A stretch of 64,000 bases of DNA, from the NCBI GenBank assembly GCA_005503065.1, contig SCOE01000024.1, forward strand, positions 1 through 64,000, written 5' to 3'. The DNA is from Comamonadaceae bacterium ALPHA2B. GTDB lineage: Bacteria; Pseudomonadota; Gammaproteobacteria; Burkholderiales; Burkholderiaceae_C. The notes beneath the pieces were generated by a model. It did no database searches. It saw only the letters and a list, made by a program, of their open reading frames with translations, and was not told the origin of the DNA. Made by a program: the position numbers and the translations under genes. The stretch's first letter is position 1. Each line of letters opens with the position of its first letter. Below are positions 1 through 64,000 of this stretch, piece after piece.

Positions 1-213
1 GAGGTGGGTGGCGGCACGGGCGACGGCACCGCCAGCACCACCGCCGCCGGTGCCGCCGCCCGTGCCGCCACCCACCTCACCGCCGGCTGCACCGCCCAGC
101 CCGAAGCCGACGTGCCCACCGCCCGACGAACACGCACCCAGCGTGCCGAGCGCTGCGACCACTGCGGCAACGCCTGCGAGCCGCCGCCATTCCGAACCTT
201 GCCTCACTGCCAT
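1..213 (-). CDS. Gly-rich lipoprotein, N-terminal part (cut by window edge)
   Basis: Read on the minus strand from an ATG at 213 with a GAGGAG ribosome site 8 nt upstream, the frame stays open to the window edge (71 residues visible). The N-terminus is a lipoprotein signal peptide: basic residues up to R11, a hydrophobic stretch L12-L25, and a lipobox L-G-A-C with the lipidated cysteine at C28. After it come S-S-G and a long Gly/Ala-rich stretch, probably a flexible linker that holds the globular domain off the membrane. No domain is visible, so function is unknown. The proline-rich frame on the opposite strand is its shadow. The next gene is divergent, across about 200 bp of relatively AT-rich DNA. 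Confidence 0.7.
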   Translation of the reverse strand, partial: MAVRQGSEWRRLAGVAAVVAALGTLGACSSGGGHVGFGLGGAAGGEVGGGTGGGTGGGGAGGAVARAATHL

Positions 214-409
214 GATCCACTCCTCGTGATTGCGTTTGCACATCGAGGCACCGACGCGAGATGCCCCGTCCGTCTCATGCGCCCGGCCTGCGGGCTTGGC
301 ACACGACGCGGGTTTTACGACTCGGTCACATTTGTTTGACGTTTTTGTCCCAAAAATTCAAAGAAGTCCTACGTGATCGACGCGACTTTTTTCACGTTGT
401 TGCTCGCAC

Positions 410-1069
410 ATGCGGTTTATTAAGTCGAAGGTTCAAAACAAAACTGTGCTTGGAAATTTCAGCGGCCGCACTGGCCATTTGCCCTTCGATCGGGAAACTC
501 GCGCACCCACGCAGGGCCGCCGGCGCCTGCTGCTGCGCCTTCTGGCCGCAGCCGGCGCGCTGCCCGCCTGGCCGGCCCTGGCGGGCTTCAACTTCTTCAC
601 CAGCGAATACACGGCATCGCGCGAGGAGCTGCAGGCCCAGCTGTTGCGCCGCTTTCCGCTCCAGCAGGGCTACGGCGAGCTCTTCACCGTGACGCTGACG
701 GACCCGGTGCTCGGCCTGGACCCTGGGAGCCACCGGGCCGCCATCGCGACGCGCGTGAGCATCGCCAGCCCCTTCCTGCAGCCGCCCCGCGTGGGCGGCT
801 CGCTCACCGTGAGCAGCGCGCTGCGCTACGACGCGACCGCGCTCGCCCTGCGGCTGGAACAGCCACGGGCGGAGCGGATCGCCCTCGATGGCGTCGGCGG
901 CCAGGACGCGGCGCGCCTGCAGCGCATCGGCGGTGCGGTGGCGCAGGAGGCGCTGCAGGGCCAGGCGCTGCGCACCTTCACGCGCGAGGAACTGACCGTG
1001 GGCCGCAAGACCTACGAGATCGGCGCCATCACCGTGCTGGCCGACGGCATCAAGGTCGAACTGAAGTAA
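410..1069 (+). CDS. DUF1439 (YceB-like) exported protein
   Basis: The mature region has the length and pattern of DUF1439/YceB proteins, small periplasmic or lipid-anchored beta-rich proteins of unknown role. A basic run (residues 37-39, R-R-R) is followed by a hydrophobic segment ending in A-L-A-G, a signal peptide probably cleaved near residue 60. Unlike E. coli YceB there is no lipobox cysteine. The first 30 residues look unlike a coding N-terminus, so the true start may be a GTG at 446 or TTG at 479; no site has a convincing Shine-Dalgarno sequence. It lies 56 bp before the glycerophosphodiesterase gene on the same strand. Family assignment is by overall resemblance only. Confidence 0.6.
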   Translation: MRFIKSKVQNKTVLGNFSGRTGHLPFDRETRAPTQGRRRLLLRLLAAAGALPAWPALAGFNFFTSEYTASREELQAQLLRRFPLQQGYGELFTVTLTDPVLGLDPGSHRAAIATRVSIASPFLQPPRVGGSLTVSSALRYDATALALRLEQPRAERIALDGVGGQDAARLQRIGGAVAQEALQGQALRTFTREELTVGRKTYEIGAITVLADGIKVELK

Positions 1070-1125
1070 AAGACCGCCTCGCCGGCGCCCTGCGCGCCGC
1101 CGCCGGCTCCACTCCACGCCCATCC

Positions 1126-2154
1126 ATGCTTTTTCGCTCCTTTTTTGATAGCACCTTGCGACCGCTGCACGGGGGCTGGCGCCCGTTTTTGCTTGCAACG
1201 CTGATGCTGGGAGGCTGTGCGGCCGGTGCGCCGGGCAGCTCGCGAGGCTTCGACCTGCAGGCCCATCGGGGCGGACGCGGCCTCGCGCCGGAGAACACCC
1301 TGGCGGCCTTCTCGCAGGCCACGGCGCTGGGCGTTGACACGCTGGAGCTGGACATCGGCCTGAGCGCCGACGGCGTTCCCGTCGTCTCGCACGACACGCG
1401 CCTGAATCCCGACCACACGCGCGACGCGCAGGGCCGGTGGCTGCCGGCACAGGGCCCGTCGATCCACAGCCTGACCGTTGCGCAGCTCCAGGCCTACGAC
1501 GTCGGCCGGCTCGACCCGGCCACCGCCTACGGCCGCCAATTCGCGACGCAGCAGCCGCACGACGGCGAGCGCATCCCCACGCTGGCCCAGCTCTTCGCGC
1601 GCCTGCGGGCGCAGGGTGCGACGCGCGTGCGCTTCAACATCGAGACCAAGATCGATCCCACCCGACCCGACGAGACGGCCGCGCCCGAGCCGATGGTGCG
1701 TGCCCTGCTGGCCGAGATCGACCGCGCCGGGGTCGTCTCGCGCGTGACGGTGCAGAGCTTCGACTGGCGCACGCTGGCGCTGGTCGGCCGCCTGGCGCCT
1801 CAACTGCCGCGCGCGTACCTCACCAGCGCCCGCACCTTGCGCGACAGCCGCTGGACGGCCGGGCTCGCCGCCGCCGACTTCGGCGCCACGCCCCGCCTGG
1901 TCAAGGCCGCCGCCGGCGCCGGGCCGGGCCCCCTGATCTGGTCACCCGCCTTCGCCGACCTGACGCCCGAGGCCCTGCGCGAGGCGCACGCGCTGGGCCT
2001 CGCCGTGCTGCCCTGGACCGTGAACCAGCGGGCCGACATGGCGCGCCTGCTGGACTGGGGCGTGGACGGGCTCATCACCGACTACCCCGACGTGCTGCGC
2101 AGCGTGATGGCCGAGCGCGGCCTGCCGCTGCCCGCCGGGGTGCCCGCGCGATGA
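1126..2154 (+). CDS. Lipoprotein glycerophosphodiester phosphodiesterase (GDPD/GlpQ family)
   Basis: GDPD enzymes hydrolyse glycerophosphodiesters from phospholipids to glycerol-3-phosphate and an alcohol. The catalytic signature H47-R48-G49-G50 followed by P55-E56-N57-T58 is intact, and later E-L-D, H-D and I-E-T-K motifs match the TIM-barrel family; the length of 342 aa is normal. The N-terminus is a lipoprotein signal with lipobox L-G-G-C (C31), so the enzyme is probably membrane-tethered in the periplasm. The DNA encoding about residues 4-24 is a copy of the dispersed 64-bp repeat described separately, so the basic start of the signal peptide is repeat-derived. The stop overlaps the start of the next gene (ATGA). 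Confidence 0.85.
   Translation: MLFRSFFDSTLRPLHGGWRPFLLATLMLGGCAAGAPGSSRGFDLQAHRGGRGLAPENTLAAFSQATALGVDTLELDIGLSADGVPVVSHDTRLNPDHTRDAQGRWLPAQGPSIHSLTVAQLQAYDVGRLDPATAYGRQFATQQPHDGERIPTLAQLFARLRAQGATRVRFNIETKIDPTRPDETAAPEPMVRALLAEIDRAGVVSRVTVQSFDWRTLALVGRLAPQLPRAYLTSARTLRDSRWTAGLAAADFGATPRLVKAAAGAGPGPLIWSPAFADLTPEALREAHALGLAVLPWTVNQRADMARLLDWGVDGLITDYPDVLRSVMAERGLPLPAGVPAR
1135..1198 (+). repeat. Dispersed 64-bp palindromic repeat, copy A (divergent)
   Basis: Degenerate copy of the family also seen near 23395, 26272, 41351, 49916 and 61736. It keeps the T-rich start, GATAGC, the GC hairpin core around CACGGGGGCTGGCGCCCG, and the T-tract followed by GCTTG. It lies wholly inside the 5' coding region of the phosphodiesterase gene and is translated. 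Confidence 0.6.
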
Positions 2155-2423
2155 GCACGCCCGCCGTCCAGCTCGATGCGATCCAGGCCGCGCTGAATGC
2201 CCTGCGCGAGGGCAGCGGCCGCATCGCCGTGCTGTCGGACACCGCCCGCGCCAGCGACACCCTGCTGGGTGCCCTGCCCGCGCGCTACCGCGAAGTGCTG
2301 CTCAACCTGCTGGACCGGCTCGAGTCCAGCGCGCTCTTCAGCGAGGAGAGCTGCTCCTTCAGCCAGAAGGACCTGCTGGACAGCCTTCAGATGTGGGTCG
2401 ACAAGGCGCGGGCGCAGCTGTGA
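2151..2423 (+). CDS. Small conserved-looking hypothetical protein (90 aa)
   Basis: The ATG overlaps the stop codon of the phosphodiesterase gene by four bases, implying translational coupling. The 90-residue product has no signal peptide or membrane segment. It is acidic and largely helical by composition, with a leucine-rich stretch in the middle and a C-terminus ending M-W-V-D-K-A-R-A-Q-L. I do not recognise a family. Codon use and GC3 match the neighbours, so it is probably a real gene rather than read-through. It could be a cytoplasmic partner or regulator of its operon neighbour, but nothing in the sequence proves that. Confidence 0.65.
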   Translation: MSTPAVQLDAIQAALNALREGSGRIAVLSDTARASDTLLGALPARYREVLLNLLDRLESSALFSEESCSFSQKDLLDSLQMWVDKARAQL

Positions 2424-2457
2424 AGCCGGGCGCCTTTTTCATCGCCGGGCCGCCCCA

Positions 2458-2519
2458 AGATGAAAAGCGCCCCCTGGGGGGCAGCGAACCTCGCGCAGCG
2501 GGGAGCGTGGGGGGGTTCA
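2458..2519 (-). repeat. GC-rich interspersed repeat between convergent genes
   Basis: A hairpin GCCCCC-TG-GGGGGC (2469-2482) is followed by an AACCTCGCGCAGCGGGGAGCG stretch and a G7 run ending TTCAA. From memory, elements of this layout are common between genes in Comamonadaceae genomes. It separates the convergent 90-aa gene and the Rieske ferredoxin gene, and its end (2517-2519) supplies the stop codon of the ferredoxin gene. Only one copy occurs in this window, so the repeat status rests on outside knowledge. Confidence 0.4.
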
Positions 2520-2846
2520 ACCACCACTGAGCGCGACGAACACGCGCCCGTCCTCGATGCGGATCGGGTAGGTGCGCAGCGGCTCGGTCACCGGCTCGCA
2601 GGTCGGCTGACCGGTGCGCACGTCGAAGCGGCCCTGGTGCAGCGGGCATTCGATCTCCTCGCCGAGCAGGAAGCCGTCGCACAGCCGCGCGTGGCCGTGG
2701 GTGCAGAGGTTGTCTGTGGCGTAGAACCGGCCGTCGACGCCGAAGACCGCGATCTCGCGGCCCTCGACCTCGAGCGCCACCACGTCGTCGGCGGCCAGCG
2801 CATCGCTGGGGCCGGCATCGGTCCAGGCCATGGAGGTGTCGGTCAT
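2517..2846 (-). CDS. Rieske [2Fe-2S] ferredoxin of an aromatic-ring oxygenase
   Basis: A 109-aa soluble Rieske ferredoxin, the electron carrier that feeds a terminal oxygenase. The cluster ligands are present: C48-T-H50 and C67-P-L-H70, with the usual spacing, and the length is normal for NahAb/NagAb/AndAb-type ferredoxins. It is the last gene of a five-gene minus-strand operon (oxygenase alpha, beta, PchB-like protein, Bug receptor, ferredoxin), 15 bp after the receptor gene. No flavoprotein ferredoxin reductase is encoded in the window, so a reductase must come from elsewhere in the genome. Confidence 0.9.
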   Translation of the reverse strand: MTDTSMAWTDAGPSDALAADDVVALEVEGREIAVFGVDGRFYATDNLCTHGHARLCDGFLLGEEIECPLHQGRFDVRTGQPTCEPVTEPLRTYPIRIEDGRVFVALSGG

Positions 2847-2861
2847 CGTGGGATCCTCGGC

Positions 2862-3821
2862 TCAATCGGGCTTCAGGCCGGCGCGCTCGATCACCGGCCT
2901 CCAGCGTTGCAGCTCGTCGCGCATGAAGTCCGCCAGTGGCTTGGGCGAGCTGCCGACGGGGTCGAAGTAGGCCGTGAGCAGGCGCTGCCTGGTCTCCGGC
3001 TCGGCCAGCACGGCCGCGATCTCGCGGCTCATGCGGTCGACGATGGGCTGCGGCGTGCCCTTGGGCGCCATGTACGCGAACCAGGGCACGGCCTGGATGT
3101 CGGGCAGCCCCGATTCGCGCAGCGTGGGCAGCTCGGGCAGCAGCGCGGACCGCTGCGCCGACGTCACCGCCAGCGCCTTGAGCTTGCCCGCCTTGACCTG
3201 CGGCATCACGGTGACGGGCGGCAGGCAGGCGAACTGCACGTCGCCCTGCACCAGCGCCGTCACAGCCTGCGCCGACGAGGCATAGGGGATGTGCACGGCG
3301 AAGGACTGCGTCTTCGCCTTGATGAGCTCGACGCCCAGGTGCGAGATCGAGCCGTTGCCCGTGGACGCGAAGTTGTATTTGCCCGGGTTGCGCCGCAGGG
3401 CGTCGAGCCAGCCCTTCACCGAGTCGATGCCCAGCTGCGCATTGACCGCGCACACGTTGGGCGTCGTCGCCGCCAGCGACACCGGCACCAGGTCGCGGAA
3501 GGGGTCGTAGGGCAGGTTGCGGTAGAGCACCGTGTTGTAGACCAGGGGCGCGTTGACCGAGAGTAGGAAGGTCTGCCCGTCGGGTGCGGCCTTGGCCACC
3601 AGGTCGGTGCCGGCATTGCCGCCCGCGCCGGCCTTGTTGTCGACGATCAGCGGCTGGCCCAGGCGCTGCGTGAGCCGGTCGTTGACGATCCGCGCCAGGA
3701 TGTCGGGTGACGAGCCGGCAGCGAAAGGCACCACGATGCGCACCGGGCGCTGAGGCCAGTCCTGCGCGTGGACGAGCGCTGCCAGCAGGCCGGCGGCCAG
3801 GACGACGAGGCGCCGCTTCAT
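2862..3821 (-). CDS. Bug-family (TctC-like) periplasmic solute-binding receptor
   Basis: Bug receptors bind carboxylates or aromatic acids in the periplasm and are hugely expanded in Burkholderiales. The 319-aa protein has a signal peptide ending A-L-V-H-A-Q, then the family pattern W-P-Q-R-P-V-R-I-V-V-P-F-A-A-G-S-S-P-D and later D-N-K-A-G-A-G-G-N. I chose ATG 3821, which overlaps the stop of the upstream PchB-like gene (ATGA) and opens directly into the signal peptide. No tctA/tctB membrane genes are nearby, so it is an orphan receptor. Its place inside the operon suggests that it binds the oxygenase substrate or a related acid. Confidence 0.88.
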   Translation of the reverse strand: MKRRLVVLAAGLLAALVHAQDWPQRPVRIVVPFAAGSSPDILARIVNDRLTQRLGQPLIVDNKAGAGGNAGTDLVAKAAPDGQTFLLSVNAPLVYNTVLYRNLPYDPFRDLVPVSLAATTPNVCAVNAQLGIDSVKGWLDALRRNPGKYNFASTGNGSISHLGVELIKAKTQSFAVHIPYASSAQAVTALVQGDVQFACLPPVTVMPQVKAGKLKALAVTSAQRSALLPELPTLRESGLPDIQAVPWFAYMAPKGTPQPIVDRMSREIAAVLAEPETRQRLLTAYFDPVGSSPKPLADFMRDELQRWRPVIERAGLKPD

Positions 3822-4198
3822 GCGTCGGCCTCCGCGACCGGCACCATCTGCGCATGGTCCTGCAGCTCGCGCGCGATGAAGCCGGCCACCATCGCGCGGT
3901 AGCACGCCTCCACCACCTCGGGGTACGCACCCTCCGCCTCCGCCAGGCGCCGCACCTTGTCGAAGACCTGCTGCTGGCGCTGAGGCGCCGACACCTGGAA
4001 GGCGTCGCGCTTGAAGCGGGCCGCGTCGCGCACGTAGCGGCCGCGCTCGGCCAGCAGCTTCACGATCTGCACGTCGAGGGCATCGATGCGCTCGCGCACC
4101 TCGGCCAGTGAATCACACAGCGGCACGTAGGCCGGGTCGACGAAGCGGCGCAGCGCCGGGCGGTGGGGATCGGGTTCCGCTGCCTCTTGTTCGCTCAT
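3818..4198 (-). CDS. AroQ-fold chorismate mutase / isochorismate-pyruvate lyase (PchB)-like protein
   Basis: A 126-aa all-helical AroQ-class protein. By eye it aligns best with PchB, which splits isochorismate into salicylate and pyruvate: E-V-R-E-R-I-D-A-L-D, then L-L-A-E-R-G-R-Y-V, A-A-R-F-K-R-D, A-P-Q-R and a C-terminal F-I-A-R-E-L helix. The basic residues corresponding to PchB Arg14, Arg31 and Lys42 are conserved; the Gln90 position appears to be Glu. Roughly 25 extra residues precede the domain. It overlaps both neighbours by four bases, so it is made with the oxygenase beta subunit and the Bug receptor. Whether it is a mutase, a lyase or a non-catalytic paralogue cannot be told from the sequence. 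Confidence 0.8.
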   Translation of the reverse strand: MSEQEAAEPDPHRPALRRFVDPAYVPLCDSLAEVRERIDALDVQIVKLLAERGRYVRDAARFKRDAFQVSAPQRQQQVFDKVRRLAEAEGAYPEVVEACYRAMVAGFIARELQDHAQMVPVAEADA

Positions 4199-4674
4199 AT
4201 CGGGTAGATGATGGAATTCGGGATCATTTCGCTGTCGTACACCACCAGGCGCGCCGCGAACTTCAGGCCCTGCGGCGTGCGCACCACCTCGTCGATGGTG
4301 CGCCCGACGTTGAACACGGTGGTGAGCTGCGAGAGCTTGGTGCGGAACACCGCATAGTTCGCCTCGCAGTGGATGCGGCCCTCCTCCACCCGCCGCACGA
4401 GCGGCGTGCCCACGACGTGGCGTTGGTAGTAGGGATCGTGGAACAGCGTCTCCCGGATGCCGTAGACGCGGTCGCGCAGCATCGCCCGGCTCTCGAAGGA
4501 CAGCGTGGCCAGAGGAAAGCCGCGCTCGTGGTTCTCGCGCGGCTGCAGGCGGTAGCTGCACACCTCGGTGAAGAACTCGGGCCAGCGGTCCCAATCGCCG
4601 GCGTCGAGCGCGGCGGCGTACTCGGCGTAGAGCTGCGTGAGCCCGAACCATTCCTCCGAATTGAGCAGGGTCAT
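4195..4674 (-). CDS. Aromatic-ring-hydroxylating dioxygenase, beta (small) subunit
   Basis: A 159-aa protein of the ring-hydroxylating beta-subunit fold (NTF2-like cone), which packs against the alpha subunit and has a mainly structural role. The family pattern is visible: an early Y-A-A-A-L-D-A-G-D-W-D-R-W-P-E-F-F-T-E segment, a central R-E-T-L-F-H-D-P-Y-Y-Q-R-H and a C-terminal I-I-Y-P-I. ATG 4674 overlaps the stop of the alpha-subunit gene (ATGA), and its own stop overlaps the PchB-like gene. Subunit pairing with the adjacent alpha gene is clear; the substrate is not. Confidence 0.88.
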   Translation of the reverse strand: MTLLNSEEWFGLTQLYAEYAAALDAGDWDRWPEFFTEVCSYRLQPRENHERGFPLATLSFESRAMLRDRVYGIRETLFHDPYYQRHVVGTPLVRRVEEGRIHCEANYAVFRTKLSQLTTVFNVGRTIDEVVRTPQGLKFAARLVVYDSEMIPNSIIYPI

Positions 4675-5954
4675 GGCCTCTCCATCACCTCGCGCCAGTA
4701 CGCGTACATGCCGCGGATGAGCGTCTCGGTCACCATGTGGTCGGTGTCTTCGACCGTGCGGCCACCCAGCTCGGCCAGCGTGCGGTGCCAGGGCTTGGAC
4801 TCGAAACCCATCTGCGACAGCTCGATCACCTCGCCGTCGTCGGCCGACACGAAGCCCGCCGGCCCGAAGAGGTTGGCCTGGCGCAGGCGGCGCTGCACCA
4901 TCTCCTCGGTGTCGTCCTCGAAGGCGAAGTGCGTCCACTCGAAGAAGAAGGCGCCGTGGCCGTCAGGCTGGATGTGGCGCGTCGACACGCTGTTGACCTG
5001 CTGCTGCAGGATCACGCTGGGAAAGAGCGTGGTCATGACGGCCGTCGGGCCACCCCACCAGGGCTCCGGCACGATGTCGAGGAAGCGCGGATCTTCCAGT
5101 TGCATGCTTTCCTTGAAGCTCGACACCTGCGTGACCTGCGCCGCCTTGCCCTGCGCACCGCGGGTGGAGATCATGGCCGCGTGCCGGTGCCGCTCATCCA
5201 TGACCAGCTGCGACTTGTTGTCGGCCCGCCAGAGGCCGAAGGTGACGAACCAGGTGTGCAGCAGGCCCGGGTGGTACGGGTCCTTGATGTTCTCCTGCAT
5301 CAGCTTCCAGTTGCCGGGAATGCGCTGGCGGTTGTAGCCCAGGATCTTCAGGCGGCGGCCGTCGAACATCCGGTCGAACCAGCGCAGGATGGCCGGCCCC
5401 ATGAAGTCCTCGAGCGACTCCACGCCGTGGTCGAAGCTGGCGAAGACCACGCCGCCACGCACGGCCACCTTCAGCTTGTTGAGGCCGTTGTCCTCGGTCT
5501 TGAAGTCCGCCGGCATGCCGCCGTGCACCTTGCCGTCCTGCTTCACGCCGCGGCGGAAGGGCACGCCCTGCAGGTCGCCCTTGAGCGTGTAGTTCCACTG
5601 GTGATACGGGCAGACGAATTCCTTGCGGTTGCCGTGCCGCTCGCGGCAGAAGGCCATGCCGCGGTGGGCGCAGACGTTCTCGACCACGTGCACGCTGCCG
5701 TCGGCGGCGCGCGTGAGGATGACCGAGCGCTCGCCCACCGCCGTGCGCTTGAAGTCGCCCGGGTTCGGTATCTCGGCCTCGAGGCCGACGTAGCACCAAT
5801 GGCCACGGTAGAAGAAGCGCTCCAGTTCGCGCCGGTGCAGGCCCCCGTCGGTGTAGGCGGCGAAGGGAATGCGACTGCTGCCGCCACCTTCCCAACGCAG
5901 GGGCTGCGCGGGAATGTCGGCCGTCGCGGGGCGTGGGGTCTCCATGGCGTCCAT
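4671..5954 (-). CDS. Rieske non-heme iron oxygenase, alpha (large) subunit
   Basis: The catalytic subunit hydroxylates an aromatic ring using O2 and electrons from the Rieske ferredoxin. Ligands for the Rieske cluster are C95-x-H97 and C115-x-x-H118. The mononuclear iron motif E-x3-D-x2-H-x4-H is intact at E221/D225/H228/H233. The length of 427 aa and the overall sequence resemble salicylate 5-hydroxylase (NagG) and anthranilate dioxygenase (AndAc) large subunits. It is the first gene of the minus-strand operon, divergent from a NahR-like regulator, which also points to a salicylate-like or other benzoate-type substrate. The exact substrate is inference. Confidence 0.9.
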   Translation of the reverse strand: MDAMETPRPATADIPAQPLRWEGGGSSRIPFAAYTDGGLHRRELERFFYRGHWCYVGLEAEIPNPGDFKRTAVGERSVILTRAADGSVHVVENVCAHRGMAFCRERHGNRKEFVCPYHQWNYTLKGDLQGVPFRRGVKQDGKVHGGMPADFKTEDNGLNKLKVAVRGGVVFASFDHGVESLEDFMGPAILRWFDRMFDGRRLKILGYNRQRIPGNWKLMQENIKDPYHPGLLHTWFVTFGLWRADNKSQLVMDERHRHAAMISTRGAQGKAAQVTQVSSFKESMQLEDPRFLDIVPEPWWGGPTAVMTTLFPSVILQQQVNSVSTRHIQPDGHGAFFFEWTHFAFEDDTEEMVQRRLRQANLFGPAGFVSADDGEVIELSQMGFESKPWHRTLAELGGRTVEDTDHMVTETLIRGMYAYWREVMERP

Positions 5955-6009
5955 GGGCCGTCCTTGTCTCTGTCGTTCTTGGAAGGACGATGGTCGCTCC
6001 CGCTGCTTT

Positions 6010-6033
6010 ATCCATCAATAGAATCTTGTGAAT
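6010..6033. promoter_or_regulatory. Candidate LysR operator in the divergent oxygenase/regulator promoter
   Basis: The 108-bp gap between the oxygenase alpha gene and the LysR gene is the most AT-rich stretch nearby. On the minus strand it holds ATTCAC at 6033-6028 and TTGATGGAT ending near 6010, an arrangement reminiscent of NahR/NagR sites (ATTCA ... TGAT), though with different spacing. The assignment rests on regulator type, position and partial resemblance. Confidence 0.25.
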
Positions 6034-6062
6034 ACGCCACATCACCATCGTCAATAACGCCG

Positions 6063-6965
6063 ATGAACCTGCACGAGATCGACCTGAACCTGTTGGTGGT
6101 GCTCAACCAGCTGCTGATCGAGCGGCGCGTGTCGGCGGCCGCGCAGACGCTGGGCCTGAGCCAACCGGCGGTGAGCAACGCCCTCGCCCGCCTGCGCAAG
6201 GCCTTCGGGGACGAGCTGTTCCTGCGCACCTCGCAGGGCATGGTGCCGACCCCGCTGGCGGAACGGCTGGCCGAGCCGGTGGCCAACGCGCTGGGCCTGC
6301 TGCACGGCGCGCTCAACCAGCGCGACGGCTTCGACCCCGCCACCAGCGAGCGCGCCTTCACCGTCGGCATGACGGACATCGGCGAGATCTATTTCCTGCC
6401 TGGGCTCATGGCGGCGCTGCGCGACTCGGCGCCCGGCGTGCGCGTGAGCACGGTGCGCAACACCGCGGTGAACCTCAAGGACGAGATGGAGGCGGGCCAC
6501 GTCGACCTGGCCCTCGGCCTGCTGCCCGACCTGCGCGCCGGCTTCTTCCAGCGGCGCCTGTTCACCCAGCGCTACGTGTGCCTGATGCGCCGCGGGCATG
6601 CGCTGGACAAGCGCCGCATCAGCCTGCGCGAGTTCCAGGCGGCCGAGCACGTGGTGGTGGTCGCAGCGGGCACCGGCCACGGCCAGGTCGACGAACTGCT
6701 TGCGCGCCAGGGCATCCGGCGCGACGTGCGGCTCACGGTGCCGCACTTCGTGGCGGTGGGCCACATCCTGCAGGCCAGCGACATGATCGCCACGGTGCCC
6801 GAGCGTTTCGCCCAGCGCGTGGGCGCGCCTTTCGACCTGGTGAGCGTGCCGCACCCTGCCGCGCTGCCGCCGATCGCCATCAACATGTTCTGGCACGCCC
6901 GCCAGCACCGCACGCCGGCCAGCCAGTGGCTGCGCCAGCTGGTCGCGGGCCTGCACGGGGGCTGA
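6063..6965 (+). CDS. LysR-family regulator, NahR/NagR-like
   Basis: A 300-aa LysR-type transcription factor. The N-terminal winged helix (residues 1-65) reads L-H-E-I-D-L-N-L-L-V-V-L-N-Q-L-L and later L-S-Q-P-A-V-S-N-A-L-A-R-L-R-K, closely following NahR/NagR/DntR, which respond to salicylate-type effectors. The C-terminal two-lobed effector domain fills the rest. The gene is divergent from the Rieske oxygenase operon, the classic arrangement for an activator of that operon. ATG 6063 gives the standard N-terminus. The effector is inferred as a hydroxy- or aminobenzoate-like acid. Confidence 0.9.
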   Translation: MNLHEIDLNLLVVLNQLLIERRVSAAAQTLGLSQPAVSNALARLRKAFGDELFLRTSQGMVPTPLAERLAEPVANALGLLHGALNQRDGFDPATSERAFTVGMTDIGEIYFLPGLMAALRDSAPGVRVSTVRNTAVNLKDEMEAGHVDLALGLLPDLRAGFFQRRLFTQRYVCLMRRGHALDKRRISLREFQAAEHVVVVAAGTGHGQVDELLARQGIRRDVRLTVPHFVAVGHILQASDMIATVPERFAQRVGAPFDLVSVPHPAALPPIAINMFWHARQHRTPASQWLRQLVAGLHGG

Positions 6966-6971
6966 GCCGGC

Positions 6972-7730
6972 TCAGCGCTCGGCCGTCGGCGGCATGCCGA
7001 GCATGCCCGCCAGCACGCGGTGCTTGGAATGCTCGATGTGCGACATCATCTGCGCCAGCGCGCCCTCGCGGTCCCCCGCCGCCAGCGCGCGCAGGAAGGC
7101 CAGGTGCTCGCGCATGGCGGGCACCACCTGCACCGGGCGCATCGAGTCGGCGTCGTAGCGGATCAGCCGCACGTGCAGGCTGTTGACGCGGTAGATCTCC
7201 GACAGGATCTCGTTGCCGATGCTGTCCACCATCAGGTCGTGCAGGCCCCAGTCCACGGCCTGCGCGTCCTTCTCCAGCGCCGCGTCGGGCTGGGGCTGCA
7301 GCGCGCGCTGCAGGATGGCCTCGTGGTCGGCGATGAGGCGCTCCAGCGTCGCCGGCGTCGCCACCTCGGCGAAACGCTGCACGGCCTCGCGCTCGACCAT
7401 CGCACGCACCTGCCAGGCATTGCGGATGAGCTTCATGTCCACCGTCGCGACCTGCAGGCCGCGCTTGGGCACCGCCTTGATGAGCCCGGCCGCCTCCAGC
7501 CGCGGCACCAGTTCGCGCACCGCAGCCAGCGGCATCGCCAGCAACTGCATCAGCTCGCGCTGCGAGACGAACTGGCCCGGGCGGATGCGCGCATCGATGA
7601 TCTGCTGACGAAAGCCCTGGTAGGCGAGGTTGCGCTGAGTGACCGGCTCGACGGCCTGTCCGGCCGCCGGCTCGGCGCGGCCCGGCCGACTGGCGGCGCG
7701 GGCGGTGGCTGTGGGGTTCATGGGGGCCAT
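6972..7730 (-). CDS. GntR-family (FCD/FadR subfamily) regulator
   Basis: A winged-helix GntR domain (F-R-Q-Q-I-I-D-A-R-I-R-P-G-Q then S-Q-R-E-L-M) is followed by an all-helical FCD effector domain with the metal-binding type pattern D-H-E-A-I, H-D-L and H-L-A-F-L-R-A-L. About 40 Ala/Arg-rich residues precede the HTH, so the start is uncertain: ATG 7730 is used here, ATG 7721 is nine bases downstream. It is divergent from the DapA/DhaKL/Liv operon and almost certainly regulates it. Two palindromes in the gap are good operator candidates. FCD regulators usually bind an organic acid or sugar acid, which agrees with the catabolic genes next door. Confidence 0.85.
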   Translation of the reverse strand: MAPMNPTATARAASRPGRAEPAAGQAVEPVTQRNLAYQGFRQQIIDARIRPGQFVSQRELMQLLAMPLAAVRELVPRLEAAGLIKAVPKRGLQVATVDMKLIRNAWQVRAMVEREAVQRFAEVATPATLERLIADHEAILQRALQPQPDAALEKDAQAVDWGLHDLMVDSIGNEILSEIYRVNSLHVRLIRYDADSMRPVQVVPAMREHLAFLRALAAGDREGALAQMMSHIEHSKHRVLAGMLGMPPTAER

Positions 7731-7767
7731 GGTATCGGGGCGGGACGGCAACGCACACGGTGAGTGC

Positions 7768-7783
7768 GTACTAGGGATAGTAC
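7768..7783. promoter_or_regulatory. Candidate GntR operator: GTACTA-N4-TAGTAC
   Basis: A perfect inverted repeat with 6-bp arms and a 4-bp centre lies in the 168-bp gap between the GntR gene and the DapA-family gene. It overlaps the region expected to hold promoters for both genes. Assignment to the neighbouring GntR protein is by position. Confidence 0.4.
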
Positions 7784-7793
7784 TAACATCCGT

Positions 7794-7805
7794 CTGACAT
7801 GTCAG
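7794..7805. promoter_or_regulatory. Perfect 12-bp palindrome CTGACATGTCAG in the same promoter gap
   Basis: A second perfect palindrome starts 10 bp after the first one, 93 bp before the lyase start codon. Two unrelated palindromes so close together suggest either two regulators or a regulator site beside a promoter element. Confidence 0.35.
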
Positions 7806-7898
7806 TGAGCGTATAGTCCGAGCTCAGCGATCGAGACCCCGCCTCCGCGCCCTTCATTCCACCCCACTGCATTCCCGCTTCTCACCGGAACCCACCTC

Positions 7899-8789
7899 AT
7901 GGCCCTCGAACTCAATGGCATCATCCCGCCCCTGGTCACCCCCTTCACCGCCGACGGCGAGATCGACGAGGCGGCCTTCCGCAAGGTCATCCGCTTCAAC
8001 CTGTCCAAGGGCGTGCACGGCGTCTGCCCCGGCGGCAGCACCGGCGAGGGCCACACCTTCACCGCCGAGGAATTCGCGCGGATCATGGAGATCACCGTCG
8101 ACGAGGTGGCCGGCAAGGTGCCGGTCGTCGCCGGAATCATCTCCAACAGCACTCGCGACGCGATCCGCCGTGCCAAATCGGTCGCGCACCTGCCGATCGC
8201 CGGGCTGCAGGTCACGCCCGTGCACTACCTCTTCAAGCCCGACGAGGAAGCGACCTTCAACCACTTCAAGGCGCTGACCGAGGCCGTCGACATCCCGGTC
8301 ATCATCTACAACGTCGTGCCCTGGAACTATCTGAACCCGGCGCAGATGATCCGTCTGATGCAGGAGCTGCCCGGCGTGCAGGGCATCAAGCAGAGCCAGG
8401 GCGACCTCAAGCTCATGGCCGACCTCGTGCTGGGCGTGCCCGAGGGCTGCAAGGTGTTCTCCGCCGTCGACGCGCTCATGTACTCGTCCTTCGCGCTGGG
8501 CGCGCACGGCGCCATCGCCGCCACGCCGGCCGCGCTGCCGGGCGTGTGCGTGGCCCTCTGGAACGCCGTGCAGGCGGGCGACCATGCCAAGGGCCTGGAG
8601 ATCCACCGCGCCATGCTGACCTTCTGGAACGCCGTGGTGGGCGACAACCTGCCGGCCAACCTCAAGACCACCATCGCACTGCAGGGCTGCCCCACCGGCC
8701 TGCCCCGCGCGCCGATGCCCGCGACCAGCGAGGCCCAGACCGCCCGCATCCGCAAGACCCTGGACGCCGTGCTGGCCTTCGAGGCCTGA
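7899..8789 (+). CDS. DapA/NanA-family class I lyase (dihydrodipicolinate synthase superfamily)
   Basis: A (beta/alpha)8 class I aldolase or dehydratase acting on 2-keto acids by a Schiff base. The family residues are in place: G-G-S-T-G-E-G at 45-51, Y137 in I-I-Y-N-V-V-P, and the Schiff-base lysine K164 in G-I-K-Q-S. The 296-aa length is typical. DapA itself is unlikely, because the gene opens a catabolic operon with transporters and kinases. Members in such operons split or dehydrate 2-keto-3-deoxy or 4-hydroxy-2-keto acids, often giving pyruvate. The start at 7899 follows the divergent GntR promoter region. Substrate unknown. Confidence 0.85.
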   Translation: MALELNGIIPPLVTPFTADGEIDEAAFRKVIRFNLSKGVHGVCPGGSTGEGHTFTAEEFARIMEITVDEVAGKVPVVAGIISNSTRDAIRRAKSVAHLPIAGLQVTPVHYLFKPDEEATFNHFKALTEAVDIPVIIYNVVPWNYLNPAQMIRLMQELPGVQGIKQSQGDLKLMADLVLGVPEGCKVFSAVDALMYSSFALGAHGAIAATPAALPGVCVALWNAVQAGDHAKGLEIHRAMLTFWNAVVGDNLPANLKTTIALQGCPTGLPRAPMPATSEAQTARIRKTLDAVLAFEA

Positions 8790-8824
8790 GCGCACGCGCC
8801 ATCCCGACAACGACGGAGACAAGC

Positions 8825-9808
8825 ATGAACATCCAACGACGCAATCTGATGAAGGCCGGCGCGCTGGCCGCCGCCGGCCTCGCCGTGGGGCCGCGCGCCT
8901 TCGCGCAGGGCGGCTTCCCGACCAAGCCGGTGACGCTGATCGTGCCCTTCGCACCCGGCGGCAACACTGACATCGTGGCGCGCAGCGTCGCGGTGTCGCT
9001 GGGCAAGGTGCTCGGCCAGTCGGTGGTCGTGGACAACCGCGCCGGCGCCGGAGGCTCCATCGGCGCATCGCTGGTGGCGCGTGCACAGCCCGACGGGTAC
9101 ACGCTGCTGCTGTGCGGCGCAGGCGTGATCGTCACGGTGCCCGAGATCGTCAAGACCCAGTACACGCGCGCGAACTTCGCGCCCATCGGCCTGGTCAACA
9201 AGAGCTCGATGGTGATCCTGGCGCGCAAGAACGACGCCCGGTTCAAGAACTTCCAGGACTTCGCCACCTACGCCCGCACCGCCGAGGGCAAGGTCATGGC
9301 CGCGCACTCGGGCCCCGGCACGCCCAACCAGCTGGCGCTCATCCAGCTCGAGAACCTGCTCAAGGCCCGCTTCACCAGCGTCAGCTACAAGGGCTCGGCA
9401 CCGGCGCTGGTCGACCTGATGGGCGGCCAGGTGGACGTGCATTTCGACCAGGTGACGAGCTCGCTGCCGTACATCAAGTCCGGCCAGCTCGAGCCGCTCG
9501 CCGTGCTCGGCCCGGCGCAGGACCCGTCGCTGCCCGGCGTGAAGACCGTGGCCGAGCTGGGCTTCGGCAGCCTCGACGGCACCACCTATGTCGGCGTGCT
9601 CGGCCCGGCCGGCATGCCCAAGGACCTGCAGGACAAGCTGGCCGCCTCGCTGGCGCAGGCCGTGAAGGACCCGTACACGGTACAGAACGCCCGCGAGCTG
9701 GGCAGCGTCGCCGTCAGCAGCACGCCGCAGGAATTCGCCCGCATCCTCGACACCGAGTACGCGCTGGCCAGCCAGTCCGTCAAGGACGGCCGGCTGAAGG
9801 CCGACTGA
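8825..9808 (+). CDS. Bug-family (TctC-like) periplasmic receptor with Tat-like signal
   Basis: A 327-aa Bug receptor. The N-terminus, R-R-N-L-M-K then an Ala-rich stretch ending A-F-A-Q-G, looks like a Tat-type signal peptide. The mature protein starts with the family pattern F-P-T-K-P-V-T-L-I-V-P-F-A-P-G-G and has D-N-R-A-G-A-G-G-S near residue 75. It sits 35 bp after the lyase gene and 23 bp before the kinase gene in the same operon. No TctA/TctB partner is encoded here, although a complete Liv-type ABC importer follows. It may sense or bind the same compound, or work with a membrane component elsewhere. Confidence 0.88.
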   Translation: MNIQRRNLMKAGALAAAGLAVGPRAFAQGGFPTKPVTLIVPFAPGGNTDIVARSVAVSLGKVLGQSVVVDNRAGAGGSIGASLVARAQPDGYTLLLCGAGVIVTVPEIVKTQYTRANFAPIGLVNKSSMVILARKNDARFKNFQDFATYARTAEGKVMAAHSGPGTPNQLALIQLENLLKARFTSVSYKGSAPALVDLMGGQVDVHFDQVTSSLPYIKSGQLEPLAVLGPAQDPSLPGVKTVAELGFGSLDGTTYVGVLGPAGMPKDLQDKLAASLAQAVKDPYTVQNARELGSVAVSSTPQEFARILDTEYALASQSVKDGRLKAD

Positions 9809-9831
9809 CCCACCGCCCCGGACACCGCAAC

Positions 9832-10830
9832 GTGAAGAAGATCCTCAACGACCCGAAGGCTTACGTCGACGAGATGCTCGACGGCCTGGTGCTGTGCCAT
9901 CCCGAACTCGCCCGTGCCGGCGACGGCGGCCGCGTCATCGTGCGCAGCCGCGGCCCGGTTGAGGGCAAGGTGGGCATCGTGACCGGCGGCGGCTCGGGGC
10001 ACCTGCCGGTGTTCCTCGGCTACGTCGGCGACGGCCTGCTCGACAGCTGCGCCGTGGGCAACGTGTTCGCCGGCCCGCGCATGGACGACTGCATGACCGC
10101 CGCGCGCGCGGCCGACGGCGGGGCCGGCGTGCTGCAGCTGTACGGCAACTACGGCGGCGACCGCATGAACTTCGACATGGCGGCCGAGATGCTGGAGATG
10201 GAAGGGCTGCAGGTCGCTTCCGTGCGGGTGGCGGACGACGTGGCCAGCGCGCCGGCCGACCAGCGGGAGAAGCGCCGCGGCGTGGCCGGCCTGGTCTTCG
10301 TCTACAAGGCAGCCGGCGCCAAGGCCGCCGCCGGGGCTTCGCTCGAGGAGGTGACGGCCCTGGCGCGCAAGGCCAACGACGCCGTCCGCTCCATCGGCGT
10401 GGCCCTCACGCCCTGCGTGGTGCCCGAATCGGGCAAGGCCTCCTTCGAGATCGCCGACACCGAGGTCGAGTTCGGCATGGGCATTCACGGCGAGCCGGGC
10501 ATCTGGCGCGGGCCGCTCAAGAGCGCCGACGCGCTGGTCGACGAGATGCTCGCCCATGTGCTGCCCGAATTGCAGCTGGCACGCGGCGACCGCATCGCCT
10601 TGCTGGTCAACAGCCTGGGCGCCACGCCGCTGGAAGAGTTGTACATCCTCTACCGACGCGCGCGGCAGGTGCTTGACGAGCGCGGCATCGCCATCACCCA
10701 TCCGCTGGTGGGCCGCTACGCCACCTCCATGGAGATGGCCGGTGCGTCGCTCAGCGTGATGAAGCTGGACGACGAACTGGCGCAGCTGCTGGCCGCACCG
10801 GCCGACTGCCCCTTCTGGAGCGTGCGCTGA
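9832..10830 (+). CDS. DhaK-family dihydroxyacetone/ketose kinase subunit
   Basis: A 332-aa DhaK-type subunit, which binds a short ketose through a hemiaminal to histidine. The substrate motif G-M-G-I-H-G-E-P-G carries that histidine at H219, and G-G-G-S-G-H is present near residue 52. The start is GTG 9832, 23 bp after the receptor gene. The stop overlaps the start of the DhaL partner. The usual phosphoryl donor DhaM (PTS) is not encoded in the window. The real substrate may be dihydroxyacetone or a related C3/C4 compound released by the upstream lyase; this is inference. Confidence 0.85.
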   Translation: MKKILNDPKAYVDEMLDGLVLCHPELARAGDGGRVIVRSRGPVEGKVGIVTGGGSGHLPVFLGYVGDGLLDSCAVGNVFAGPRMDDCMTAARAADGGAGVLQLYGNYGGDRMNFDMAAEMLEMEGLQVASVRVADDVASAPADQREKRRGVAGLVFVYKAAGAKAAAGASLEEVTALARKANDAVRSIGVALTPCVVPESGKASFEIADTEVEFGMGIHGEPGIWRGPLKSADALVDEMLAHVLPELQLARGDRIALLVNSLGATPLEELYILYRRARQVLDERGIAITHPLVGRYATSMEMAGASLSVMKLDDELAQLLAAPADCPFWSVR

Positions 10831-11429
10831 TGCTCGACGCGCAGACCCTCGCCGCCGCGCTGCCGAAGTGGTGCGCCGGCGTGCACCACGCGGCGCCCGA
10901 GCTCAACGAGCTCGACGGCCGCCTGGGCGATGCCGACCTGGGCGCCACGCTCGACAAGTGCGCCACGCTGGTCGAGCAGGCCCTGCCCGAGATGGCCGGC
11001 GCGCCGCTGGACGCCATGCTGCGACGCTGCGCGCAGGCCTGCGCCAAGGCCTCGGGCTCGAGCTTCGGCACCTTGCTCACGGTGGCGCTGATGACCGCCG
11101 CCAAGCGATGCGCCGGCACCGACGCGCTGGACCGGCCCGCCCTGGCGGCCCTGCTCGGCGAGATCGGTGACACGCTGGCCGCCCGCGGCGGTGCGAGCCT
11201 GGGCGACAAGACCGTGCTCGACAGCCTGCACGCCGTGCGCCAGGCCCTGGCCGAAGCGCCGGACGGCATGCCCCTGCGCCCCGTGGCGTGCGACGCGGCG
11301 CGCGCCGCGCTCGACAGCTTCCGCGACCGCCCCAACCGGATCGGGCGCGCACGCATGTTCGCCGACAAGACCATCGGCATGGACGACCCCGGCATGGTCG
11401 CACTGCTGCGCATGGCCGAGAGCCTCTAG
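10830..11429 (+). CDS. DhaL-family nucleotide-binding kinase subunit
   Basis: A 199-aa all-helical DhaL domain, which holds the adenine nucleotide and passes phosphate to the ketose on DhaK. The Mg-binding signature L-D-G-R-L-G-D-A-D-L-G near residues 28-38 keeps the expected aspartates (canonical G-D-G-D-H-G), and S-G-S-S-F-G-T is the nucleotide-loop region. ATG 10830 shares its first base with the preceding stop codon, so the two subunits are coupled. Without a DhaM partner nearby, the pair may use ATP directly, as in the single-chain kinases. Confidence 0.85.
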   Translation: MLDAQTLAAALPKWCAGVHHAAPELNELDGRLGDADLGATLDKCATLVEQALPEMAGAPLDAMLRRCAQACAKASGSSFGTLLTVALMTAAKRCAGTDALDRPALAALLGEIGDTLAARGGASLGDKTVLDSLHAVRQALAEAPDGMPLRPVACDAARAALDSFRDRPNRIGRARMFADKTIGMDDPGMVALLRMAESL

Positions 11430-11441
11430 ACCTGCCAACGA

Positions 11442-11461
11442 CGCCCCTCGCAGAAGGGGCG
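11442..11461 (+). promoter_or_regulatory. Intercistronic hairpin between dhaL-like and livH-like genes
   Basis: CGCCCCT and AGGGGCG arms (7 bp) with a 6-nt loop lie in the 55-bp gap between the kinase and transporter genes. No T-tract follows, so it is not a standard terminator. It could stabilise the upstream message or balance expression between the two halves of the operon. Confidence 0.3.
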
Positions 11462-11484
11462 GTTCACGAACCGGAGACAACGCA

Positions 11485-12357
11485 ATGCTGGGACAAGTGA
11501 TCATCAGCGGCCTGGCCATGGGCTGCATCTACGCGCTCATCGCGCTGGGCTATGCCTACGTGTGGAACACGATGGCCATCGTGAACTTCGCGGCGGGCGA
11601 ATTCCTCACCTTCGCCGCCTTCGTGTTCGTGGCCACCTTCACGACCAGCCTGAACCTGCCCTTCTGGCTCGCGGCGCTGAGCACGGCCGCGGCCATGGCG
11701 CTCATGGGCGCCCTGTTCTCGGTGCTGGTGTTCGCACGGCTGCAGCGGCAGAAGGCGCTGGTGGCCATCATCGCCACCGTCGGCTTCGGCATCTTCCTCA
11801 AGGAGATGGCCCGCATCATCTACGGCCCGGAGCCGCTGCTGTACCTCAGCCCCTTCGGCGACGGCGTGCTGGACTTCGGCGCATTCCGCATCCCGGTGCA
11901 GCAGTTGGTCATCATGGCCATCGTGCTGGTCATCATGGTGCTGCAGTACCTGGCGCTGCGCTACACCACGGTCGGCAAGATGATGCGCGCCACCGCGCTG
12001 GACCGCGAGACCGCACGCCTCATGGGCATCCCGGTCAACCGGGTGCTCGCCGGCACCTTCGCCTTCTCGTCCGTGCTGGCGGCGCTGGCCGGCATCCTGC
12101 TCGCGCCGCTGTTCTACGTCACGACGGAGATGGGCACGCTGGTGGGCCTGAAGGGCTTCGTGGCCATGATCATCGGCGGCTTCGGCAGCGTGCCCGGGGC
12201 GATCCTGGGCGGCGTGCTGCTGGGCATCGCCGAGAACGTGGGGGCCTTCACCATCTCGTCCACCTACAAGGACGCCCTGGCCTTCGTGCTGCTGCTGGTC
12301 TTCCTGCTGGTGCGGCCGCAGGGCCTGCTGCCCGAACGCCATGCCGACCGCGCCTGA
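11485..12357 (+). CDS. Branched-chain amino acid-type ABC transporter permease (LivH-like)
   Basis: A 290-aa inner-membrane permease of the LivH family. The N-terminus G-L-A-M-G-C-I-Y-A-L-I-A-L-G-Y and the early N-F-A-A-G-E-F motif are hallmarks, and about eight hydrophobic segments are visible. ATG 11485 has GGAGA just upstream. It begins the transporter half of the operon: LivH, a LivM-LivG fusion, a LivK receptor and LivF, all on the plus strand with short gaps. Liv-type importers often carry non-amino-acid substrates, and the flanking lyase, kinase and flavoprotein suggest an organic acid here. Confidence 0.88.
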   Translation: MLGQVIISGLAMGCIYALIALGYAYVWNTMAIVNFAAGEFLTFAAFVFVATFTTSLNLPFWLAALSTAAAMALMGALFSVLVFARLQRQKALVAIIATVGFGIFLKEMARIIYGPEPLLYLSPFGDGVLDFGAFRIPVQQLVIMAIVLVIMVLQYLALRYTTVGKMMRATALDRETARLMGIPVNRVLAGTFAFSSVLAALAGILLAPLFYVTTEMGTLVGLKGFVAMIIGGFGSVPGAILGGVLLGIAENVGAFTISSTYKDALAFVLLLVFLLVRPQGLLPERHADRA

Positions 12358-12370
12358 GGGAGCCCGCTCG

Positions 12371-14233
12371 ATGTCCTCCCGACTGCTTCGCCCCCTGGCC
12401 TGGCTGGCCGTCCTGGCCGCGCTCGCCGCGCCCATCGCCTTCGGCCTGAACGACTACTACCTGCGGGTGCTCAATCTCGCCTGGATCTTCGCCATCGCGG
12501 CGCTGGGCCTGCAGATCGTCACCGGCGTGGCCGGGCAGATCGTGCTCGGCCAGGCCGCGCTGGTGGGCTTCGGCGGCTACGCCACGGCCCTGCTGATGAT
12601 GCGCGCGCAGCTGCCGTGGTTCGTCGCGCTGCCCGCCGCGGTGCTGCTGACCACCGCCGTCGGCGCGCTGCTCGGGGCCGTGAGCACGCGCATCAAGGGC
12701 CATTACCTCGCGATCGTGACGCTGGGGCTGAACGAGATCTTCCGCATGGTGGCCATCAACGAGGAATGGCTCACCGGCGGGCCCATGGGCCTGCGCGACA
12801 TCCCGACGCTGTCGATCCCCGGCCTGGGCGGCAGCATCGACCGGCAACTCTACGTGCCGCTGCTGGCGGTGTGTGCCGTGGTCTACGCACTCGCCGTGCA
12901 TTTCCACCGCAGCCGCATCGGCCGCACGCTGCGTGCGGTGCGCGACGACGAGATCGCCGCCGAGGCGATGGGCGTGGATTCGCGCAAGGCCAAGACCATC
13001 GCCTTCATGCTGTGCAGCGCCTGCGGCGCCCTCGCCGGCGGCCTGTACGTACTGCTCGCCGGCTTCGCGGCGCCCAACAACTTCACCGTCTTCGAGAGCA
13101 TCAAGATGATGCTGATGGTGGTGATGGGCGGGTTGGGTTCGATTGCCGGCACCTTCCTGGGCGCCGTGGTCATCACCGTGCTGCCCGAGGCGTTGCGCGA
13201 CCTGCAGACCTACTACCTGGCGGCCTTCGGGTTGGGCGTGGTGCTGATCCTGCTGGTCGCGCCGCGCGGCCTCGGCGTGGTCGGCGACTGGATGCTCGGC
13301 CGCTTCCTGACGGGACCGCAGGCGCCCGTGCCCGACGCGCCGGCCAGCCCGCTGAACCTGCGCGAGGCCGCCCGGGCCGCCAGCGTGGCGCTCGCGGGCC
13401 AGGTGCATGCGCCCGAGGCCGCGGTACTGCTGCGCGTCGAGGGCGTGTCGCGCGCCTTCGGCGGCGTCAAGGCGCTGAACGACGTGCGCTTCGAGCTGCG
13501 CCGCGGCGAGATCCTGGGGCTCATCGGGCCCAACGGCTCCGGCAAGTCCACCATGATCAATGCGTGCTCCGGCGTGGTGGACGTCCATGGTGCCATCGCG
13601 CTGGAGGACACGCGGCTGGACAACCACCGGCCCTGGGAGATCCATGCCAAGGGCGTGGCGCGCATCTTCCAGAACGTGCGCCTGTGGGAATCGATGAGCG
13701 TGCTGGAGAACGTGATGGTCGCCTGCCCGCGCGCGGCCGACGGCGCCGGCCCCGGCGCCCGCGAGGCGGCGCGGCGCGAGGCTGCGCTGCAGGCGCTGGT
13801 CCACATGGGCGTGGGGCACCTCGCGCACCGGCGCGCCGGCGACCTCTCCTTCGGCCAGAGCCGGCTGGTGGAGATGGCGCGCGCCATCGTGAGCCGCCCG
13901 CGCCTGCTGCTGCTGGACGAACCGGCGGCCGGCCTGCGTGGCGGCCTGATCGAGGAACTCGCGCTCATCCTCAAGCAGTTGCGTGCCGAGGGCATGTCCA
14001 TCCTGGTGGTGGAGCACCGCGTGCGCCTGGTCATGGACATGTGCGACCGCGTGGTCGTGCTCAACCTGGGCGACAAGATCGCCGACGGCCGGCCCACCGA
14101 GGTGATGACGTCGCCGGCCGTGGTCGAGGCCTACCTGGGCGAACGCATTCCGCCCGAGACACCGCAGGCCGCGGTGCAGTCCGCCGCGGCGCCGGACGCG
14201 GCCGACGCGCCGAGGGCCGTCGCCGTGGCCTGA
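12371..14233 (+). CDS. Fused LivM-type permease and LivG-type ABC ATPase
   Basis: A single 620-aa frame joins two Liv components. Residues 1-315 are a LivM-like permease with repeated hydrophobic helices and the A-G-Q-I-V-L-G-Q-A motif. After an Ala-rich linker (about 320-350), residues 350-605 are a LivG-like ATPase: Walker A G-P-N-G-S-G-K-S-T at about 386, signature L-S-F-G-Q near 492 (the Phe replaces the usual Gly) and Walker B L-L-L-L-D-E-P near 513-520. The fusion fixes a 1:1 permease-ATPase ratio on one side; LivH and LivF remain separate. It starts 13 bp after livH. Confidence 0.88.
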   Translation: MSSRLLRPLAWLAVLAALAAPIAFGLNDYYLRVLNLAWIFAIAALGLQIVTGVAGQIVLGQAALVGFGGYATALLMMRAQLPWFVALPAAVLLTTAVGALLGAVSTRIKGHYLAIVTLGLNEIFRMVAINEEWLTGGPMGLRDIPTLSIPGLGGSIDRQLYVPLLAVCAVVYALAVHFHRSRIGRTLRAVRDDEIAAEAMGVDSRKAKTIAFMLCSACGALAGGLYVLLAGFAAPNNFTVFESIKMMLMVVMGGLGSIAGTFLGAVVITVLPEALRDLQTYYLAAFGLGVVLILLVAPRGLGVVGDWMLGRFLTGPQAPVPDAPASPLNLREAARAASVALAGQVHAPEAAVLLRVEGVSRAFGGVKALNDVRFELRRGEILGLIGPNGSGKSTMINACSGVVDVHGAIALEDTRLDNHRPWEIHAKGVARIFQNVRLWESMSVLENVMVACPRAADGAGPGAREAARREAALQALVHMGVGHLAHRRAGDLSFGQSRLVEMARAIVSRPRLLLLDEPAAGLRGGLIEELALILKQLRAEGMSILVVEHRVRLVMDMCDRVVVLNLGDKIADGRPTEVMTSPAVVEAYLGERIPPETPQAAVQSAAAPDAADAPRAVAVA

Positions 14234-14299
14234 CGCCCCCTCTTTCTCTCTTGCTTCATCACAACGTGCCCAGGCACATCAAAAACGGAGACCTCTGCC

Positions 14300-15430
14300 A
14301 TGCGTGATTCCTTCCTTCGCTCCTCGCGCCGCGCCGTTGCCGGCGCCGCCGCCCTGATGCTGGCCGGCTCGGCCCTGGCCGAGGCCGTGATCGGCGTGTC
14401 GCTGCCGATGACCGGCCCCAAGGCCCTGGTGGGCCGCAACTACAAGCAGGGCGTGGAGCTGGCCGTGAGCGAGATCAACGCTGCCGGCGGCGTGCTGGGC
14501 AAGCCGCTGGAGGTGGTGTTCCAGGACGACCAGGGCGACAACCCCAACGGCGCGATCAACGCCGTCAACAAGCTGATGCAGGTCGACAAGGTGCCCGTGA
14601 TGATCGGGCCCCACTACTCCGTGACGCAGATGGCCACGCAGAAGACCTACTGCAACGGCAAGGTGGTCTCGCTCACCGGCGGCACCTCGGTGGCGATCAC
14701 CCACAGCGGCTGCAACTACGTGATCCGCACGCGTTCGGACGACGACGTCCAGGCCAAGGCCCTGATCGACTACGCCCAGAAGGAACTGAAAGCCGGCGAG
14801 AAGACGGCCATCTTCTACGCCAACGACGACTTCGGCAAGTCGGGCCAGGCGCGCGTGGTGGCGCAGATGGCCGCGCTGGGCCTCAAGCCCGTCGCGGTGG
14901 AAAGCCACAACCCCAGCGACAAGGACTATTCCGCCCAGCTCGCCAAGCTCGAGAAGACCGGCGCGCAGCTCGTGATCCTCTGGGCGCACGACACCGACGC
15001 GGCCCTGATCCTGCGCCAGGCCAAGCAGTTCGGCCTGAAGTTCAAGTTCGCCGGCGCGGTGCTGTCGGAAGACGCCTTCCTCAAGCTGGCGGGCAGCGCC
15101 GCCGAGGGCGCGATGAGCGCGTCCTACTTCGTGCCCACCGACCCCAACCCGGCCGTGCAGGACTTCGTCAAGAAGTACGAGGCGAAGTTCAAGATGGCGC
15201 CGGACGTCTGGTCGGCGACCTACTACGACGCCACCATCCTCGCGGCCAAGGCCATCAACGAGGCGAAGAGCACCGACGTCGACAAGGTGCGCGCCGCCTT
15301 CGGCCAGGTGCAGTACAAGGGCCTGCTGGCCGACTACAAGTGCGACAAGGCCGGCGACTGCAACAAGCAGGTGAACATCGTCGAGATCAAGGGCGGCAAG
15401 CCGGTCGTGCTTTCGGCCGTGCGCTACTGA
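14300..15430 (+). CDS. Liv-type ABC transporter periplasmic substrate-binding protein
   Basis: A 376-aa receptor of the LivK/type I periplasmic binding fold. The signal peptide has a basic start (R-S-S-R-R), a hydrophobic core and an A-L-A-E cleavage region at about residue 28. The mature chain opens with V-I-G-V-S-L-P-M-T-G-P, typical of the family, and has the usual two lobes. It lies 66 bp after the permease-ATPase fusion and 19 bp before LivF. Ligand not predictable from sequence; the operon argues for a small organic acid or polyol-derived acid. Confidence 0.88.
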   Translation: MRDSFLRSSRRAVAGAAALMLAGSALAEAVIGVSLPMTGPKALVGRNYKQGVELAVSEINAAGGVLGKPLEVVFQDDQGDNPNGAINAVNKLMQVDKVPVMIGPHYSVTQMATQKTYCNGKVVSLTGGTSVAITHSGCNYVIRTRSDDDVQAKALIDYAQKELKAGEKTAIFYANDDFGKSGQARVVAQMAALGLKPVAVESHNPSDKDYSAQLAKLEKTGAQLVILWAHDTDAALILRQAKQFGLKFKFAGAVLSEDAFLKLAGSAAEGAMSASYFVPTDPNPAVQDFVKKYEAKFKMAPDVWSATYYDATILAAKAINEAKSTDVDKVRAAFGQVQYKGLLADYKCDKAGDCNKQVNIVEIKGGKPVVLSAVRY

Positions 15431-15449
15431 GCGGGGCGCGGCGCTCACC

Positions 15450-16205
15450 ATGACGCAGGCGGTCCTCACCCCTCCCGACGCGCGGGCCGGCACGGCCGAG
15501 CTGGAGCTCTCGCACGTGGACGTGTTCTACGGCAAGGTGCAGATCCTGTTCGACCTGTCGATCCGCGCGATGCCGGGGCAGATCGTGGCGGTGATCGGCG
15601 CCAACGGCGCCGGCAAGTCGACCACGCTGAACCTCATCGTCGGGCGACTGCGCCCCAGCGCGGGCGAGGTGAGCTTCCGCGGCCGCAGCCTGCAGCAGCG
15701 CAGCGTGGAGCAGATCGTGGCCGGCGGCATCTCGTGCGTGCCGCAGCGCCGGCGCATCTTCTCGACCCTGACAGTGCGCGAGAACCTCGACGTCGGCGCC
15801 TATGTGCGGCGGCACGACAAGGGCGCGGTGCAGGCCACGCTGGACGAGGTGTTCGAACTCTTCCCGGTGCTCAAGCGCAAGGCCGGCGACATGGGCGGCG
15901 TGCTCTCCGGCGGCGAGCAGCAGATGCTGGCCATCGCCCGCGGGTTGATGGCCGGCCCGCGCCTGCTGCTGCTGGACGAGCCGTCGATGGGCCTGTCGCC
16001 CAAGCTCACCACAGAGATGTTCCTGGACATCCGGCGCATCGCGCGCGCCGGCCGCACCGTCCTGATCGTGGAGCAGAACGCCTTCGCGGCCCTGAGCGTC
16101 GCGGACCATGGCTATGTGCTCGAGGGCGGGCGCGTCGCGCTCGAAGGTCCGGCCGCGCAGCTCATGCGCGACGACCATGTGCGCGCCGCCTACCTGGGCG
16201 CCTGA
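15450..16205 (+). CDS. LivF-type ABC transporter ATPase
   Basis: A 251-aa ABC ATPase that powers the Liv-type importer with the LivG domain of the fused protein. Walker A G-A-N-G-A-G-K-S-T lies near residue 50, the signature L-S-G-G-E-Q-Q-M-L-A-I-A-R near 150 and Walker B L-L-L-L-D-E-P-S-M-G-L-S-P near 175. These match the LivF subfamily. The gap to the preceding receptor gene is 19 bp and the next gene starts 25 bp later, so it is co-transcribed. Confidence 0.9.
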   Translation: MTQAVLTPPDARAGTAELELSHVDVFYGKVQILFDLSIRAMPGQIVAVIGANGAGKSTTLNLIVGRLRPSAGEVSFRGRSLQQRSVEQIVAGGISCVPQRRRIFSTLTVRENLDVGAYVRRHDKGAVQATLDEVFELFPVLKRKAGDMGGVLSGGEQQMLAIARGLMAGPRLLLLDEPSMGLSPKLTTEMFLDIRRIARAGRTVLIVEQNAFAALSVADHGYVLEGGRVALEGPAAQLMRDDHVRAAYLGA

Positions 16206-16230
16206 ACCGACTCACTTCCCTCCTTCGGCC

Positions 16231-17670
16231 ATGTCCTTCTCCAAGACCCTCGAAGAAACCGCCGTCGCCGTCGCCCGGCTGCTGCCGGCCCTGCAGGCGA
16301 TCTTCGGCGAGCGCGCCGTGACCTCGGCCGCGGTGCGGGCCCACCACAGCCACGGCGAGGGCCTGCCCGACCCGGGGCAGCCCGACGTGGTGCTGTTCCC
16401 GCTCTCGACGGAGGAAGTGGCGGCGGCAATGAAGCTGTGCCACGAGGCCGTGGTGCCCGTGATCGCCTTCGGCACCGGCACGTCGATGGAGGGCCACGTC
16501 GCGGCGATCCACGGCGGCGTGTGCATCGACCTGTCGCGCATGGACCGCATCCTGGAGGTGTCGCCCGAGGCGCTGGACTGCCGGGTGCAGGCCGGCGTCA
16601 CGCGCGAGCAGCTCAACGCCCACCTGCGCAGCAGCGGCCTGTTCTTCGCCGTCGATCCGGGCGCCAACGCCTCGCTCGGCGGCATGGCGGCCACCCGTGC
16701 ATCGGGCACCGCCGCCGTCCGTTACGGCACCATGCGCGAGGCGGTGATGGGCCTGACGGTGGTCACGCCCGACGGGCGCATCATCCGCACCGGCACGCGC
16801 GCCCGCAAATCCGCGTCCGGGCTCGACCTCACGCGGCTGTATGTGGGCAGCGAAGGCCTCCTGGGCATCATCTGCGAGGTTCAGCTTCGCCTCTTCGGGC
16901 TGCCCGAGCACGTGGTGGCCGCGGTGTGCCAGTTCGACAGCCTGCGCGCGGCCGTCGACACCGTCATCGCCGCCCTGCAGCTGGCCGTGCCGGTGGCGCG
17001 CATCGAACTGCTCGACGACGCGCAGATGGACGCCTGCATCCGCTATTCGCGCCTGGAGGAGTTCGAGGCGCGCCCCACCCTCTTCATCGAGTTCCACGGC
17101 AGCGAGGCGGCCGTGGCCGAGCAGGTGGCCACGCTGGAAGCGCTGTCGGCCGACCACGGCGGCAGCGGCTTCCGCTATGCGCACAAGCCCGAGGAGCGCA
17201 CGCGCCTGTGGAAGGCCCGGCACTCCTGCTACCACGCCAACCTGGCCATGCACCCGGGCTGGAGCTCGATGGGCACCGATGCCTGCGTGCCGATCTCGGC
17301 GCTGGCCGAATGCATCATGGAGACGCAGGCGGACATCGCGTCCAGCGGCCTGTACGCACCCATCGTCGGCCATGTGGGCGATGGCAACTTCCACCTGGGC
17401 ATCATCTACGACGATGCCGACCCCACCGCGCGCGCCGCGGCCGAGGCGCTCGCCGAGCGCGTGGCGCTGCGGGCCATCCGCCTCGGCGGCACCTGCACCG
17501 GCGAGCACGGCGTGGGGCTGCACCGCATGCAGCAGATCGAAGTGGAGCACGGCGCAGCCATCGAGGTCATGCGAGAGGTCAAGCGCGCGCTGGACCCCAG
17601 GGGCATTCTGAACCCCGGCAAGATGCTGCGGATGGACCCTGCCGCCTCAGACGTGCCGCGAGGCGGGTGA
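16231..17670 (+). CDS. FAD-binding D-2-hydroxyacid (D-lactate/glycolate-type) dehydrogenase
   Basis: A 479-aa flavoprotein of the GlcD/Dld/LDHD family. The PCMH-type FAD domain (about 40-230) contains G-T-G-T-S-M-E-G-H and the D-P-G-A-N-A-S-L-G-G-M segment. The C-terminal domain has H-V-G-D-G-N-F-H and C-T-G-E-H-G-V-G, the metal and substrate signatures of D-lactate dehydrogenase (cytochrome). It probably oxidises a D-2-hydroxyacid to the 2-keto acid and passes electrons to the respiratory chain. It is the last gene of the operon started by the DapA-family lyase. Its final 24 bp overlap the convergent metal regulator gene. Confidence 0.85.
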   Translation: MSFSKTLEETAVAVARLLPALQAIFGERAVTSAAVRAHHSHGEGLPDPGQPDVVLFPLSTEEVAAAMKLCHEAVVPVIAFGTGTSMEGHVAAIHGGVCIDLSRMDRILEVSPEALDCRVQAGVTREQLNAHLRSSGLFFAVDPGANASLGGMAATRASGTAAVRYGTMREAVMGLTVVTPDGRIIRTGTRARKSASGLDLTRLYVGSEGLLGIICEVQLRLFGLPEHVVAAVCQFDSLRAAVDTVIAALQLAVPVARIELLDDAQMDACIRYSRLEEFEARPTLFIEFHGSEAAVAEQVATLEALSADHGGSGFRYAHKPEERTRLWKARHSCYHANLAMHPGWSSMGTDACVPISALAECIMETQADIASSGLYAPIVGHVGDGNFHLGIIYDDADPTARAAAEALAERVALRAIRLGGTCTGEHGVGLHRMQQIEVEHGAAIEVMREVKRALDPRGILNPGKMLRMDPAASDVPRGG

Positions 17671-18120
17671 GCCGCGCTCGCCGGCCGCCGGCTGCGCGTC
17701 GGCCCGCGCGTGCAGCGTGCCGATGATGCGGCATTCGCCGTCGCTTCCGTCGCAGCTGTTGCGCAGCGCCAGCAGGTCCTTCTCGAGCGTGCGCAGCTCG
17801 CGCAGGCGCTCGCGCACGTGGCCCAGGTGCGCGTCCAGCGCCACGCAGGCGGCCTCGCAGTCGGCCTTGCGGCGCAGGTCCAGCCCCAGCAGGGTGCGCA
17901 CTTCGTCCAGCGACATGTCCATGGCCCGGCACAGGCGGATGAAGCGCAGCGCGTGCACGTCGGCGTCGCTGTAGAAGCGGTAGCTGTTGTCGCCACGGCC
18001 CTGCGGCGCGATCAGGCCCTGCTTCTCGTAGTAGCGGATGTTGGCGGCGCTCACGCCGCTGGCGGCGGCGGCTTCGCCGATGCGATAACCCTGCGGGCCG
18101 GGCGGGTGGATGGCGGACAT
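17647..18120 (-). CDS. cadR: MerR-family Cd/Pb/Zn-responsive regulator (CadR/PbrR type)
   Basis: A 157-aa MerR regulator: N-terminal winged helix (Y-R-I-G-E-A ... I-R-Y-Y-E-K-Q-G-L-I), long dimerisation helix and a metal-binding C-terminus. Three cysteines, C88, C123 and C130, have the same spacing (35 and 7) as Cys77/112/119 of Pseudomonas putida CadR, and equivalents occur in PbrR. This supports Cd(II)/Pb(II) sensing. It is divergent from the P1B ATPase gene, with a textbook MerR promoter between them. The 3' end overlaps the convergent flavoprotein gene by 24 bp. Confidence 0.88.
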   Translation of the reverse strand: MSAIHPPGPQGYRIGEAAAASGVSAANIRYYEKQGLIAPQGRGDNSYRFYSDADVHALRFIRLCRAMDMSLDEVRTLLGLDLRRKADCEAACVALDAHLGHVRERLRELRTLEKDLLALRNSCDGSDGECRIIGTLHARADAQPAAGERGSPASRHV

Positions 18121-18123
18121 GGC

Positions 18124-18154
18124 TTGACCTTGAAGTGACTTCAACCTTTCCAAT
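18124..18154 (+). promoter_or_regulatory. MerR-type promoter/operator of the metal ATPase gene
   Basis: A -35 TTGACC (18124-18129) and -10 TCCAAT (18149-18154) are separated by 19 bp, the stretched spacing that MerR activators correct. The spacer contains TTGAAG-TGA-CTTCAA, a perfect inverted repeat. The layout matches the pbrA promoter controlled by PbrR. Confidence 0.75.
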
Positions 18155-18187
18155 GCTGGCACAGCTTCGAAAACCGTAACGCCAGCC

Positions 18188-20326
18188 ATGTCCGCCTCCC
18201 CCCGCCAGCCTGCCGCCCTGCTTCCCCTCGCCGACGCCGACCGCGTGGCCGCGCCCTCGTGCGGCGACGGCTGCTGCGGCGGGCCGGTGACGTTGCGCCC
18301 GGCAGCGGCCAAGCCCCGGGCGCACGCGCACCACCCCGACGGCGAGCACGATCATGACCATGGTCCCGACGGCCATGCGGACGGCGACGGCCACGGCCAC
18401 GACCATGGCCCGCTGCCCGGATGGCCGCGCCTGGCGGCCGCCTTCCTCGTGGCGCTGGCCGCCGAGCTGAGCCATCTGCTGCTGCCCGAGACGGCGGCTT
18501 GGCGCGGCGTCGGCATGGCACTGGCCGCCGCGGCCATCGCGCTGGCCGGCATCGGCATCTACCAAAGCGGGCTGAAATCCCTGCTCAAGGGGCGCCTGGG
18601 CATCGACACCCTGATGGCGGTCGCCGTGACCGGCGCCTTCGTCATCGGCCAGTGGCCCGAGGCGGCCATGGTGATGGCGCTGTACGCGCTGGCGGAGCTG
18701 ATCGAGCACAAGGCCGCCGACCGCGCACGCAATGCGATCGCCGGCCTGATGGCCCTGGCTCCCGACGAGGCGGAGGTGCGCGGCACCGACGGCCAGTGGC
18801 GCCGCGTGCAGGCGGCCGACGTGGCCTTGGGTGAGGTGCTGCGCGTGCGCCCCGGCGAACGCGTGCCGCTGGATGGCACCGTCGTTGCCGGAAGCAGCAG
18901 CATCGACCAGGCGAGCGTCACCGGCGAGAGCATTCCGGTCGACAAGACCGTGGGCGACGCGGTCTTCGCCGCCACCGTCAACCAGGGCGGCGAGCTGGAA
19001 GTCCGCGTCACGGCTGCCGCGGGCCACACCACGCTCGACCGCATCATCGAATCGGTGGAGCGCGCCCAGGCCTCGCGCGCGCCGACGCAGCGCTTCGTCG
19101 AGCGCTTCGCGGCCGTCTACACGCCCACGGTGTTCGTGCTCGCGGTGCTGGTCGCGGTGGTGCCGCCGCTCTTTTTCGACGCGGCTTGGCTGGCCTCGGT
19201 CTACAAGGCGCTGGTGCTGCTGGTCATCGCCTGCCCCTGCGCGCTGGTGATCTCGACGCCGGTCACGGTGGTCAGCGGCCTCACCGCCGCGGCGCGGCGC
19301 GGCATCCTCGTCAAGGGCGGGGTGCACCTGGAAACCGCCCGCCGGCTGCGCGCCGTGGCGCTCGACAAGACCGGCACCATCACCGCCGGCAAGCCGTTGC
19401 TGGTGGACTGGCAGCCCTGGGGCGGCGCCGACCGTGCGCGCACGGCGGCCGATGCCGCCCGCCTGGCGGGCCGCTCCGACCACCCGGTGTCGGCGGCGAT
19501 CGCGGGCGGCCTGCCGGAGGCGCAGCGCGACCACGCCGCCGTCGAGGGCTTCCGTGCCCTGGTCGGCCGCGGTGTCGAGGGCCGCGTCGAGGGCCGCACG
19601 CTGGTGCTGGGCAACCACCGGCTGATGGAGGAGCGCGGGCTGTGCACGCCCGAGCTGGAGGCCGCGCTGGCCGCGCACGAACAACGGGGCCGCACCGTGA
19701 CGCTGCTGGCCGACGGGCACGCGGTGCTGGGCCTGTTCGCGGTGGCTGACACCGTCAAGCCCGGCTCGCGGCAGGCCGTCGCGGCGTTGAAGGCGCTGGG
19801 CGTCACGCCCGTGATGCTCACCGGCGACAACCCCAGCACCGCCCAGGCCGTGGCACGCGAGGCCGGCATCGAGGACGCTCGCGGCGGCCTGCTGCCCGAG
19901 GACAAGCTGCAGGCGGTACAGGCGCTGCGCGAGCGCTACGGCGCCACCGGCATGACCGGGGACGGCATCAACGACGCACCCGCCTTGGCACAGGCCGACC
20001 TGGGCTTCGCGATGGGCGCGGCGGGCACCGACATCGCCATGGAAGCCGCCGACGTGGTCATCATGAACGACGACCTCGGCCGCATCGCCGAGACGATCCG
20101 CCTGTCGCGCCGCACGCACGCGGTGCTGTGGCAGAACATCGCGCTGGCGCTGGGCATCAAGGCCGTGTTCTTCGGCCTCGCGGTCTTCGGCCAGGCCACG
20201 ATGTGGATGGCCGTGTTCGCCGACATGGGCGCGAGCCTGCTGGTGGTGGCCAACGGGCTGCGGCTGCTGAAGGCGCTGGACGGCGCGCCGGCTGCGGCCG
20301 GCTCGACGACGCTCAGGCCCGCGTGA
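18188..20326 (+). CDS. cadA: P1B-type heavy-metal (Cd/Zn/Pb) exporting ATPase
   Basis: A 712-aa inner-membrane metal pump. It has the transmembrane C-P-C site at 349-351, T-G-E-S at 245-248, the phosphorylation site D393-K-T-G-T, an S-D-H-P motif near 456 and G-D-G-I-N-D-A-P in the hinge. C-P-C together with the CadR-type regulator points to Zn/Cd/Pb. The canonical N-terminal HMA domain (G-M-T-C-x-x-C) is absent; instead there are C-G-D-G-C-C (25-30) and a His/Asp-rich run (46-73) that may bind metal. ATG 18188 lies 34 bp after the promoter. The 3' end overlaps a convergent methyltransferase gene by 14 bp. Confidence 0.92.
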   Translation: MSASPRQPAALLPLADADRVAAPSCGDGCCGGPVTLRPAAAKPRAHAHHPDGEHDHDHGPDGHADGDGHGHDHGPLPGWPRLAAAFLVALAAELSHLLLPETAAWRGVGMALAAAAIALAGIGIYQSGLKSLLKGRLGIDTLMAVAVTGAFVIGQWPEAAMVMALYALAELIEHKAADRARNAIAGLMALAPDEAEVRGTDGQWRRVQAADVALGEVLRVRPGERVPLDGTVVAGSSSIDQASVTGESIPVDKTVGDAVFAATVNQGGELEVRVTAAAGHTTLDRIIESVERAQASRAPTQRFVERFAAVYTPTVFVLAVLVAVVPPLFFDAAWLASVYKALVLLVIACPCALVISTPVTVVSGLTAAARRGILVKGGVHLETARRLRAVALDKTGTITAGKPLLVDWQPWGGADRARTAADAARLAGRSDHPVSAAIAGGLPEAQRDHAAVEGFRALVGRGVEGRVEGRTLVLGNHRLMEERGLCTPELEAALAAHEQRGRTVTLLADGHAVLGLFAVADTVKPGSRQAVAALKALGVTPVMLTGDNPSTAQAVAREAGIEDARGGLLPEDKLQAVQALRERYGATGMTGDGINDAPALAQADLGFAMGAAGTDIAMEAADVVIMNDDLGRIAETIRLSRRTHAVLWQNIALALGIKAVFFGLAVFGQATMWMAVFADMGASLLVVANGLRLLKALDGAPAAAGSTTLRPA

Positions 20327-21128
20327 CCACCACCTCCGCATACTGGCTGGGCACCACCAGCGAGGTGTCGCCCGCCCGGTTGCTGCGTGCCAGGAGCGCG
20401 AGCAGGTCGGCCTCCAGCGCCGCGGCGCCCTCGGACGGCAACGCGCCGAAGGCCTTGTGCACCGGCCCATACCAGCGGCGGAACACGTCGACGAAGTGCG
20501 CCGGCGAGCGGTAGCGGAACATGAAGTTGCGCAGCGTGAGGTCGATGCGCGCGGCACCCGCACCGAACAGCGCCTGCAGGTGCGCGGACTGCCCCCAGAG
20601 CGGCGGCGGCTGCAGCCCGGCCGGGGGCGGCAGGTGCCGGCCCAGGACCTTGAACAGCTGGCCGATGAAGCCGTCCGGCGTCCAGTTGGCCAGGCCGATG
20701 CGACCGCCGGGCCGGCACACGCGCAGCATTTCGGCCGCCGCCTGCGCATGGTTGGGCGCGAACATCACGCCGAAGGTGGACAGCACGGCGTCGAAGCTGG
20801 CGTCCGCGAAGGGCAGCGCCTCGGCGTCGGCGGTCTGGAACTGCACCTCCAGCCGCTCGGCGCCGGCGCGTTCGGCGCCGCGCTCCAGCAACGCGCCCAC
20901 GTAGTCGGTCGAGGTGACCCGGGCGCCGCGGCGGGCCGCGGCCAGCGTGGCATTGCCGTTGCCGGCGGCCACGTCGAGCACCTGCTCGTCGCAGCGCAGG
21001 TCGCAGGCCTCGGCCAGCTGCTCGCCGACGATCTGCAGCGTGGTGCCGATGACGGCGTAGTCGCCGCTGGCCCAGGCGGCCTGTTGGCGGGCCTTGACGG
21101 CGGCGAAATCGATGAGGGGGGCGTTCAT
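20313..21128 (-). CDS. SAM-dependent methyltransferase (UbiE/type 11-like)
   Basis: A 271-aa class I methyltransferase. The SAM-binding motif I reads V-L-D-V-A-A-G-N-G-N-A near residues 49-59, followed by the acidic motif S-T-D-Y and the post-motif region A-D-A-E-A-L-P-F-A-D-A-S-F-D, all typical of methyltransferase type 11. Substrate unknown. It is divergent from an OsmC-like gene and converges on the metal ATPase gene with a 14-bp overlap. Nothing ties it directly to metal resistance, though arsenic- or lipid-type methyltransferases can occur in such regions. Confidence 0.85.
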   Translation of the reverse strand: MNAPLIDFAAVKARQQAAWASGDYAVIGTTLQIVGEQLAEACDLRCDEQVLDVAAGNGNATLAAARRGARVTSTDYVGALLERGAERAGAERLEVQFQTADAEALPFADASFDAVLSTFGVMFAPNHAQAAAEMLRVCRPGGRIGLANWTPDGFIGQLFKVLGRHLPPPAGLQPPPLWGQSAHLQALFGAGAARIDLTLRNFMFRYRSPAHFVDVFRRWYGPVHKAFGALPSEGAAALEADLLALLARSNRAGDTSLVVPSQYAEVVVTRA

Positions 21129-21252
21129 GGCGCGGTCTCCACGGTGGGTTGGGAAGGCCTGCACTGTCGGCCGGCGCCCGCCGCGCCGTCCTGCCCGATC
21201 GTCGGCACGGCCTGACCGAGCGTCCGCCCCGCGGCATAGGCCACTTGTCGAC

Positions 21253-21279
21253 TGTCCGGCGCGCGTGCTGCGCCGGACA
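21253..21279. promoter_or_regulatory. Perfect inverted repeat in a divergent promoter gap
   Basis: TGTCCGGCGC and GCGCCGGACA (10-bp perfect arms, 7-bp spacer) lie 34 bp before the OsmC-like start, between it and the divergent methyltransferase gene. The symmetry and position suit an operator, possibly for the AraC protein encoded downstream, or an mRNA leader hairpin. Confidence 0.35.
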
Positions 21280-21312
21280 ATGCCCGATCGCACGATCCCA
21301 GGAGGCCTGCCC

Positions 21313-21852
21313 ATGCCATCGATGCCCTCCGTCGCCGAGGCGCTCGCGCGTGTCGAGGCCGTGCTGCGCCGCCGGCCCGAGGCCGGCATCGACGCCGACC
21401 TGCCCGCCACCGCCCGCTGGCACGGCGGCCTGCACACCCGCATCGCCCACCCCCACGGCCACGTGTTCGAGACCGACATGCCCACCGAGCTGGGTGGCAG
21501 CGCGGCCCAGCCCACCCCCGGCTGGCTGCTGCGCGCGAGCGTCGCGGCCTGCACGGCCACGCGCATCGCCATGGAAGCCGCGCGCGCCGGCATCACGCTC
21601 GACACCCTGGAGGTGAGCACCGCCAGCCGCTCCGACGCACGAGGGCTGTTCGACCTGCCCGACGCCGACGGCGTCACCGTGAGCCCGGCCCCCTTCGACC
21701 TGCGCATGGCGGTGCGCATCGCCGCGCGCGGCGTGCCGGCCGCGCGACTGGAACGGCTCGCCGCAGCCGGCTGCGACGGGTCGCCCATGGCCCGCGCCCT
21801 GCGCGACGCGCTGCCGCTGGCCGTGCACGTCGAGGTTCTGGAGCAAGCCTGA
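21313..21852 (+). CDS. OsmC/Ohr-family protein
   Basis: A 179-aa OsmC-fold protein. The family is a set of thiol-dependent hydroperoxide reductases and relatives. A W-L-L-R-A-S-V-A-A-C-T-A-T segment around residues 70-82 carries the first conserved cysteine. The position of the second peroxidatic cysteine is occupied by a late cysteine in A-A-A-G-C-D-G (about 155), so activity is uncertain. ATG 21313 has a strong AGGAGG site 7-8 nt upstream. The stop overlaps the start of the AraC gene (TGATG), so the two are coupled and may form a stress-response pair. Confidence 0.8.
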   Translation: MPSMPSVAEALARVEAVLRRRPEAGIDADLPATARWHGGLHTRIAHPHGHVFETDMPTELGGSAAQPTPGWLLRASVAACTATRIAMEAARAGITLDTLEVSTASRSDARGLFDLPDADGVTVSPAPFDLRMAVRIAARGVPAARLERLAAAGCDGSPMARALRDALPLAVHVEVLEQA

Positions 21853-22826
21853 TGGACGCGCTGTCGCAGACGCTGCGCGTGGTGCGGCTGGTCGGTTCGA
21901 TCTTCATCCAGGGCCGCTTCACCGCGCCCTGGTGCTACCAGTCTCCGCCGGCAGACAGCGTGGCGCCGGTGCTGGAGCCCGGCGCCGAGCGGCTGGTGAT
22001 ATTCCACCTGATCACCGAGGGCGAGTGCTTCGTCGAGTTGCCCGGGCAGGCGCCGGTGAGGCTGGTGGCCGGCGACGCCCTGCTCTTTCCGCAGGGGCAT
22101 GCGCACCGCATGGGCTCCGAGCCTGGCCTGCCGCCCGCGCGCGGCGCGCGCCTGAGCGAGGTGCTGGCGCGCCGCCCGCGCCTGCTGTCCTACGGTGGCG
22201 GCGGCCCGGCCACGCGGCTGGTGTGCGGCTACCTCGCCTGCGACGCCCGGCTGGGACGGATGCTGCTGGCCGGACTGCCGCCCCTGGTGCGCGTGAACGT
22301 GCGCGGCTCCGACGCCGGCGCCTGGCTCGAGGCCTCGGTGCGCTACGCGCTGGCCGAAGCGCGCTCGCCGCGCCCGGGCGGCGCCGGCGTGCTGGCCAAG
22401 CTGTCGGAGGTGGTCTTCATCGAGGTGCTGCGGCTGTACATGAACGAGCAGGCCGAGGGCCGCACCGGCTGGCTCGCCGGCGTGGGCGATCGCATCGTCG
22501 GCGGCGCGCTCAACGCCATGCACCGCGAGCCGGCGCGCAACTGGTCGCTCGAGGAACTGGCGCGCGAGGCGAACACCTCGCGCTCGGTGCTGGCCGAGCG
22601 CTTCCAGCAGCTGGTCGGGCAGTCGCCCATGCAGTACCTGACGCAGTGGCGCATGCTGCTGGCGTCGAACCTGCTCGCGCGCAGCAACGCGCCGCTGCTG
22701 CGCATCGCCCAGGACGTCGGCTACCAGACCGACACCGCCTTCAGCCGCGCCTTCCGGCGCGAGTTCGGGGCGCCGCCGGCGACCTGGCGACGGCAGCGTG
22801 CGGGGCAGCTCGCGATGCCCTCCTGA
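21852..22826 (+). CDS. AraC-family regulator with N-terminal cupin domain
   Basis: A 324-aa regulator. Residues 20-190 are an AraC-binding/cupin-type sensor (F-V-E-L-P-G-Q-A-P then G-D-A-L-L-F-P-Q-G-H-A-H). The C-terminal 100 residues hold the double HTH: W-S-L-E-E-L-A-R-E-A-N-T-S-R-S-V-L-A-E-R-F, then Q-Y-L-T-Q-W-R-M, then I-A-Q-D-V-G-Y-Q-T-D-T-A-F-S-R-A-F-R-R-E-F. It is coupled to the upstream OsmC gene by overlapping stop/start and probably controls that gene. Effector unknown. Confidence 0.87.
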   Translation: MDALSQTLRVVRLVGSIFIQGRFTAPWCYQSPPADSVAPVLEPGAERLVIFHLITEGECFVELPGQAPVRLVAGDALLFPQGHAHRMGSEPGLPPARGARLSEVLARRPRLLSYGGGGPATRLVCGYLACDARLGRMLLAGLPPLVRVNVRGSDAGAWLEASVRYALAEARSPRPGGAGVLAKLSEVVFIEVLRLYMNEQAEGRTGWLAGVGDRIVGGALNAMHREPARNWSLEELAREANTSRSVLAERFQQLVGQSPMQYLTQWRMLLASNLLARSNAPLLRIAQDVGYQTDTAFSRAFRREFGAPPATWRRQRAGQLAMPS

Positions 22827-22862
22827 ACGTCCGGCCACGGCGTGGCGGTCTATCATCGGCCG

Positions 22863-23279
22863 ATGCGCCGCCTCTTCGTCGCCCTCATGATCCTCATGCT
22901 GCCCCTGCGCGGCTGGATCGGCGACGTGATGGCGATGGAACTCATGCAGCCGGCGCTTCAGGCCGTGCACGCACCCGCACCGACCGCGGCCGAAGCCTCG
23001 CCGCACGCCCACCATGGCGATGGCCATGCGATGCACGATGCACATGCGGGCCATGGGCATGGCGCGCAGGGCGCCACCGACGGCGCAGCCGACGGCCATG
23101 CCGGCCACGGCAGCAGCCACCTCGCGTGCACCGCCTGCCAGGTCTGCCATTCGATCGCGATGGCCGAAACAGCCCCCGCGCTCGGCGGCGAGGCCCTGCC
23201 GCATGCGGCACCGCAGGCGGCGCTGCCGCACTTCGCGAGTGCCGACGCGCGGCGCCTGGCCGAGCCGCCCATTTCCTGA
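22863..23279 (+). CDS. Exported His-rich protein, DUF2946-like
   Basis: A 138-aa protein with an N-terminal hydrophobic segment (about residues 3-18, possibly a signal peptide), a middle run very rich in His, Gly and Asp, and C-T-A-C-Q-V-C-H-S near residues 91-99. His-rich exported proteins with a late C-x-x-C-H are frequent in copper resistance regions (DUF2946 type), and the following genes are copper-related. Likely role: periplasmic or membrane metal binding. ATG 22863 is preferred over a GTG 21 bases upstream. The next gene is on the same strand, about 40-180 bp away depending on its start. Confidence 0.7.
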   Translation: MRRLFVALMILMLPLRGWIGDVMAMELMQPALQAVHAPAPTAAEASPHAHHGDGHAMHDAHAGHGHGAQGATDGAADGHAGHGSSHLACTACQVCHSIAMAETAPALGGEALPHAAPQAALPHFASADARRLAEPPIS

Positions 23280-23315
23280 ACCCCCCACCCGTAGTCCGTC
23301 CGCCGCACGCGATCC

Positions 23316-24878
23316 ATGCGCGCAGCGCCGATGTCTCGATGCTGGAGAGTTCCCGTGTTCCCTCTTCCCTCGCGCGCTTCGCCGCGCTCCGACCGCTATC
23401 GAATTCATAGCTGGCTGCGCCCGACCCACGGGCGCTGGCGCCACTTTTCGTTCAAGAATCCGGTGTTGATCGCCGGCATCACGCTCGTCCTCTCGGGCTG
23501 TGCGGCCGTCTCGCCGCAGGCCGACCGCGACGCAGTGCAGGCCCTGCTCGACCCCGCGGCGCCTGCCACCCTGGCTGGCGACGCCCGCGCCCAGGCGGCC
23601 CCGGACGACGCCAGCCGCGCCGCCGTCCAAGCGCTGCTGCGCGAGCCGCTCGACGCGCAGGCCGCAGTGCGCATCGCGCTGCTGCAGAGCCCCCGGGTCC
23701 AGCAGGCTTTCGCGACCTTGCAGCTGAGCGACGCCGAGCGCGTGCAGGCCGCCACCCTGCCCAACCCCGTGTTCTCCTTCGGCCGCCTGCGCGAGGGGCG
23801 CCAGCTGGAGATCGACCGCGCGCTGGGCTTCGACGTGCTGGGCCTGCTCACTCTGCCCTGGCAGGCCCGCTGGGCCGGACAGCGCCACGAGGTGGCGCGG
23901 CTCGAGGCGGCGCAGCAGATCGCCCAGGTGGCGGCCGACACGCGCCGCGCCTGGGTGCGTGCCGTGGCGGCGCAGCAGGGCGTGGCCTACCTGCGCGATG
24001 CCCGCGACGCCGCGGACACCGGCGCCGCGCTGGCGCAGCGCATGGCGCAGGCCGGCAACTGGAGCGCGCTGCGGCGCACGCGCGAGGAGCTGCTGCAGGC
24101 CGACGCGGCGGCGCAGCTCGCACGTGCCGAGCAGGCGGCCGTCGCCAGCCGGGAGCAGCTCGCGCGCCTGCTCGGCCTGTCGCACGAACAGGCTTCGTAC
24201 CGATTGCCCGATCGCCTGCCGCCGCTGCCCGCATCGCTGCCCGAACGCGCCGAGGCGCAGGCGACGGCGCTGCGCGAGCGCCTGGACGTGCGCGCGGCGC
24301 AGGCGCAGTTGCGCGCCACGGCCGACGCGCAGGGGCTCACGCGGGCCACACGCTTCGTCGACGCGCTGGAGGTCGGCGCCGTGCGCAACAGCACCTTCGC
24401 CAACGATGCCGACCGCGGCCGCAGCACGGAGCGCGGGGTCGAGCTGTCGCTGCCGATCCCGCTCTTCGACTGGGGCCAGGCGCGCGGCGCGCGGGCCGAG
24501 GCGCTGTACCTGCAATCGGCCGCCCGGGTGCGGGCCACCGCCGTGCAGGCCAGCAGCGAAGCACGCGAAGCGCATGCCGCCTGGCAGAGCGCCTGGCGCG
24601 TGGCGCACCGCTACCAGGCCGAGGTGCTGCCGCTGCGCCAGAAGGTCAACGAGGAGATGCTGCTGCGCTACAACGGCATGCTGGCGAGCGTCTGGGAGCT
24701 GCTGGCCGAAGCGCGCACCAGCGCCCTGTCGGTGAACGCCGCGATGGCCGCGCAGCGCGACTTCTGGCTGGCCGACACCGACCTGCTGCTCGCGCTCACT
24801 GGCGCCTCGCCGGCCGGGCTGTCGGCGCTGCAGGGCGGCGACGCCGATGCGGTCGCCGCTGCGGGAGGGAGCCACTGA
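23316..24878 (+). CDS. TolC/CusC-family outer membrane efflux lipoprotein
   Basis: A TolC-like outer-membrane channel with two repeated coiled-coil halves (A-A-V-R-I-A-L-L-Q-S-P at the first, heptad-rich helices near 180-230 and 380-450). A lipobox V-L-S-G-C follows a hydrophobic stretch, as in CusC. The start is uncertain: ATG 23316 (520 aa), ATG 23331, or GTG 23463 (471 aa, normal length). The last lacks a basic n-region, because the basic residues lie in the DNA at 23395-23459, a copy of the dispersed repeat. The stop overlaps the multicopper oxidase start. No RND pump or membrane-fusion gene is adjacent. Confidence 0.85.
   Translation: MRAAPMSRCWRVPVFPLPSRASPRSDRYRIHSWLRPTHGRWRHFSFKNPVLIAGITLVLSGCAAVSPQADRDAVQALLDPAAPATLAGDARAQAAPDDASRAAVQALLREPLDAQAAVRIALLQSPRVQQAFATLQLSDAERVQAATLPNPVFSFGRLREGRQLEIDRALGFDVLGLLTLPWQARWAGQRHEVARLEAAQQIAQVAADTRRAWVRAVAAQQGVAYLRDARDAADTGAALAQRMAQAGNWSALRRTREELLQADAAAQLARAEQAAVASREQLARLLGLSHEQASYRLPDRLPPLPASLPERAEAQATALRERLDVRAAQAQLRATADAQGLTRATRFVDALEVGAVRNSTFANDADRGRSTERGVELSLPIPLFDWGQARGARAEALYLQSAARVRATAVQASSEAREAHAAWQSAWRVAHRYQAEVLPLRQKVNEEMLLRYNGMLASVWELLAEARTSALSVNAAMAAQRDFWLADTDLLLALTGASPAGLSALQGGDADAVAAAGGSH
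23395..23459 (+). repeat. Dispersed 64-bp palindromic repeat, copy B
   Basis: Starts GCTATC, then TTCATAGCTG, the hairpin GCGCCCG-ACCCA-CGGGCGC-type core, and ends in a T-rich stretch plus TTCAAGAAT. It lies just before the hydrophobic signal segment of the TolC-like gene and is in frame with it if the upstream ATG is used. Confidence 0.8.
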
Positions 24879-26257
24879 TGGACCGCCGACGCTTCTTCTC
24901 CGGTGCCGTGGGTGGCGCCGTTGCCGCGGCGGCCGTCAGCCGCGTCGCGCTCGCTGCCGTGCCCGAGGCGCCCGCGCAGACCTCCGCCGTCACCGCATCG
25001 CCGCTGCTGCCGCCCGACGGCCGGCCCTACGACCCGGTGGTCACGCTCAACGGCTGGACGCTGCCCTGGCGCATGAACGGCAACGTCAAGGAATTCCACC
25101 TCGTCGCCGAGCCCGTCGTGCGCGAGATGGCGCCGGGCTTCAAGGTCAACATGTGGGGCTACAACGGCCAGTCGCCGGGCCCGACCATCGAGGTGGTCGA
25201 GGGCGACCGGGTGCGCATCTTCGTGACCAACCGGCTGCCCGAGCACACCACGGTGCACTGGCACGGCCAGCGCCTGCCCAACGGCATGGACGGCGTGGGC
25301 GGCATCACGCAGCCGCACATCCCGCCGGGCAAGACCTTCGTCTACGAGTTCACTGCACGGCGGCCCGGCACCTTCATGTACCACCCGCATGCCGACGAGA
25401 TGGTGCAGATGGCGATGGGCATGATGGGCTTCTGGGTCACGCACCCGAAGGACCGTGCCGACCCACGCATCGCGCGGGTGCAACGCGACTTCTGCTTCCT
25501 GCTCGGCGCCTTCGACGTCGAGCCCGGCAGCGCCACGCCCAGGGTCAACACCATGACCGACTTCAACACCTGGGCCTTCAACAGCCGCGTGTTCCCCGGC
25601 ATCGATTCGATGAACGTGCGCCAGGGCGACCGGGTGCGCATCCGCGTGGGCAACCTCACGATGACCAACCACCCGATCCACGTGCACGGCCACGAGTTCG
25701 AGATCACGGGCACCGACGGCGGCCCGGTGCCGCCCTCGGCCCGCTGGCCCGAGGTGACGGCCGACATCGCGGTGGGCCAGATGCGGCAGGTGGAATTCGT
25801 CGCCGACGAAGCCGGCGACTGGGCCTTCCACTGCCACAAGTCGCACCACACGATGGGCCCGATGGGCCACGACGTGCCGACCATGATCGGCGTCGAGCAG
25901 AAGGATCTGGTCGCGAAGATCCAGAAGCTCGTGCCCGACTACATGGTGATGGGCGACAAGGGCATGGCCGACATGGGCGCCATGGAGATGCCGCTGCCCG
26001 ACAACACGCTGCCCATGATGGCCGGCCAGGGTCCCTTCGGCCCGGCGGAGATGGGCGGCATGTTCACGCTGCTCAAGGTACGCGCGGGCCAGAAGCCCGG
26101 CGACTACCGCGACCCGGGCTGGTTCAGGCACCCGGCCGGCACCGTCGCGCGCGAGGTGCCGGACGACCGCGCCCCCCCGGCATCGCGTGCACCGGGCGCC
26201 GGCGCGGCCCCCGCCGCGAACGCGGTGCGCAAGCCCGCGGGCGGGCACCCCCATTGA
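24878..26257 (+). CDS. Periplasmic multicopper oxidase (CopA-like, copper resistance)
   Basis: A 459-aa three-domain multicopper oxidase, thought to oxidise Cu(I) in the periplasm. The copper motifs are visible: H-W-H-G at 127-130, H-P-H at 169-171, N-H-P-I-H-V-H-G-H-E-F at about 264-274 and H-C-H-K-S-H-H-T-M-G near 318-327, with a Met-rich C-terminal part (M-x-x-M patterns) that may bind copper. The N-terminus R-R-R-F-F-S with an Ala-rich stretch is a Tat signal, as expected for a pre-folded copper enzyme. ATG 24878 overlaps the TolC-like stop, so both are co-translated. Confidence 0.9.
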   Translation: MDRRRFFSGAVGGAVAAAAVSRVALAAVPEAPAQTSAVTASPLLPPDGRPYDPVVTLNGWTLPWRMNGNVKEFHLVAEPVVREMAPGFKVNMWGYNGQSPGPTIEVVEGDRVRIFVTNRLPEHTTVHWHGQRLPNGMDGVGGITQPHIPPGKTFVYEFTARRPGTFMYHPHADEMVQMAMGMMGFWVTHPKDRADPRIARVQRDFCFLLGAFDVEPGSATPRVNTMTDFNTWAFNSRVFPGIDSMNVRQGDRVRIRVGNLTMTNHPIHVHGHEFEITGTDGGPVPPSARWPEVTADIAVGQMRQVEFVADEAGDWAFHCHKSHHTMGPMGHDVPTMIGVEQKDLVAKIQKLVPDYMVMGDKGMADMGAMEMPLPDNTLPMMAGQGPFGPAEMGGMFTLLKVRAGQKPGDYRDPGWFRHPAGTVAREVPDDRAPPASRAPGAGAAPAANAVRKPAGGHPH

Positions 26258-26271
26258 GGCCCATGTCGTTT

Positions 26272-26337
26272 GCTATTCTTTTCATAGCTGCTCGCGCCCG
26301 TCCCGCGGGCGCTGCAGCCCTTTTTGGCTTGGAGAAT
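26272..26337 (+). repeat. Dispersed 64-bp palindromic repeat, copy C (best copy)
   Basis: Reads GCTATT ... TTCATAGCTGCTC, then GCGCCCG-TCCCG-CGGGCGC, then CTGCAGCC, a T5 tract, GGCTTGGAGAAT. It fills the 88-bp gap between the multicopper oxidase and DUF411 genes. Its 3' end provides the GGAGA used as ribosome site for the ATG at 26346. Confidence 0.85.
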
Positions 26338-26345
26338 CCGATCCC

Positions 26346-26828
26346 ATGAACACCCCGACCCTGACCCCGACTCGTCGTCGCCTCGTGCTGCAAGGCGCCG
26401 CGGCGCTGCTCGTTCCGCCCCTGTTCGCGCGCGCTGCATTCGCGGCCGCGTCCATGGTCGAGATCTGGAAGGACCCGAACTGCGGCTGCTGCCAGGACTG
26501 GGTCAAGCACCTGAACATGAACAAGCTCGCGACGCGCGTGCACGACAGCGGCAACGCAGAGGCGCGTGCGCGCCTGGGCATCCCTGCCAGGCTGGGCTCC
26601 TGCCACACCGGGAGCGTCGGCGGCTACGCGATCGAAGGCCACGTGCCCGCCAGCGCCATCCACCGCCTGCTCAAGGAAAAGCCACAGGCCATCGGCCTCG
26701 CCGTCCCCGGCATGCCCATCGGCTCGCCCGGCATGGACGGCCCGGCCTACGGCGGCCGGCGCGATCCCTACGACGTGCTGCTGGTGCTGGCCGACGGCAG
26801 CACCCGCGTGTTCCAGCGCGAGGCCTGA
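26346..26828 (+). CDS. DUF411 metal-binding exported protein
   Basis: A 160-aa DUF411 protein, a family found in copper resistance loci. The mature region opens V-E-I-W-K-D-P-N then C46-G-C48-C49-Q-D-W, the conserved Cys cluster expected to bind metal. The N-terminus T-R-R-R-L-V-L plus an Ala/Leu stretch is a Tat-type signal. Nearby C-H-T-G (about residue 83) is the second conserved family motif. It lies 88 bp after the multicopper oxidase gene and 32 bp before the CusF-like gene. Likely a periplasmic copper carrier or chaperone; mechanism not established. Confidence 0.85.
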   Translation: MNTPTLTPTRRRLVLQGAAALLVPPLFARAAFAAASMVEIWKDPNCGCCQDWVKHLNMNKLATRVHDSGNAEARARLGIPARLGSCHTGSVGGYAIEGHVPASAIHRLLKEKPQAIGLAVPGMPIGSPGMDGPAYGGRRDPYDVLLVLADGSTRVFQREA

Positions 26829-26860
26829 TGCTTCATCAAACGCCCATTCAAGGACCGACC

Positions 26861-27154
26861 ATGAAACGACTGACGTTCTCCCTCGCCGCCGCCCTCGTTG
26901 CCGGTGCCGCAATCGCCCACGCCGCGCTCCCCAAGGTCGAGGCCGAAGTTCGGCGGGTCGACACCGCCACGCAGAAGATCACCCTCAAGCACGGCGACAT
27001 CCCCAACATCGACATGGGTGCCATGACGATGGTGTTCCGCGTCAAGGAGCCCGCCCTGCTCGAGAAGGTCAAGGCCGGCGACAAGGTGGTGATCACCGCC
27101 GACAAGGTCGACGGCAACCTCACCGTGATGTCGATCGAACCGGCCAAGCCCTGA
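26861..27154 (+). CDS. CusF-family periplasmic copper-binding protein (Trp-less variant)
   Basis: A 97-aa protein: signal peptide ending H-A-A (about residue 22) and a small OB-fold. Its metal motif aligns residue for residue with E. coli CusF: H44 equals His36, M55 equals Met47 and M57 equals Met49. The position of Trp44, which caps Cu(I) by a cation-pi contact, is M52 here. So the His-Met-Met site is kept with a possible third Met. Last gene of the copper set on the plus strand; only 12 bp separate it from the convergent phosphoesterase gene. Confidence 0.87.
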   Translation: MKRLTFSLAAALVAGAAIAHAALPKVEAEVRRVDTATQKITLKHGDIPNIDMGAMTMVFRVKEPALLEKVKAGDKVVITADKVDGNLTVMSIEPAKP

Positions 27155-27166
27155 CGACGGGGGGCC

Positions 27167-29392
27167 TCAGGCGCCGAAGTCCAGCGCGCCCGTGAGGTCG
27201 CCCATCGGCCGGCCGCCGTTCTTGACCAGCGCCGCGTCGCGCGCGACCACGCCGTCGAGCATGGGCAGCGACCAGCGGTGGCTGATGAAGCGAAGGATCG
27301 AGGCCGTGTCGTACTGCGTCCTGTCGACGAAGCCCTTCTTCGCGAAGGGCGAGATGACCAGCGCCGGAACGCGCGTGCCCGGGCCCCAGCGGTCGCCCCT
27401 GGGCACGGTGGCATGGTCGTAGAAGCCGCCGTTCTCGTCGTAGGTCACGACGACCAGCATGTGCTTCCACTGCGGGCTGGCCTGCAGTTTGGCGATGAGA
27501 TCGGCGATGTGCTGGTCGCCGTCGCTCACGTTGGCATAGCCGTTGTGCTGGTTCAGGTTGCCCTGCGGCTTGTAGAAGGTCACGGCCGGCAGCTTGCCGA
27601 CGGACGCGTCGGCAAGGAACTGGCTGTCGAAATCCTTGAGGTGGGCGCTGCGGTAGTCCGCGGCGCTGACCGGGTCGAACTTCGCGAAGTAGTTGAAGGG
27701 CTGGTGGTGCGCCTGGAAGTTGGGCGTCTTGCCGTTGTAGATGTTGCTGCGGTTCTGCAGCGACGCGCTCCACGCCCCGGCATACCAGGCCCAGCTCACC
27801 CCCTTGGCGTCGAGCCGGTCGGCGATGGTGCGCTGCGTCTGTGCCGGCAGGGTGGTGGCCTTGGCCGGGTCGGCATAGCGGCCGGCCGTGTCGCTGCCGG
27901 CCGGCGCGTTGCCGCTGGGCTGGAACGGCGGCTGCATGGTGTTGACGGCGTAGAACTTGCCGTCGGCGTCCTTCGGCGTGAGCGTGCTGTCGTTGGCGTA
28001 CGTGGGCGCTCCGTTGAGCACCGAGGCCGGCGCGCTGGCCGAGGGCGTCAACCGCACGAAATTGCCGGCCGCGTCGGTGTCGACGGCCGAGATGGAGGCC
28101 TTGGCCGGGGAGCTGGCCGCGTCGGCGTTCGGGTAGGTCGGTGCGCAGCCGCACACCAGGTACTGGTGGTTGAGGAAGGAGCCGCCGAAGGCGCCCATGA
28201 AGAAGTTGTCCGCCAGCGTGTACTGCTGGGCGATCTTCCACATCTTCATCGCGCTGCCGTCGAAGTAGCCCATGCTCAGCGCGCCCGCGTCCGAGTAGGC
28301 GGCGAACCTGTCGTTCGCGCCGCCATTGATCTGCATCTGGTTGTTGTAGAAGCGGTGCACCAGGTCGCGCGTGATCACGGCCTGGTCGACCACCGTGCCG
28401 GTGTTGAAGAAGCCCTTGGGGTCATCGATGCGGAACATCGCATTGGGCATGCCCACGGTCTGCGCCTGCGTGATGGTGGTGGTCTGGCCCGCCGCCGTCA
28501 CGCCGCCCCACACCGGCGGCAACACCGGCAGCACGCTGCCGTCGAAGTCCTTCTGCAGGGCCACGCTGCCGGTGGCGCTCGGGTTGACGCCCGGGATGCC
28601 GTTGGCGCCGGGGAAGAGGCCATACAGGTTGTCGAAGCCGCGGTTCTCGGCGTAGATGACGACCACGTTCTCGATGCCGTCGAGCGCGAAGCGGTTGCGC
28701 AGCGCGGCCACGCGGCTGCCGCCGTCGCCAGCCTCGGCCACCGCTTCGGCAATGCGTTCGAGCGACTGGTCGCTCTCGTTCTGCAGCGCGGCCTGGGCCG
28801 CCGCGTCGGCCAGCGTGTTGAAGTCGCTCAGCAGCTGGGCGGGCGTGACGCCGATGCGCGCCGCCAGTGCCGTGCGCGCAGCGTCGAAGTTGCCGCCGTT
28901 GGCATCCATCAGCGCCACGAGCTCGGTGCTCACGCCACTGACCACGGCGTTGGCCTGCGCCGGTGCGCGAAAGACCATCGGGCGCATCACGGGCGTGACG
29001 GTGCCGGTGGCCGGGTCGTAGCGCTGTGCACCGGTGCCGATCTCGGCCACCACCGGCCCCTGGCCCTGCAGGGTGAAGGCGCCGTTGTCGTCGGTGGTTC
29101 CGGTGGGTTCTCCGCTGTCGCAGCGGCCGTTGCTGTTGGTGTCGATGCACACCGTGGCCTTGCGGTAGTAGCTGCCGGTCACCACGCCGTGGGTGGTTGC
29201 CGCCGGCGTGCCGCCCGTGCCGCTGCCCGGGCTGCCGCCGGTGCCGACGATCGGCAGGAAGCCCCCGCCACCCCCTCCGCCGCACGCGGCCATGAGGGCG
29301 GCCGCCGCCAGCGCCGTGGGCCAGGGAGAGAAGCGACGCAAGGGCCGGCATGCGCGGGACACGGCCGGATCGATCGATGGTGTGGGTGTCAT
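27167..29392 (-). CDS. AcpA-type phosphoesterase lipoprotein (phospholipase C/acid phosphatase family)
   Basis: A 741-aa exported protein of the phosphoesterase family PF04185. The catalytic half (about 215-740) has I-E-N-V-V-V-I-Y-A-E-N-R-G-F-D-N, the E-N-R motif at the metal/nucleophile region, and a C-terminal D-E-N-G-G-F-Y-D-H segment, as in AcpA. A lipobox M-A-A-C lies before a poly-Gly linker, so the enzyme is lipid-anchored. Residues 80-130 include D-T-N-S-N-G-R-C-D-S-G-E, a Ca-binding-like loop followed by a short beta domain. ATG 29392 gives the signal peptide start. Substrate may be phospholipid or phosphomonoester; not decidable here. Confidence 0.85.
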   Translation of the reverse strand: MTPTPSIDPAVSRACRPLRRFSPWPTALAAAALMAACGGGGGGGFLPIVGTGGSPGSGTGGTPAATTHGVVTGSYYRKATVCIDTNSNGRCDSGEPTGTTDDNGAFTLQGQGPVVAEIGTGAQRYDPATGTVTPVMRPMVFRAPAQANAVVSGVSTELVALMDANGGNFDAARTALAARIGVTPAQLLSDFNTLADAAAQAALQNESDQSLERIAEAVAEAGDGGSRVAALRNRFALDGIENVVVIYAENRGFDNLYGLFPGANGIPGVNPSATGSVALQKDFDGSVLPVLPPVWGGVTAAGQTTTITQAQTVGMPNAMFRIDDPKGFFNTGTVVDQAVITRDLVHRFYNNQMQINGGANDRFAAYSDAGALSMGYFDGSAMKMWKIAQQYTLADNFFMGAFGGSFLNHQYLVCGCAPTYPNADAASSPAKASISAVDTDAAGNFVRLTPSASAPASVLNGAPTYANDSTLTPKDADGKFYAVNTMQPPFQPSGNAPAGSDTAGRYADPAKATTLPAQTQRTIADRLDAKGVSWAWYAGAWSASLQNRSNIYNGKTPNFQAHHQPFNYFAKFDPVSAADYRSAHLKDFDSQFLADASVGKLPAVTFYKPQGNLNQHNGYANVSDGDQHIADLIAKLQASPQWKHMLVVVTYDENGGFYDHATVPRGDRWGPGTRVPALVISPFAKKGFVDRTQYDTASILRFISHRWSLPMLDGVVARDAALVKNGGRPMGDLTGALDFGA

Positions 29393-29619
29393 GGGGAAGG
29401 TGTCGGATGGAAACAAGACGAAGCGGCGGGGCAGGGCGCCCTCGCCGCAAGCGCATCGATGCTCGTGGCGGGCGGTGACGCGCACATGGCAGAAGGCTGA
29501 CCGCAGCAGTCAGGAAGCACGCGCAGCGGCGGCACCGATTCGCCCGCCCGGACACGGCGTCATGCCCCTGACATGCAGGCGGCATAGCGTGCAGCCCCTC
29601 CCTGTCTCTGCTCCACGCC

Positions 29620-30960
29620 GTGCGCGCTCTCCGCCCCCCCCGTTTCCGGCGCCTTGCTGCGCTCTCATGCGCCGCGCTGGTCGCCCTGCAGGGCCTCGCG
29701 GGCTGCGACGGTGCCGCGCCGCAGTCCCCGCCACCCGCGTCGACGAACCCGGTGCCGGCGCCTCAGGCGGTGCCCGCCTCCGCGGGCGCCACCTACGCAC
29801 CGCATGACGGCCGTCCCCTGCCCTCGGCCCGCGCGCTCGCCGACCTGGGGCGGCAGATCTTCTTCGACGCCTCGCTCTCGGCGTCCGGCCGCATGTCCTG
29901 TGCGAGCTGCCACGACCCGGCCCATGCCTACGGGCCGCCCAACGCACTGTCCGTGCAGCTCGGCGGCCCCGCGCTGGACCGGCCCGGCCCGCGCGCGACG
30001 CCCTCGCTGCGCTACCTGGAAACGCTGGCGCCCTTCTCCGAGCACCACCACGACAACGACGGCGACGACAGCATCGACGCCGGCCCGACCGGCGGCCACA
30101 TGTGGGACGGGCGCGCCGGTTCCGCGCATGCCCAGGCGGGCATGCCGCTGCTGTCGCCTGACGAGATGGCCAATGCCTCGGTGGAAGACGTGGCGCACAA
30201 GCTCGCCGCCAGCGGCTATGCGGCGCAGATGCGCGAGGCCTTCGGCGCCGGCGTGTTCGACTCCGCCCAGGCCGCCTTCGCGGCAGCGGGTCTGGCCCTG
30301 GAAACCTTCCAGCAGTCGCCGGCCGATTTCTACCCCTTCAGCAGCAAGTACGACGCGGTGCTGCGCGGCCAGGCGAAGCTCTCGGCCGCCGAGGCACGCG
30401 GCCTCGCGGCCTTCAACGACGAGCGCCGCGGCAACTGTGCGGCCTGCCACATCAGCAGCGTGACGGCCGACGGCGCCTTCCCGCTCTTCACCGATTTCGG
30501 CCACGTCGCGCTGGGCGTGCCGCGCAATCGCGAACTGCCGGCCAACGCCGATCCCGCGCACCATGACCTGGGCCTGTGCGGCCCGCTGCGCACCGACCTC
30601 GCCGCCCATCCCGAGTACTGCGGCCTCTTCCGCACCCCCACGCTGCGCAACGTGGCGCTGCGCGGCGCCTTCTTCCACAACGGCCGCTTCCATTCGCTGG
30701 AGGAGGTGGTGCGCTTCTACGCGCAGCGCGACACGCGCCCGCAGCGCTGGTACCCGCGCGATGCCAAGGGCCGCGCTCAGAAGTTCGACGACCTGCCGGC
30801 CGAGTACCACGCCAACGTCAACGTGGAAGCGCCTTTCGGCGGCGAACCCGGCGGCACGCCGTCGCTGAGCGATGCCGAGGTGCGCGACATCGTGGCCTTC
30901 CTGAAGACGCTCACCGACGCCGACCTCGTGCCGCCATCAGGCACCGCCCGCCACCGCTGA
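29620..30960 (+). CDS. Di-heme cytochrome c peroxidase / MauG-family lipoprotein
   Basis: A 446-aa protein with two c-type haems: C94-A-S-C-H98 and C273-A-A-C-H277. The signal peptide ends in a lipobox (L-A-G-C, C29), so it is lipid-anchored in the periplasm. The family either reduces H2O2 with cytochrome c electrons or, as in MauG/MbnH, oxidises a partner protein. An inserted H-H-H-D-N-D-G-D-D-S-I-D stretch near residues 142-153 is His/Asp-rich and may bind metal. The start is GTG 29620. The 227-bp gap to the divergent phosphoesterase holds no other gene that I can see. Confidence 0.85.
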   Translation: MRALRPPRFRRLAALSCAALVALQGLAGCDGAAPQSPPPASTNPVPAPQAVPASAGATYAPHDGRPLPSARALADLGRQIFFDASLSASGRMSCASCHDPAHAYGPPNALSVQLGGPALDRPGPRATPSLRYLETLAPFSEHHHDNDGDDSIDAGPTGGHMWDGRAGSAHAQAGMPLLSPDEMANASVEDVAHKLAASGYAAQMREAFGAGVFDSAQAAFAAAGLALETFQQSPADFYPFSSKYDAVLRGQAKLSAAEARGLAAFNDERRGNCAACHISSVTADGAFPLFTDFGHVALGVPRNRELPANADPAHHDLGLCGPLRTDLAAHPEYCGLFRTPTLRNVALRGAFFHNGRFHSLEEVVRFYAQRDTRPQRWYPRDAKGRAQKFDDLPAEYHANVNVEAPFGGEPGGTPSLSDAEVRDIVAFLKTLTDADLVPPSGTARHR

Positions 30961-30974
30961 GCGGGCTGCAGCGC

Positions 30975-32273
30975 TCAGCCTGCACGCGACCCGAAGCGCC
31001 GCGGATCGAAGGGCGCCAGTGCGGGCCAGGCGCGGCGCTCCGTCAGCAGCCGCGTCACCCACTGGCCCGTGCGCGCCGAAGCGCCCAGGCCCACGTGGCC
31101 ATGGCCGAAGGCGAGCACGACGTCCTCGCTCGCGCGCGACAGGCCGATGCACGGCAGCCCGTCGGGCAGGCTCGGGCGGTGGCCCAGCCACTGGCGCACC
31201 TCGAGGGTGTCGGCCTGCTCCGCGACCGCCGGGAACATGCGCACGAGGTGCTGCCGCAGGATCTCGGCGCGGCGCCAGTCGGGCGCGGCGGCCAGGCCGG
31301 CGATCTCGACCTGGCCCGCGGCGCGCAGGCCGTCGCGCATCGCGTGCACGATGAGCTTGCCGTCGGCCGCCATCATGGGCGTGCGCGGGCCGGCCGCAGC
31401 GCCGCGCAGCATCACGTGGTAGCCGCGCTCGGATTCGAGCGGCACGGGCGTGCCGGCCGCTGCAGCCAGCGGCGCCGAGCGCGCGCCCGCCGCGATCACG
31501 GCGGCGTCGGCCGCCATCTCGCCCTGTTCGGTCTGCACGGCTCGCAGTCGGCCGGCCTCGATGCGCAACCCGGTCGCGCGGCCCGCATGCCAGTCGGCAC
31601 CGAGCACCGCGGCATGCCGTGCCAGCGCCGCTACATAGGCGCCGGGCTGGCGGCAGTGGCCGGCCTCGGCCACGTGGATGCCCAGGGTGTAGCCGGCATC
31701 CAGCTCGGGCTCGCGGGCGCGCAGGGTCGCGGCATCCCATTCCTCCCACTGCACGCCGGTGCGCGCCCGCACCCGCCAGGCCAGCGCCTCGCCTTCGAAT
31801 TCCTCGCGCGAGCGGTACACATGCAGCAGGCCGCGCTGCTCGATCAGCCCGGGCACGTTCGCGGCCGCGGCCAGCCGGGCATGCAGCGCCGGCGCGTCGA
31901 CGAGCAGTGTGCGCAGCGCATCGGCGGTGGCCTGCACGCGCGCCTCGGTGCGGCCCGAGACGAGGTAGCGCAGCAGCCAGGGCAGGGCACGCGGCAGATG
32001 AGTCCAGCGCACCGCCAGCGGCCCGAGCGGATCGGCCAGCCAGCCCGGCACCTTGCGCCAGGCACCGGGCAGCGCGGGCGGCACGACCGAGTGCGAGGAC
32101 AACCAGCCCGCGTTGCCGTAGCTCGCGGCCTGCCCGCCGCCCGGTTCGCCGGGCTCGACCACCGTCACCCGAAGGCCTGCGCGCAGCGCCTCGATCGCGC
32201 TCGCGCAGCCGATCGCGCCGGCGCCGATCACCACCACGTGGCGCCGTGCCTCCTTCCGTCCAACTTCAGCCAT
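30975..32273 (-). CDS. D-amino acid dehydrogenase-like FAD oxidoreductase (DadA family)
   Basis: A 432-aa DAO-fold flavoprotein. The Rossmann motif V-V-V-I-G-A-G-A-I-G-C lies at 13-23 and the early G-G-Q-A-A-S-Y-G-N-A-G-W segment is the DadA signature; the C-terminal G-H-G-H-V-G-L matches the FAD-closing motif. It oxidises D-amino acids to keto acids, passing electrons to the respiratory chain. A 4-hydroxyproline dehydrogenase-like role is also possible, since these enzymes are close. ATG 32273 lies across a 203-bp gap from the divergent peptidase gene. Confidence 0.85.
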   Translation of the reverse strand: MAEVGRKEARRHVVVIGAGAIGCASAIEALRAGLRVTVVEPGEPGGGQAASYGNAGWLSSHSVVPPALPGAWRKVPGWLADPLGPLAVRWTHLPRALPWLLRYLVSGRTEARVQATADALRTLLVDAPALHARLAAAANVPGLIEQRGLLHVYRSREEFEGEALAWRVRARTGVQWEEWDAATLRAREPELDAGYTLGIHVAEAGHCRQPGAYVAALARHAAVLGADWHAGRATGLRIEAGRLRAVQTEQGEMAADAAVIAAGARSAPLAAAAGTPVPLESERGYHVMLRGAAAGPRTPMMAADGKLIVHAMRDGLRAAGQVEIAGLAAAPDWRRAEILRQHLVRMFPAVAEQADTLEVRQWLGHRPSLPDGLPCIGLSRASEDVVLAFGHGHVGLGASARTGQWVTRLLTERRAWPALAPFDPRRFGSRAG

Positions 32274-32476
32274 GCGGGGATCGTAGTGGGCAGGCGGCCC
32301 CGTGGGAAAGCGAAAGTGCAATCAGCCGCCAGCCCACACCCAGCGGGCGATACAACGAAATTAGTCACATCCGTTACCAATGCCGCGACGCCGGCCGCCC
32401 GGGGGCGCGTGGCGGATGCAAAGCGTCACCACGGCGCGGGCGCCGAACGAGGCTCCCACGCCTATGATGCCGCCCG

Positions 32477-33520
32477 ATGTCCCATGCACCCGCCCGCTCC
32501 CCACGCCCGCTGCACGGCGACGGCGCCATCACCGACGTCGCCGGCATCGAGGTCGGCCATTTCACCGACGAACGACGGCCCAGCGGCTGCACCGTCGTCA
32601 TTGCGCGCGAAGGCGCGGTGGGCGGCGTCGACGTGCGCGGCGCGGCGCCGGGCACACGCGAGACCGACCTGCTCGCGCCCGGCAACTTCGTGCAGCAGGT
32701 GCATGCGATCGTGCTCGCAGGCGGCAGCGCCTGGGGCCTGGCGGCCGCCGACGGCGCGGTCCGTTGGCTGGAGGAGCGCGGCGTGGGCCTGGACGTGCGC
32801 TACGGCACGCTGCCCATCGTGCCCGCGGCCGTGCTCTTCGACCTGCCGCTCAGCCATGCCGACGGCGCGCGCGTGCGGCCCGACGCCGCAGCCGGCTACG
32901 CGGCCTGCGACGCCGCCTCGCGCGAGGCGCCGGCCGAGGGCAACGTGGGCGCCGGCGCGGGGGCACTGGTGGGCAAGCTCTTCGGCGCGCAGCATGCGAT
33001 GAAGGGCGGCATTGGCACCGCGTCGGTCACCGTGGGCGGTGTCACCGTCGGTGCGCTGATCGCCTGCAACGCGCTGGGCGACGTGGTCGACCCCGACACC
33101 GGCACGGTGCTGGCCGGCGCGCGCACCGACGACGGCCGCGCGCTGCGCGACACCCGGCGCTCGCTGCTGCGCGGCGAGCTGCCGCAGCCGCTGCTGGCCG
33201 GCACCAACACCACCATCGGCGTGGTCGCCACCGATGCGGTGCTGACCAAGGTGCAGGCCAACCGCCTGGCGACGGTGGCGCACGATGGCCTGGCCCGCGC
33301 CATCAACCCGGTGCACACCATGAGCGACGGCGACACGCTGTTCGCGCTGGCCACGGGCCGCGTGCCGCTGCAGGGCGCTGCGCCGGGCATGACGGTGCTG
33401 TCGACGATGGCTGCCGAGGTGGTGGCACGCGCCACCGTGCGCGCCGTGCAGGCGGCGCGCACGGTGCAGGTGGGCGACTGGCGCGTGCCGGCCATGAACG
33501 AGCTCGGGGGCACGCCGTGA
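32477..33520 (+). CDS. P1-family (DmpA/NylC-type) self-processing aminopeptidase
   Basis: A 347-aa Ntn-fold hydrolase of the P1/DmpA/BapA and nylon-oligomer hydrolase (NylC) group. Such proteins cut themselves to expose a catalytic Thr or Ser. The cleavage motif G-T-N244-T245-T-I-G-V-V is visible, with T245 the likely nucleophile. Early D-V-A-G-I-E-V-G-H-F-T and A-L-A-G-G-S-A-W-G-L motifs are typical. It could release N-terminal amino acids or cut small amides. Its stop overlaps the GTG start of the TAXI receptor gene, so uptake of the substrate or product may be linked. Confidence 0.87.
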   Translation: MSHAPARSPRPLHGDGAITDVAGIEVGHFTDERRPSGCTVVIAREGAVGGVDVRGAAPGTRETDLLAPGNFVQQVHAIVLAGGSAWGLAAADGAVRWLEERGVGLDVRYGTLPIVPAAVLFDLPLSHADGARVRPDAAAGYAACDAASREAPAEGNVGAGAGALVGKLFGAQHAMKGGIGTASVTVGGVTVGALIACNALGDVVDPDTGTVLAGARTDDGRALRDTRRSLLRGELPQPLLAGTNTTIGVVATDAVLTKVQANRLATVAHDGLARAINPVHTMSDGDTLFALATGRVPLQGAAPGMTVLSTMAAEVVARATVRAVQAARTVQVGDWRVPAMNELGGTP

Positions 33521-34920
33521 AGCTCGGCCTGCCCCGCCCCGTGAAGCTGGTGCTGCTGGCCATCCGCGACCTGATCGCCTCGGCCGGGCCGGTGGTGTTC
33601 ATCGTCATCGGCGTGCTGGTCGCGGCCTACGTCTGGCTCGACCCGCAGCCGCCCAAGAAGGTGTCGCTGGCCACCGGACCGGCCGGCAGCGCCTATGCCG
33701 AGTTCGGCAGGCGCTATGCCGATGCGCTGAAGGCCAATGGCATCGAGGTCGAGCTCAAGCCCACCAGCGGCTCGCTCGACAACCTGCGGCTGCTGCGCGA
33801 GGGCCAGGCCGACGTGGGCTTCGTGCGCGGCGGCGCGGGCGACCCGGCAGCCGACGAGGAGGCCGGCCTCACCTCGCTGGGGGCCCTGTTCTTCGAGCCG
33901 CTGTGGATCTTCTACCGCACCGATGCGCTGCCCGTGCCCGCGCCCGACCCCAAGGCGCCGCCGCGGCGCCGCGGCGAGCCGCCGCCCGCGCCGCCCGCAC
34001 CCGCACCCATCACCTCGCTGGCACAGCTCCAAGGGCTGCGCGTGAACGTCGACAAGCCCGGCAGCGGCGTGCCGGAGATCATGGAGAAGATGTTCGCGGC
34101 CAACCGGCTCGACGCGTCGAAGCTGAAGCTGTCGCAGCTCGAGCAGGCGCCCGCGACCGAGGCGCTGGAGGCCGGCCTGCTCGACGCCGTGGTGCTGGCC
34201 TCGGCGCCGCAGTCGCCGCTGGTGCAGCGCCTGCTGCGCACGCCGGGCATCGCGCTGGTCGACCTGAGCCAGGTCGACGCGTACACGCGCATCTTTCCCT
34301 TCTTCTCGTCGGTGAGCCTGCCGCGCGGCATCGTCGACCTGGCGGGCGACGTGCCAACGCACGACGTGGCCATGCTCGCGGCCACGACCTCTCTGCTCAC
34401 GCGCGAGGCCACACACCCTGCCCTGCGCCAGCTCTTCGCCCAGGCGGCGCAGACCATCCACGGCGGCGCGCACTGGTTCAACCGGGCGCGCGAGTTCCCC
34501 AACACGCGTACCAGCGAACTGCCGGTGAGCGCCGAAGGCGACCGCGCCATCAACGGCACGCCGGCCTTCTGGCAGCGCTACCTGCCCTTCTGGGCCAGCA
34601 ACCTCATCGAGCGCATGTGGCTGGTCATCGGCGGCCTGATCGTGCTGCTGCTGCCGCTGTCGCGCATCGTGCCGCCGCTCTACACCTTCCGCGTGCGGCG
34701 GCGCGTGTTCCGCTGGTACGCGCGGCTGCGCGAGATCGAGGCCAAGGTGGCCTCGGGGGAAGGCGATCGCAACGAGCTGCTCGACGAGCTGGACGAGCTC
34801 GACCGTGTGGCCAACCGGGTGACGGTGCCGCTGTCGTACGCCGAGGAGCTCTACGCGCTGCGCAACAACATCCATGCGGTGCGCAAGCGGCTGCTGGCGC
34901 TGCGGCCAGCGGCCGCCTGA
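33517..34920 (+). CDS. TAXI-family TRAP solute-binding protein with membrane anchors
   Basis: A 467-aa TAXI-type receptor. Residues 15-45 form an N-terminal membrane helix, then the mature domain opens K-K-V-S-L-A-T-G-P-A-G-S-A-Y, typical of TAXI proteins. A second strongly hydrophobic helix near residues 375-395 is followed by a charged cytoplasmic tail with a coiled-coil-like L-L-D-E-L-D-E-L run. So it is a membrane-bound rather than free periplasmic receptor. A P-R-R-R-G-E-P-P-P-A-P-P-A-P insert occurs near 150. The start is GTG 33517 overlapping the peptidase stop. No TRAP permease is adjacent. Confidence 0.85.
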   Translation: MKLGLPRPVKLVLLAIRDLIASAGPVVFIVIGVLVAAYVWLDPQPPKKVSLATGPAGSAYAEFGRRYADALKANGIEVELKPTSGSLDNLRLLREGQADVGFVRGGAGDPAADEEAGLTSLGALFFEPLWIFYRTDALPVPAPDPKAPPRRRGEPPPAPPAPAPITSLAQLQGLRVNVDKPGSGVPEIMEKMFAANRLDASKLKLSQLEQAPATEALEAGLLDAVVLASAPQSPLVQRLLRTPGIALVDLSQVDAYTRIFPFFSSVSLPRGIVDLAGDVPTHDVAMLAATTSLLTREATHPALRQLFAQAAQTIHGGAHWFNRAREFPNTRTSELPVSAEGDRAINGTPAFWQRYLPFWASNLIERMWLVIGGLIVLLLPLSRIVPPLYTFRVRRRVFRWYARLREIEAKVASGEGDRNELLDELDELDRVANRVTVPLSYAEELYALRNNIHAVRKRLLALRPAAA

Positions 34921-34966
34921 GACTGCTCGACGGCGCTGCGGACGCGCCGGGCGACTTGGGGGTGGG

Positions 34967-36628
<1,662 letters not shown>

Positions 36629-36980
36629 GGGCGTATCTTCAGGTGGGTGGGAGCGCGCCGTGCGATGCGAGGGCGCCCGGGGGCCGGGCCGGCGCGAAAG
36701 CATGGATTATCCGCGCTGCCGCGCCCGGAGGGCCCGTGGCGAGGCCAAATTCGGCAGCTGGGCCGCACGGATCGCCCGCTCGTGCGACAATACGCAGGTT
36801 GCCGGGCGCAGTTACCCGCAACGCCGGCTTCCCGCCGGGGACGACGGAAATCCCTTCCTGGCTCCCGCTCCCTCTCGATTGCATCTGCCTTTGACTGGCC
36901 CGGCCGCTCCCAGCGAGCGCACCGCGGCAGGCCGATACCCATCAGAAACACCGCGCCGTGCAAGGCGCTCTTTCATCTCA
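36629..36980. other. 352-bp non-coding gap between ettA and rhlE
   Basis: No convincing gene is seen on either strand. The half next to rhlE is probably its 5' leader: it holds a hairpin GTTGCCGGG/CCCGCAAC (36798-36822, one bulge), immediately followed by GCCGGC ... GCCGGG (36823-36839). There is no Shine-Dalgarno site before the rhlE ATG. The half next to ettA must hold the ettA promoter, but I see no clear -35/-10. Confidence 0.5.
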
Positions 36981-38741
36981 ATGAACTTCGACGAACTGAA
37001 GCTGGCTCCGGCCATCCTCGAGGCCGTGCGCGAGCAAGGCTACGAAACCCCCACCCCCATCCAGGCCCAGGCGATCCCCGCCGTGCTCGAGGGCCACGAC
37101 CTCCTCGCCGGCGCCCAGACCGGCACCGGCAAGACGGCCGCCTTCACGCTGCCCCTGCTGCACAAGCTCTCCAAGGGCCAGGGCAAGACCAACAAGTTCG
37201 GCAAGGATGGCATTGCCGCCCTGGTGCTGACCCCCACGCGCGAACTCGCCGCCCAGGTCGAGGAATCGGTGCGCACCTACGGCAAGAACCTGCCGCTGAC
37301 CTCCACCGTCATCTTCGGCGGCGTGGGCATGAACCCGCAGATCGACCGCATCAAGAAGGGCGTGGACATCCTGGTGGCCACCCCGGGCCGCCTGCTCGAC
37401 CTGCAGCAGCAGGGCAACCTGGACCTGTCCACCGTCGAGATCCTGGTCCTGGACGAAGCCGACCGCATGCTGGACATGGGCTTCATCCACGATGTGAAGA
37501 AGATCCTGGCCCTGCTGCCGGACGACAAGCAGAGCCTGCTGTTCTCGGCCACCTTCAGCGACGAGATCCGCGAACTGGCCAACGGCCTGCTGCGCAACCC
37601 CAAGAGCATCCAGGTCACCCCGCGCAACACCACGGTGCAGCGCATCACCCAGGTCGTGCACCCGGTGGGCCGCGCCAAGAAGAAGCAACTGCTGGCGCAC
37701 ATCATCCAGGAACACGACTGGAGCCAGGTGCTGGTGTTCACCCGCACCAAGTTCGGCGCCAACCACGTGGCCGAGTTCCTGGCCAAGAACGGCGTCACCG
37801 CCATGGCGCTGCACGGCAACAAGAGCCAGAGCGCCCGCACGCAGGCGCTGGCGGGCTTCAAGAGCGGCGACATCCGCGCCCTGGTGGCCACCGACATCGC
37901 CGCCCGCGGCATCGACATCGACGACCTGCCGCACGTGGTGAACTACGAAGTGCCCAACGTGCCCGAGGACTACGTCCACCGCATCGGCCGCACCGGCCGT
38001 GCCGGCAAGGAAGGCCAGGCCGTGAGCCTGGTCTGCCTGGACGAGGAAGGCTTCATGCAGGAGATCGAGCGCTTCACCAAGCAGCAGATCCCCTCGCAGG
38101 TCATCGAGGGCTTCGGCCCCGACGAAGGCGAGATCGCCGAGCCGATCGCCATGGGCCGCCAGACCCTGTGGGGCGGCGCCGGCCGCCCGCCGAGCCGCGA
38201 GGTGATGGCCGCTGCCGCCAAGGCCGCGCGCCAGGAGATGATGACCCGCATCCGCGAGAACAAGGCCGGCCAGGCGCCCCGCAAGCCCAATGGCGGCGGC
38301 GGCAACAACGGTGGCGGCAACAACGGCGGCAGCCGTGGCCAGGGCGGCCAGCGCCCGCCGCGCGATGCCCAGCGTGACGGCCAGCCGCCGCGCCAGCATG
38401 CGCCCAAGCGGCACCATCCCAACCCGGCACAGCCGCACGCGCTGTACGAGGACCGTCCCGAGCGCCAACCCAAGCACTACGGCAACTCCACCAGCCCGTC
38501 GCACGCCGACATGGTGGCGCACCGCCGCGCCGACAGCGTCGGCGGTGCTGCGGGGCAGCCCGATCCGCTGCGCACCAGCGTCGACAGCTACGGCGGCGGC
38601 AAGCGCCGTGGTGGCGGTGGCTACGGCGGAGGCGGCGGCAACTACGGCGGCGGTGGCGGCGGTGGCAAGCGCCGTGGCGGCGGTGGCGGTGGCGGCGGCA
38701 ACTTCGGCGGCGGCGGTGGCGGCCGCCGCGGCGGCTACTGA
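36981..38741 (+). CDS. rhlE: DEAD-box RNA helicase, RhlE type, with RGG-like tail
   Basis: A 586-aa ATP-dependent RNA helicase for ribosome biogenesis and mRNA turnover. Motifs are complete: Q-motif P-T-P-I-Q (about 24), [27 protein letters not shown] and [13 protein letters not shown]. The core ends near residue 400. The rest is low complexity: Gly/Asn/Pro/Arg-rich, then a final tail of K-R-R-G-G-G and long poly-Gly runs ending R-R-G-G-Y, an RNA-binding and possibly phase-separating tail. Start ATG 36981; no good ribosome site upstream. A strong terminator follows. Confidence 0.92.
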
Positions 38742-38768
38742 GCACCGCGCACCGCGCGTCCATGCACG

Positions 38769-38797
38769 GGCCATGCCTTTCGGGGCGTGGCCTTTTT
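38769..38797 (+). terminator. Rho-independent terminator of rhlE
   Basis: GGCCATGCC (38769-38777), a 6-nt loop and GGCGTGGCC (38784-38792) form a 9-bp stem with one G-U pair, followed by T5 (38793-38797). It lies 28 bp after the rhlE stop codon. Confidence 0.8.
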
Positions 38798-38984
38798 CTT
38801 GCCCGCGCGAAGGCTCGGCGGCCCTGACTTAGGCCAGGCTTAAGCCTGCCCACACAAGGCGGCGTCCGACGCGCGCCCGGCACGCCCGGCTCCTACAGTG
38901 AAGCCGACGCTGCACACCGACAGGTGGTTTCTTCCTCTGCTTGCCAGGCGCGACGCCCTTGCGCAAACAACCAGGAGATATCGC

Positions 38985-40208
38985 ATGTCTTGGACCCGTG
39001 AGCAGATCCACGTCACCGCGGCCAGCTACCTCGGCTGGACCTTGGACGCCTTCGACTTCTTCCTGATGGTCTTCATCCTGAAGGACATCGCGGCGGAGTT
39101 CCACACCCCCATCCCTTCGGTGGCGCTGGCCATCACGCTGACGCTGGCCATGCGGCCGGTGGGTGCGCTGATCTTCGGGCGGCTGGCCGACCGCTTCGGC
39201 CGCCGGCCGACGATGATGGCCAACATCCTCTGCTATGCGGTGCTGGAGCTGCTGTCGGGCTTCTCGCCCAACCTCGCGACGCTGATCGTGCTGCGCGCGC
39301 TCTTCGGCATCGCGATGGGCGGCGAATGGGGCGTGGGCTCCGCGCTCACCATGGAGACCGTGCCGGCGCGTTCGCGCGGCTTCGTCTCGGGCCTGCTGCA
39401 GGCCGGCTACCCAACGGGCTACCTGCTCGCCTCGCTGGTGTTCGGCCTCTTCTACGACCGCATCGGCTGGCGCGGCATGTTCTTCGTCGGCATCCTGCCG
39501 GCGCTGCTCGTGATCTACGTGCGCTCGCACGTGCCCGAATCGCCGGCCTGGAGGCGCCAGCGCACGCAGCCGCGCCCGAGCCTGCTGGCGGCGCTGCGGC
39601 ACGACTGGAAGCTCGCGCTGTATGCCATCGTGCTGATGACGGCCTTCAACTTCTTCTCGCACGGCACGCAGGACCTGTACCCCACCTTCCTGCGCGTGCA
39701 GCACGGCTTCGATGCGCACACCGTGGCCCTGGTGACCATCGTGCTCAACATCGGCGCCATCGTCGGCGGGCTGGTGTGCGGCACGCTGTCGGAACGCATC
39801 GGGCGCCGCTGGACCATCTTCGGGGCCGCGCTGCTGGCGCTGCCGGTGCTGCCGCTGTGGGCCTACTCGCACACCGCGGCCGGGCTGGCCTTCGGCGCCT
39901 TCCTGATGCAGATCGCCGTGCAGGGCGCCTGGGGCGTGATCCCGGTGCACCTGAACGAGATCTCGCCCGACAGCATCCGTGCCACCTTCCCCGGCCTGGT
40001 CTACCAGCTCGGCAACCTGCTGGCCTCGGTCAACGCGACGATGCAGGCCTCGCTCGCGACACGCCACGGCAACGACTACGCCTTCGCGATGGCCGTGGTC
40101 GCCGGCACGGTGGCGGTCGTCATCGCCGGCCTGATCCTCTTCAGCCGCGAGCGGCGCGGGGTGGACATGGGCGCCGGCGGCCTGCCGGCCGTCGCCCGGC
40201 ACGCCTGA
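38985..40208 (+). CDS. MFS transporter, metabolite/H+ symporter (NanT/JEN1-like)
   Basis: A 407-aa, 12-helix major facilitator. The sequence L-G-W-T-L-D-A-F-D-F-F-L-M in helix 1, G-R-L-A-D-R-F-G-R-R-P after helix 2, and G-I-A-M-G-G-E-W-G-V-G-S match the sialate/lactate/organic acid:H+ symporter group. The 38985 start has AGGAGATATC upstream; the earlier in-frame start would add an unlikely leader. It is preceded by the rhlE terminator and followed 39 bp later by a phosphatase/nuclease gene, so transcription is probably its own. Substrate unknown, likely a monocarboxylate. Confidence 0.87.
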   Translation: MSWTREQIHVTAASYLGWTLDAFDFFLMVFILKDIAAEFHTPIPSVALAITLTLAMRPVGALIFGRLADRFGRRPTMMANILCYAVLELLSGFSPNLATLIVLRALFGIAMGGEWGVGSALTMETVPARSRGFVSGLLQAGYPTGYLLASLVFGLFYDRIGWRGMFFVGILPALLVIYVRSHVPESPAWRRQRTQPRPSLLAALRHDWKLALYAIVLMTAFNFFSHGTQDLYPTFLRVQHGFDAHTVALVTIVLNIGAIVGGLVCGTLSERIGRRWTIFGAALLALPVLPLWAYSHTAAGLAFGAFLMQIAVQGAWGVIPVHLNEISPDSIRATFPGLVYQLGNLLASVNATMQASLATRHGNDYAFAMAVVAGTVAVVIAGLILFSRERRGVDMGAGGLPAVARHA

Positions 40209-40247
40209 GCGGCACGGCTGCACCACGGCGGCGGTTAGATTGCAGGC

Positions 40248-41261
40248 ATGCAAGACATCCCGCCGAACTTCGCGACCCTGTTCGTGGCCACCTGCAACCT
40301 GCTCAACCTGGCCCGGCCGCAGCGCGTCTTCTATGCCAACCAGGACCCCTACGACCCGCGCGACTACCAGCGCAAGGTGAGCTGGCTGGGCGAGCGCTTC
40401 CGCGCGCTGAACGCCGACGTGCTGGCCGTGCAGGAGGTGTGGGACGACACGGCGCTGAAGGATGCGGTGCTCGCCAGCGGCCTGCGCTACGACACCCTCG
40501 CGGTGCCGGGCGCCGAGAGCAACCCGCCCGCCCAGGGCGCGCAGGGCACGCCACGCGTGGGCATCGCAACACGGCTGCGGGTGGACGGCATCGAGTCCTT
40601 CGTCGACTTTCCGGACGGCGTCGCGGTCGACGTGCCCGGGCTGGGCGTGCACACGCGCTTCGAGCGCCCACCGCTGCTCGCGCGCCTGCGCATGAAGCAC
40701 GGCCAGCCGGTGAACGTGCTGACGGTGCACCTCAAGTCCAAGCGACCCAAGTTCCTGCTCGATGCCGCCGGCCAGTCGCTGGAGGATCGGGACGACCGCA
40801 AGGTGGCGGCGCGCGCCTCGCTGCGCTCGCTGCTCATGCGCGGCGCCGAGGCCGCGGCCCTGCGCTGCATCGTCATCGACCTGCTGCGCGGCAGCCAGGT
40901 GCCGCTGGTGGTGATGGGCGACTTCAACGACCACCCGCACAGCGTCACCACGCAGCTGGTGGCGGCCACCTCGGACGCGGTCTACGACAAGTCGGCGCGC
41001 GACGTGGCGCTGTTCAACGCCTACGAGATGCAGGGCGAGTCGGCGCTGAAGAAGGACGTGGCGTACTCGCACGTGCACCAGGGCTTCCCGGAAATCCTCG
41101 ACCAGGTCTTCGTGAGCGAGGAGTTCATGGCCGGCTCGCCCCGTGCCCTGGGCGACGTGCGGCGCGTCGACTACTTCAACGACCACCTGCACGAGGGCCG
41201 CGACCGGACGCGCTCGGACCACGGCTTCGTGCGTGCGCTGCTGCGGCTGCGGATTGCCTGA
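40248..41261 (+). CDS. Endonuclease/exonuclease/phosphatase (EEP) family protein
   Basis: A 337-aa EEP-fold hydrolase, the fold shared by DNase I, AP endonucleases, sphingomyelinases and inositol phosphatases. Signature residues are present: T-C-N-L-L-N near 15, V-Q-E-V-W near 64, L-T-V-H-L-K-S in the middle, G-D-F-N-D-H-P near 225 and a C-terminal R-S-D-H-G-F. These bind Mg and the phosphodiester. No signal peptide is visible, so it is cytoplasmic. Substrate undetermined. It follows the MFS gene by 39 bp and the last copy of the repeat on this side lies 90 bp after its stop. Confidence 0.85.
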   Translation: MQDIPPNFATLFVATCNLLNLARPQRVFYANQDPYDPRDYQRKVSWLGERFRALNADVLAVQEVWDDTALKDAVLASGLRYDTLAVPGAESNPPAQGAQGTPRVGIATRLRVDGIESFVDFPDGVAVDVPGLGVHTRFERPPLLARLRMKHGQPVNVLTVHLKSKRPKFLLDAAGQSLEDRDDRKVAARASLRSLLMRGAEAAALRCIVIDLLRGSQVPLVVMGDFNDHPHSVTTQLVAATSDAVYDKSARDVALFNAYEMQGESALKKDVAYSHVHQGFPEILDQVFVSEEFMAGSPRALGDVRRVDYFNDHLHEGRDRTRSDHGFVRALLRLRIA

Positions 41262-41350
41262 TCAAACGGACAGCCGAACGCAGAGGGCTCGAAGGATCCG
41301 CGGAGGGGCGCAGGAGAAGAAGCCGTCTGGCAATGAGCGCCAATGCCGGC

Positions 41351-41414
41351 CTTTCAAGCCAAATCGGCCTGCAGCGCCCGTCCCGTCTGCGCGAGCAGCT
41401 ATCGATTCGATAGC
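41351..41414 (-). repeat. Dispersed 64-bp palindromic repeat, copy D (minus strand)
   Basis: On the minus strand it reads GCTATCGAATCGATAGCTG, a slightly broken hairpin core GCGCAGACGGGACGGGCGC, CTGCAGG and GATTTGGCTTGAAAG. It lies between convergent genes (EEP protein and enolase-superfamily enzyme), and its GCTATC end is two bases from the stop codon of the latter. Confidence 0.8.
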
Positions 41415-41415
41415 G

Positions 41416-42612
41416 TCAAGCTCTCGAAACACGCACCGCGGCATCCGGGCGCTTGTGCAGGTCGGGCAGCAGCTCGAGCCCCAGGCCCGGCTTGTCGTTG
41501 AGCCGGATCGTGCCCTTCTCGACGATGGGCAGCTCGGTCACCAACTCCTTGTACCAGCCGGTGAAGAAGGCGCGCACGCTTTCCTGGATGAGCGCGTTGG
41601 GCGCGTGCAGGCTCAGGTGCGTGGAGGCGGCCCACACCACGGGCCCGGTACAGTCGTGCGGCGCCACGGGCAGCTGCCAGGCATCGGCCATGGCGGCGAT
41701 CTTCCGCGCTTCGGTGAGGCCGCCGCACCAGCTCAGGTCGAGCATGGCCACGCCGGCCACGCCGGTCTGCAGATAGTCCTTGAAGCCCCACTTGTAGCTG
41801 AGCGTCTCGCTGGCGCACACCAGCGCCTTGCAATCCACGGCGTACTGCCTGAGCAGGTCGAGGCTGTCCATGCGGATCGCATCCTCGTGCCAGAAGGTGT
41901 CGAACTCCTGCAGGGCGCGCGCGATCTTCTGCGCCATGGGCAGGCGCCACAGGCTGTGGAACTCCACCATGATGTCCATCTGCCGCCCCACCGCCGAGCG
42001 GATCTTGCGGAAGGGCTCCAGCGCGAGGTCGAGGTCGGCATTGCCGATGTACTGGCCATGGCTCTTCTCGGCGGCCGGGTCGAAGGGCCAGATCTTCATG
42101 GCCGTGATGCCTTCGGACAGCAGCGACTCGGCCAGTTCGTCGGCATGGTGCAGGAAGCCCTGCAGGTCCTCGTAGGGGCCGGCGTTGTTACCCAAGCCCC
42201 AGTTCGACGTGCTCTGGTTGGCCGTGCTGCGCACGTACTGGTAGCCGGCGCAGGTGTTGTAGATGCGGATGGCATCGCGGCTCTTGCCACCCAGGGCCGT
42301 GTGCACCGGCATGTTGGCCGCCTTGCCGAACAGGTCCCACAGCGCGATGTCGACGGCGGAGTTGCCGCGCGTCTCGACGCCGGACCCGCGCCAGCCCAGG
42401 TAGCCGGTGAGGTCGCGGTTGCGCGCCTCGATGGCCAGCGGGTCGGTGCCCAGCAGCTTGTGCGCCGCCCACTCGTGCAGGTAGGCCTCGACGGCCGCGG
42501 CGCCCATGAAGGTCTCGCCCAGGCCCACCAGGCCTTCGTCGGTGTGCAGCCGCACCCAGAGGATGTTGGGAAATTCACCCAGGCGGACGGTTTCGACTTG
42601 CGTGATCTTCAT
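41416..42612 (-). CDS. Enolase-superfamily (mandelate racemase/muconate lactonizing type) sugar-acid dehydratase
   Basis: A 398-aa enolase-superfamily enzyme. The N-terminal capping domain is followed by the barrel: A-M-K-I-W-P-F-D (acid/base Lys region) near 185, metal ligands in M-V-E-F-H near 224, D-A-I-R near 250 and C-A-S-E-T near 275, and A-P-H-D-C (catalytic His) near 330. Relatives dehydrate sugar acids such as gluconate, galactonate, mannonate or arabinonate. The adjacent TRAP importer and sugar-acid pathway support this. It lies after a terminator that follows dctP on the same strand, so it may be expressed separately or by read-through. Confidence 0.85.
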   Translation of the reverse strand: MKITQVETVRLGEFPNILWVRLHTDEGLVGLGETFMGAAAVEAYLHEWAAHKLLGTDPLAIEARNRDLTGYLGWRGSGVETRGNSAVDIALWDLFGKAANMPVHTALGGKSRDAIRIYNTCAGYQYVRSTANQSTSNWGLGNNAGPYEDLQGFLHHADELAESLLSEGITAMKIWPFDPAAEKSHGQYIGNADLDLALEPFRKIRSAVGRQMDIMVEFHSLWRLPMAQKIARALQEFDTFWHEDAIRMDSLDLLRQYAVDCKALVCASETLSYKWGFKDYLQTGVAGVAMLDLSWCGGLTEARKIAAMADAWQLPVAPHDCTGPVVWAASTHLSLHAPNALIQESVRAFFTGWYKELVTELPIVEKGTIRLNDKPGLGLELLPDLHKRPDAAVRVSRA

Positions 42613-42637
42613 GACGCTCGTTCAGGCAGGGAGAAAG

Positions 42638-42669
42638 AAAAAAAGGCCGCGCCCGGATGGGAGCGGCCT
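42638..42669 (-). terminator. Rho-independent terminator after dctP-like gene
   Basis: On the minus strand AGGCCGC (42669-42663) and GCGGCCT (42650-42644) enclose a 12-nt loop and run into a T7 stretch (42644-42638). It lies 16 bp beyond the dctP stop and 26 bp before the ATG of the enolase-superfamily gene. This would limit transcription of that gene relative to the TRAP genes. Confidence 0.8.
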
Positions 42670-42684
42670 GCGGGTCGCGCAGCT

Positions 42685-43692
42685 TCAGCTGCCGCGTGCC
42701 TTCTTCAGCGCATCCATCACCACGTTGACGGCCTCGGCGCCGATGATGGGAATGTTCTTGTCGTAGACCGGCTTGACCTTGTCGAACATGCGCTTCTGCT
42801 CGGCCGGGCTCACCTCGTTGACCGTCATGGTCTTCTTCAGGTTCTCCAGCGACTTGGCATTGAGCGCGCGGTTGGCCTCGCGCTCCACCTTGCGGCCCTC
42901 GATCGCGGCCTCGCGCAGCACCGCCTGCTCCTCGGGCTTGAGCTGGTCCCACAGCTTCTTGCTGTAGAGGACCAGGAAGGGCGTGTAGGCATGGCGCGTC
43001 ACGCTCAGGTACTTCTGCACCTCGCTGAATTTCGAAGTCTCGATGGTCACGAAGGGGTTCTCCTGGCCGTCGATGGTGCGGGTCTCCAGCGCGGTGAACA
43101 CTTCGCCGAAGGCCATCGGCACGGCGTTCGTGCCCAGGGTCTTGAAGGAGTCCAGGAAGATGTTGTTCTGCATCACCCGGACCTTCACCCCCTCGAAGTC
43201 CTCGACCTTGGCGACCGGGCGCTTGCTGTTGGTGAGGTTGCGAAAGCCGTTCTCCCAGTAGGCCAGATTGACCAGGCCCGCGGCCTCGAGCTTCTTGTTG
43301 AAGTACTCGCCGGCCGGGCCGTCGAGCACCGCGTCGGCTTCCTTCTCGTTGTTGAAGAGGAAGGGCAGGTCGAACACGCCCAGTTCCTTGACGATGCCCA
43401 CCAGCGGCGAGCTGGAGGTGCACACCATCTCCTGCGTGCCGGCGCGCAGGGCCTGCGTGGCCTGCAGGTCGCCGCCGGCGGCGCCGCCCCAGAAGGCGGC
43501 GATCTTCATCTTGCCGCCGGTCTTGGCGGCCAGCACCTCCTGCATCTTCTTGACGCCCTGGCCCACCGGATGGTCCTCGTTCACGCCGTTGGTGAACTTG
43601 ATGGTGCGCTCGGCGAACTGGGCCGAGGCGGCGAAAGGGGTTGCCAGGGCGACGGCGGCCGCCGCGGCGACCAGGCTTCTGCGGTTGAACAT
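42685..43692 (-). CDS. dctP: TRAP transporter solute-binding protein (DctP)
   Basis: A 335-aa periplasmic receptor of the DctP family. Signal peptide: M-F-N-R-R-S then an Ala-rich core and A-S-A-Q (cleaved near 25). The mature part has T-N-G-V-N-E-D-H-P-V-G-Q-G near 36 and the R-V-M-Q-N-N segment near 170 including the conserved Arg that binds the substrate carboxylate, as in DctP/UehA types. It is the last of the GntR-DctQ-DctM-DctP genes, 78 bp after dctM, followed by a terminator. The pathway genes suggest a sugar acid such as a galactonate-like ligand. Confidence 0.9.
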   Translation of the reverse strand: MFNRRSLVAAAAAVALATPFAASAQFAERTIKFTNGVNEDHPVGQGVKKMQEVLAAKTGGKMKIAAFWGGAAGGDLQATQALRAGTQEMVCTSSSPLVGIVKELGVFDLPFLFNNEKEADAVLDGPAGEYFNKKLEAAGLVNLAYWENGFRNLTNSKRPVAKVEDFEGVKVRVMQNNIFLDSFKTLGTNAVPMAFGEVFTALETRTIDGQENPFVTIETSKFSEVQKYLSVTRHAYTPFLVLYSKKLWDQLKPEEQAVLREAAIEGRKVEREANRALNAKSLENLKKTMTVNEVSPAEQKRMFDKVKPVYDKNIPIIGAEAVNVVMDALKKARGS

Positions 43693-43770
43693 GGGTGTCT
43701 CCTTCTCTCGTCTTGGGTGGGTTGGGAACGGGTGCGAAACGCGGTCAGCGTGCGACGGCCGGGCGCCGCC

Positions 43771-45072
43771 TCATCGGGCGAGCCACCACGACAGCGGCAC
43801 GGTCACGATCTGGGGGAAGAACACCATCGCGAACAGCACGATGAGCTGTGCGATGAAGAAGGGCATCACACCCTTGAAGGCATCGTCCATGCTGATGCGC
43901 GCGACGCCGCACACCACGTTGAGCACGGTACCCACCGGCGGCGTGATGAGGCCGATGGCGTTGTTGATGATGAACAGAACGCCGAAGTACACCGGGTCGA
44001 TGCCGGCCTTGAGCACCACCGGCATCAGCACCGGCGTGAGGATCAGCACGGTGGGCGTGAAGTCCAGCGCCGTGCCGACGATCACGATCAGCACCATGAT
44101 CACGAACATCAGCAGCGTCTTGTTGTCCATGAAGGGCTGCAGCAGTTTCGTCACCTCGCCCGGGATGTCGGCGACGGTGATGAGCCAGGCGCTCACCATC
44201 GCGGCGGCCACCAGGAACATGACCACGGCCGTGGTCTTGCCGGCCGATGCGATCAGCCGGTACATCATGTGCCATTTCAGTTCGCGGTACACGAACATGC
44301 CGACCACGAAGGAGTAAACGGCCGCCACCACCGCGGCTTCGGTCGGCGTGAAGATGCCGAACTTCATGCCGCCGATGATCACCACCGGCAGGGCCAGCGC
44401 CAGGCTGCCGCGAAAGGTGATGCGGATGCGTTCGGCGAAGGGCACGCGCGGGGCGGACTTGACCTTGTCGCGACGCGCCACGATCCACCAGGCAATGCCG
44501 ATTGCCAGGCCCATCAGGATGCCCGGCACGATGCCGGCCAGGAAGAGCTTCGTGATCGACACGTTGCCCGCCACGCCGAAGACGATGAATCCGATCGAAG
44601 GCGGGATGACAGGCGCGATGATGCCGCCGGCCGCGATCAGCCCGGCCGAGCGGTTCGTGTCGTAGCCCGCGCGGTTCATCATCGGGATCAGCAGCGCCGC
44701 CAATGCGGCCGTGTCGGCCACGGCCGAGCCCGAGATCGACGCCATGATGATGGCCGCCACCACCGCGACGTAGCCCAGGCCTCCGCGGAAGTGGCCGACC
44801 CAGGCCATCGCCAGGTCCACGATGCGCCGGGAGAGACCGCCCGCGGTCATGAATTCCCCCGCGAGCAGGAAGAAGGGCACCGCCAGCAGCGGGAAGTTGT
44901 CCGCCCCGTCGACGAAGCGCTGCGCGATGATCTGGCTGTCGAAGGCCGGCAGCACGCCGGTGAAGGCGAGCCAGCCCATGAGCGCCACCCCGCACACCAG
45001 CAACGCATACGCAATGGGCATGCCGATGGCCATGGCGGCCAGCAGCGACACGACGAAGACCGCGACCGTCAT
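43771..45072 (-). CDS. dctM: TRAP transporter large permease (DctM)
   Basis: A 433-aa, about 12-helix TRAP permease that couples substrate import to the Na+ gradient. Family patterns include M-T-V-A-V-F-V-V-S-L-L at the start, P-F-F-L-L-A-G-E-F-M near 77 and G-G-I-I-A-P-V-I-P-P-S near 150. ATG 45072 overlaps the dctQ stop (ATGA), so the two membrane components are coupled. It works with the DctP receptor encoded next. Confidence 0.92.
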   Translation of the reverse strand: MTVAVFVVSLLAAMAIGMPIAYALLVCGVALMGWLAFTGVLPAFDSQIIAQRFVDGADNFPLLAVPFFLLAGEFMTAGGLSRRIVDLAMAWVGHFRGGLGYVAVVAAIIMASISGSAVADTAALAALLIPMMNRAGYDTNRSAGLIAAGGIIAPVIPPSIGFIVFGVAGNVSITKLFLAGIVPGILMGLAIGIAWWIVARRDKVKSAPRVPFAERIRITFRGSLALALPVVIIGGMKFGIFTPTEAAVVAAVYSFVVGMFVYRELKWHMMYRLIASAGKTTAVVMFLVAAAMVSAWLITVADIPGEVTKLLQPFMDNKTLLMFVIMVLIVIVGTALDFTPTVLILTPVLMPVVLKAGIDPVYFGVLFIINNAIGLITPPVGTVLNVVCGVARISMDDAFKGVMPFFIAQLIVLFAMVFFPQIVTVPLSWWLAR

Positions 45073-45620
45073 GACGCGCTCCTTGCCTCACCGGCATGGC
45101 CGGGCTCGGGTGCAACGTCCTCGGATTCCATGACCTGCACCAGCTCGTCGTCGCTCATCCGGCCGGTGAACAGGCGCCACAGCTTCTCGAGGTTGATGAG
45201 CCCCATGACGACCGAGACGACATAGCCGATGCCGTAGATCCAGATCATCGAGATGCCGACCACCGGCGAGATGTTGGTGGTCTGCAGTTCGTGCATCTCG
45301 TAGGTGCCCATGAAGAAGAGCACGTTGCAGAACAGCATCAGCACCTGGTTGATGAAGAAGCAGGCCTTCTTGCCCGCGCGCGGCAGGTGCTTGATGAGCG
45401 TGTCCACGCCGAGGTGCGCGCCGTCGCGCATCGCCACCATGGCGCCGATGTAGGTGAGCCAGATGAAGCAGTAGCGCGACATCTCGTCCGACACCGTGAT
45501 GCCCGAGTTGAAGCCGTAGCGCAGCACCACGTTGCCGAAGACCATGACGACCATGGCCACCATGCAGACCACCACCAGGAATTCCAGTAGCTTGAAGAAT
45601 GCGTCGATCGCGCGTTTCAC
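45069..45620 (-). CDS. dctQ: TRAP transporter small permease (DctQ)
   Basis: A 183-aa four-helix DctQ subunit that scaffolds DctM. The helices are evident (L-E-F-L-V-V-V-C-M-V-A-M-V-V-M-V-F-G-N-V first) with the family W-L-T-Y-I-G-A motif. The start is GTG 45620 with an AGGAGAC site upstream, 33 bp after the GntR stop. A 30-residue charged tail (E-S-E-D-V-A-P-E) extends beyond the last helix, slightly longer than usual. Confidence 0.9.
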   Translation of the reverse strand: MKRAIDAFFKLLEFLVVVCMVAMVVMVFGNVVLRYGFNSGITVSDEMSRYCFIWLTYIGAMVAMRDGAHLGVDTLIKHLPRAGKKACFFINQVLMLFCNVLFFMGTYEMHELQTTNISPVVGISMIWIYGIGYVVSVVMGLINLEKLWRLFTGRMSDDELVQVMESEDVAPEPGHAGEARSAS

Positions 45621-45653
45621 GTTGTTGTCTCCTGTCCTTGTTGTTGTCCGGTG

Positions 45654-46406
45654 TCAGGCCGCGGCCTTGATGCGCCGCGGCGGCGCATGGATCTGCGGGA
45701 TGCGCCTGCCCGAGGCAAGCACGGTGTCGATGTCTTCGCGCGCGCCGTCGATCAGCACGCGGATCGCCTTCTCGGCCCGCTCGGGCTGGCGCGCGATCAC
45801 CGCGTCGAGCACCGCCCGATGCAGCGGCAGCGAGAGGGCCGGACCGTTCTTGCGGCGGGTCGATATCTCGAAGCTGGTGCGCAGCAGCGCCGCCAGCGCC
45901 CGGCTCATCTGCACCAGCATGCGGTTGTGGCTGGCGGCGATGAGGCCCTGGTGAAAGCGCAGGTCGGGCGTGACGTAGTCGCCGCCGAATTCGATCGCGT
46001 GCTTCATCAGCGCAAAGGCGGCTTCCATGTCGGCGATGTCCTCGGCGGTGGCGCGCTCGGCAGCCAGCCGCACCGCCGCCGGCTCGACGGCGCGGCGCAG
46101 GTCCTGCAGGTCGCGCAGGAACTCGCGCGACAGGCCCACGCGCGTCTGCCAGACGATGACGTCGGCATCGAACCAGTTCCATTGGTCCTCCGGCAGCACG
46201 CGGGTGCCGACCTTCGGGCCGCTGGTGATCAGCCCCTTGGCGATCAGCGACTTGACGGCTTCGCGGATCACGGTGCGGCTCACGCCCAGCTCTTCGCACA
46301 GCAGCGGCTCGGGCGGCAGCGATGCGCCGGGCGGATAGCGGCCGGCAACGATGTCGGCACCGATGCGGTCGACCGTGTTGCCGTGGACGTTCTTGATGGT
46401 GGTCAT
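45654..46406 (-). CDS. GntR-family (FCD) sugar-acid operon regulator
   Basis: A 250-aa GntR/FCD regulator. The winged helix reads I-G-A-D-I-V-A-G-R-Y-P-P-G then S-R-T-V-I-R-E-A-V-K-S-L, as in DgoR/ExuR/LldR. The C-terminal FCD domain has the D-L-R-F-H-Q-G-L-I-A metal/ligand region. It opens the TRAP operon and is divergent from the dehydratase-kinase-aldolase operon, so it can control both. DgoR-type regulators respond to galactonate; the effector here is inferred. The start ATG 46406 gives a standard length. Confidence 0.88.
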   Translation of the reverse strand: MTTIKNVHGNTVDRIGADIVAGRYPPGASLPPEPLLCEELGVSRTVIREAVKSLIAKGLITSGPKVGTRVLPEDQWNWFDADVIVWQTRVGLSREFLRDLQDLRRAVEPAAVRLAAERATAEDIADMEAAFALMKHAIEFGGDYVTPDLRFHQGLIAASHNRMLVQMSRALAALLRTSFEISTRRKNGPALSLPLHRAVLDAVIARQPERAEKAIRVLIDGAREDIDTVLASGRRIPQIHAPPRRIKAAA

Positions 46407-46533
46407 GCCCAGCGGCCAACGGCGGCGACGCCCGGCCTGCAGGCCACGCGCCGCGCGTCGCCATAGGACGCGCGATTGCAGGCATGCACGTTCGAGCCGG
46501 TCGTCATGGATGTCGTCTCCTCGGTCGGCGCTC

Positions 46534-46548
46534 GAAAACCCTGAGCAG
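46534..46548 (+). repeat. 15-bp direct repeat, unit 1 (GAAAACCCTGAGCAG)
   Basis: Exact copy of the unit at 46604-46618, 70 bp apart, in the divergent promoter gap between the GntR gene and the IlvD/Edd-type dehydratase gene. A 10-bp palindrome lies midway between the two. Such paired sites may bind a regulator dimer pair or reflect a small duplication. Confidence 0.55.
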
Positions 46549-46568
46549 GGGCTGACGCGCTCGTTCTT

Positions 46569-46578
46569 ATCATATGAT
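46569..46578. promoter_or_regulatory. Candidate operator ATCATATGAT between paired repeats
   Basis: Perfect 10-bp palindrome in an AT-rich island of the divergent gap, 66 bp before the dehydratase start codon and 163 bp from the GntR start. AT-rich palindromes are usual for FadR/DgoR-type regulators. Confidence 0.4.
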
Positions 46579-46603
46579 GATTGAATCGCCGCTCTCGCAG
46601 AGT

Positions 46604-46618
46604 GAAAACCCTGAGCAG
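46604..46618 (+). repeat. 15-bp direct repeat, unit 2 (GAAAACCCTGAGCAG)
   Basis: Second unit of the pair described at 46534-46548. It lies 25 bp before the ATG of the dehydratase gene, within its likely 5' leader. Confidence 0.55.
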
Positions 46619-46643
46619 CGGGCCGCGCCACGACGGAGACACC

Positions 46644-48389
46644 ATGAGCAGCGAGACGCCGAAGAAGAAGAAACCCGCCCACGAATTGCGCAGCCAGCAG
46701 TGGTGGGGCCGGCACGACCGCGACGGCTTCATCTATCGCAGCTGGGTCAAGGGCAAGGGCGTGCCGCACGACCAGTTCGACGGCCGGCCGGTGATCGGCA
46801 TCTGCAACACCTTCAGCGAACTCACGCCCTGCAACTCGCATTTCCGCACGCTCGCTGAGCAGGTGAAGATCGGCGTGTACGAAGCGGGCGGCTTCCCCCT
46901 CGAGTTCCCCGTCATGTCGCTGGGCGAGACGCTGCTGCGCCCCACCGCCATGCTGTATCGCAACCTCGCGAGCATGGACGTGGAGGAGTCGATCCGTGCC
47001 AACCCGCTCGACGGCGTGGTGCTGCTCATGGGCTGCGACAAGACCACGCCCGCACTGATGATGGGGGCAGCCAGCGTCGACCTGCCGACCATCGGCGTGT
47101 CGGGCGGGCCGATGCTCTCCGGCAAGTGGCGCGGGCAGGAGCTCGGCTCGGGCACCGGCGTGTGGCAGATGAGCGAGCAGGTGCGCGCCGGCACGCTGAA
47201 ATTGCAGGACTTCTTCGAGGCCGAGAGCTGCATGCACCGCAGCCACGGCCACTGCATGACCATGGGCACGGCCAGCACGATGGCGAGCATGGTCGAGTCC
47301 ATCGGCCTCGGCCTGCCGGGCAACGCCGCCTACCCCGCGGTGGATGGGCGGCGCAACGTGCTGGCGCGCATGGCCGGGCGGCGCATCGTCGACATGGTGC
47401 ACGAGGACCTGATCATGTCGAAGATCGTCACGCGCGAGGCGATGGAGAACGCGATCAAGGTCAACGCGGCCATCGGCGGTTCGACCAACCTCGTGATCCA
47501 CCTCATCGCCATCGCCGGTCGCCTGGGCATTCCCCTGACCATCGACGACTTCGACCGGCTGGGCTCCGAGCTGCCGTGCCTGCTCGACCTGCAGCCCTCG
47601 GGCAAGTACCTGATGGAGGACTTCTGCTACGCGGGCGGCGTGCCCGTGGTGATGAAGCAGATCATCGACCTGCTGCACAGGGACCTCGTCACCGCCACCG
47701 GCAGGACGGTGTGGGAGAACGTGCAGGACGCCGAGAACTACAACCCGCAGGTGATCCGCCCGCTGGCCGAGCCCTTCAAGGACAAGGCCGGCATCTGCGT
47801 GCTGCGCGGCAACCTGGCGCCCAACGGCGCCATCATCAAGCCCAGCGCCGCCACGCCCGAGCTGCTGGTGCACAAGGGCCGCGCCGTGGTGTTCGAGAAC
47901 GCCGACGACCTGCACAAGCGCATCGACGACGAGAACCTCGACATCGACGAGACCTGCGTGATGGTGCTGAAGAACTGTGGCCCCAAGGGCTACCCCGGCA
48001 TGGCCGAGGCCGGCAACATGCCGCTGCCGCCCAAGGTGCTGCGCAAGGGCATCACCGACATGGTCCGCGTGAGCGACGCGCGCATGAGCGGCACCGCCTA
48101 CGGCACCGTGGTGCTGCACACCGCGCCCGAGGCGGCGGCCGGCGGGCCGCTGGCCCTGGTGAAGGACGGCGACATCGTGGAACTCGACGTGCCGAACCGA
48201 CGGCTGCACCTGCATGTGAGCGACGAGGAACTCGCACGCCGCCGCGCCGAGTGGACCGCGCCCAAGCCGCCGCTGGATTCGGGCTATTGGAAGCTCTACG
48301 TCGACAACGTGCTGCAGGCCGACGAGGGCGCCGACCTGGGCTTCCTGCGCGGCAAGCGCGGCAGCTTCGTGCCGCGCGACAACCATTGA
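46644..48389 (+). CDS. IlvD/Edd-family sugar-acid dehydratase (L-arabinonate dehydratase-like)
   Basis: A 581-aa Fe-S dehydratase converting a sugar acid to its 2-keto-3-deoxy acid. Cluster cysteines C63, C131 and C204 match the spacing of the [2Fe-2S] ligands Cys59/127/200 of Rhizobium L-arabinonate dehydratase, whose length is nearly identical. A G-C-D-K-T-T-P-A motif surrounds C131. The next genes make KDGal kinase and KDPGal aldolase, so D-galactonate (or a C6 relative) is the likely substrate, though L-arabinonate and D-fuconate are also handled by this group. ATG 46644 follows GGAGAC. Confidence 0.87.
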   Translation: MSSETPKKKKPAHELRSQQWWGRHDRDGFIYRSWVKGKGVPHDQFDGRPVIGICNTFSELTPCNSHFRTLAEQVKIGVYEAGGFPLEFPVMSLGETLLRPTAMLYRNLASMDVEESIRANPLDGVVLLMGCDKTTPALMMGAASVDLPTIGVSGGPMLSGKWRGQELGSGTGVWQMSEQVRAGTLKLQDFFEAESCMHRSHGHCMTMGTASTMASMVESIGLGLPGNAAYPAVDGRRNVLARMAGRRIVDMVHEDLIMSKIVTREAMENAIKVNAAIGGSTNLVIHLIAIAGRLGIPLTIDDFDRLGSELPCLLDLQPSGKYLMEDFCYAGGVPVVMKQIIDLLHRDLVTATGRTVWENVQDAENYNPQVIRPLAEPFKDKAGICVLRGNLAPNGAIIKPSAATPELLVHKGRAVVFENADDLHKRIDDENLDIDETCVMVLKNCGPKGYPGMAEAGNMPLPPKVLRKGITDMVRVSDARMSGTAYGTVVLHTAPEAAAGGPLALVKDGDIVELDVPNRRLHLHVSDEELARRRAEWTAPKPPLDSGYWKLYVDNVLQADEGADLGFLRGKRGSFVPRDNH

Positions 48390-48419
48390 CGCAGTGACCG
48401 GCAACGCGGGATTCGACGC

Positions 48420-49319
48420 ATGAGCTTCGTGGCTGTCGACTGGGGCACCAGCTCGCTGCGCGGCGCGCTCATCGACGAGGCCGGCCACGTGCTGGACGAA
48501 CGGCATGCGCCGCGCGGCATCCTTGGCGTGCCCGCAGGGGGCTTCCCTGCGGCGTTCGACGAGCTCTTCGGCGACTGGATGGCGCCCGCGGACCGGCGCT
48601 GCCTGATCTCCGGCATGGCCGGCAGCAGGCAGGGGTGGATCGAGGCGCCCTACTGCCCCTGCCCCGCCGATGCCGCAGCGCTGGCCGGGCGGGTGATCCC
48701 CGTCGTGCCTGGGCGCATCGCCCTCGTGCCCGGCCTCATGCACAGCCATGACGGCGTGCCCGACGTGATGCGGGGCGAGGAGGTGCAGATCTGCGGCGCC
48801 ATCCAGCTCACGGGCCTGGCCGACGGCGTGTTCGTCCTGCCGGGCACGCACAACAAGTGGGTGCAGGTGCAAGGCGGCCGCGTGCTGGGCTTTCGCACGT
48901 ACATGACCGGCGAGTTCTATGCGCTGCTCGCGCAGCATTCGATCCTGTCGCGCACCGTCGACCCGGCCGCGCCACTCGACGCTGAAGCCTTTGCCCAGGG
49001 CGTGGCGCGGTCCGCGCGAGGCGGCGGCCTGCTGCACAACGCATTTGGCGCGCGAACACTGGGACTGTTCGAGCGCATGTCGGCAGCGCAACTGGCGAGC
49101 TACCTCTCGGGCCTGCTGATCGGCGAGGAGCTTCGCGCTCAGGCAATGAATGCGCACGCCGACGTGGTACTCATCGGCGCACCGGCGCTCACGGCGCGCT
49201 ATGCGCTGGCGCTCGAAGGCCTGAACATCCATCCGCGCGTGCTGGGCGCCGAGGCCACCTGGGCCGGCGCGCATGCGCTCCACAGCGCGCTGACCGGCGC
49301 CAACGCCCACTTCCCATGA
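48420..49319 (+). CDS. dgoK: 2-dehydro-3-deoxygalactonokinase
   Basis: A 299-aa kinase phosphorylating 2-keto-3-deoxygalactonate at C6 with ATP. The N-terminal F-V-A-V-D-W-G-T-S-S-L-R is the ASKHA phosphate-1 motif of the DgoK family, with C-L-I-S-G-M-A-G-S-R-Q-G-W near 61 and V-L-P-G-T-H-N-K-W near 139. Family and size match E. coli DgoK. It lies 30 bp after the dehydratase and its stop overlaps the dgoA start (ATGA). Confidence 0.92.
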   Translation: MSFVAVDWGTSSLRGALIDEAGHVLDERHAPRGILGVPAGGFPAAFDELFGDWMAPADRRCLISGMAGSRQGWIEAPYCPCPADAAALAGRVIPVVPGRIALVPGLMHSHDGVPDVMRGEEVQICGAIQLTGLADGVFVLPGTHNKWVQVQGGRVLGFRTYMTGEFYALLAQHSILSRTVDPAAPLDAEAFAQGVARSARGGGLLHNAFGARTLGLFERMSAAQLASYLSGLLIGEELRAQAMNAHADVVLIGAPALTARYALALEGLNIHPRVLGAEATWAGAHALHSALTGANAHFP

Positions 49320-49960
49320 CTTCACCCGCCCTCGACAAATTCCGGACCGCGATGCAGGTCCTGCCGCTGGTCGCCATCCTGCGCGGCCTCACGCCGGCCG
49401 AGGCCGAGCCGGTGGGCGACGCGCTCGTCGACGCCGGCTTCCGCCTGCTGGAGGTGCCGCTCAACTCGCCCGAGCCGCTGGCCAGCATCGCGCTGTTGCG
49501 CCGGCGCTTTCCCGACGCGCTGGTGGGCGCCGGCACCGTGCTCGACGCGGCGCAGGTGCGCGCGGTGCACGACGCCGGCGGCGAACTGATCGTGGCGCCC
49601 AATTTCGACGCCGCGGTGGTGGCCGAGGCGCGGCGGCTGGGCATGGTGAGCCTGCCCGGCGTGATGACGCCGACCGAGGCCTTCGGGGCGCTGGCTGCAG
49701 GCGCGACCGGGCTGAAGCTGTTTCCGGCCGAACTCGCCTCGCCTGCCGTGGTGAAGGCGCTGCTGGCGGTGTTGCCCCGGGGCACGGCGCTGATGCCGGT
49801 CGGCGGCATCTCGCCGGACAACATGCAGCCCTGGCGCGACGCGGGAGCGGCCGGCTTCGGCATCGGCTCTTCGCTGTACAAGCCGGGAAAGAGTGCGGCG
49901 GCCGTGGCAGCCGACGCTATCAAATTCGTAGCTGCTTACGCCCGCTCCACGGGCGCTTGA
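49316..49960 (+). CDS. dgoA: 2-dehydro-3-deoxy-6-phosphogalactonate aldolase with repeat-derived C-terminus
   Basis: A class I aldolase splitting KDPGal to pyruvate and glyceraldehyde-3-phosphate. The active site E46 (L-E-V-P-L-N) and Schiff-base lysine K134 (L-K-L-F-P-A) are intact. At 214 aa it is about 10 residues longer than E. coli DgoA. The extra C-terminal residues (A-I-K-F-V-A-A-Y-A-R-S-T-G-A) and the stop codon are encoded by repeat copy E. The gene overlaps dgoK by four bases and the next gene starts 7 bp later. Confidence 0.92.
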   Translation: MTSPALDKFRTAMQVLPLVAILRGLTPAEAEPVGDALVDAGFRLLEVPLNSPEPLASIALLRRRFPDALVGAGTVLDAAQVRAVHDAGGELIVAPNFDAAVVAEARRLGMVSLPGVMTPTEAFGALAAGATGLKLFPAELASPAVVKALLAVLPRGTALMPVGGISPDNMQPWRDAGAAGFGIGSSLYKPGKSAAAVAADAIKFVAAYARSTGA

Positions 49961-49979
49961 GGCCAAAATGCTTGAAAAG
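49916..49979 (+). repeat. Dispersed 64-bp palindromic repeat, copy E (spans gene junction)
   Basis: Reads GCTATC, AAATTCGTAGCTGCT, the hairpin core GCCCGCTCCACGGGC, then GCTTGAGGCC and AAAATGCTTGAAAAG. The first part is translated as the end of dgoA, the TGA in GCTTGAGG is the dgoA stop, and the ATG in its tail is the start of the class II aldolase gene. Confidence 0.85.
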
Positions 49980-50756
49980 TCCGTCACTTCCCATCTGCAC
50001 ACCGCCGGCTCGGCCGACGCCGAGTACGCCAGCCCGGCGGTGCGCCGCCTGCGCGAAGACCTCGCCCTGGCCCTGCGCGCCGCCGCCCACCACCACCTGG
50101 AGGAAGGCGTCTGCAACCACTTCAGCGTGATGCTTCCAGGAGCGCAGGACAGGTACCTGATCAATCCGCGTGGCCTGCACTGGAGCGAGGTGGGGCCCGA
50201 GGACATCGTGCTGATCGACGTGCAGGGCAAGGTGCTCGCCGGCCGCCATCGCGTGGAGCCCACGGCCCTCTTCATTCACGGCGCCGTGCATCGCCTCACC
50301 GGCCGGGCCGTGGTCCTGCATTGCCACATGCCCTACGCGACCGCGCTCACGCTCACCTCCGACCGCGGGCTCGACCCCACGCTCAGCCAGAACGCGATGC
50401 GCTACATGAACCGCATCGCCATCGACGCCGAATACAACGGCCTTGCGCTCGACGACGCGGAGGGCGAGCGCATCGCGCGAACGATGATGGGCGACAACGC
50501 CGGCAAGGACATCGCGTTCCTGGCCAACCACGGCGTGATCGTGGCCGGCGCCACCATCGCCCATGCCTACGACGACCTGTATTACCTCGAGCGCGCCTGC
50601 CTGCACCAGGTGCTGGCACAGAGCACCGGCCGGCCGCTGGTGCCCGTGCGGCCCGAGCTGGCGGCGCACGTCGCGGCGCAGATCCAGGGCGAGCGCGAGC
50701 AGTCGGACCTGTTCTTCGAGGCGCTGCGGCGGCTGCTGCCGGCGCCGCGACGCTGA
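49968..50756 (+). CDS. Class II (zinc) aldolase/adducin-family protein
   Basis: A 262-aa protein of the class II aldolase/adducin fold (L-fuculose-phosphate aldolase, MtnB). Zinc-binding histidines are seen in V-L-H-C-H-M-P-Y near 120 and L-A-N-H-G-V-I-V near 185, and the G-L-H-W-S segment near 65 is typical. In sugar-acid operons such proteins are aldolases or decarboxylases acting on keto-sugar acids; some relatives lack activity. The ATG 49968 lies inside the tail of repeat copy E, 7 bp after dgoA. No phosphate-binding detail can be judged here. Confidence 0.85.
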   Translation: MLEKSVTSHLHTAGSADAEYASPAVRRLREDLALALRAAAHHHLEEGVCNHFSVMLPGAQDRYLINPRGLHWSEVGPEDIVLIDVQGKVLAGRHRVEPTALFIHGAVHRLTGRAVVLHCHMPYATALTLTSDRGLDPTLSQNAMRYMNRIAIDAEYNGLALDDAEGERIARTMMGDNAGKDIAFLANHGVIVAGATIAHAYDDLYYLERACLHQVLAQSTGRPLVPVRPELAAHVAAQIQGEREQSDLFFEALRRLLPAPRR

Positions 50757-50854
50757 ACGCGATCACAACAACTCTTCATGCGCCTTCGTCGCAGCTTTGC
50801 ACGGCGTTCACACGGCGCGGCGACCATGCAGGCACCCCATAACGAGGAGTCACC

Positions 50855-51163
50855 GTGAAGAAACTCATCGCAGCCATCGGCGGCGCCGCCCTGATGTCGC
50901 TGGCCATGCTCGGCACCCCGGCCCAGGCCCAGCCCCACGGCCCCATCGTCCAGGTGCAGTACTACGGCCCACCGCCGCCGCCTCCGCGCTACCACCGGCC
51001 GCCCCCGCCGCCGCGCTACGTGCACCCCGGCTACTACCACGACGGCCCGCGCTACCACCCCCGCCATCGCCACTGGGAGCGCCGGCACGGCTGGCGCGAC
51101 AGCGACCGCGACGGCGTGCCGAACCGTTACGACCGTCGGCCTAACAACCCGTACCGCCATTGA
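50855..51163 (+). CDS. Small secreted Pro/Tyr/His-rich protein
   Basis: A 102-aa exported protein. Residues 1-25 are a clear Sec signal peptide ending A-Q-A-Q. The mature part is almost all low complexity: Y-G-P-P-P-P-P-P, R-Y-H-R-P and H-W-E-R-R-H-G-W blocks, then D-S-D-R-D-G-V-P-N-R-Y-D, a calcium-loop-like (thrombospondin type 3) motif. The start is GTG 50855 with an AACGAGGAG site. It is probably a periplasmic or cell-surface protein of unknown role. It ends at a strong bidirectional hairpin. Confidence 0.75.
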   Translation: MKKLIAAIGGAALMSLAMLGTPAQAQPHGPIVQVQYYGPPPPPPRYHRPPPPPRYVHPGYYHDGPRYHPRHRHWERRHGWRDSDRDGVPNRYDRRPNNPYRH

Positions 51164-51165
51164 GT

Positions 51166-51201
51166 GAACCAAGAACGCCCCGCAAGGGGCGTTCTTGGTT
51201 C
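51166..51201. terminator. Bidirectional terminator-like hairpin (16-bp perfect stem)
   Basis: GAACCAAGAACGCCCC and its exact complement flank a GCAA loop. It lies 2 bp after the secreted-protein stop and 8 bp before the SDR stop, between convergent genes. There is no long T-tract outside the stem, so termination could rely on stem strength. Confidence 0.6.
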
Positions 51202-51209
51202 CCGCGCGC

Positions 51210-51920
51210 TCAAGCCGCCACGGCGGCCGCGGCGTAGGGCGGGTTGGGGCTCGACAGACCCTGCTTGAGCTGCCGCGACACCTCGTCGGCCAGCACCTCC
51301 ACACCGCCGGTCTTCACGGCCTCGAAGGCCTGGCGCGCCACGTCGTCGGGCGAGGTCTTGGGGGCATCCACATGGGCGGCCATGTCGGTGTCCATGTAGC
51401 CCACATGCACGCTCACGACCTGCGTGCCCTGCCCCGCCAGCTCGTTGCGCAGGCCGTTGCTGAGCGACCAGGCCGCCGACTTGGTGGCGCTGTAGGTGGC
51501 CACGCTCGGGAAGGTCGTCCAGGCCAGCGCCGACAGCACGTTGACGATCGCACCGCCGCCGTTGCGCGCCAGCACGGGTGCGAAGGCGCGCGCCAGCAGC
51601 CAGGGCCCGAAGAAATTGGTCTCGAGCTCCGCCCGGGCGGCATCCAACGACGCGGCACCCAGCAGGTTCGAGCCGCGCGAAATGCCCGCGTTGTTGACCA
51701 GCACGTTGACGTCGCCGCAGGCAAGCGCCGCGGCCTCGACCTGCTCCGGCTTCGTGACGTCGAGCGCGACGGGCGTCACACCCGCCAGGGTGACGGTGCT
51801 CGCATCGCGCGCCGCGCCGTAGACCTCGCGCGCACCGGCCGCCAGTGCAGCCTTCGCGAAGGCCAGGCCCAGGCCACGGTTGGCCCCGGTGATGAAGACG
51901 ACGGAATCCTGAAGGTTCAT
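51210..51920 (-). CDS. Short-chain dehydrogenase/reductase
   Basis: A 236-aa classical SDR. The cofactor motif T-G-A-N-R-G-L-G at 11-18, N-N-A-G near 80, catalytic S-A-L and Y-S-A-T-K near 135-155 are all present. R15, with no acidic residue at the end of strand 2, suggests NADP(H). Substrate unknown. The gene converges with the secreted protein gene and follows MATE/MFS genes on the same strand across 58 bp. It may belong to their transcript but has its own ATG 51920. Confidence 0.85.
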   Translation of the reverse strand: MNLQDSVVFITGANRGLGLAFAKAALAAGAREVYGAARDASTVTLAGVTPVALDVTKPEQVEAAALACGDVNVLVNNAGISRGSNLLGAASLDAARAELETNFFGPWLLARAFAPVLARNGGGAIVNVLSALAWTTFPSVATYSATKSAAWSLSNGLRNELAGQGTQVVSVHVGYMDTDMAAHVDAPKTSPDDVARQAFEAVKTGGVEVLADEVSRQLKQGLSSPNPPYAAAAVAA

Positions 51921-51978
51921 GACATGCTCCGAATGGATGGGAGTGAAGAGAAGAAAGGGAAGGAGGCCGGCGGCAAAC

Positions 51979-53379
51979 TCAGGCCAGCCGACGCAGCAGC
52001 GCACCCGTGGTCCGCGGCCAGCCGGGCCGCCCGAACCAGGCGCCGCCCGAGATCACCGACGCGATGAAGAGCCCATAGGCGACCAGCGCCAGCCCCTGGG
52101 CGATGAACACGTGCACGAGCTGCCCGCCCCAGCGCAGCGCGAGCCAGCCGCCGATGCCGGCCACGGCCAGCCGGATGAGCGTGCCGAAGACCGGCCACAT
52201 CAGGCGGCCCGCGCCCTGCGAGGCGAAGTACAGCACCAGCCCCAGCCCGAAGAACCCGTACAGCGGCCCCACCGCACGCAGGTATTGCGTGCCAGCCTCG
52301 AGCATCGCGGGATCGTTGCCGAAGAGCAGCAGCCACTGGCGCGGGAACAGCGCCGCCGCGAGTCCGATGCCGCCAGTGAGCACGAAGGCCACGACGGCGC
52401 CGGTCCATGCGGCACGCAGCGCCCGCTCGCGCTGGCCGGCGCCGATGCAGGTGCCCACCATGGCGACCAGCGGAGCGCCCAGGCCGAACACCAGCGGCAC
52501 CAGCAGGTACTCGAGCCGCGAGGCGGTGCCGTAGCCCGCGATCGCCCCCGCGCCGTAGCGGCCGGCGAAAGCGGTCGCCAGCGCGATGCAGGCATTGGTC
52601 GCCACCGTGGAGATGGCGCCGAACAGCCCCACCCGCAGGATGTCGCGCAACAGCGGCCAGCGCAGCCGCGCCTGCGCCCACACGGGCCGCAGCAGGCTGC
52701 GGGGCGAGCGCAGGTACAGCGCCAGCGCGACCGTGCCGGCCAGGTAGTACACCAGCAGCGCCATCGCGCCGCCCGCGATGCCCATGCCCGGCACCGGTCC
52801 CCAGCCGAAGATCAGCAGCGGCGACAGTGGGATGAGCAGCACCACACCCGCCACCGTGACGTTGGCCGGCACCGCCATGTTGCCGGTGCCGCGGATCACG
52901 GCCGCCAGCGAGTTGAACATCCACACCAGCACCGCACCGGCGAACACCCAGTGCGAGTACGTCAGGGCCGCCTCCAGCGCAGCACCGCTGCCGCCCATCG
53001 CGCCGTACAGGGCGCGGCCGCCCAGCCACAGGGCCAGGGTGAAGGCGATGCCGAAGCCCAGTGCGATGGCCACCGCCTGCCAGACGAGGGCCTGTGCGTC
53101 CTCCTTGCGGCCTGCCCCGAGGGCGCGCGCCACGGCCGAGGCGATGCCGCCGCCCATCGCGCCGGCAGAGGTCATCTGCATCAGCATCACGATCGGAAAC
53201 ACCAGCGCCATGCCGGCCAGGGCATCGGTGCCGAGCTTGCCGACGAACCAGGTCTCGATGAGGCCGACCGCGGCCTGCGCCACCATGACCAGCACGTTGG
53301 GTGCGGCCATGCGCAGCAGCGTGGGCACGATCGGGTCGTGCAGCAGGCGCTGCGTGCGCGGATCGAGCGGCGCGTTCAT
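51979..53379 (-). CDS. MATE-family multidrug efflux transporter
   Basis: A 466-aa, 12-helix MATE exporter (Na+ or H+ driven). The early P-T-L-L-R-M-A-A-P-N-V-L segment and E-T-W-F-V-G-K-L-G-T-D-A-L-A motif are typical, as is the second-half repeat G-L-F-G-A-I-S-T near residue 255. ATG 53379 overlaps the MFS stop by four bases. The two transporters are therefore made together, under a MarR-type regulator located just upstream. Confidence 0.9.
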   Translation of the reverse strand: MNAPLDPRTQRLLHDPIVPTLLRMAAPNVLVMVAQAAVGLIETWFVGKLGTDALAGMALVFPIVMLMQMTSAGAMGGGIASAVARALGAGRKEDAQALVWQAVAIALGFGIAFTLALWLGGRALYGAMGGSGAALEAALTYSHWVFAGAVLVWMFNSLAAVIRGTGNMAVPANVTVAGVVLLIPLSPLLIFGWGPVPGMGIAGGAMALLVYYLAGTVALALYLRSPRSLLRPVWAQARLRWPLLRDILRVGLFGAISTVATNACIALATAFAGRYGAGAIAGYGTASRLEYLLVPLVFGLGAPLVAMVGTCIGAGQRERALRAAWTGAVVAFVLTGGIGLAAALFPRQWLLLFGNDPAMLEAGTQYLRAVGPLYGFFGLGLVLYFASQGAGRLMWPVFGTLIRLAVAGIGGWLALRWGGQLVHVFIAQGLALVAYGLFIASVISGGAWFGRPGWPRTTGALLRRLA

Positions 53380-54710
53380 GCCCGGGCCTGCGCCGCGACC
53401 ATGCCGCCCTGGGTGGCCGGTGCAGCCGGCTTGCCCACCGGGCCCGCGGGCCGGCGGATCGTGAGCACCAGCAGCGCCGCCAGCAGGCAGGCGCCGCCCG
53501 CCACGTAGAGCGCAGGGGTGTAGGTCAGCAGCAGCGTGCGCGACATGCCCGCACCCCAGGCCGCCGTCGCCGCACCCAGCTGGTGGGCCGCGAACACCCA
53601 GCCGAACACCATGCCGGCCTTCTGCGGGCCGAAGGCCGCGCCGGCCAGCTTGACGGTGGGCGGCACCGTGGCGATCCAGTCGAGGCCGTAGAACATCGCG
53701 AACACGCCCAGCCCCACGAGCGAGAAGCCGGAGTGCGGCAGCCAGAAGAGCGAGAGGCCGCGCAGCCCGTAGTACCAGAAGAGCAGCTTGCGGTTGTCGT
53801 AGCGGTCAGACAGCCAGCCCGACAACACCGTTCCGACGAAGTCGAAGGCACCCATCGCGGCCAGCACCGAGGCGGCGGGCACCGGCCCCAGCCCGTTGTC
53901 GCCGCACAGCGAGATGAAGTGCGTCTGCACCAGCCCGTTGGTGCTGAGCCCGCAGATGAAGAAGGTGCCGGCCAGGATCCAGAAGGTGCGGTGATGCGCC
54001 GCCTCGGCGAGCACGCGGAAGGGCGTGGCAAAACCCAGGCGGGTGATCGCGGCCTGGGGTGCCGTCGCCGTGGCGGGCGTCTCGCCATAGGGCAGCAGGC
54101 CCACGTCGGCCGGCCGGTCGCGCATGAGCCACAGCGCGAGCACGGCGATCAGGAAGGCACCGACGACGATGGGCACGACGGCCGAGCGCCACCCCCAGTG
54201 CTCGATCATCCATGCGGCCACCGGCAGGAAGGCCAGTTGCCCCGTGGCCGAGCTCGCGGTGAGCAGCCCGATGACCAACCCGCGCCTGGCGTTGAACCAG
54301 CGGTTGGCGACCACCGCGCCGAGCACCATCGCGGTCATGCCGGTGCCCAGGCCCAGCATCAGGCTCCAGAGCACGAACAGCTGCCACAGCTGGTTCGCGG
54401 CCGTGACCAGCGCCATCGCGCCGCCGACCAGCGCCAGGCCGCACACCATGACCCTGCGCAGGCCGAAACGCTCCATCAGCACCGCGGCGAAAGGCCCCAT
54501 GAGCCCGAAGAGCGCGAAGCGCAAGGCCAGCGACGAGGAGATCTGTTCCGTGGTCCACCCGAACTCGTCGCCCAGCGGCTTGAGCATCGCGCCCGGCAGG
54601 CCCAGCGCGGCCGCCATGGTGAGCATGGTGAGGAAGGTGACGGCGGCCACCAGCCAGCCGTAGTGGATGCCTCGGGCTTGCAGCCAGGCGGAGACGCGTG
54701 TGGCGGACAT
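53376..54710 (-). CDS. MFS transporter (monocarboxylate/drug-type)
   Basis: A 444-aa, 12-helix MFS carrier. The A-R-G-I-H-Y-G-W-L start, Q-I-S-S-S-L-A-L-R-F-A-L-F-G-L-M-G-P-F near 57 and R-R-G-L-V-I-G-L-L-T-A-S-S-A-T-G-Q near 144 resemble the oxalate/formate antiporter-like MCT group. Its stop overlaps the MATE start. Upstream across 48 bp is a MarR gene on the same strand. The pairing with MATE and MarR suggests export of a toxic organic compound, but uptake cannot be excluded. Confidence 0.85.
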   Translation of the reverse strand: MSATRVSAWLQARGIHYGWLVAAVTFLTMLTMAAALGLPGAMLKPLGDEFGWTTEQISSSLALRFALFGLMGPFAAVLMERFGLRRVMVCGLALVGGAMALVTAANQLWQLFVLWSLMLGLGTGMTAMVLGAVVANRWFNARRGLVIGLLTASSATGQLAFLPVAAWMIEHWGWRSAVVPIVVGAFLIAVLALWLMRDRPADVGLLPYGETPATATAPQAAITRLGFATPFRVLAEAAHHRTFWILAGTFFICGLSTNGLVQTHFISLCGDNGLGPVPAASVLAAMGAFDFVGTVLSGWLSDRYDNRKLLFWYYGLRGLSLFWLPHSGFSLVGLGVFAMFYGLDWIATVPPTVKLAGAAFGPQKAGMVFGWVFAAHQLGAATAAWGAGMSRTLLLTYTPALYVAGGACLLAALLVLTIRRPAGPVGKPAAPATQGGMVAAQARA

Positions 54711-54758
54711 CGGGATTCCAGTGGTCGATGAAGTCGGGGCGGTGGCCGGGCGCGAGGC

Positions 54759-55214
54759 TCAGCAGGCCGGGTCGTCCGCCTCGCCGGGCGCCAGCATGTC
54801 CAGGGCCTCGTCGATCAGGGCATGGAGCTGGGCCACGCGAACCAGCCCGAGCCGCTCGTTGAGCGAGCGCTGGGCCTGCTGCCACAGTGCGCGTGCCTCC
54901 TCGCGTTTGGCACGGCCGGCAGGGGTGATGCGGATCAGGCGGCTGCGGGCGTCGGCGCCCTCGCCCATCTCGGCCCAGCCCTCGGCGATCAGCGGCTTGA
55001 GGTTGCGCGTGAGCGTCGACGCGTCCAGGCTCATGCGCGCCGCCAGGTCGACCGGCCGCACCGGGCCCGCGGCCAGGATGTTGGACAGCAGCGAGTACTG
55101 CGAGGTCTTGAGGCCGCTGGCCGCCACGTGGGCGTCGTAGTGGCGCGCGACGACCCGGCTGAGCTGGCGCAGCTTGAAACTCGTGCAGCCCTTGGGCTTT
55201 GCGATAGCATCCAT
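54759..55214 (-). CDS. MarR-family regulator
   Basis: A 151-aa MarR protein with the winged helix S-Q-Y-S-L-L-S-N-I-L and S-L-D-A-S-T-L-T-R-N-L-K-P-L near residues 40-75, and dimerisation helices at both ends. ATG 55214 is used; ATG 55223 is also possible. It heads the minus-strand MFS/MATE genes and is divergent from a thioesterase gene. Palindromes between the two genes look like its operators. MarR proteins usually repress and are relieved by phenolic ligands. Confidence 0.87.
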   Translation of the reverse strand: MDAIAKPKGCTSFKLRQLSRVVARHYDAHVAASGLKTSQYSLLSNILAAGPVRPVDLAARMSLDASTLTRNLKPLIAEGWAEMGEGADARSRLIRITPAGRAKREEARALWQQAQRSLNERLGLVRVAQLHALIDEALDMLAPGEADDPAC

Positions 55215-55218
55215 GCCT

Positions 55219-55249
55219 ATCATTGTAGCTGCAATGATTGCATATGCAA
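55219..55249. promoter_or_regulatory. Overlapping palindromes, candidate MarR operators
   Basis: ATCATTG-N6-CAATGAT (55219-55238, perfect 7-bp arms) overlaps by one base TTGCATATGCAA (55238-55249, perfect 12-bp palindrome). Both lie between the divergent MarR and thioesterase starts. The arrangement suits autorepression plus control of the thioesterase gene. Confidence 0.5.
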
Positions 55250-55279
55250 CCTTCAAGTCATCCAGAGAGGAGCACGACC

Positions 55280-55834
55280 TTGACCCCGACGAATTCCGAA
55301 GACGTGTTGAAAACCTGGCTCGCCGAGGAGGCCGAAGTCATGGCCCGGCTCGACGCCGGACCCGGCCCCGGGCTCGCGCGGCCCGACCAGATCGCCGGAA
55401 AGAGCGGCCTGGAGGTCATGGAAGGGATGCTTCGCGGCGAACTGCCCTATGCCGAGATCGCGAAGACGCTGGACTTCACCATCGTCGAGGTCGGGCCGGG
55501 CAAGGCGGTGTTCCAGGGCACGCCCCTGCAGCGCCACCTGAACCCGCTGGGCACCGTGCACGGAGGCTGGTTCGCCACCCTGCTCGATTCGGCGCTGGGC
55601 TGCGCCGTCCACACCATGATGCCGCCCGGCCGCGGCTACACCACGGCCGAGCTGGGCGTGAACCTGGTCAAGGCGATCACGCCCAGGGTGCCGCGCGTGC
55701 GCGCCGAGGGCCGCGTGATCCACTGCGGCCGGCAGCTCGCGACGGCCGAGGCGCGGCTGGTGGGCCCGGACGGCACGCTGTACGCCCATGCCACGACCAC
55801 CTGCCTGGTGTTCGACGTGCCGGCTGCGCGCTGA
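55280..55834 (+). CDS. Hotdog-fold acyl-CoA thioesterase (PaaI-like)
   Basis: A 184-aa hotdog protein. The family signature L-G-T-V-H-G-G-W-F-A-T-L-L-D-S-A-L-G lies near residue 90-107, with the catalytic-region Asp. PaaI-type enzymes remove CoA from aromatic acyl-CoAs. I chose TTG 55280, which has a strong GAGAGGAG site 7 nt upstream; the in-frame ATG 55244 lies inside the operator palindrome and lacks such a site. Divergent from MarR, suggesting a role in aromatic or phenolic metabolism controlled by that regulator. Confidence 0.85.
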   Translation: MTPTNSEDVLKTWLAEEAEVMARLDAGPGPGLARPDQIAGKSGLEVMEGMLRGELPYAEIAKTLDFTIVEVGPGKAVFQGTPLQRHLNPLGTVHGGWFATLLDSALGCAVHTMMPPGRGYTTAELGVNLVKAITPRVPRVRAEGRVIHCGRQLATAEARLVGPDGTLYAHATTTCLVFDVPAAR

Positions 55835-55894
55835 CGCCCCGGCGCTTCAACCCCACGGCGCCAGGGTCCTTCGTCCTGGGAGCGCCCTCTTGTC

Positions 55895-55913
55895 GTTGAC
55901 AATGATTCTCAAC
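55895..55913 (+). promoter_or_regulatory. Fur box upstream of the iron importer
   Basis: GTTGACAATGATTCTCAAC is a 19-bp near-perfect palindrome (one mismatch) and matches the Fur pattern TGAGAATCATTGTCA read on the other strand. It lies 65 bp before the start of the iron-binding protein gene, so the operon is probably repressed by Fe-Fur. Confidence 0.72.
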
Positions 55914-55978
55914 CAGCCGCACGCTGGGCCGGCGCCTGCCGGCACAAGAGATCCCAGTCGACGTCCGGAGGAGTTTCC

Positions 55979-57025
55979 ATGTCCCTGTTGTCCCGTCCGC
56001 GCCGGAAGGCGTGTGCCTTCGCCCTTGCGGCCGCCGGCCTGGTGGCCGCCGCCCTGCCCGCCCATGCGCAGGGCGAGCTCACGCTCTACACCACCCGCGA
56101 GCCGGGCCTGATCCAGCCGCTGATCGCGGCCTTCAGCGCGCAGACGCAGATCAAGGTGAACACGGTGTTCGTCAAGGACGGGCTGCTCGAACGCGTAAAG
56201 GCGGAGGGCGCCCGCTCGCCCGCCGACGTGCTGATGACGGTGGACGTGGGCAACCTGCTCGACCTCGTCGAAGGCGGCGTGACCCAGCCGGTGAAGTCGG
56301 CCGCGCTCGAGTCGGCGATTCCCGCCAACCTGCGCGGGGCCGACGGCCAGTGGTTCTCGCTGTCGATGCGTGCGCGCGTGCTGTACGCCGACAAGAACCT
56401 CAAGCTGGCGAACTTCCGCTACGAGGACCTGGCCGACCCGAAATACAAGGGCAAGGTCTGCATCCGCGCCGGACAGCACCCCTACAACACCGCGCTCGTG
56501 GCGGCGCTGATCGCGCACGACGGCGAGGCGCAGGCCGAGCAATGGCTGCGCGGCGTGAAGACCAACCTGGCGCGCAAGGCCACGGGCGGCGACCGCGACG
56601 TGGCGCGCGACATCCTCGGCGGCATCTGCGACGTGGGCCTGGCCAACTCCTACTACGTGGGCCAGATGAAGGGCTCCAAGGAAGGCAGCGACGCGCGCAA
56701 GTGGGGCGACGCGATCAAGGTGGTCCGCCCGACCTTCGCCAAGGGCGGCGGCACGCACGTCAACATCAGCGGCGCCGCCGTCGCGAAGAGCGCGCCGAAC
56801 CGCGACAACGCGGTGAAGCTGCTGGAGTTCCTGGTGTCGGAGCCGGCGCAGCAGCTCTATGCGCAGGCCAACTACGAGTACCCGGTGCGCAAGGGCGTGG
56901 CGCTCGATCCGATCATCGGCCAGACCATCGGCGAGCTGAAGGTCGATCCGCTGCCGCTGACCGAAATCGCCAAATACCGCAAGCAGGCCAGCGCGCTGGT
57001 CGACAAGGTCGGCTTCGACAGGTAA
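55979..57025 (+). CDS. fbpA: Periplasmic Fe(3+)-binding protein (FbpA/FutA family)
   Basis: A 348-aa iron receptor of the transferrin-like bacterial fold. A signal peptide (R-R-K-A-C-A-F-A then Ala-rich, ending A-H-A-Q) is followed by the family opening E-L-T-L-Y-T-T-R-E-P. The paired tyrosines Y225-Y226 in N-S-Y-Y-V-G are the usual Fe ligands. Later N-Y-E-Y-P-V-R-K-G-V is also typical. A Fur box lies upstream. The permease and ATPase genes follow on the same strand. Confidence 0.92.
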   Translation: MSLLSRPRRKACAFALAAAGLVAAALPAHAQGELTLYTTREPGLIQPLIAAFSAQTQIKVNTVFVKDGLLERVKAEGARSPADVLMTVDVGNLLDLVEGGVTQPVKSAALESAIPANLRGADGQWFSLSMRARVLYADKNLKLANFRYEDLADPKYKGKVCIRAGQHPYNTALVAALIAHDGEAQAEQWLRGVKTNLARKATGGDRDVARDILGGICDVGLANSYYVGQMKGSKEGSDARKWGDAIKVVRPTFAKGGGTHVNISGAAVAKSAPNRDNAVKLLEFLVSEPAQQLYAQANYEYPVRKGVALDPIIGQTIGELKVDPLPLTEIAKYRKQASALVDKVGFDR

Positions 57026-57040
57026 AGGCTTCAAACGTCG

Positions 57041-57055
57041 AGCCGCTTCGCGGCT
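57041..57055 (+). promoter_or_regulatory. Intercistronic hairpin between fbpA and fbpB
   Basis: AGCCG-CTTCG-CGGCT forms a short GC hairpin in the 54-bp gap. No T-tract follows. It could protect the fbpA message end so that the binding protein is made in excess, as is usual for such operons. Confidence 0.35.
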
Positions 57056-57079
57056 TGGCTTCCGCTCCGCGATGACCTG

Positions 57080-58756
57080 ATGTGGATCGCTCGCAGGCCG
57101 GGCCTGCGCAACGTGGGCCCGCTGTGGCAGGCCGGTGCCATCCTGGTGGCGCTGGGCGTGCTCGCGCCCGTGCTCTCGCTGGCCTGGCTGGCGGCGGGGG
57201 CCGACCTCGCGCACTGGACGCACCTCGCGCAGCACGTGCTGCCGCAGGCAGCGCTCAACACCGCCCTGCTGCTGGCCGGCGTCGGCACGCTGGTGCTGGT
57301 GATCGGCACCGGTTGCGCATGGCTGGTGTCGAGCTGCGACTTCCCCGGCCGCCGCGTGCTGAACTGGGCCCTGCTGCTGCCGCTGGCCATGCCGACCTAC
57401 ATCGTGGCCTTCGCCTACCTCGACCTGCTGCACCCCATCGGCCCGGTGCAGACCGCGCTGCGCTGGGTGCTGGGCTACGACAGCCCGCGCGATTTCCGCC
57501 TGCCCGACCTGCGATCGATGGGCGGCGCGGTGGGCGTGCTGGGCATCGTGCTCTACCCCTACGTCTACCTCACCGCGCGTGCCATGTTCATGACCCAGCC
57601 CGCGCACCTGCTGGAGGCGGCGCGCTCGCTCGGTGAAGGCCGCTGGGGCGCCTTCCGGCGCGTGGCACTGCCGCTGGCGAGGCCCGCGCTGGCGGTGGGC
57701 CTGAGCCTCGCGCTGCTGGAGACGCTCAACGACATCGGTGCGTCGGAATTCCTGGGCGTGAACACCTTGACGGTCGCCATCTACACGACATGGATCACTC
57801 GCTCCGACCTGGCCGGCGCGGCGCAGATCGCCTGCGCCATGCTCGCGGTGGTCGTGCTGCTCGTCGTGCTGGAGCAGCATGGCCGCCGCCGCCAGCGCTT
57901 CGGCTCCGCGCAGCGCATGCGGGCCATGGCACCCCGGCGACTGCAGGGCGCGCGGGCCTGGGCGGCCACCGCCGCCGCCAGCCTGCCGGTGCTGCTGGGC
58001 TTCGTGGCGCCCGCGGCCTACCTGGTGGCCGAGACGGTCAAGCGCCTGCGCCTGGGCCAGGGCATCTCCAGCGGCCTGTGGGCCAGCCTGGGCAACACGG
58101 TGGCGCTGGCCCTGGGCGTGACCACCGTCGCCGTGCTGGCGGGGCTGCTCGTGGCCTGGGCTGTGCGACAGGGCGCCGCCAGCACGCGGCCCGGCCGCTG
58201 GCCGGCGCGCCTGGCCAGCCTGGGCTACGCCCTGCCCGGCACGGTGCTCGCCATCGGCCTGCTGTCGCCCGCACTGGCGCTGGATGCCGGCGTCGCTTCG
58301 GCGCTCGGCCTGCCGGGACTGCCGCTGATGGGACTGGGCGTGGTGCTGGTGATCGCCTGCACCATCCGCTTCCTGGCGATGCCGGTGGGCGGCATCGACG
58401 CCGGCCTGGCGCGCATCCCGCCCGCGCTCGAACAGGCCGCGCGCTCGCTGGGCGAAGGCACACTCGGCGCCCTGCGGCGCGTGCACCTGCCGCTGCTGCG
58501 CCCGGCGATCGCCGCCAGCGCCCTGCTCGTCTTCGTCGATGCCATGAAGGAACTGCCCGCCACCCTGCTGCTGCGCCCCGCCAACTTCGACACGCTGGCC
58601 ACCTGGCTCTACGCCGAGGCGGCGCGGGGGACCTACGAGGAAGGCGCCATCGCCGCGCTCGCCATCGTGCTGGCCGGCCTGCTGCCGGTGGTCTGGCTGG
58701 CGCGAACCCAACTCGATGCCGGCAGCGTCGAATCGACCGTGGGCGTGCCCGCATGA
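57080..58756 (+). CDS. fbpB: Fe(3+) ABC transporter permease (FbpB family)
   Basis: A 558-aa inner-membrane permease with two fused transport domains, about 12 helices. Both ATPase-contact (EAA) loops are visible: E-A-A-R-S-L-G-E-G ... F-R-R-V-A-L-P near residue 178 and E-Q-A-A-R-S-L-G-E-G ... L-R-R-V-H-L-P near 452. Length and duplication are as in FbpB/FutB. It follows the receptor gene by 54 bp and its stop overlaps the ATPase start. Confidence 0.92.
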   Translation: MWIARRPGLRNVGPLWQAGAILVALGVLAPVLSLAWLAAGADLAHWTHLAQHVLPQAALNTALLLAGVGTLVLVIGTGCAWLVSSCDFPGRRVLNWALLLPLAMPTYIVAFAYLDLLHPIGPVQTALRWVLGYDSPRDFRLPDLRSMGGAVGVLGIVLYPYVYLTARAMFMTQPAHLLEAARSLGEGRWGAFRRVALPLARPALAVGLSLALLETLNDIGASEFLGVNTLTVAIYTTWITRSDLAGAAQIACAMLAVVVLLVVLEQHGRRRQRFGSAQRMRAMAPRRLQGARAWAATAAASLPVLLGFVAPAAYLVAETVKRLRLGQGISSGLWASLGNTVALALGVTTVAVLAGLLVAWAVRQGAASTRPGRWPARLASLGYALPGTVLAIGLLSPALALDAGVASALGLPGLPLMGLGVVLVIACTIRFLAMPVGGIDAGLARIPPALEQAARSLGEGTLGALRRVHLPLLRPAIAASALLVFVDAMKELPATLLLRPANFDTLATWLYAEAARGTYEEGAIAALAIVLAGLLPVVWLARTQLDAGSVESTVGVPA

Positions 58757-59439
58757 GCCGCGCCCTCGACATCCGGGGCCTGCGCCTGGGCTACGACACG
58801 CCCCGCGGCCTGCACACGGTGGTGGACGGCTTCGCGCTTCACCTGGCGGCCGGCCGCATCGGCTGCCTGCTCGGGCCTTCGGGCTGCGGCAAGACCACGG
58901 TGCTGCGCGCCATCGCCGGCTTCGAGCCGGCGCGCGCCGGCGAGATCCATCTCGGCGAGCGCCTGCTGTCCTCGGCCGGCGTGCATCTGCCGCCCGAAGC
59001 GCGCCAGATCGGATTGATGTTCCAGGAATACGCGCTGTTCCCGCACCTGTCGGCGGCCGGCAACGTGGCCTTCGGGCTGCGGCGCTGGACCCGCGCGGAC
59101 CGCGAGGCCCGCGTGCGAGAGATGCTCGCGCTGGTCGGCCTGCCCGACATGGCGGCGCGCTTTCCGCACGAGCTGTCGGGCGGCCAGCAGCAGCGCGTGG
59201 CGCTGGCCCGTGCGCTGGCGCCCGCCCCTGCGCTCATCCTGCTGGACGAGCCCTTCTCCAACCTCGACGGCGCGACGCGCGAGCGCCTGACGGTCGAGGT
59301 GCGCGACATCCTGCGCGCCGCGGGGCAGACGGCCATCCTCGTCACGCACCATGCGGCCGAGGCACAGACCATGGCCGACCACACCGGGCACATGCACGGC
59401 GGGCGCCTGGTGCAATGGACCGACGCGGCGCCCCGGTGA
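58753..59439 (+). CDS. fbpC: Fe(3+) ABC transporter ATPase, short form (FbpC-like)
   Basis: A 228-aa ABC ATPase: Walker [10 protein letters not shown] near 38, signature [13 protein letters not shown] near 144 and Walker [13 protein letters not shown] near 163. It stops soon after the H-loop (I-L-V-T-H-H). Typical FbpC proteins are near 350 aa with a C-terminal regulatory domain, absent here. ATG 58753 overlaps the permease stop. Part of the Fur-box iron operon. Confidence 0.9.
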
Positions 59440-59512
59440 TCGGGCGCCGCGGCGCAGGCGAGCGCGCCGCAGTGCACACTCCAGGCTTTCCGCTTTTCCC
59501 CACGAGAACGCC

Positions 59513-59929
59513 ATGCGACTCCTCCACACCATGCTGCGCGTCGGCAACCTCCAGCGCTCGATCGACTTCTACACGAAGGTGCTGGGCATGAACCTGCTGC
59601 GCACCAGCGAGAACCCCGAATACAAGTACAGCCTGGCCTTTGTCGGCTACGGCGAGGGCAACCCCGGACAGGCTGAGATCGAGCTCACCTACAACTGGGG
59701 CACCGAAAGCTACGAGATGGGCACCGCCTACGGCCACATCGCGCTGGGCGTGCCCGACGCTTACGCGGCCTGCGAGAAGATCAAGGCCGCCGGCGGCAAC
59801 GTCACGCGCGAGGCCGGTCCGGTGAAGGGCGGCACCACCGTCATTGCTTTCGTGACCGACCCGGACGGCTACAAGATCGAGCTGATCCAGCGCCAGGACG
59901 ATGCCGGCAGCGGCCAGGGTTTGCGCTGA
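59513..59929 (+). CDS. gloA: Lactoylglutathione lyase (glyoxalase I)
   Basis: A 138-aa glyoxalase I that isomerises the hemithioacetal of methylglyoxal and glutathione to S-lactoylglutathione. Metal ligands H5, E57, H75 and E123 correspond to His5, Glu56, His74 and Glu122 of E. coli GlxI (Ni-type). Length and all motifs match the family (L-G-M-x-L near 24, H-I-A-L-G near 75). It lies 73 bp after the iron operon and is probably transcribed on its own. Confidence 0.95.
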
Positions 59930-59974
59930 TCCGGCGAGGCCGGTGGTCCCTGTGACCGAGTGCCGCGCGGGCCG

Positions 59975-60574
59975 TCAGTCCACGGAGCGCGCTGCCCATT
60001 CCCTGGCCAGCAAGCCGTACACGGCGGCGTCCGAGATGCTGCCGTTCACCGCCCAGCGCTCACGCAGCACGCCCTCACGTTGAAAGCCGAGGCGCTCCAG
60101 TGCGCGGGCTGCCGCCGCGTTGCCCACGTTGATCTCGGCTTCGATGCGGCGCAGGTGCAAGCCGTCGAAGCCGTAGGCGAGCAAGGCGCCTGCAGCCTCC
60201 TGCAGGTAGCCGTGTCCCCATGCGCCGGGCGCCAGCGCAAGACCCAGTTCGGCGCGGCCGGCCTGCCAGTCGACGGCGAACAGCAGGCACTCCCCGATCA
60301 AGCGCGGCGGGTCGTCCCGATAGATGCCCAGGGTGATGGATTCGCCCTCCGCGAGCGCACGCTGCTCGTCGACGATGAACTCGCGGGCATGCGCCACATC
60401 GGGCCATGCCGGCGTGTCCCAATGGCGCAGGACCTCGGGCTCGGTCAGGATGGCGTAGAGCGCGTCGGCATCGGACGGCCGCATTGGCCGCAGTTGCAGG
60501 CGCGCGGTCCGCAGGACAGTCGGCTCGGGAAACGCAGGTTCGGCAGGAGCCGGCTGCCGCGCCTCGATGCTCAT
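59975..60574 (-). CDS. GNAT-family N-acetyltransferase (RimJ/RimL-like)
   Basis: A 199-aa GNAT enzyme transferring acetyl from acetyl-CoA to an amine or protein N-terminus. The R-T-A-R-L-Q-L-R-P-M start, W-G-H-G-Y-L-Q-E-A near the acetyl-CoA loop (R/Q-x-x-G-x-A variant) and N-V-G-N-A-A-A-R-A-L-E-R-L-G-F are typical of the RimJ/RimL group. ATG 60574 is chosen. A 17-residue tail at the front (E-A-R-Q-P-A-P-A) is nonconserved-looking. It converges on gloA across 45 bp. Confidence 0.85.
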   Translation of the reverse strand: MSIEARQPAPAEPAFPEPTVLRTARLQLRPMRPSDADALYAILTEPEVLRHWDTPAWPDVAHAREFIVDEQRALAEGESITLGIYRDDPPRLIGECLLFAVDWQAGRAELGLALAPGAWGHGYLQEAAGALLAYGFDGLHLRRIEAEINVGNAAAARALERLGFQREGVLRERWAVNGSISDAAVYGLLAREWAARSVD

Positions 60575-60602
60575 GCCGCCGCCATGGCGCAAGCGTCGCC
60601 CG

Positions 60603-60947
60603 TCAAAGGCACACCGTGCCTTGATGGAAGACGGCCTGCCATCCGTTGGCATTCCGCTGCCAGACGGTCGAACGCAGCGTGATGCGGCCCGGCTGCTCCA
60701 GGGTATAGGTCAGCAGGCAATGGTCGGGGCCGAGTTCACGAAGGTGCCAGTCACGCGTGATCCAGGCCTCCTCGGGCGGCTTGGCGGCGCGCTGCGACAG
60801 CACCTCCAGGCAGAACGCGCGGCTGTAGCGTTTGCCGGAAGCGCCGATCTCCCAGAAGTCGGGGGCGACGATGCGGCCGAAGTCCTCGGGCGTGGCCGCA
60901 TGCGATGCCGCATGGAAGCGGTCCTCCATGAAGCGCAGTTCCGCCAT
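60603..60947 (-). CDS. NTF2-like/DUF4440 protein
   Basis: A 114-aa NTF2-fold protein of DUF4440 type: M-E-D-R-F-H-A-A at the start, P-D-F-W-E-I-G-A-S-G-K-R near 35 and a C-terminal R-N-A-N-G-W-Q-A-V-F-H-Q-G-T. ATG 60947 is used, but TTG 60989 would add 14 residues and lies 11 bp after the HAD stop. Function unknown. Together with the HAD gene it may form a short minus-strand transcript. Confidence 0.75.
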   Translation of the reverse strand: MAELRFMEDRFHAASHAATPEDFGRIVAPDFWEIGASGKRYSRAFCLEVLSQRAAKPPEEAWITRDWHLRELGPDHCLLTYTLEQPGRITLRSTVWQRNANGWQAVFHQGTVCL

Positions 60948-61000
60948 CAGCGGCTGCCGGTCCTCGGGCGTGTCGAGTTCGGGCGACAAGGGTCGCGGCC

Positions 61001-61729
61001 TCAGCAGTCCAGCCGCTCGGCCAGCGCCACGATGTCGCGCACGTGCAGCGAGTTCTCGGGCCGCGGCGACACGTCCTTGGGCTGGCCGGCGCCGAACTCG
61101 AGCGGGCGCTCGATGTAGCCGGTGGCCAGGCCGCACACCCGCGCAGCCGCCAGGTCGTCGTGGTGGGCCGCGGCCAGCATGACCTCGCTGGGCGCCACGT
61201 CGAACACGGCGGCCACGCCGAGGTAGGTGCGCGGATCGGGCTTGTAGGCCTTGAAGACCTCGGCCGAGAGGATGCAGTCCCAGGGCAGGCCGCCGCGCTT
61301 GGCCATCTCGGTCAAGAGGCCGAGGTTGCCGTTGGACAGCGTGCAGATCGTGTACTTGCGCTTGAGCCGGGTGAGCCCCTCGACCGCGTCGGGCCAGGGC
61401 GGCAGCCGGTGCCACGCGGTGTTCAGCTGGTGCAGGGCCGCGGCATCGAGCCGCCCCTCGACGCCGAAGTCGCGCAGCACGCCCTCGAGGATGCCGCGGT
61501 GCAGTTCGTCGAGCAGCGTGAAGCCGCCCTCGCCGCTGGCGATGCGTGCCATCACGCTGCGCATGGCCGGCTGGTAGCCCGCGCGCCAGGCCAGCGCGAA
61601 GGCGCTGCCGTCGACGCCCGGCAGGGCGCGCTCCACCTCGGCCGCGATGCCGCCGTGCCAGTCGACCACGGTGCCGAAGATGTCGAAGGCGATGACCTTC
61701 AGGGAATCGGGATCGAAATCGGGGTTCAT
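61001..61729 (-). CDS. Haloacid dehalogenase-like hydrolase (type II HAD)
   Basis: A 242-aa HAD protein. The nucleophile motif F-D16-I-F-G-T lies at 15-20, T-L-S-N-G-N near 107 is motif II, K-A-Y-K-P-D near 140 motif III and A-A-A-H-H-D-D near 165 motif IV (type II variant with His). L-2-haloacid dehalogenases share this arrangement, but phosphatase activity is possible. The ATG 61729 lies only 6 bp beyond the start of repeat copy F, so its leader includes the repeat. It follows eda on the minus strand. Confidence 0.85.
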   Translation of the reverse strand: MNPDFDPDSLKVIAFDIFGTVVDWHGGIAAEVERALPGVDGSAFALAWRAGYQPAMRSVMARIASGEGGFTLLDELHRGILEGVLRDFGVEGRLDAAALHQLNTAWHRLPPWPDAVEGLTRLKRKYTICTLSNGNLGLLTEMAKRGGLPWDCILSAEVFKAYKPDPRTYLGVAAVFDVAPSEVMLAAAHHDDLAAARVCGLATGYIERPLEFGAGQPKDVSPRPENSLHVRDIVALAERLDC

Positions 61730-61735
61730 TGTCTC

Positions 61736-61800
61736 GCTATCTTTTTCATAGCTGCTGGCGCCCGCTGGACGGGCGCTGCAGCCCGATTTGTCTTGGATAA
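61736..61800 (+). repeat. Dispersed 64-bp palindromic repeat, copy F
   Basis: Reads GCTATC, TTTTTCATAGCTGCTG, hairpin GCGCCCG-CTGGA-CGGGCGC, CTGCAGCCCGATTTGTCTTG and GATAA. It fills most of the 76-bp gap between eda and the HAD gene, both on the minus strand, so it is in their intercistronic message. Confidence 0.85.
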
Positions 61801-61805
61801 GGGCG

Positions 61806-62441
61806 TCAGCGCGCGAGCTGGCTGGCTTCGCGCGCCAACGCCTCGATGCGGGCCCAGTCCTTGGCGGCGATGGCCTCGGTGGGCACGATCCAGGAACCGC
61901 CCACGCAGGCCACGTTGGCCAGCGCCAGGAAGTCGGGGGCGTTGCCCGCATGCACGCCGCCGGTGGGGCAGAACTTCACCTCGCCGAAGGGGCCCTGCCA
62001 GGCCTTGAGCATGTTGATGCCGCCGGCCTGCACGGCCGGGAAGAACTTCAGCTCGGTGTAGCCGTCTTCCTGCGCCAGCATGACTTCGCTGCCCGTGGCC
62101 ACGCCCGGCAGCAGCGGCAGGCCGAGGTCGTGGCAGGCCTTGCCCACCGAGCGCGTGTAGCCCGGGCTGACGCCGAAGCGCGCGCCGGCCAGGGCCGAGG
62201 CCTGGGCATCGGCCGCGCTGCGGATGGTGCCGGCGCCGGCCACGGCCTCGGGCACCTCCTTGGCGATGGCCTCGATGCATTCCAGCGCCTCGCGCGTGCG
62301 CAGGGTCACCTCGAGCATGCGGATGCCGCCGGCCACCAGCGCGCGCGCCAGCGGCACGGCGTCCTTCACGTCGTGCAGCACGATCACGGGGATCACGGGG
62401 GCGTCGCGCATCACGTCCAGCGCGGTCAGGGGTTCGGTCAT
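61806..62441 (-). CDS. eda: KDPG/KHG aldolase
   Basis: A 211-aa class I aldolase of the Entner-Doudoroff pathway, splitting 2-keto-3-deoxy-6-phosphogluconate into pyruvate and glyceraldehyde-3-phosphate. E45 and Schiff-base lysine K132 (E-L-K-F-F-P-A) match E. coli Eda (Glu45, Lys133), and R-M-L-E-V-T-L-R-T is the family motif. It is the second gene after edd on the minus strand (124-bp gap), completing the glucose ED branch. Confidence 0.93.
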
Positions 62442-62565
62442 CGGGAGGCTCCAGAGAAAAGCAGGGAAGGCCCGCGCAGCGCGGACGCACGGCGCCGCGG
62501 GCCGAGGCTGGCACGATAAAGCAAAGCGCGGCGCGAAGCGACCCGCGGCGGCTCGGAACGTGTTC

Positions 62566-64000
62566 CTACAGCCAGGTGCAGGCGCCCTCCTCGGCCGCCA
62601 GCGCGTTGCGCCGCATGCCGGCGAAGAGCTCGCGGCCCAGGCCGTGGCCGTCCTCGGTGCGCTGGGCCTCGGACATCGTGGCCAGCGGGCGCGCCGCCCA
62701 TTCGTCCTCGGGCACCCGCACGGTCAGCGTGCCGGCCACCGCATCGAGGCGGACGAGGTCGCCGTCGCGCACCTTCGCCAGCGGCCCGCCCGCGGCGGCC
62801 TCGGGCGAGACGTGGATGGCGGCGGGCACCTTGCCCGAGGCGCCGCTCATGCGCCCGTCGGTCACCAGCGCCACCTTGAAGCCCTTGCCCTGCAGCACCG
62901 ACAGCGGCGGCGTGAGCTTGTGCAGCTCCGGCATGCCGTTGGCCTGCGGGCCCTGCCAGCGCACCACGCAGACCACGTCACGCTCCAGCTCGCCGGCCGC
63001 GAAGGCCTTCTGCAGGGCGCCCTGCGAATCGAAGACGCGCGCCGGCGCCTCGATCACATGGCGGTCGTCGGGCACCGAGGACACCTTGATCACGCTGCGA
63101 CCCAGGTTGCCCTGCAGCAGCTTGAGGCCGCCCGTCGGGCTGAAGGGCTTCGCGGCGGGCCGGGTCACGGTGTCGTTGTTCGACACCGCACGCTGCCAGT
63201 GCAGTGCGCCGTCTGCGCCCATCGAGGGCACGCCCGACCACTCGGCGATGCCGCCGGCGCGCACCGTGCCGACGTCGGCATGCATGAGCCCGGCGCCGAG
63301 CAGCTCGCCGATGACGAAGCCCGGGCCGCCGGCACCCTGGAACTCGTTCACGTCCGCCGTGCCGTTGGGGTACACGCGGGTGAGCAGCGGCACCACCTCC
63401 GACAGCTGGGAGAAATCGTCCCAGTCGATGAGGATGCCCGCGGCACGCGCCACCGCCACCCAGTGGATGAGGTGGTTGGTGGAGCCGCCGGTGGCCAGCA
63501 GCGCGGCCATGGCGTTGACGATGCAGCGCTCGTCGACCATTTCCCCAATCGGCGGCACGGCGTAGGGCTGGCCCGAGGCCTTGCCCAGCACCGTGCGCAC
63601 CGCCTCGCGCGTCAGCGTCTCGCGCATCGCGTCGCCCGGCTGGATGAACGCCGTGCCCGGCACGTGTAGGCCCATCGCCTCCAGCAGCATCTGGTTGCTG
63701 TTGGCCGTGCCGTAGAAGGTGCAGGTGCCTTCGCCGTGGTAGGCGGCCATCTCGGCATCGAGCAGGCCCTGGCGGCCCACCAGGCCCTGCGCGGCCTGCT
63801 CGCGCACCTTCGACTTGGCGCTGTTCGACAGGCCCGAGGGCATCGGCCCCGCGGGCACGAAGACCATCGGCAGGTGGCCGAAATGCAGCGCGCCGATCAG
63901 CAGGCCCGGCACGATCTTGTCGCACACGCCCAGCATCAGCGCGGCGTCGAACATGTCGTGGGTGAGCGCCACCGCGGTGCCCATCGCGATCACGTCGCGA
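62566..64000 (-). CDS. edd: 6-phosphogluconate dehydratase, N-terminus cut by window edge
   Basis: The visible 477 residues are the C-terminal four-fifths of an IlvD/Edd dehydratase (family about 600 aa), and the frame runs off the right edge. G-V-C-D-K-I-V-P-G carries a cluster cysteine, and the C-terminal [10 protein letters not shown] motif and E-G-A-C-T-W end match Edd rather than IlvD. The neighbouring eda supports the assignment: together they make up the ED pathway's two unique steps. Stop codon TAG at 62566-62568. Confidence 0.92.

Follow-up and report, generated by a model that had tools for sequence, protein, structure and literature searches.

Gene organization of the locus

The window, that is, the whole 64-kb stretch of DNA analysed here, carries on its minus strand an oxygenase operon with two additional genes in its middle. 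The gene for the alpha subunit of a NagG-type salicylate 5-hydroxylase (4671..5954, minus strand; Pfam Rieske and Ring_hydroxyl_A) is followed, on the same strand, by those for a NagH-type beta subunit (4195..4674), a PchB-like protein of 126 amino acids with the AroQ fold (3818..4198; Pfam CM_2), a Bug/TctC-type periplasmic solute-binding protein (2862..3821) and a NagAb-like Rieske-type ferredoxin (2517..2846). The reading frames in the window show the same 4-base ATGA at the alpha/beta, beta/AroQ and AroQ/Bug junctions. They agree with the sequence-only reading, whose interval of 3818-4674 corresponds to the AroQ and beta genes, and which had the AroQ gene overlapping the beta and bug genes by four bases each.

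A divergent gene for a LysR-type regulator (6063..6965, plus strand; Pfam HTH_1 and LysR_substrate) begins 108 bases away from alpha as its direct neighbour, and its best NCBIfam model was BsrA, at 241.6 bits and under the cut-off of 480. The adjacent region, 6972-12357, holds a neighbouring cluster in which a GntR-type regulator, a dihydrodipicolinate-synthase-type enzyme, another Bug protein, dihydroxyacetone-kinase-like proteins and a branched-chain ABC permease were recognized by eye.

The oxygenase and the gentisate genes

We compared the oxygenase subunits with proteins of solved structure. The alpha subunit matched the large subunit of salicylate 5-hydroxylase (PDB 7c8z_A) with 758 bits, the next chain, a terephthalate dioxygenase, reaching 303 bits, and the beta subunit matched 7c8z_B with 204.6 bits, the next best match reaching 81.8 bits. 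With NagG and NagH of PDB 7C8Z far ahead of the other solved relatives, the oxygenase is assigned by these scores as a NagGH-type salicylate 5-hydroxylase, as its earlier description as salicylate-hydroxylase-like had anticipated. Alignment to NagG also located the Rieske CxH/CxxH ligands in alpha, and showed that Met257 and Arg323 of NagG, residues whose roles are discussed in the available text of PMC9060491, are kept at a presumed numbering offset of 19. The best NCBIfam model for alpha was the anthranilate dioxygenase AndAc; this identity was rejected, since the score of 358 bits fell under the cut-off of 750 and NagG was far closer. The ferredoxin matched the naphthalene dioxygenase ferredoxin (PDB 2qpz) with 125 bits and the NCBIfam model AndAb with 118 bits, under the cut-off of 150.

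Because of the margins of the 7c8z_A and 7c8z_B matches and the conservation of Met257 and Arg323, we read the operon as nagG-nagH-[aroQ-bug]-nagAb. It resembles the nagAaGHAb(IKL) operon of Ralstonia, as described in the available text of PMC4916378, in the type and order of the alpha, beta and Rieske ferredoxin genes and in having a LysR regulator. In contrast to that operon, nagH and the ferredoxin gene are separated by aroQ-bug, and no reductase gene (nagAa) was found directly upstream of the window alpha, which is a feature of the operon layout and not of the oxygenase itself. The gentisate genes of the window's genome also sit apart, on another contig, C33, where a gentisate 1,2-dioxygenase gene (568.6 bits, cut-off 442.1) is followed by a fumarylacetoacetate-hydrolase-family gene (155.9 bits, under the cut-off of 201) and has beside it a maleylacetoacetate-isomerase-type gene (253.2 bits, cut-off 171).

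The AroQ protein resembles PchB with its own active-site residues

The window AroQ scored 68.3 bits against Pfam CM_2 (cut-off 27), and we regard it as a genuine member of this family; by eye, it has no apparent signal peptide. PchB was its closest solved structure by sequence, and both structure-search programs ranked PchB first among the fold matches to the AroQ structure model (Z 11.7, rmsd 2.0 over 94 residues), so that the salicylate theme that had been proposed on account of PchB stands. Since the E. coli chorismate mutase followed at Z 10.2, near the value for PchB, and helical bundles need care according to the tool's own warning, the fold search on the model cannot tell a lyase from a mutase. 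The NCBIfam isochorismate lyase model gave 71.5 bits, under its cut-off of 126.

We then aligned 57 AroQ rows, with positions given in the numbering of the PchB paper. The rows of the type found in the window, hereafter the Gln55 type, number 29, of which 16 are linked to the oxygenase genes (including the window and one strain present twice) and 13 are unlinked. Arg15, Arg32, Lys43 and Arg54 were kept in all 29 rows, as was Ala51, while Ile88 was present in 28, the latter two as in PchB. At position 55, where PchB has Val, all 29 have Gln, and at position 91, where PchB has Gln, 28 rows including the window have Glu. Glu at position 55 occurs in 81% of AroQ proteins and is the mutase consensus, according to the available text of PMC12329711. 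The other groups have Ile or Val at this position in the 18 rows of the trp set (17 trp-type copies and L073), and Val in the four plasmid rows and the four rows of other lone AroQ genes. Furthermore, the Gln55-type proteins begin with an N-terminal arm (EP..RRF.DP.Y.P in the window), in which Glu-Pro is found in 29 of 29 and Arg-Arg-Phe/Tyr in 28 of 29 rows. The arm was not seen in the other AroQ groups, and together with Gln55 it is private to this type among the 57 rows. In the structure model, the arm (residues 11-30) has a pLDDT of 93-94 and is barely covered by the structure matches. The protein is thus like PchB in its fold and in the six residues named above, and unlike it in having Gln for Val55, Glu for Gln91 and the arm, as well as in its setting, which is catabolic and not that of a siderophore, in a genome that yielded no isochorismate synthase.

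The same genome encodes a second CM_2 protein, a 377-aa frame on contig C55, which is taken for a PheA-type protein by its length. Its CM_2 match is stronger than that of the operon AroQ. We rejected the notion of the latter as the strain's sole mutase-family protein, and the earlier concern that the strain's only housekeeping mutase might lie in the operon by chance is removed. This second protein aligns with Val at position 55, so that the residue at this position does not exclude mutase activity, and we discarded the missing Glu55 as proof against it. In pairwise comparisons, dN/dS was 0.13-0.40 for AroQ (nine comparisons) and 0.07-0.43 for beta (eight), so that purifying selection acts on AroQ about as it does on beta.

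The bug gene is the steady partner of aroQ

Bug matched Pfam TctC with 224 bits and, by eye, has a signal-like N-terminus. Its best PDB match was the terephthalate-binding protein 8hka (217 bits), with other Bug-type chains close behind. While this makes it a member of the Bug/TctC solute-binding proteins, what sets it apart from them is an aroQ gene upstream whose end its own gene overlaps by 4 bases. All 15 linked genomes, the window included, have a start codon for Bug (ATG, GTG or TTG) at -4, and so do 11 of the 12 unlinked pairs; L055, the exception, has an ATG at -1. The beta-AroQ spacing, in contrast, varies from -4 to +15. Because the -4 start is kept, the spacing to beta varies and aroQ-bug pairs exist apart from the oxygenase, the steady partner of AroQ is Bug and not the oxygenase. 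Translational coupling as first proposed is thus conserved at the AroQ-Bug junction, but not at the beta-AroQ junction. In one linked locus, L046, an internal stretch of Bug is missing and its frame is cut short, and the adjoining AroQ frame is intact.

Distribution of the aroQ-bug pair

Among the 399 genomes of the family that were sampled, 156 gave an alpha match at E <= 1e-60. We defined 99 close alpha places, with at least 69% identity over nearly the full length; seven partial alpha matches of 77-88% (G105, G138, G199, G239, G324, G325 and G369) lie outside this set. An AroQ of at least 73% identity adjoins alpha in 9 of the 99 places. We examined 80 of the other 90, leaving out the 10 lowest-scoring ones (69-77% identical). 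Alpha is present in all 80, together with beta or a part of it, and AroQ was seen in none of them, 79 being informative as the contig of L177 ends inside beta. The ferredoxin gene directly follows beta in 64 of the 80, and the sequence of L183 extends for 603 bases after beta. AroQ is thus not a standard part of the NagGH operon. The sequence-only reading had named the absence of AroQ from most such operons as its own refuting test, and its alpha-beta-AroQ-Bug-ferredoxin order, with AroQ at 9 of 99 places, does not stand as a conserved operon.

Where the pair is present, the layout is uniform. The order alpha-beta-AroQ-Bug, with a divergent LysR relative upstream of alpha, either directly or about 1.1 kb off, was found in 15 of 15 loci (L033-L047), and the ferredoxin gene follows Bug in 14 of them. 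L033 and L034 represent one strain; counted with the window, the linked genomes number 15, and they include Xenophilus, Variovorax and Hydrogenophaga. The insertion site is identical in all 14 linked loci that have the ferredoxin gene. The beta-to-ferredoxin distance was taken as the stretch between the two matches, with the stop codon included. It was 9, 15 and 34 nt in the cassette-less L139, L134 and L130. Of the operons with the cassette, L045, L044 and L039 have 1354-1371 nt, and L046, with its shortened Bug, has 977 nt. L134/L046 and L130/L044/L045 are same-genus sets that span both states, and the operons with and without the pair differ exactly between the beta and ferredoxin genes. 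In the same-genus operon L118 (alpha 88% identical), beta is followed by neither aroQ-bug nor a ferredoxin gene.

The aroQ-bug pair also occurs without the oxygenase, at 12 loci (L048-L056, L058, L059 and L061). Outside the family, 2 of 368 other genomes at the class level gave a match at E 1e-18. In addition, 101 plasmid records, 67 of them from Klebsiella, encode PchB-like AroQ proteins. A mobile plasmid AroQ was rejected as the source of the cassette, since all of these share less than 60% identity and the AroQ is a lone gene, with no Rieske or Bug neighbours, in the four plasmid loci examined (L083-L086).

In a tree of 56 AroQ proteins, with L033 left out, the 28 linked and unlinked copies group in one clade (100/98), and the 17 copies of the trp type in a separate one (100/100). 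The majority of the unlinked pairs fall within the linked ones; since this nesting has mixed support, the tree is compatible with either arrangement having come first. On a tree of 94 alpha rows, which omits L033, its strain being represented by L034, and L041, whose alpha is in two pieces, the presence of AroQ requires seven changes, at least five of them forced by well-supported branches. Judged from this tree, the history of aroQ-bug is one of repeated gain, loss or transfer.

TrpE-like genes beside AroQ relatives

The trp-type AroQ genes (L065-L072 and L074-L082) have a TrpE-family gene immediately before them in 16 of 17 loci, the TrpE naming having been checked for one, and a gene read as trpG comes next in eight. 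TrpE and AroQ both act on chorismate. These trpE-adjacent proteins, from the same bacterial family, share 42-53% identity with the window AroQ in local alignments, and differ from it in forming a separate clade, in having Asp51 and Ile/Val55, and in lacking the N-terminal arm and an adjoining Bug.

Of the 12 unlinked pairs, four (L051, L053, L054 and L058) also have a TrpE-like chorismate-binding gene after Bug; the contig of L056 ends inside Bug, so that the following gene is not visible there. At L073, AroQ, a TrpE-like gene and Bug are present in another order. The TrpE-like proteins beside aroQ-bug at these five loci are long, and L059 has a short remnant of a TrpE-like gene after Bug. A TrpE-like gene next to aroQ-bug is the pairing expected of a synthase plus a lyase. 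However, the L073 protein differs at positions common to three aligned TrpE and PabB structures, which we take to be catalytic positions, and because of these alterations it may not make isochorismate. Neither the 64-kb window nor the loci L033-L047 contain a TrpE-like gene.

Co-occurrence with NagG-like oxygenases and the possible source of the substrate

All 13 genomes with an unlinked Gln55-type AroQ (12 with Bug, and L057 without) contain a NagG-like alpha, against 123 of the 390 genomes that lack the linked form (Fisher p 2e-7). This comparison was framed post hoc on data already seen, and shared descent inflates it; as most unlinked pairs nest inside linked ones, the co-occurrence may partly reflect common descent. 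The trp-type AroQ served as a control: of the 16 genomes that carry it outside the linked set, 6 have a NagG-like alpha (p 0.39). For the other lone AroQ genes, this holds for 2 of 4 genomes. In 7 of the 13 unlinked genomes (L204-L210), the alpha is of a second, more distant type with 58-62% identity to the window alpha, encoded in a two-gene alpha-beta unit without ferredoxin; the one of the seven that was checked still has NagG as its best match, at 601 bits, the runner-up reaching 277. Four of these seven units are immediately preceded by another Bug gene, with a LysR-like gene before it by eye.

No isochorismate synthase above the cut-off was found in the window's genome; since the same scan also detected no PabB, it may miss some chorismate-binding enzymes. 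The one such enzyme found, read as TrpE, reached 164.3 bits, under the cut-off of 224.75, with the isochorismate synthase model, and just one was likewise found in 7 of the 9 linked genomes of the family sample, including that of the window. Because no synthase was detected, an internal route from isochorismate to gentisate appears unlikely in this genome, so that an imported substrate, gathered by the coupled Bug, would fit all of the parts. The earlier idea of an isochorismate-type substrate coupled to ring hydroxylation thus keeps its salicylate theme, but loses the likelihood of an internal supply.

Discussion

The best explanation that we can offer, put forward tentatively and with more doubt than confidence, is a salicylate 5-hydroxylase operon with an aroQ-bug cassette that would feed an imported isochorismate-like acid into salicylate breakdown. 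The anatomy of the locus, the cassette-less state, the separate aroQ-bug pairs and the intact AroQ residues are its observed basis, from which we infer the substrate, the reaction and the import. Bug would capture an extracellular dicarboxylic enolpyruvyl ring acid, for example isochorismate or a near relative, and the cytoplasmic, PchB-like AroQ would split it into salicylate and pyruvate. NagGH would then hydroxylate salicylate to gentisate, and the gentisate genes on contig C33 would complete the breakdown. The substrate would have to come from outside the cell, since the scan of the genome turned up no isochorismate synthase. A more specific form, in which Bug takes up isochorismate or a plant or microbial conjugate, the Gln55-type AroQ acts as a lyase to free salicylate, and the hydroxylase forms gentisate, seems to us quite unlikely. 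What speaks against the best explanation is that Gln55 and Glu91 are unlike PchB, that the isochorismate lyase model stayed under its cut-off, that 90 of the 99 NagGH places are cassette-less, and that an external supply of free isochorismate would be needed.

AroQ might instead be an ordinary, divergent chorismate mutase, the pair having settled in a gene-tolerant site with no role in salicylate metabolism. Its membership in the chorismate mutase type II family would agree with this, as would the related clade directly after a TrpE-family gene, which is a plausible site for a mutase, and the coming and going of the pair on the alpha tree with its seven changes. The absence of the consensus Glu55 from all 29 Gln55-type rows speaks against a mutase, but weakly, since the genome's other CM_2 protein, with Val55, lacks it as well. 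The shared insertion site in all 14 ferredoxin-bearing linked loci, the co-occurrence of Gln55-type AroQ with NagG-like oxygenases even when unlinked, and the other CM_2 protein already present in the genome also count against a chance settler, and we consider this explanation rather unlikely. The privacy of Gln55 and the N-terminal arm among the 57 rows could also mean that AroQ acts, as lyase or mutase, on some other enolpyruvyl acid, with Gln55 reading a different ring substituent; an example would be the amino analogue of isochorismate formed en route to anthranilate. The adjacency of AroQ relatives to TrpE-like genes and the AndAc match of alpha (358 bits, cut-off 750) point in the same direction, but among solved oxygenases NagG is by far the nearest to the window alpha, and the L073 TrpE-like protein, altered at the positions shared by TrpE and PabB, may not make the amino analogue, which leaves this a doubtful alternative.

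Bug proteins are often encoded in catabolic operons, and the closest solved relative of the window Bug, by a small score margin, binds the aromatic acid terephthalate. Both points would suit a scheme in which Bug is the useful part, serving the uptake of salicylate or gentisate, and AroQ is carried along by translational coupling. The purifying selection on AroQ, much like that on beta, argues against such a passenger, and L046, with AroQ intact and Bug cut short, is the opposite of what the scheme predicts, so that we hold it to be improbable.

The salicylate 5-hydroxylase operon is known, and the aroQ-bug insertion is new. In the literature searched, which omits most subscription journals, no paper was found with 'chorismate mutase' and 'nagG' together; those pairing 'chorismate mutase' with 'tripartite tricarboxylate' concern other subjects, judging by their titles and the starts of their abstracts, and the word chorismate is absent from the main text of the nag-cluster papers PMC4916378 and PMC13215587. 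According to the available text of these two papers, NagGH-type salicylate breakdown affects plant-bacterium interactions in Ralstonia (PMC4916378) and in Massilia (PMC13215587).

Salicylate is a plant hormone, and the operon looks built for its degradation. If the best explanation is true, the coupled lyase and receptor would let some bacteria draw on the pathway upstream of free salicylate. We know of no earlier catabolic, as opposed to biosynthetic, use of an isochorismate-pyruvate lyase, and such a precursor-harvesting route would then be, to our knowledge, the first in which this enzyme serves breakdown and not synthesis. Even if the chemistry is different, the aroQ-bug pair is a defined, testable unit, and an AroQ subfamily with a private active-site residue would be useful for studying the differences between mutase and lyase.
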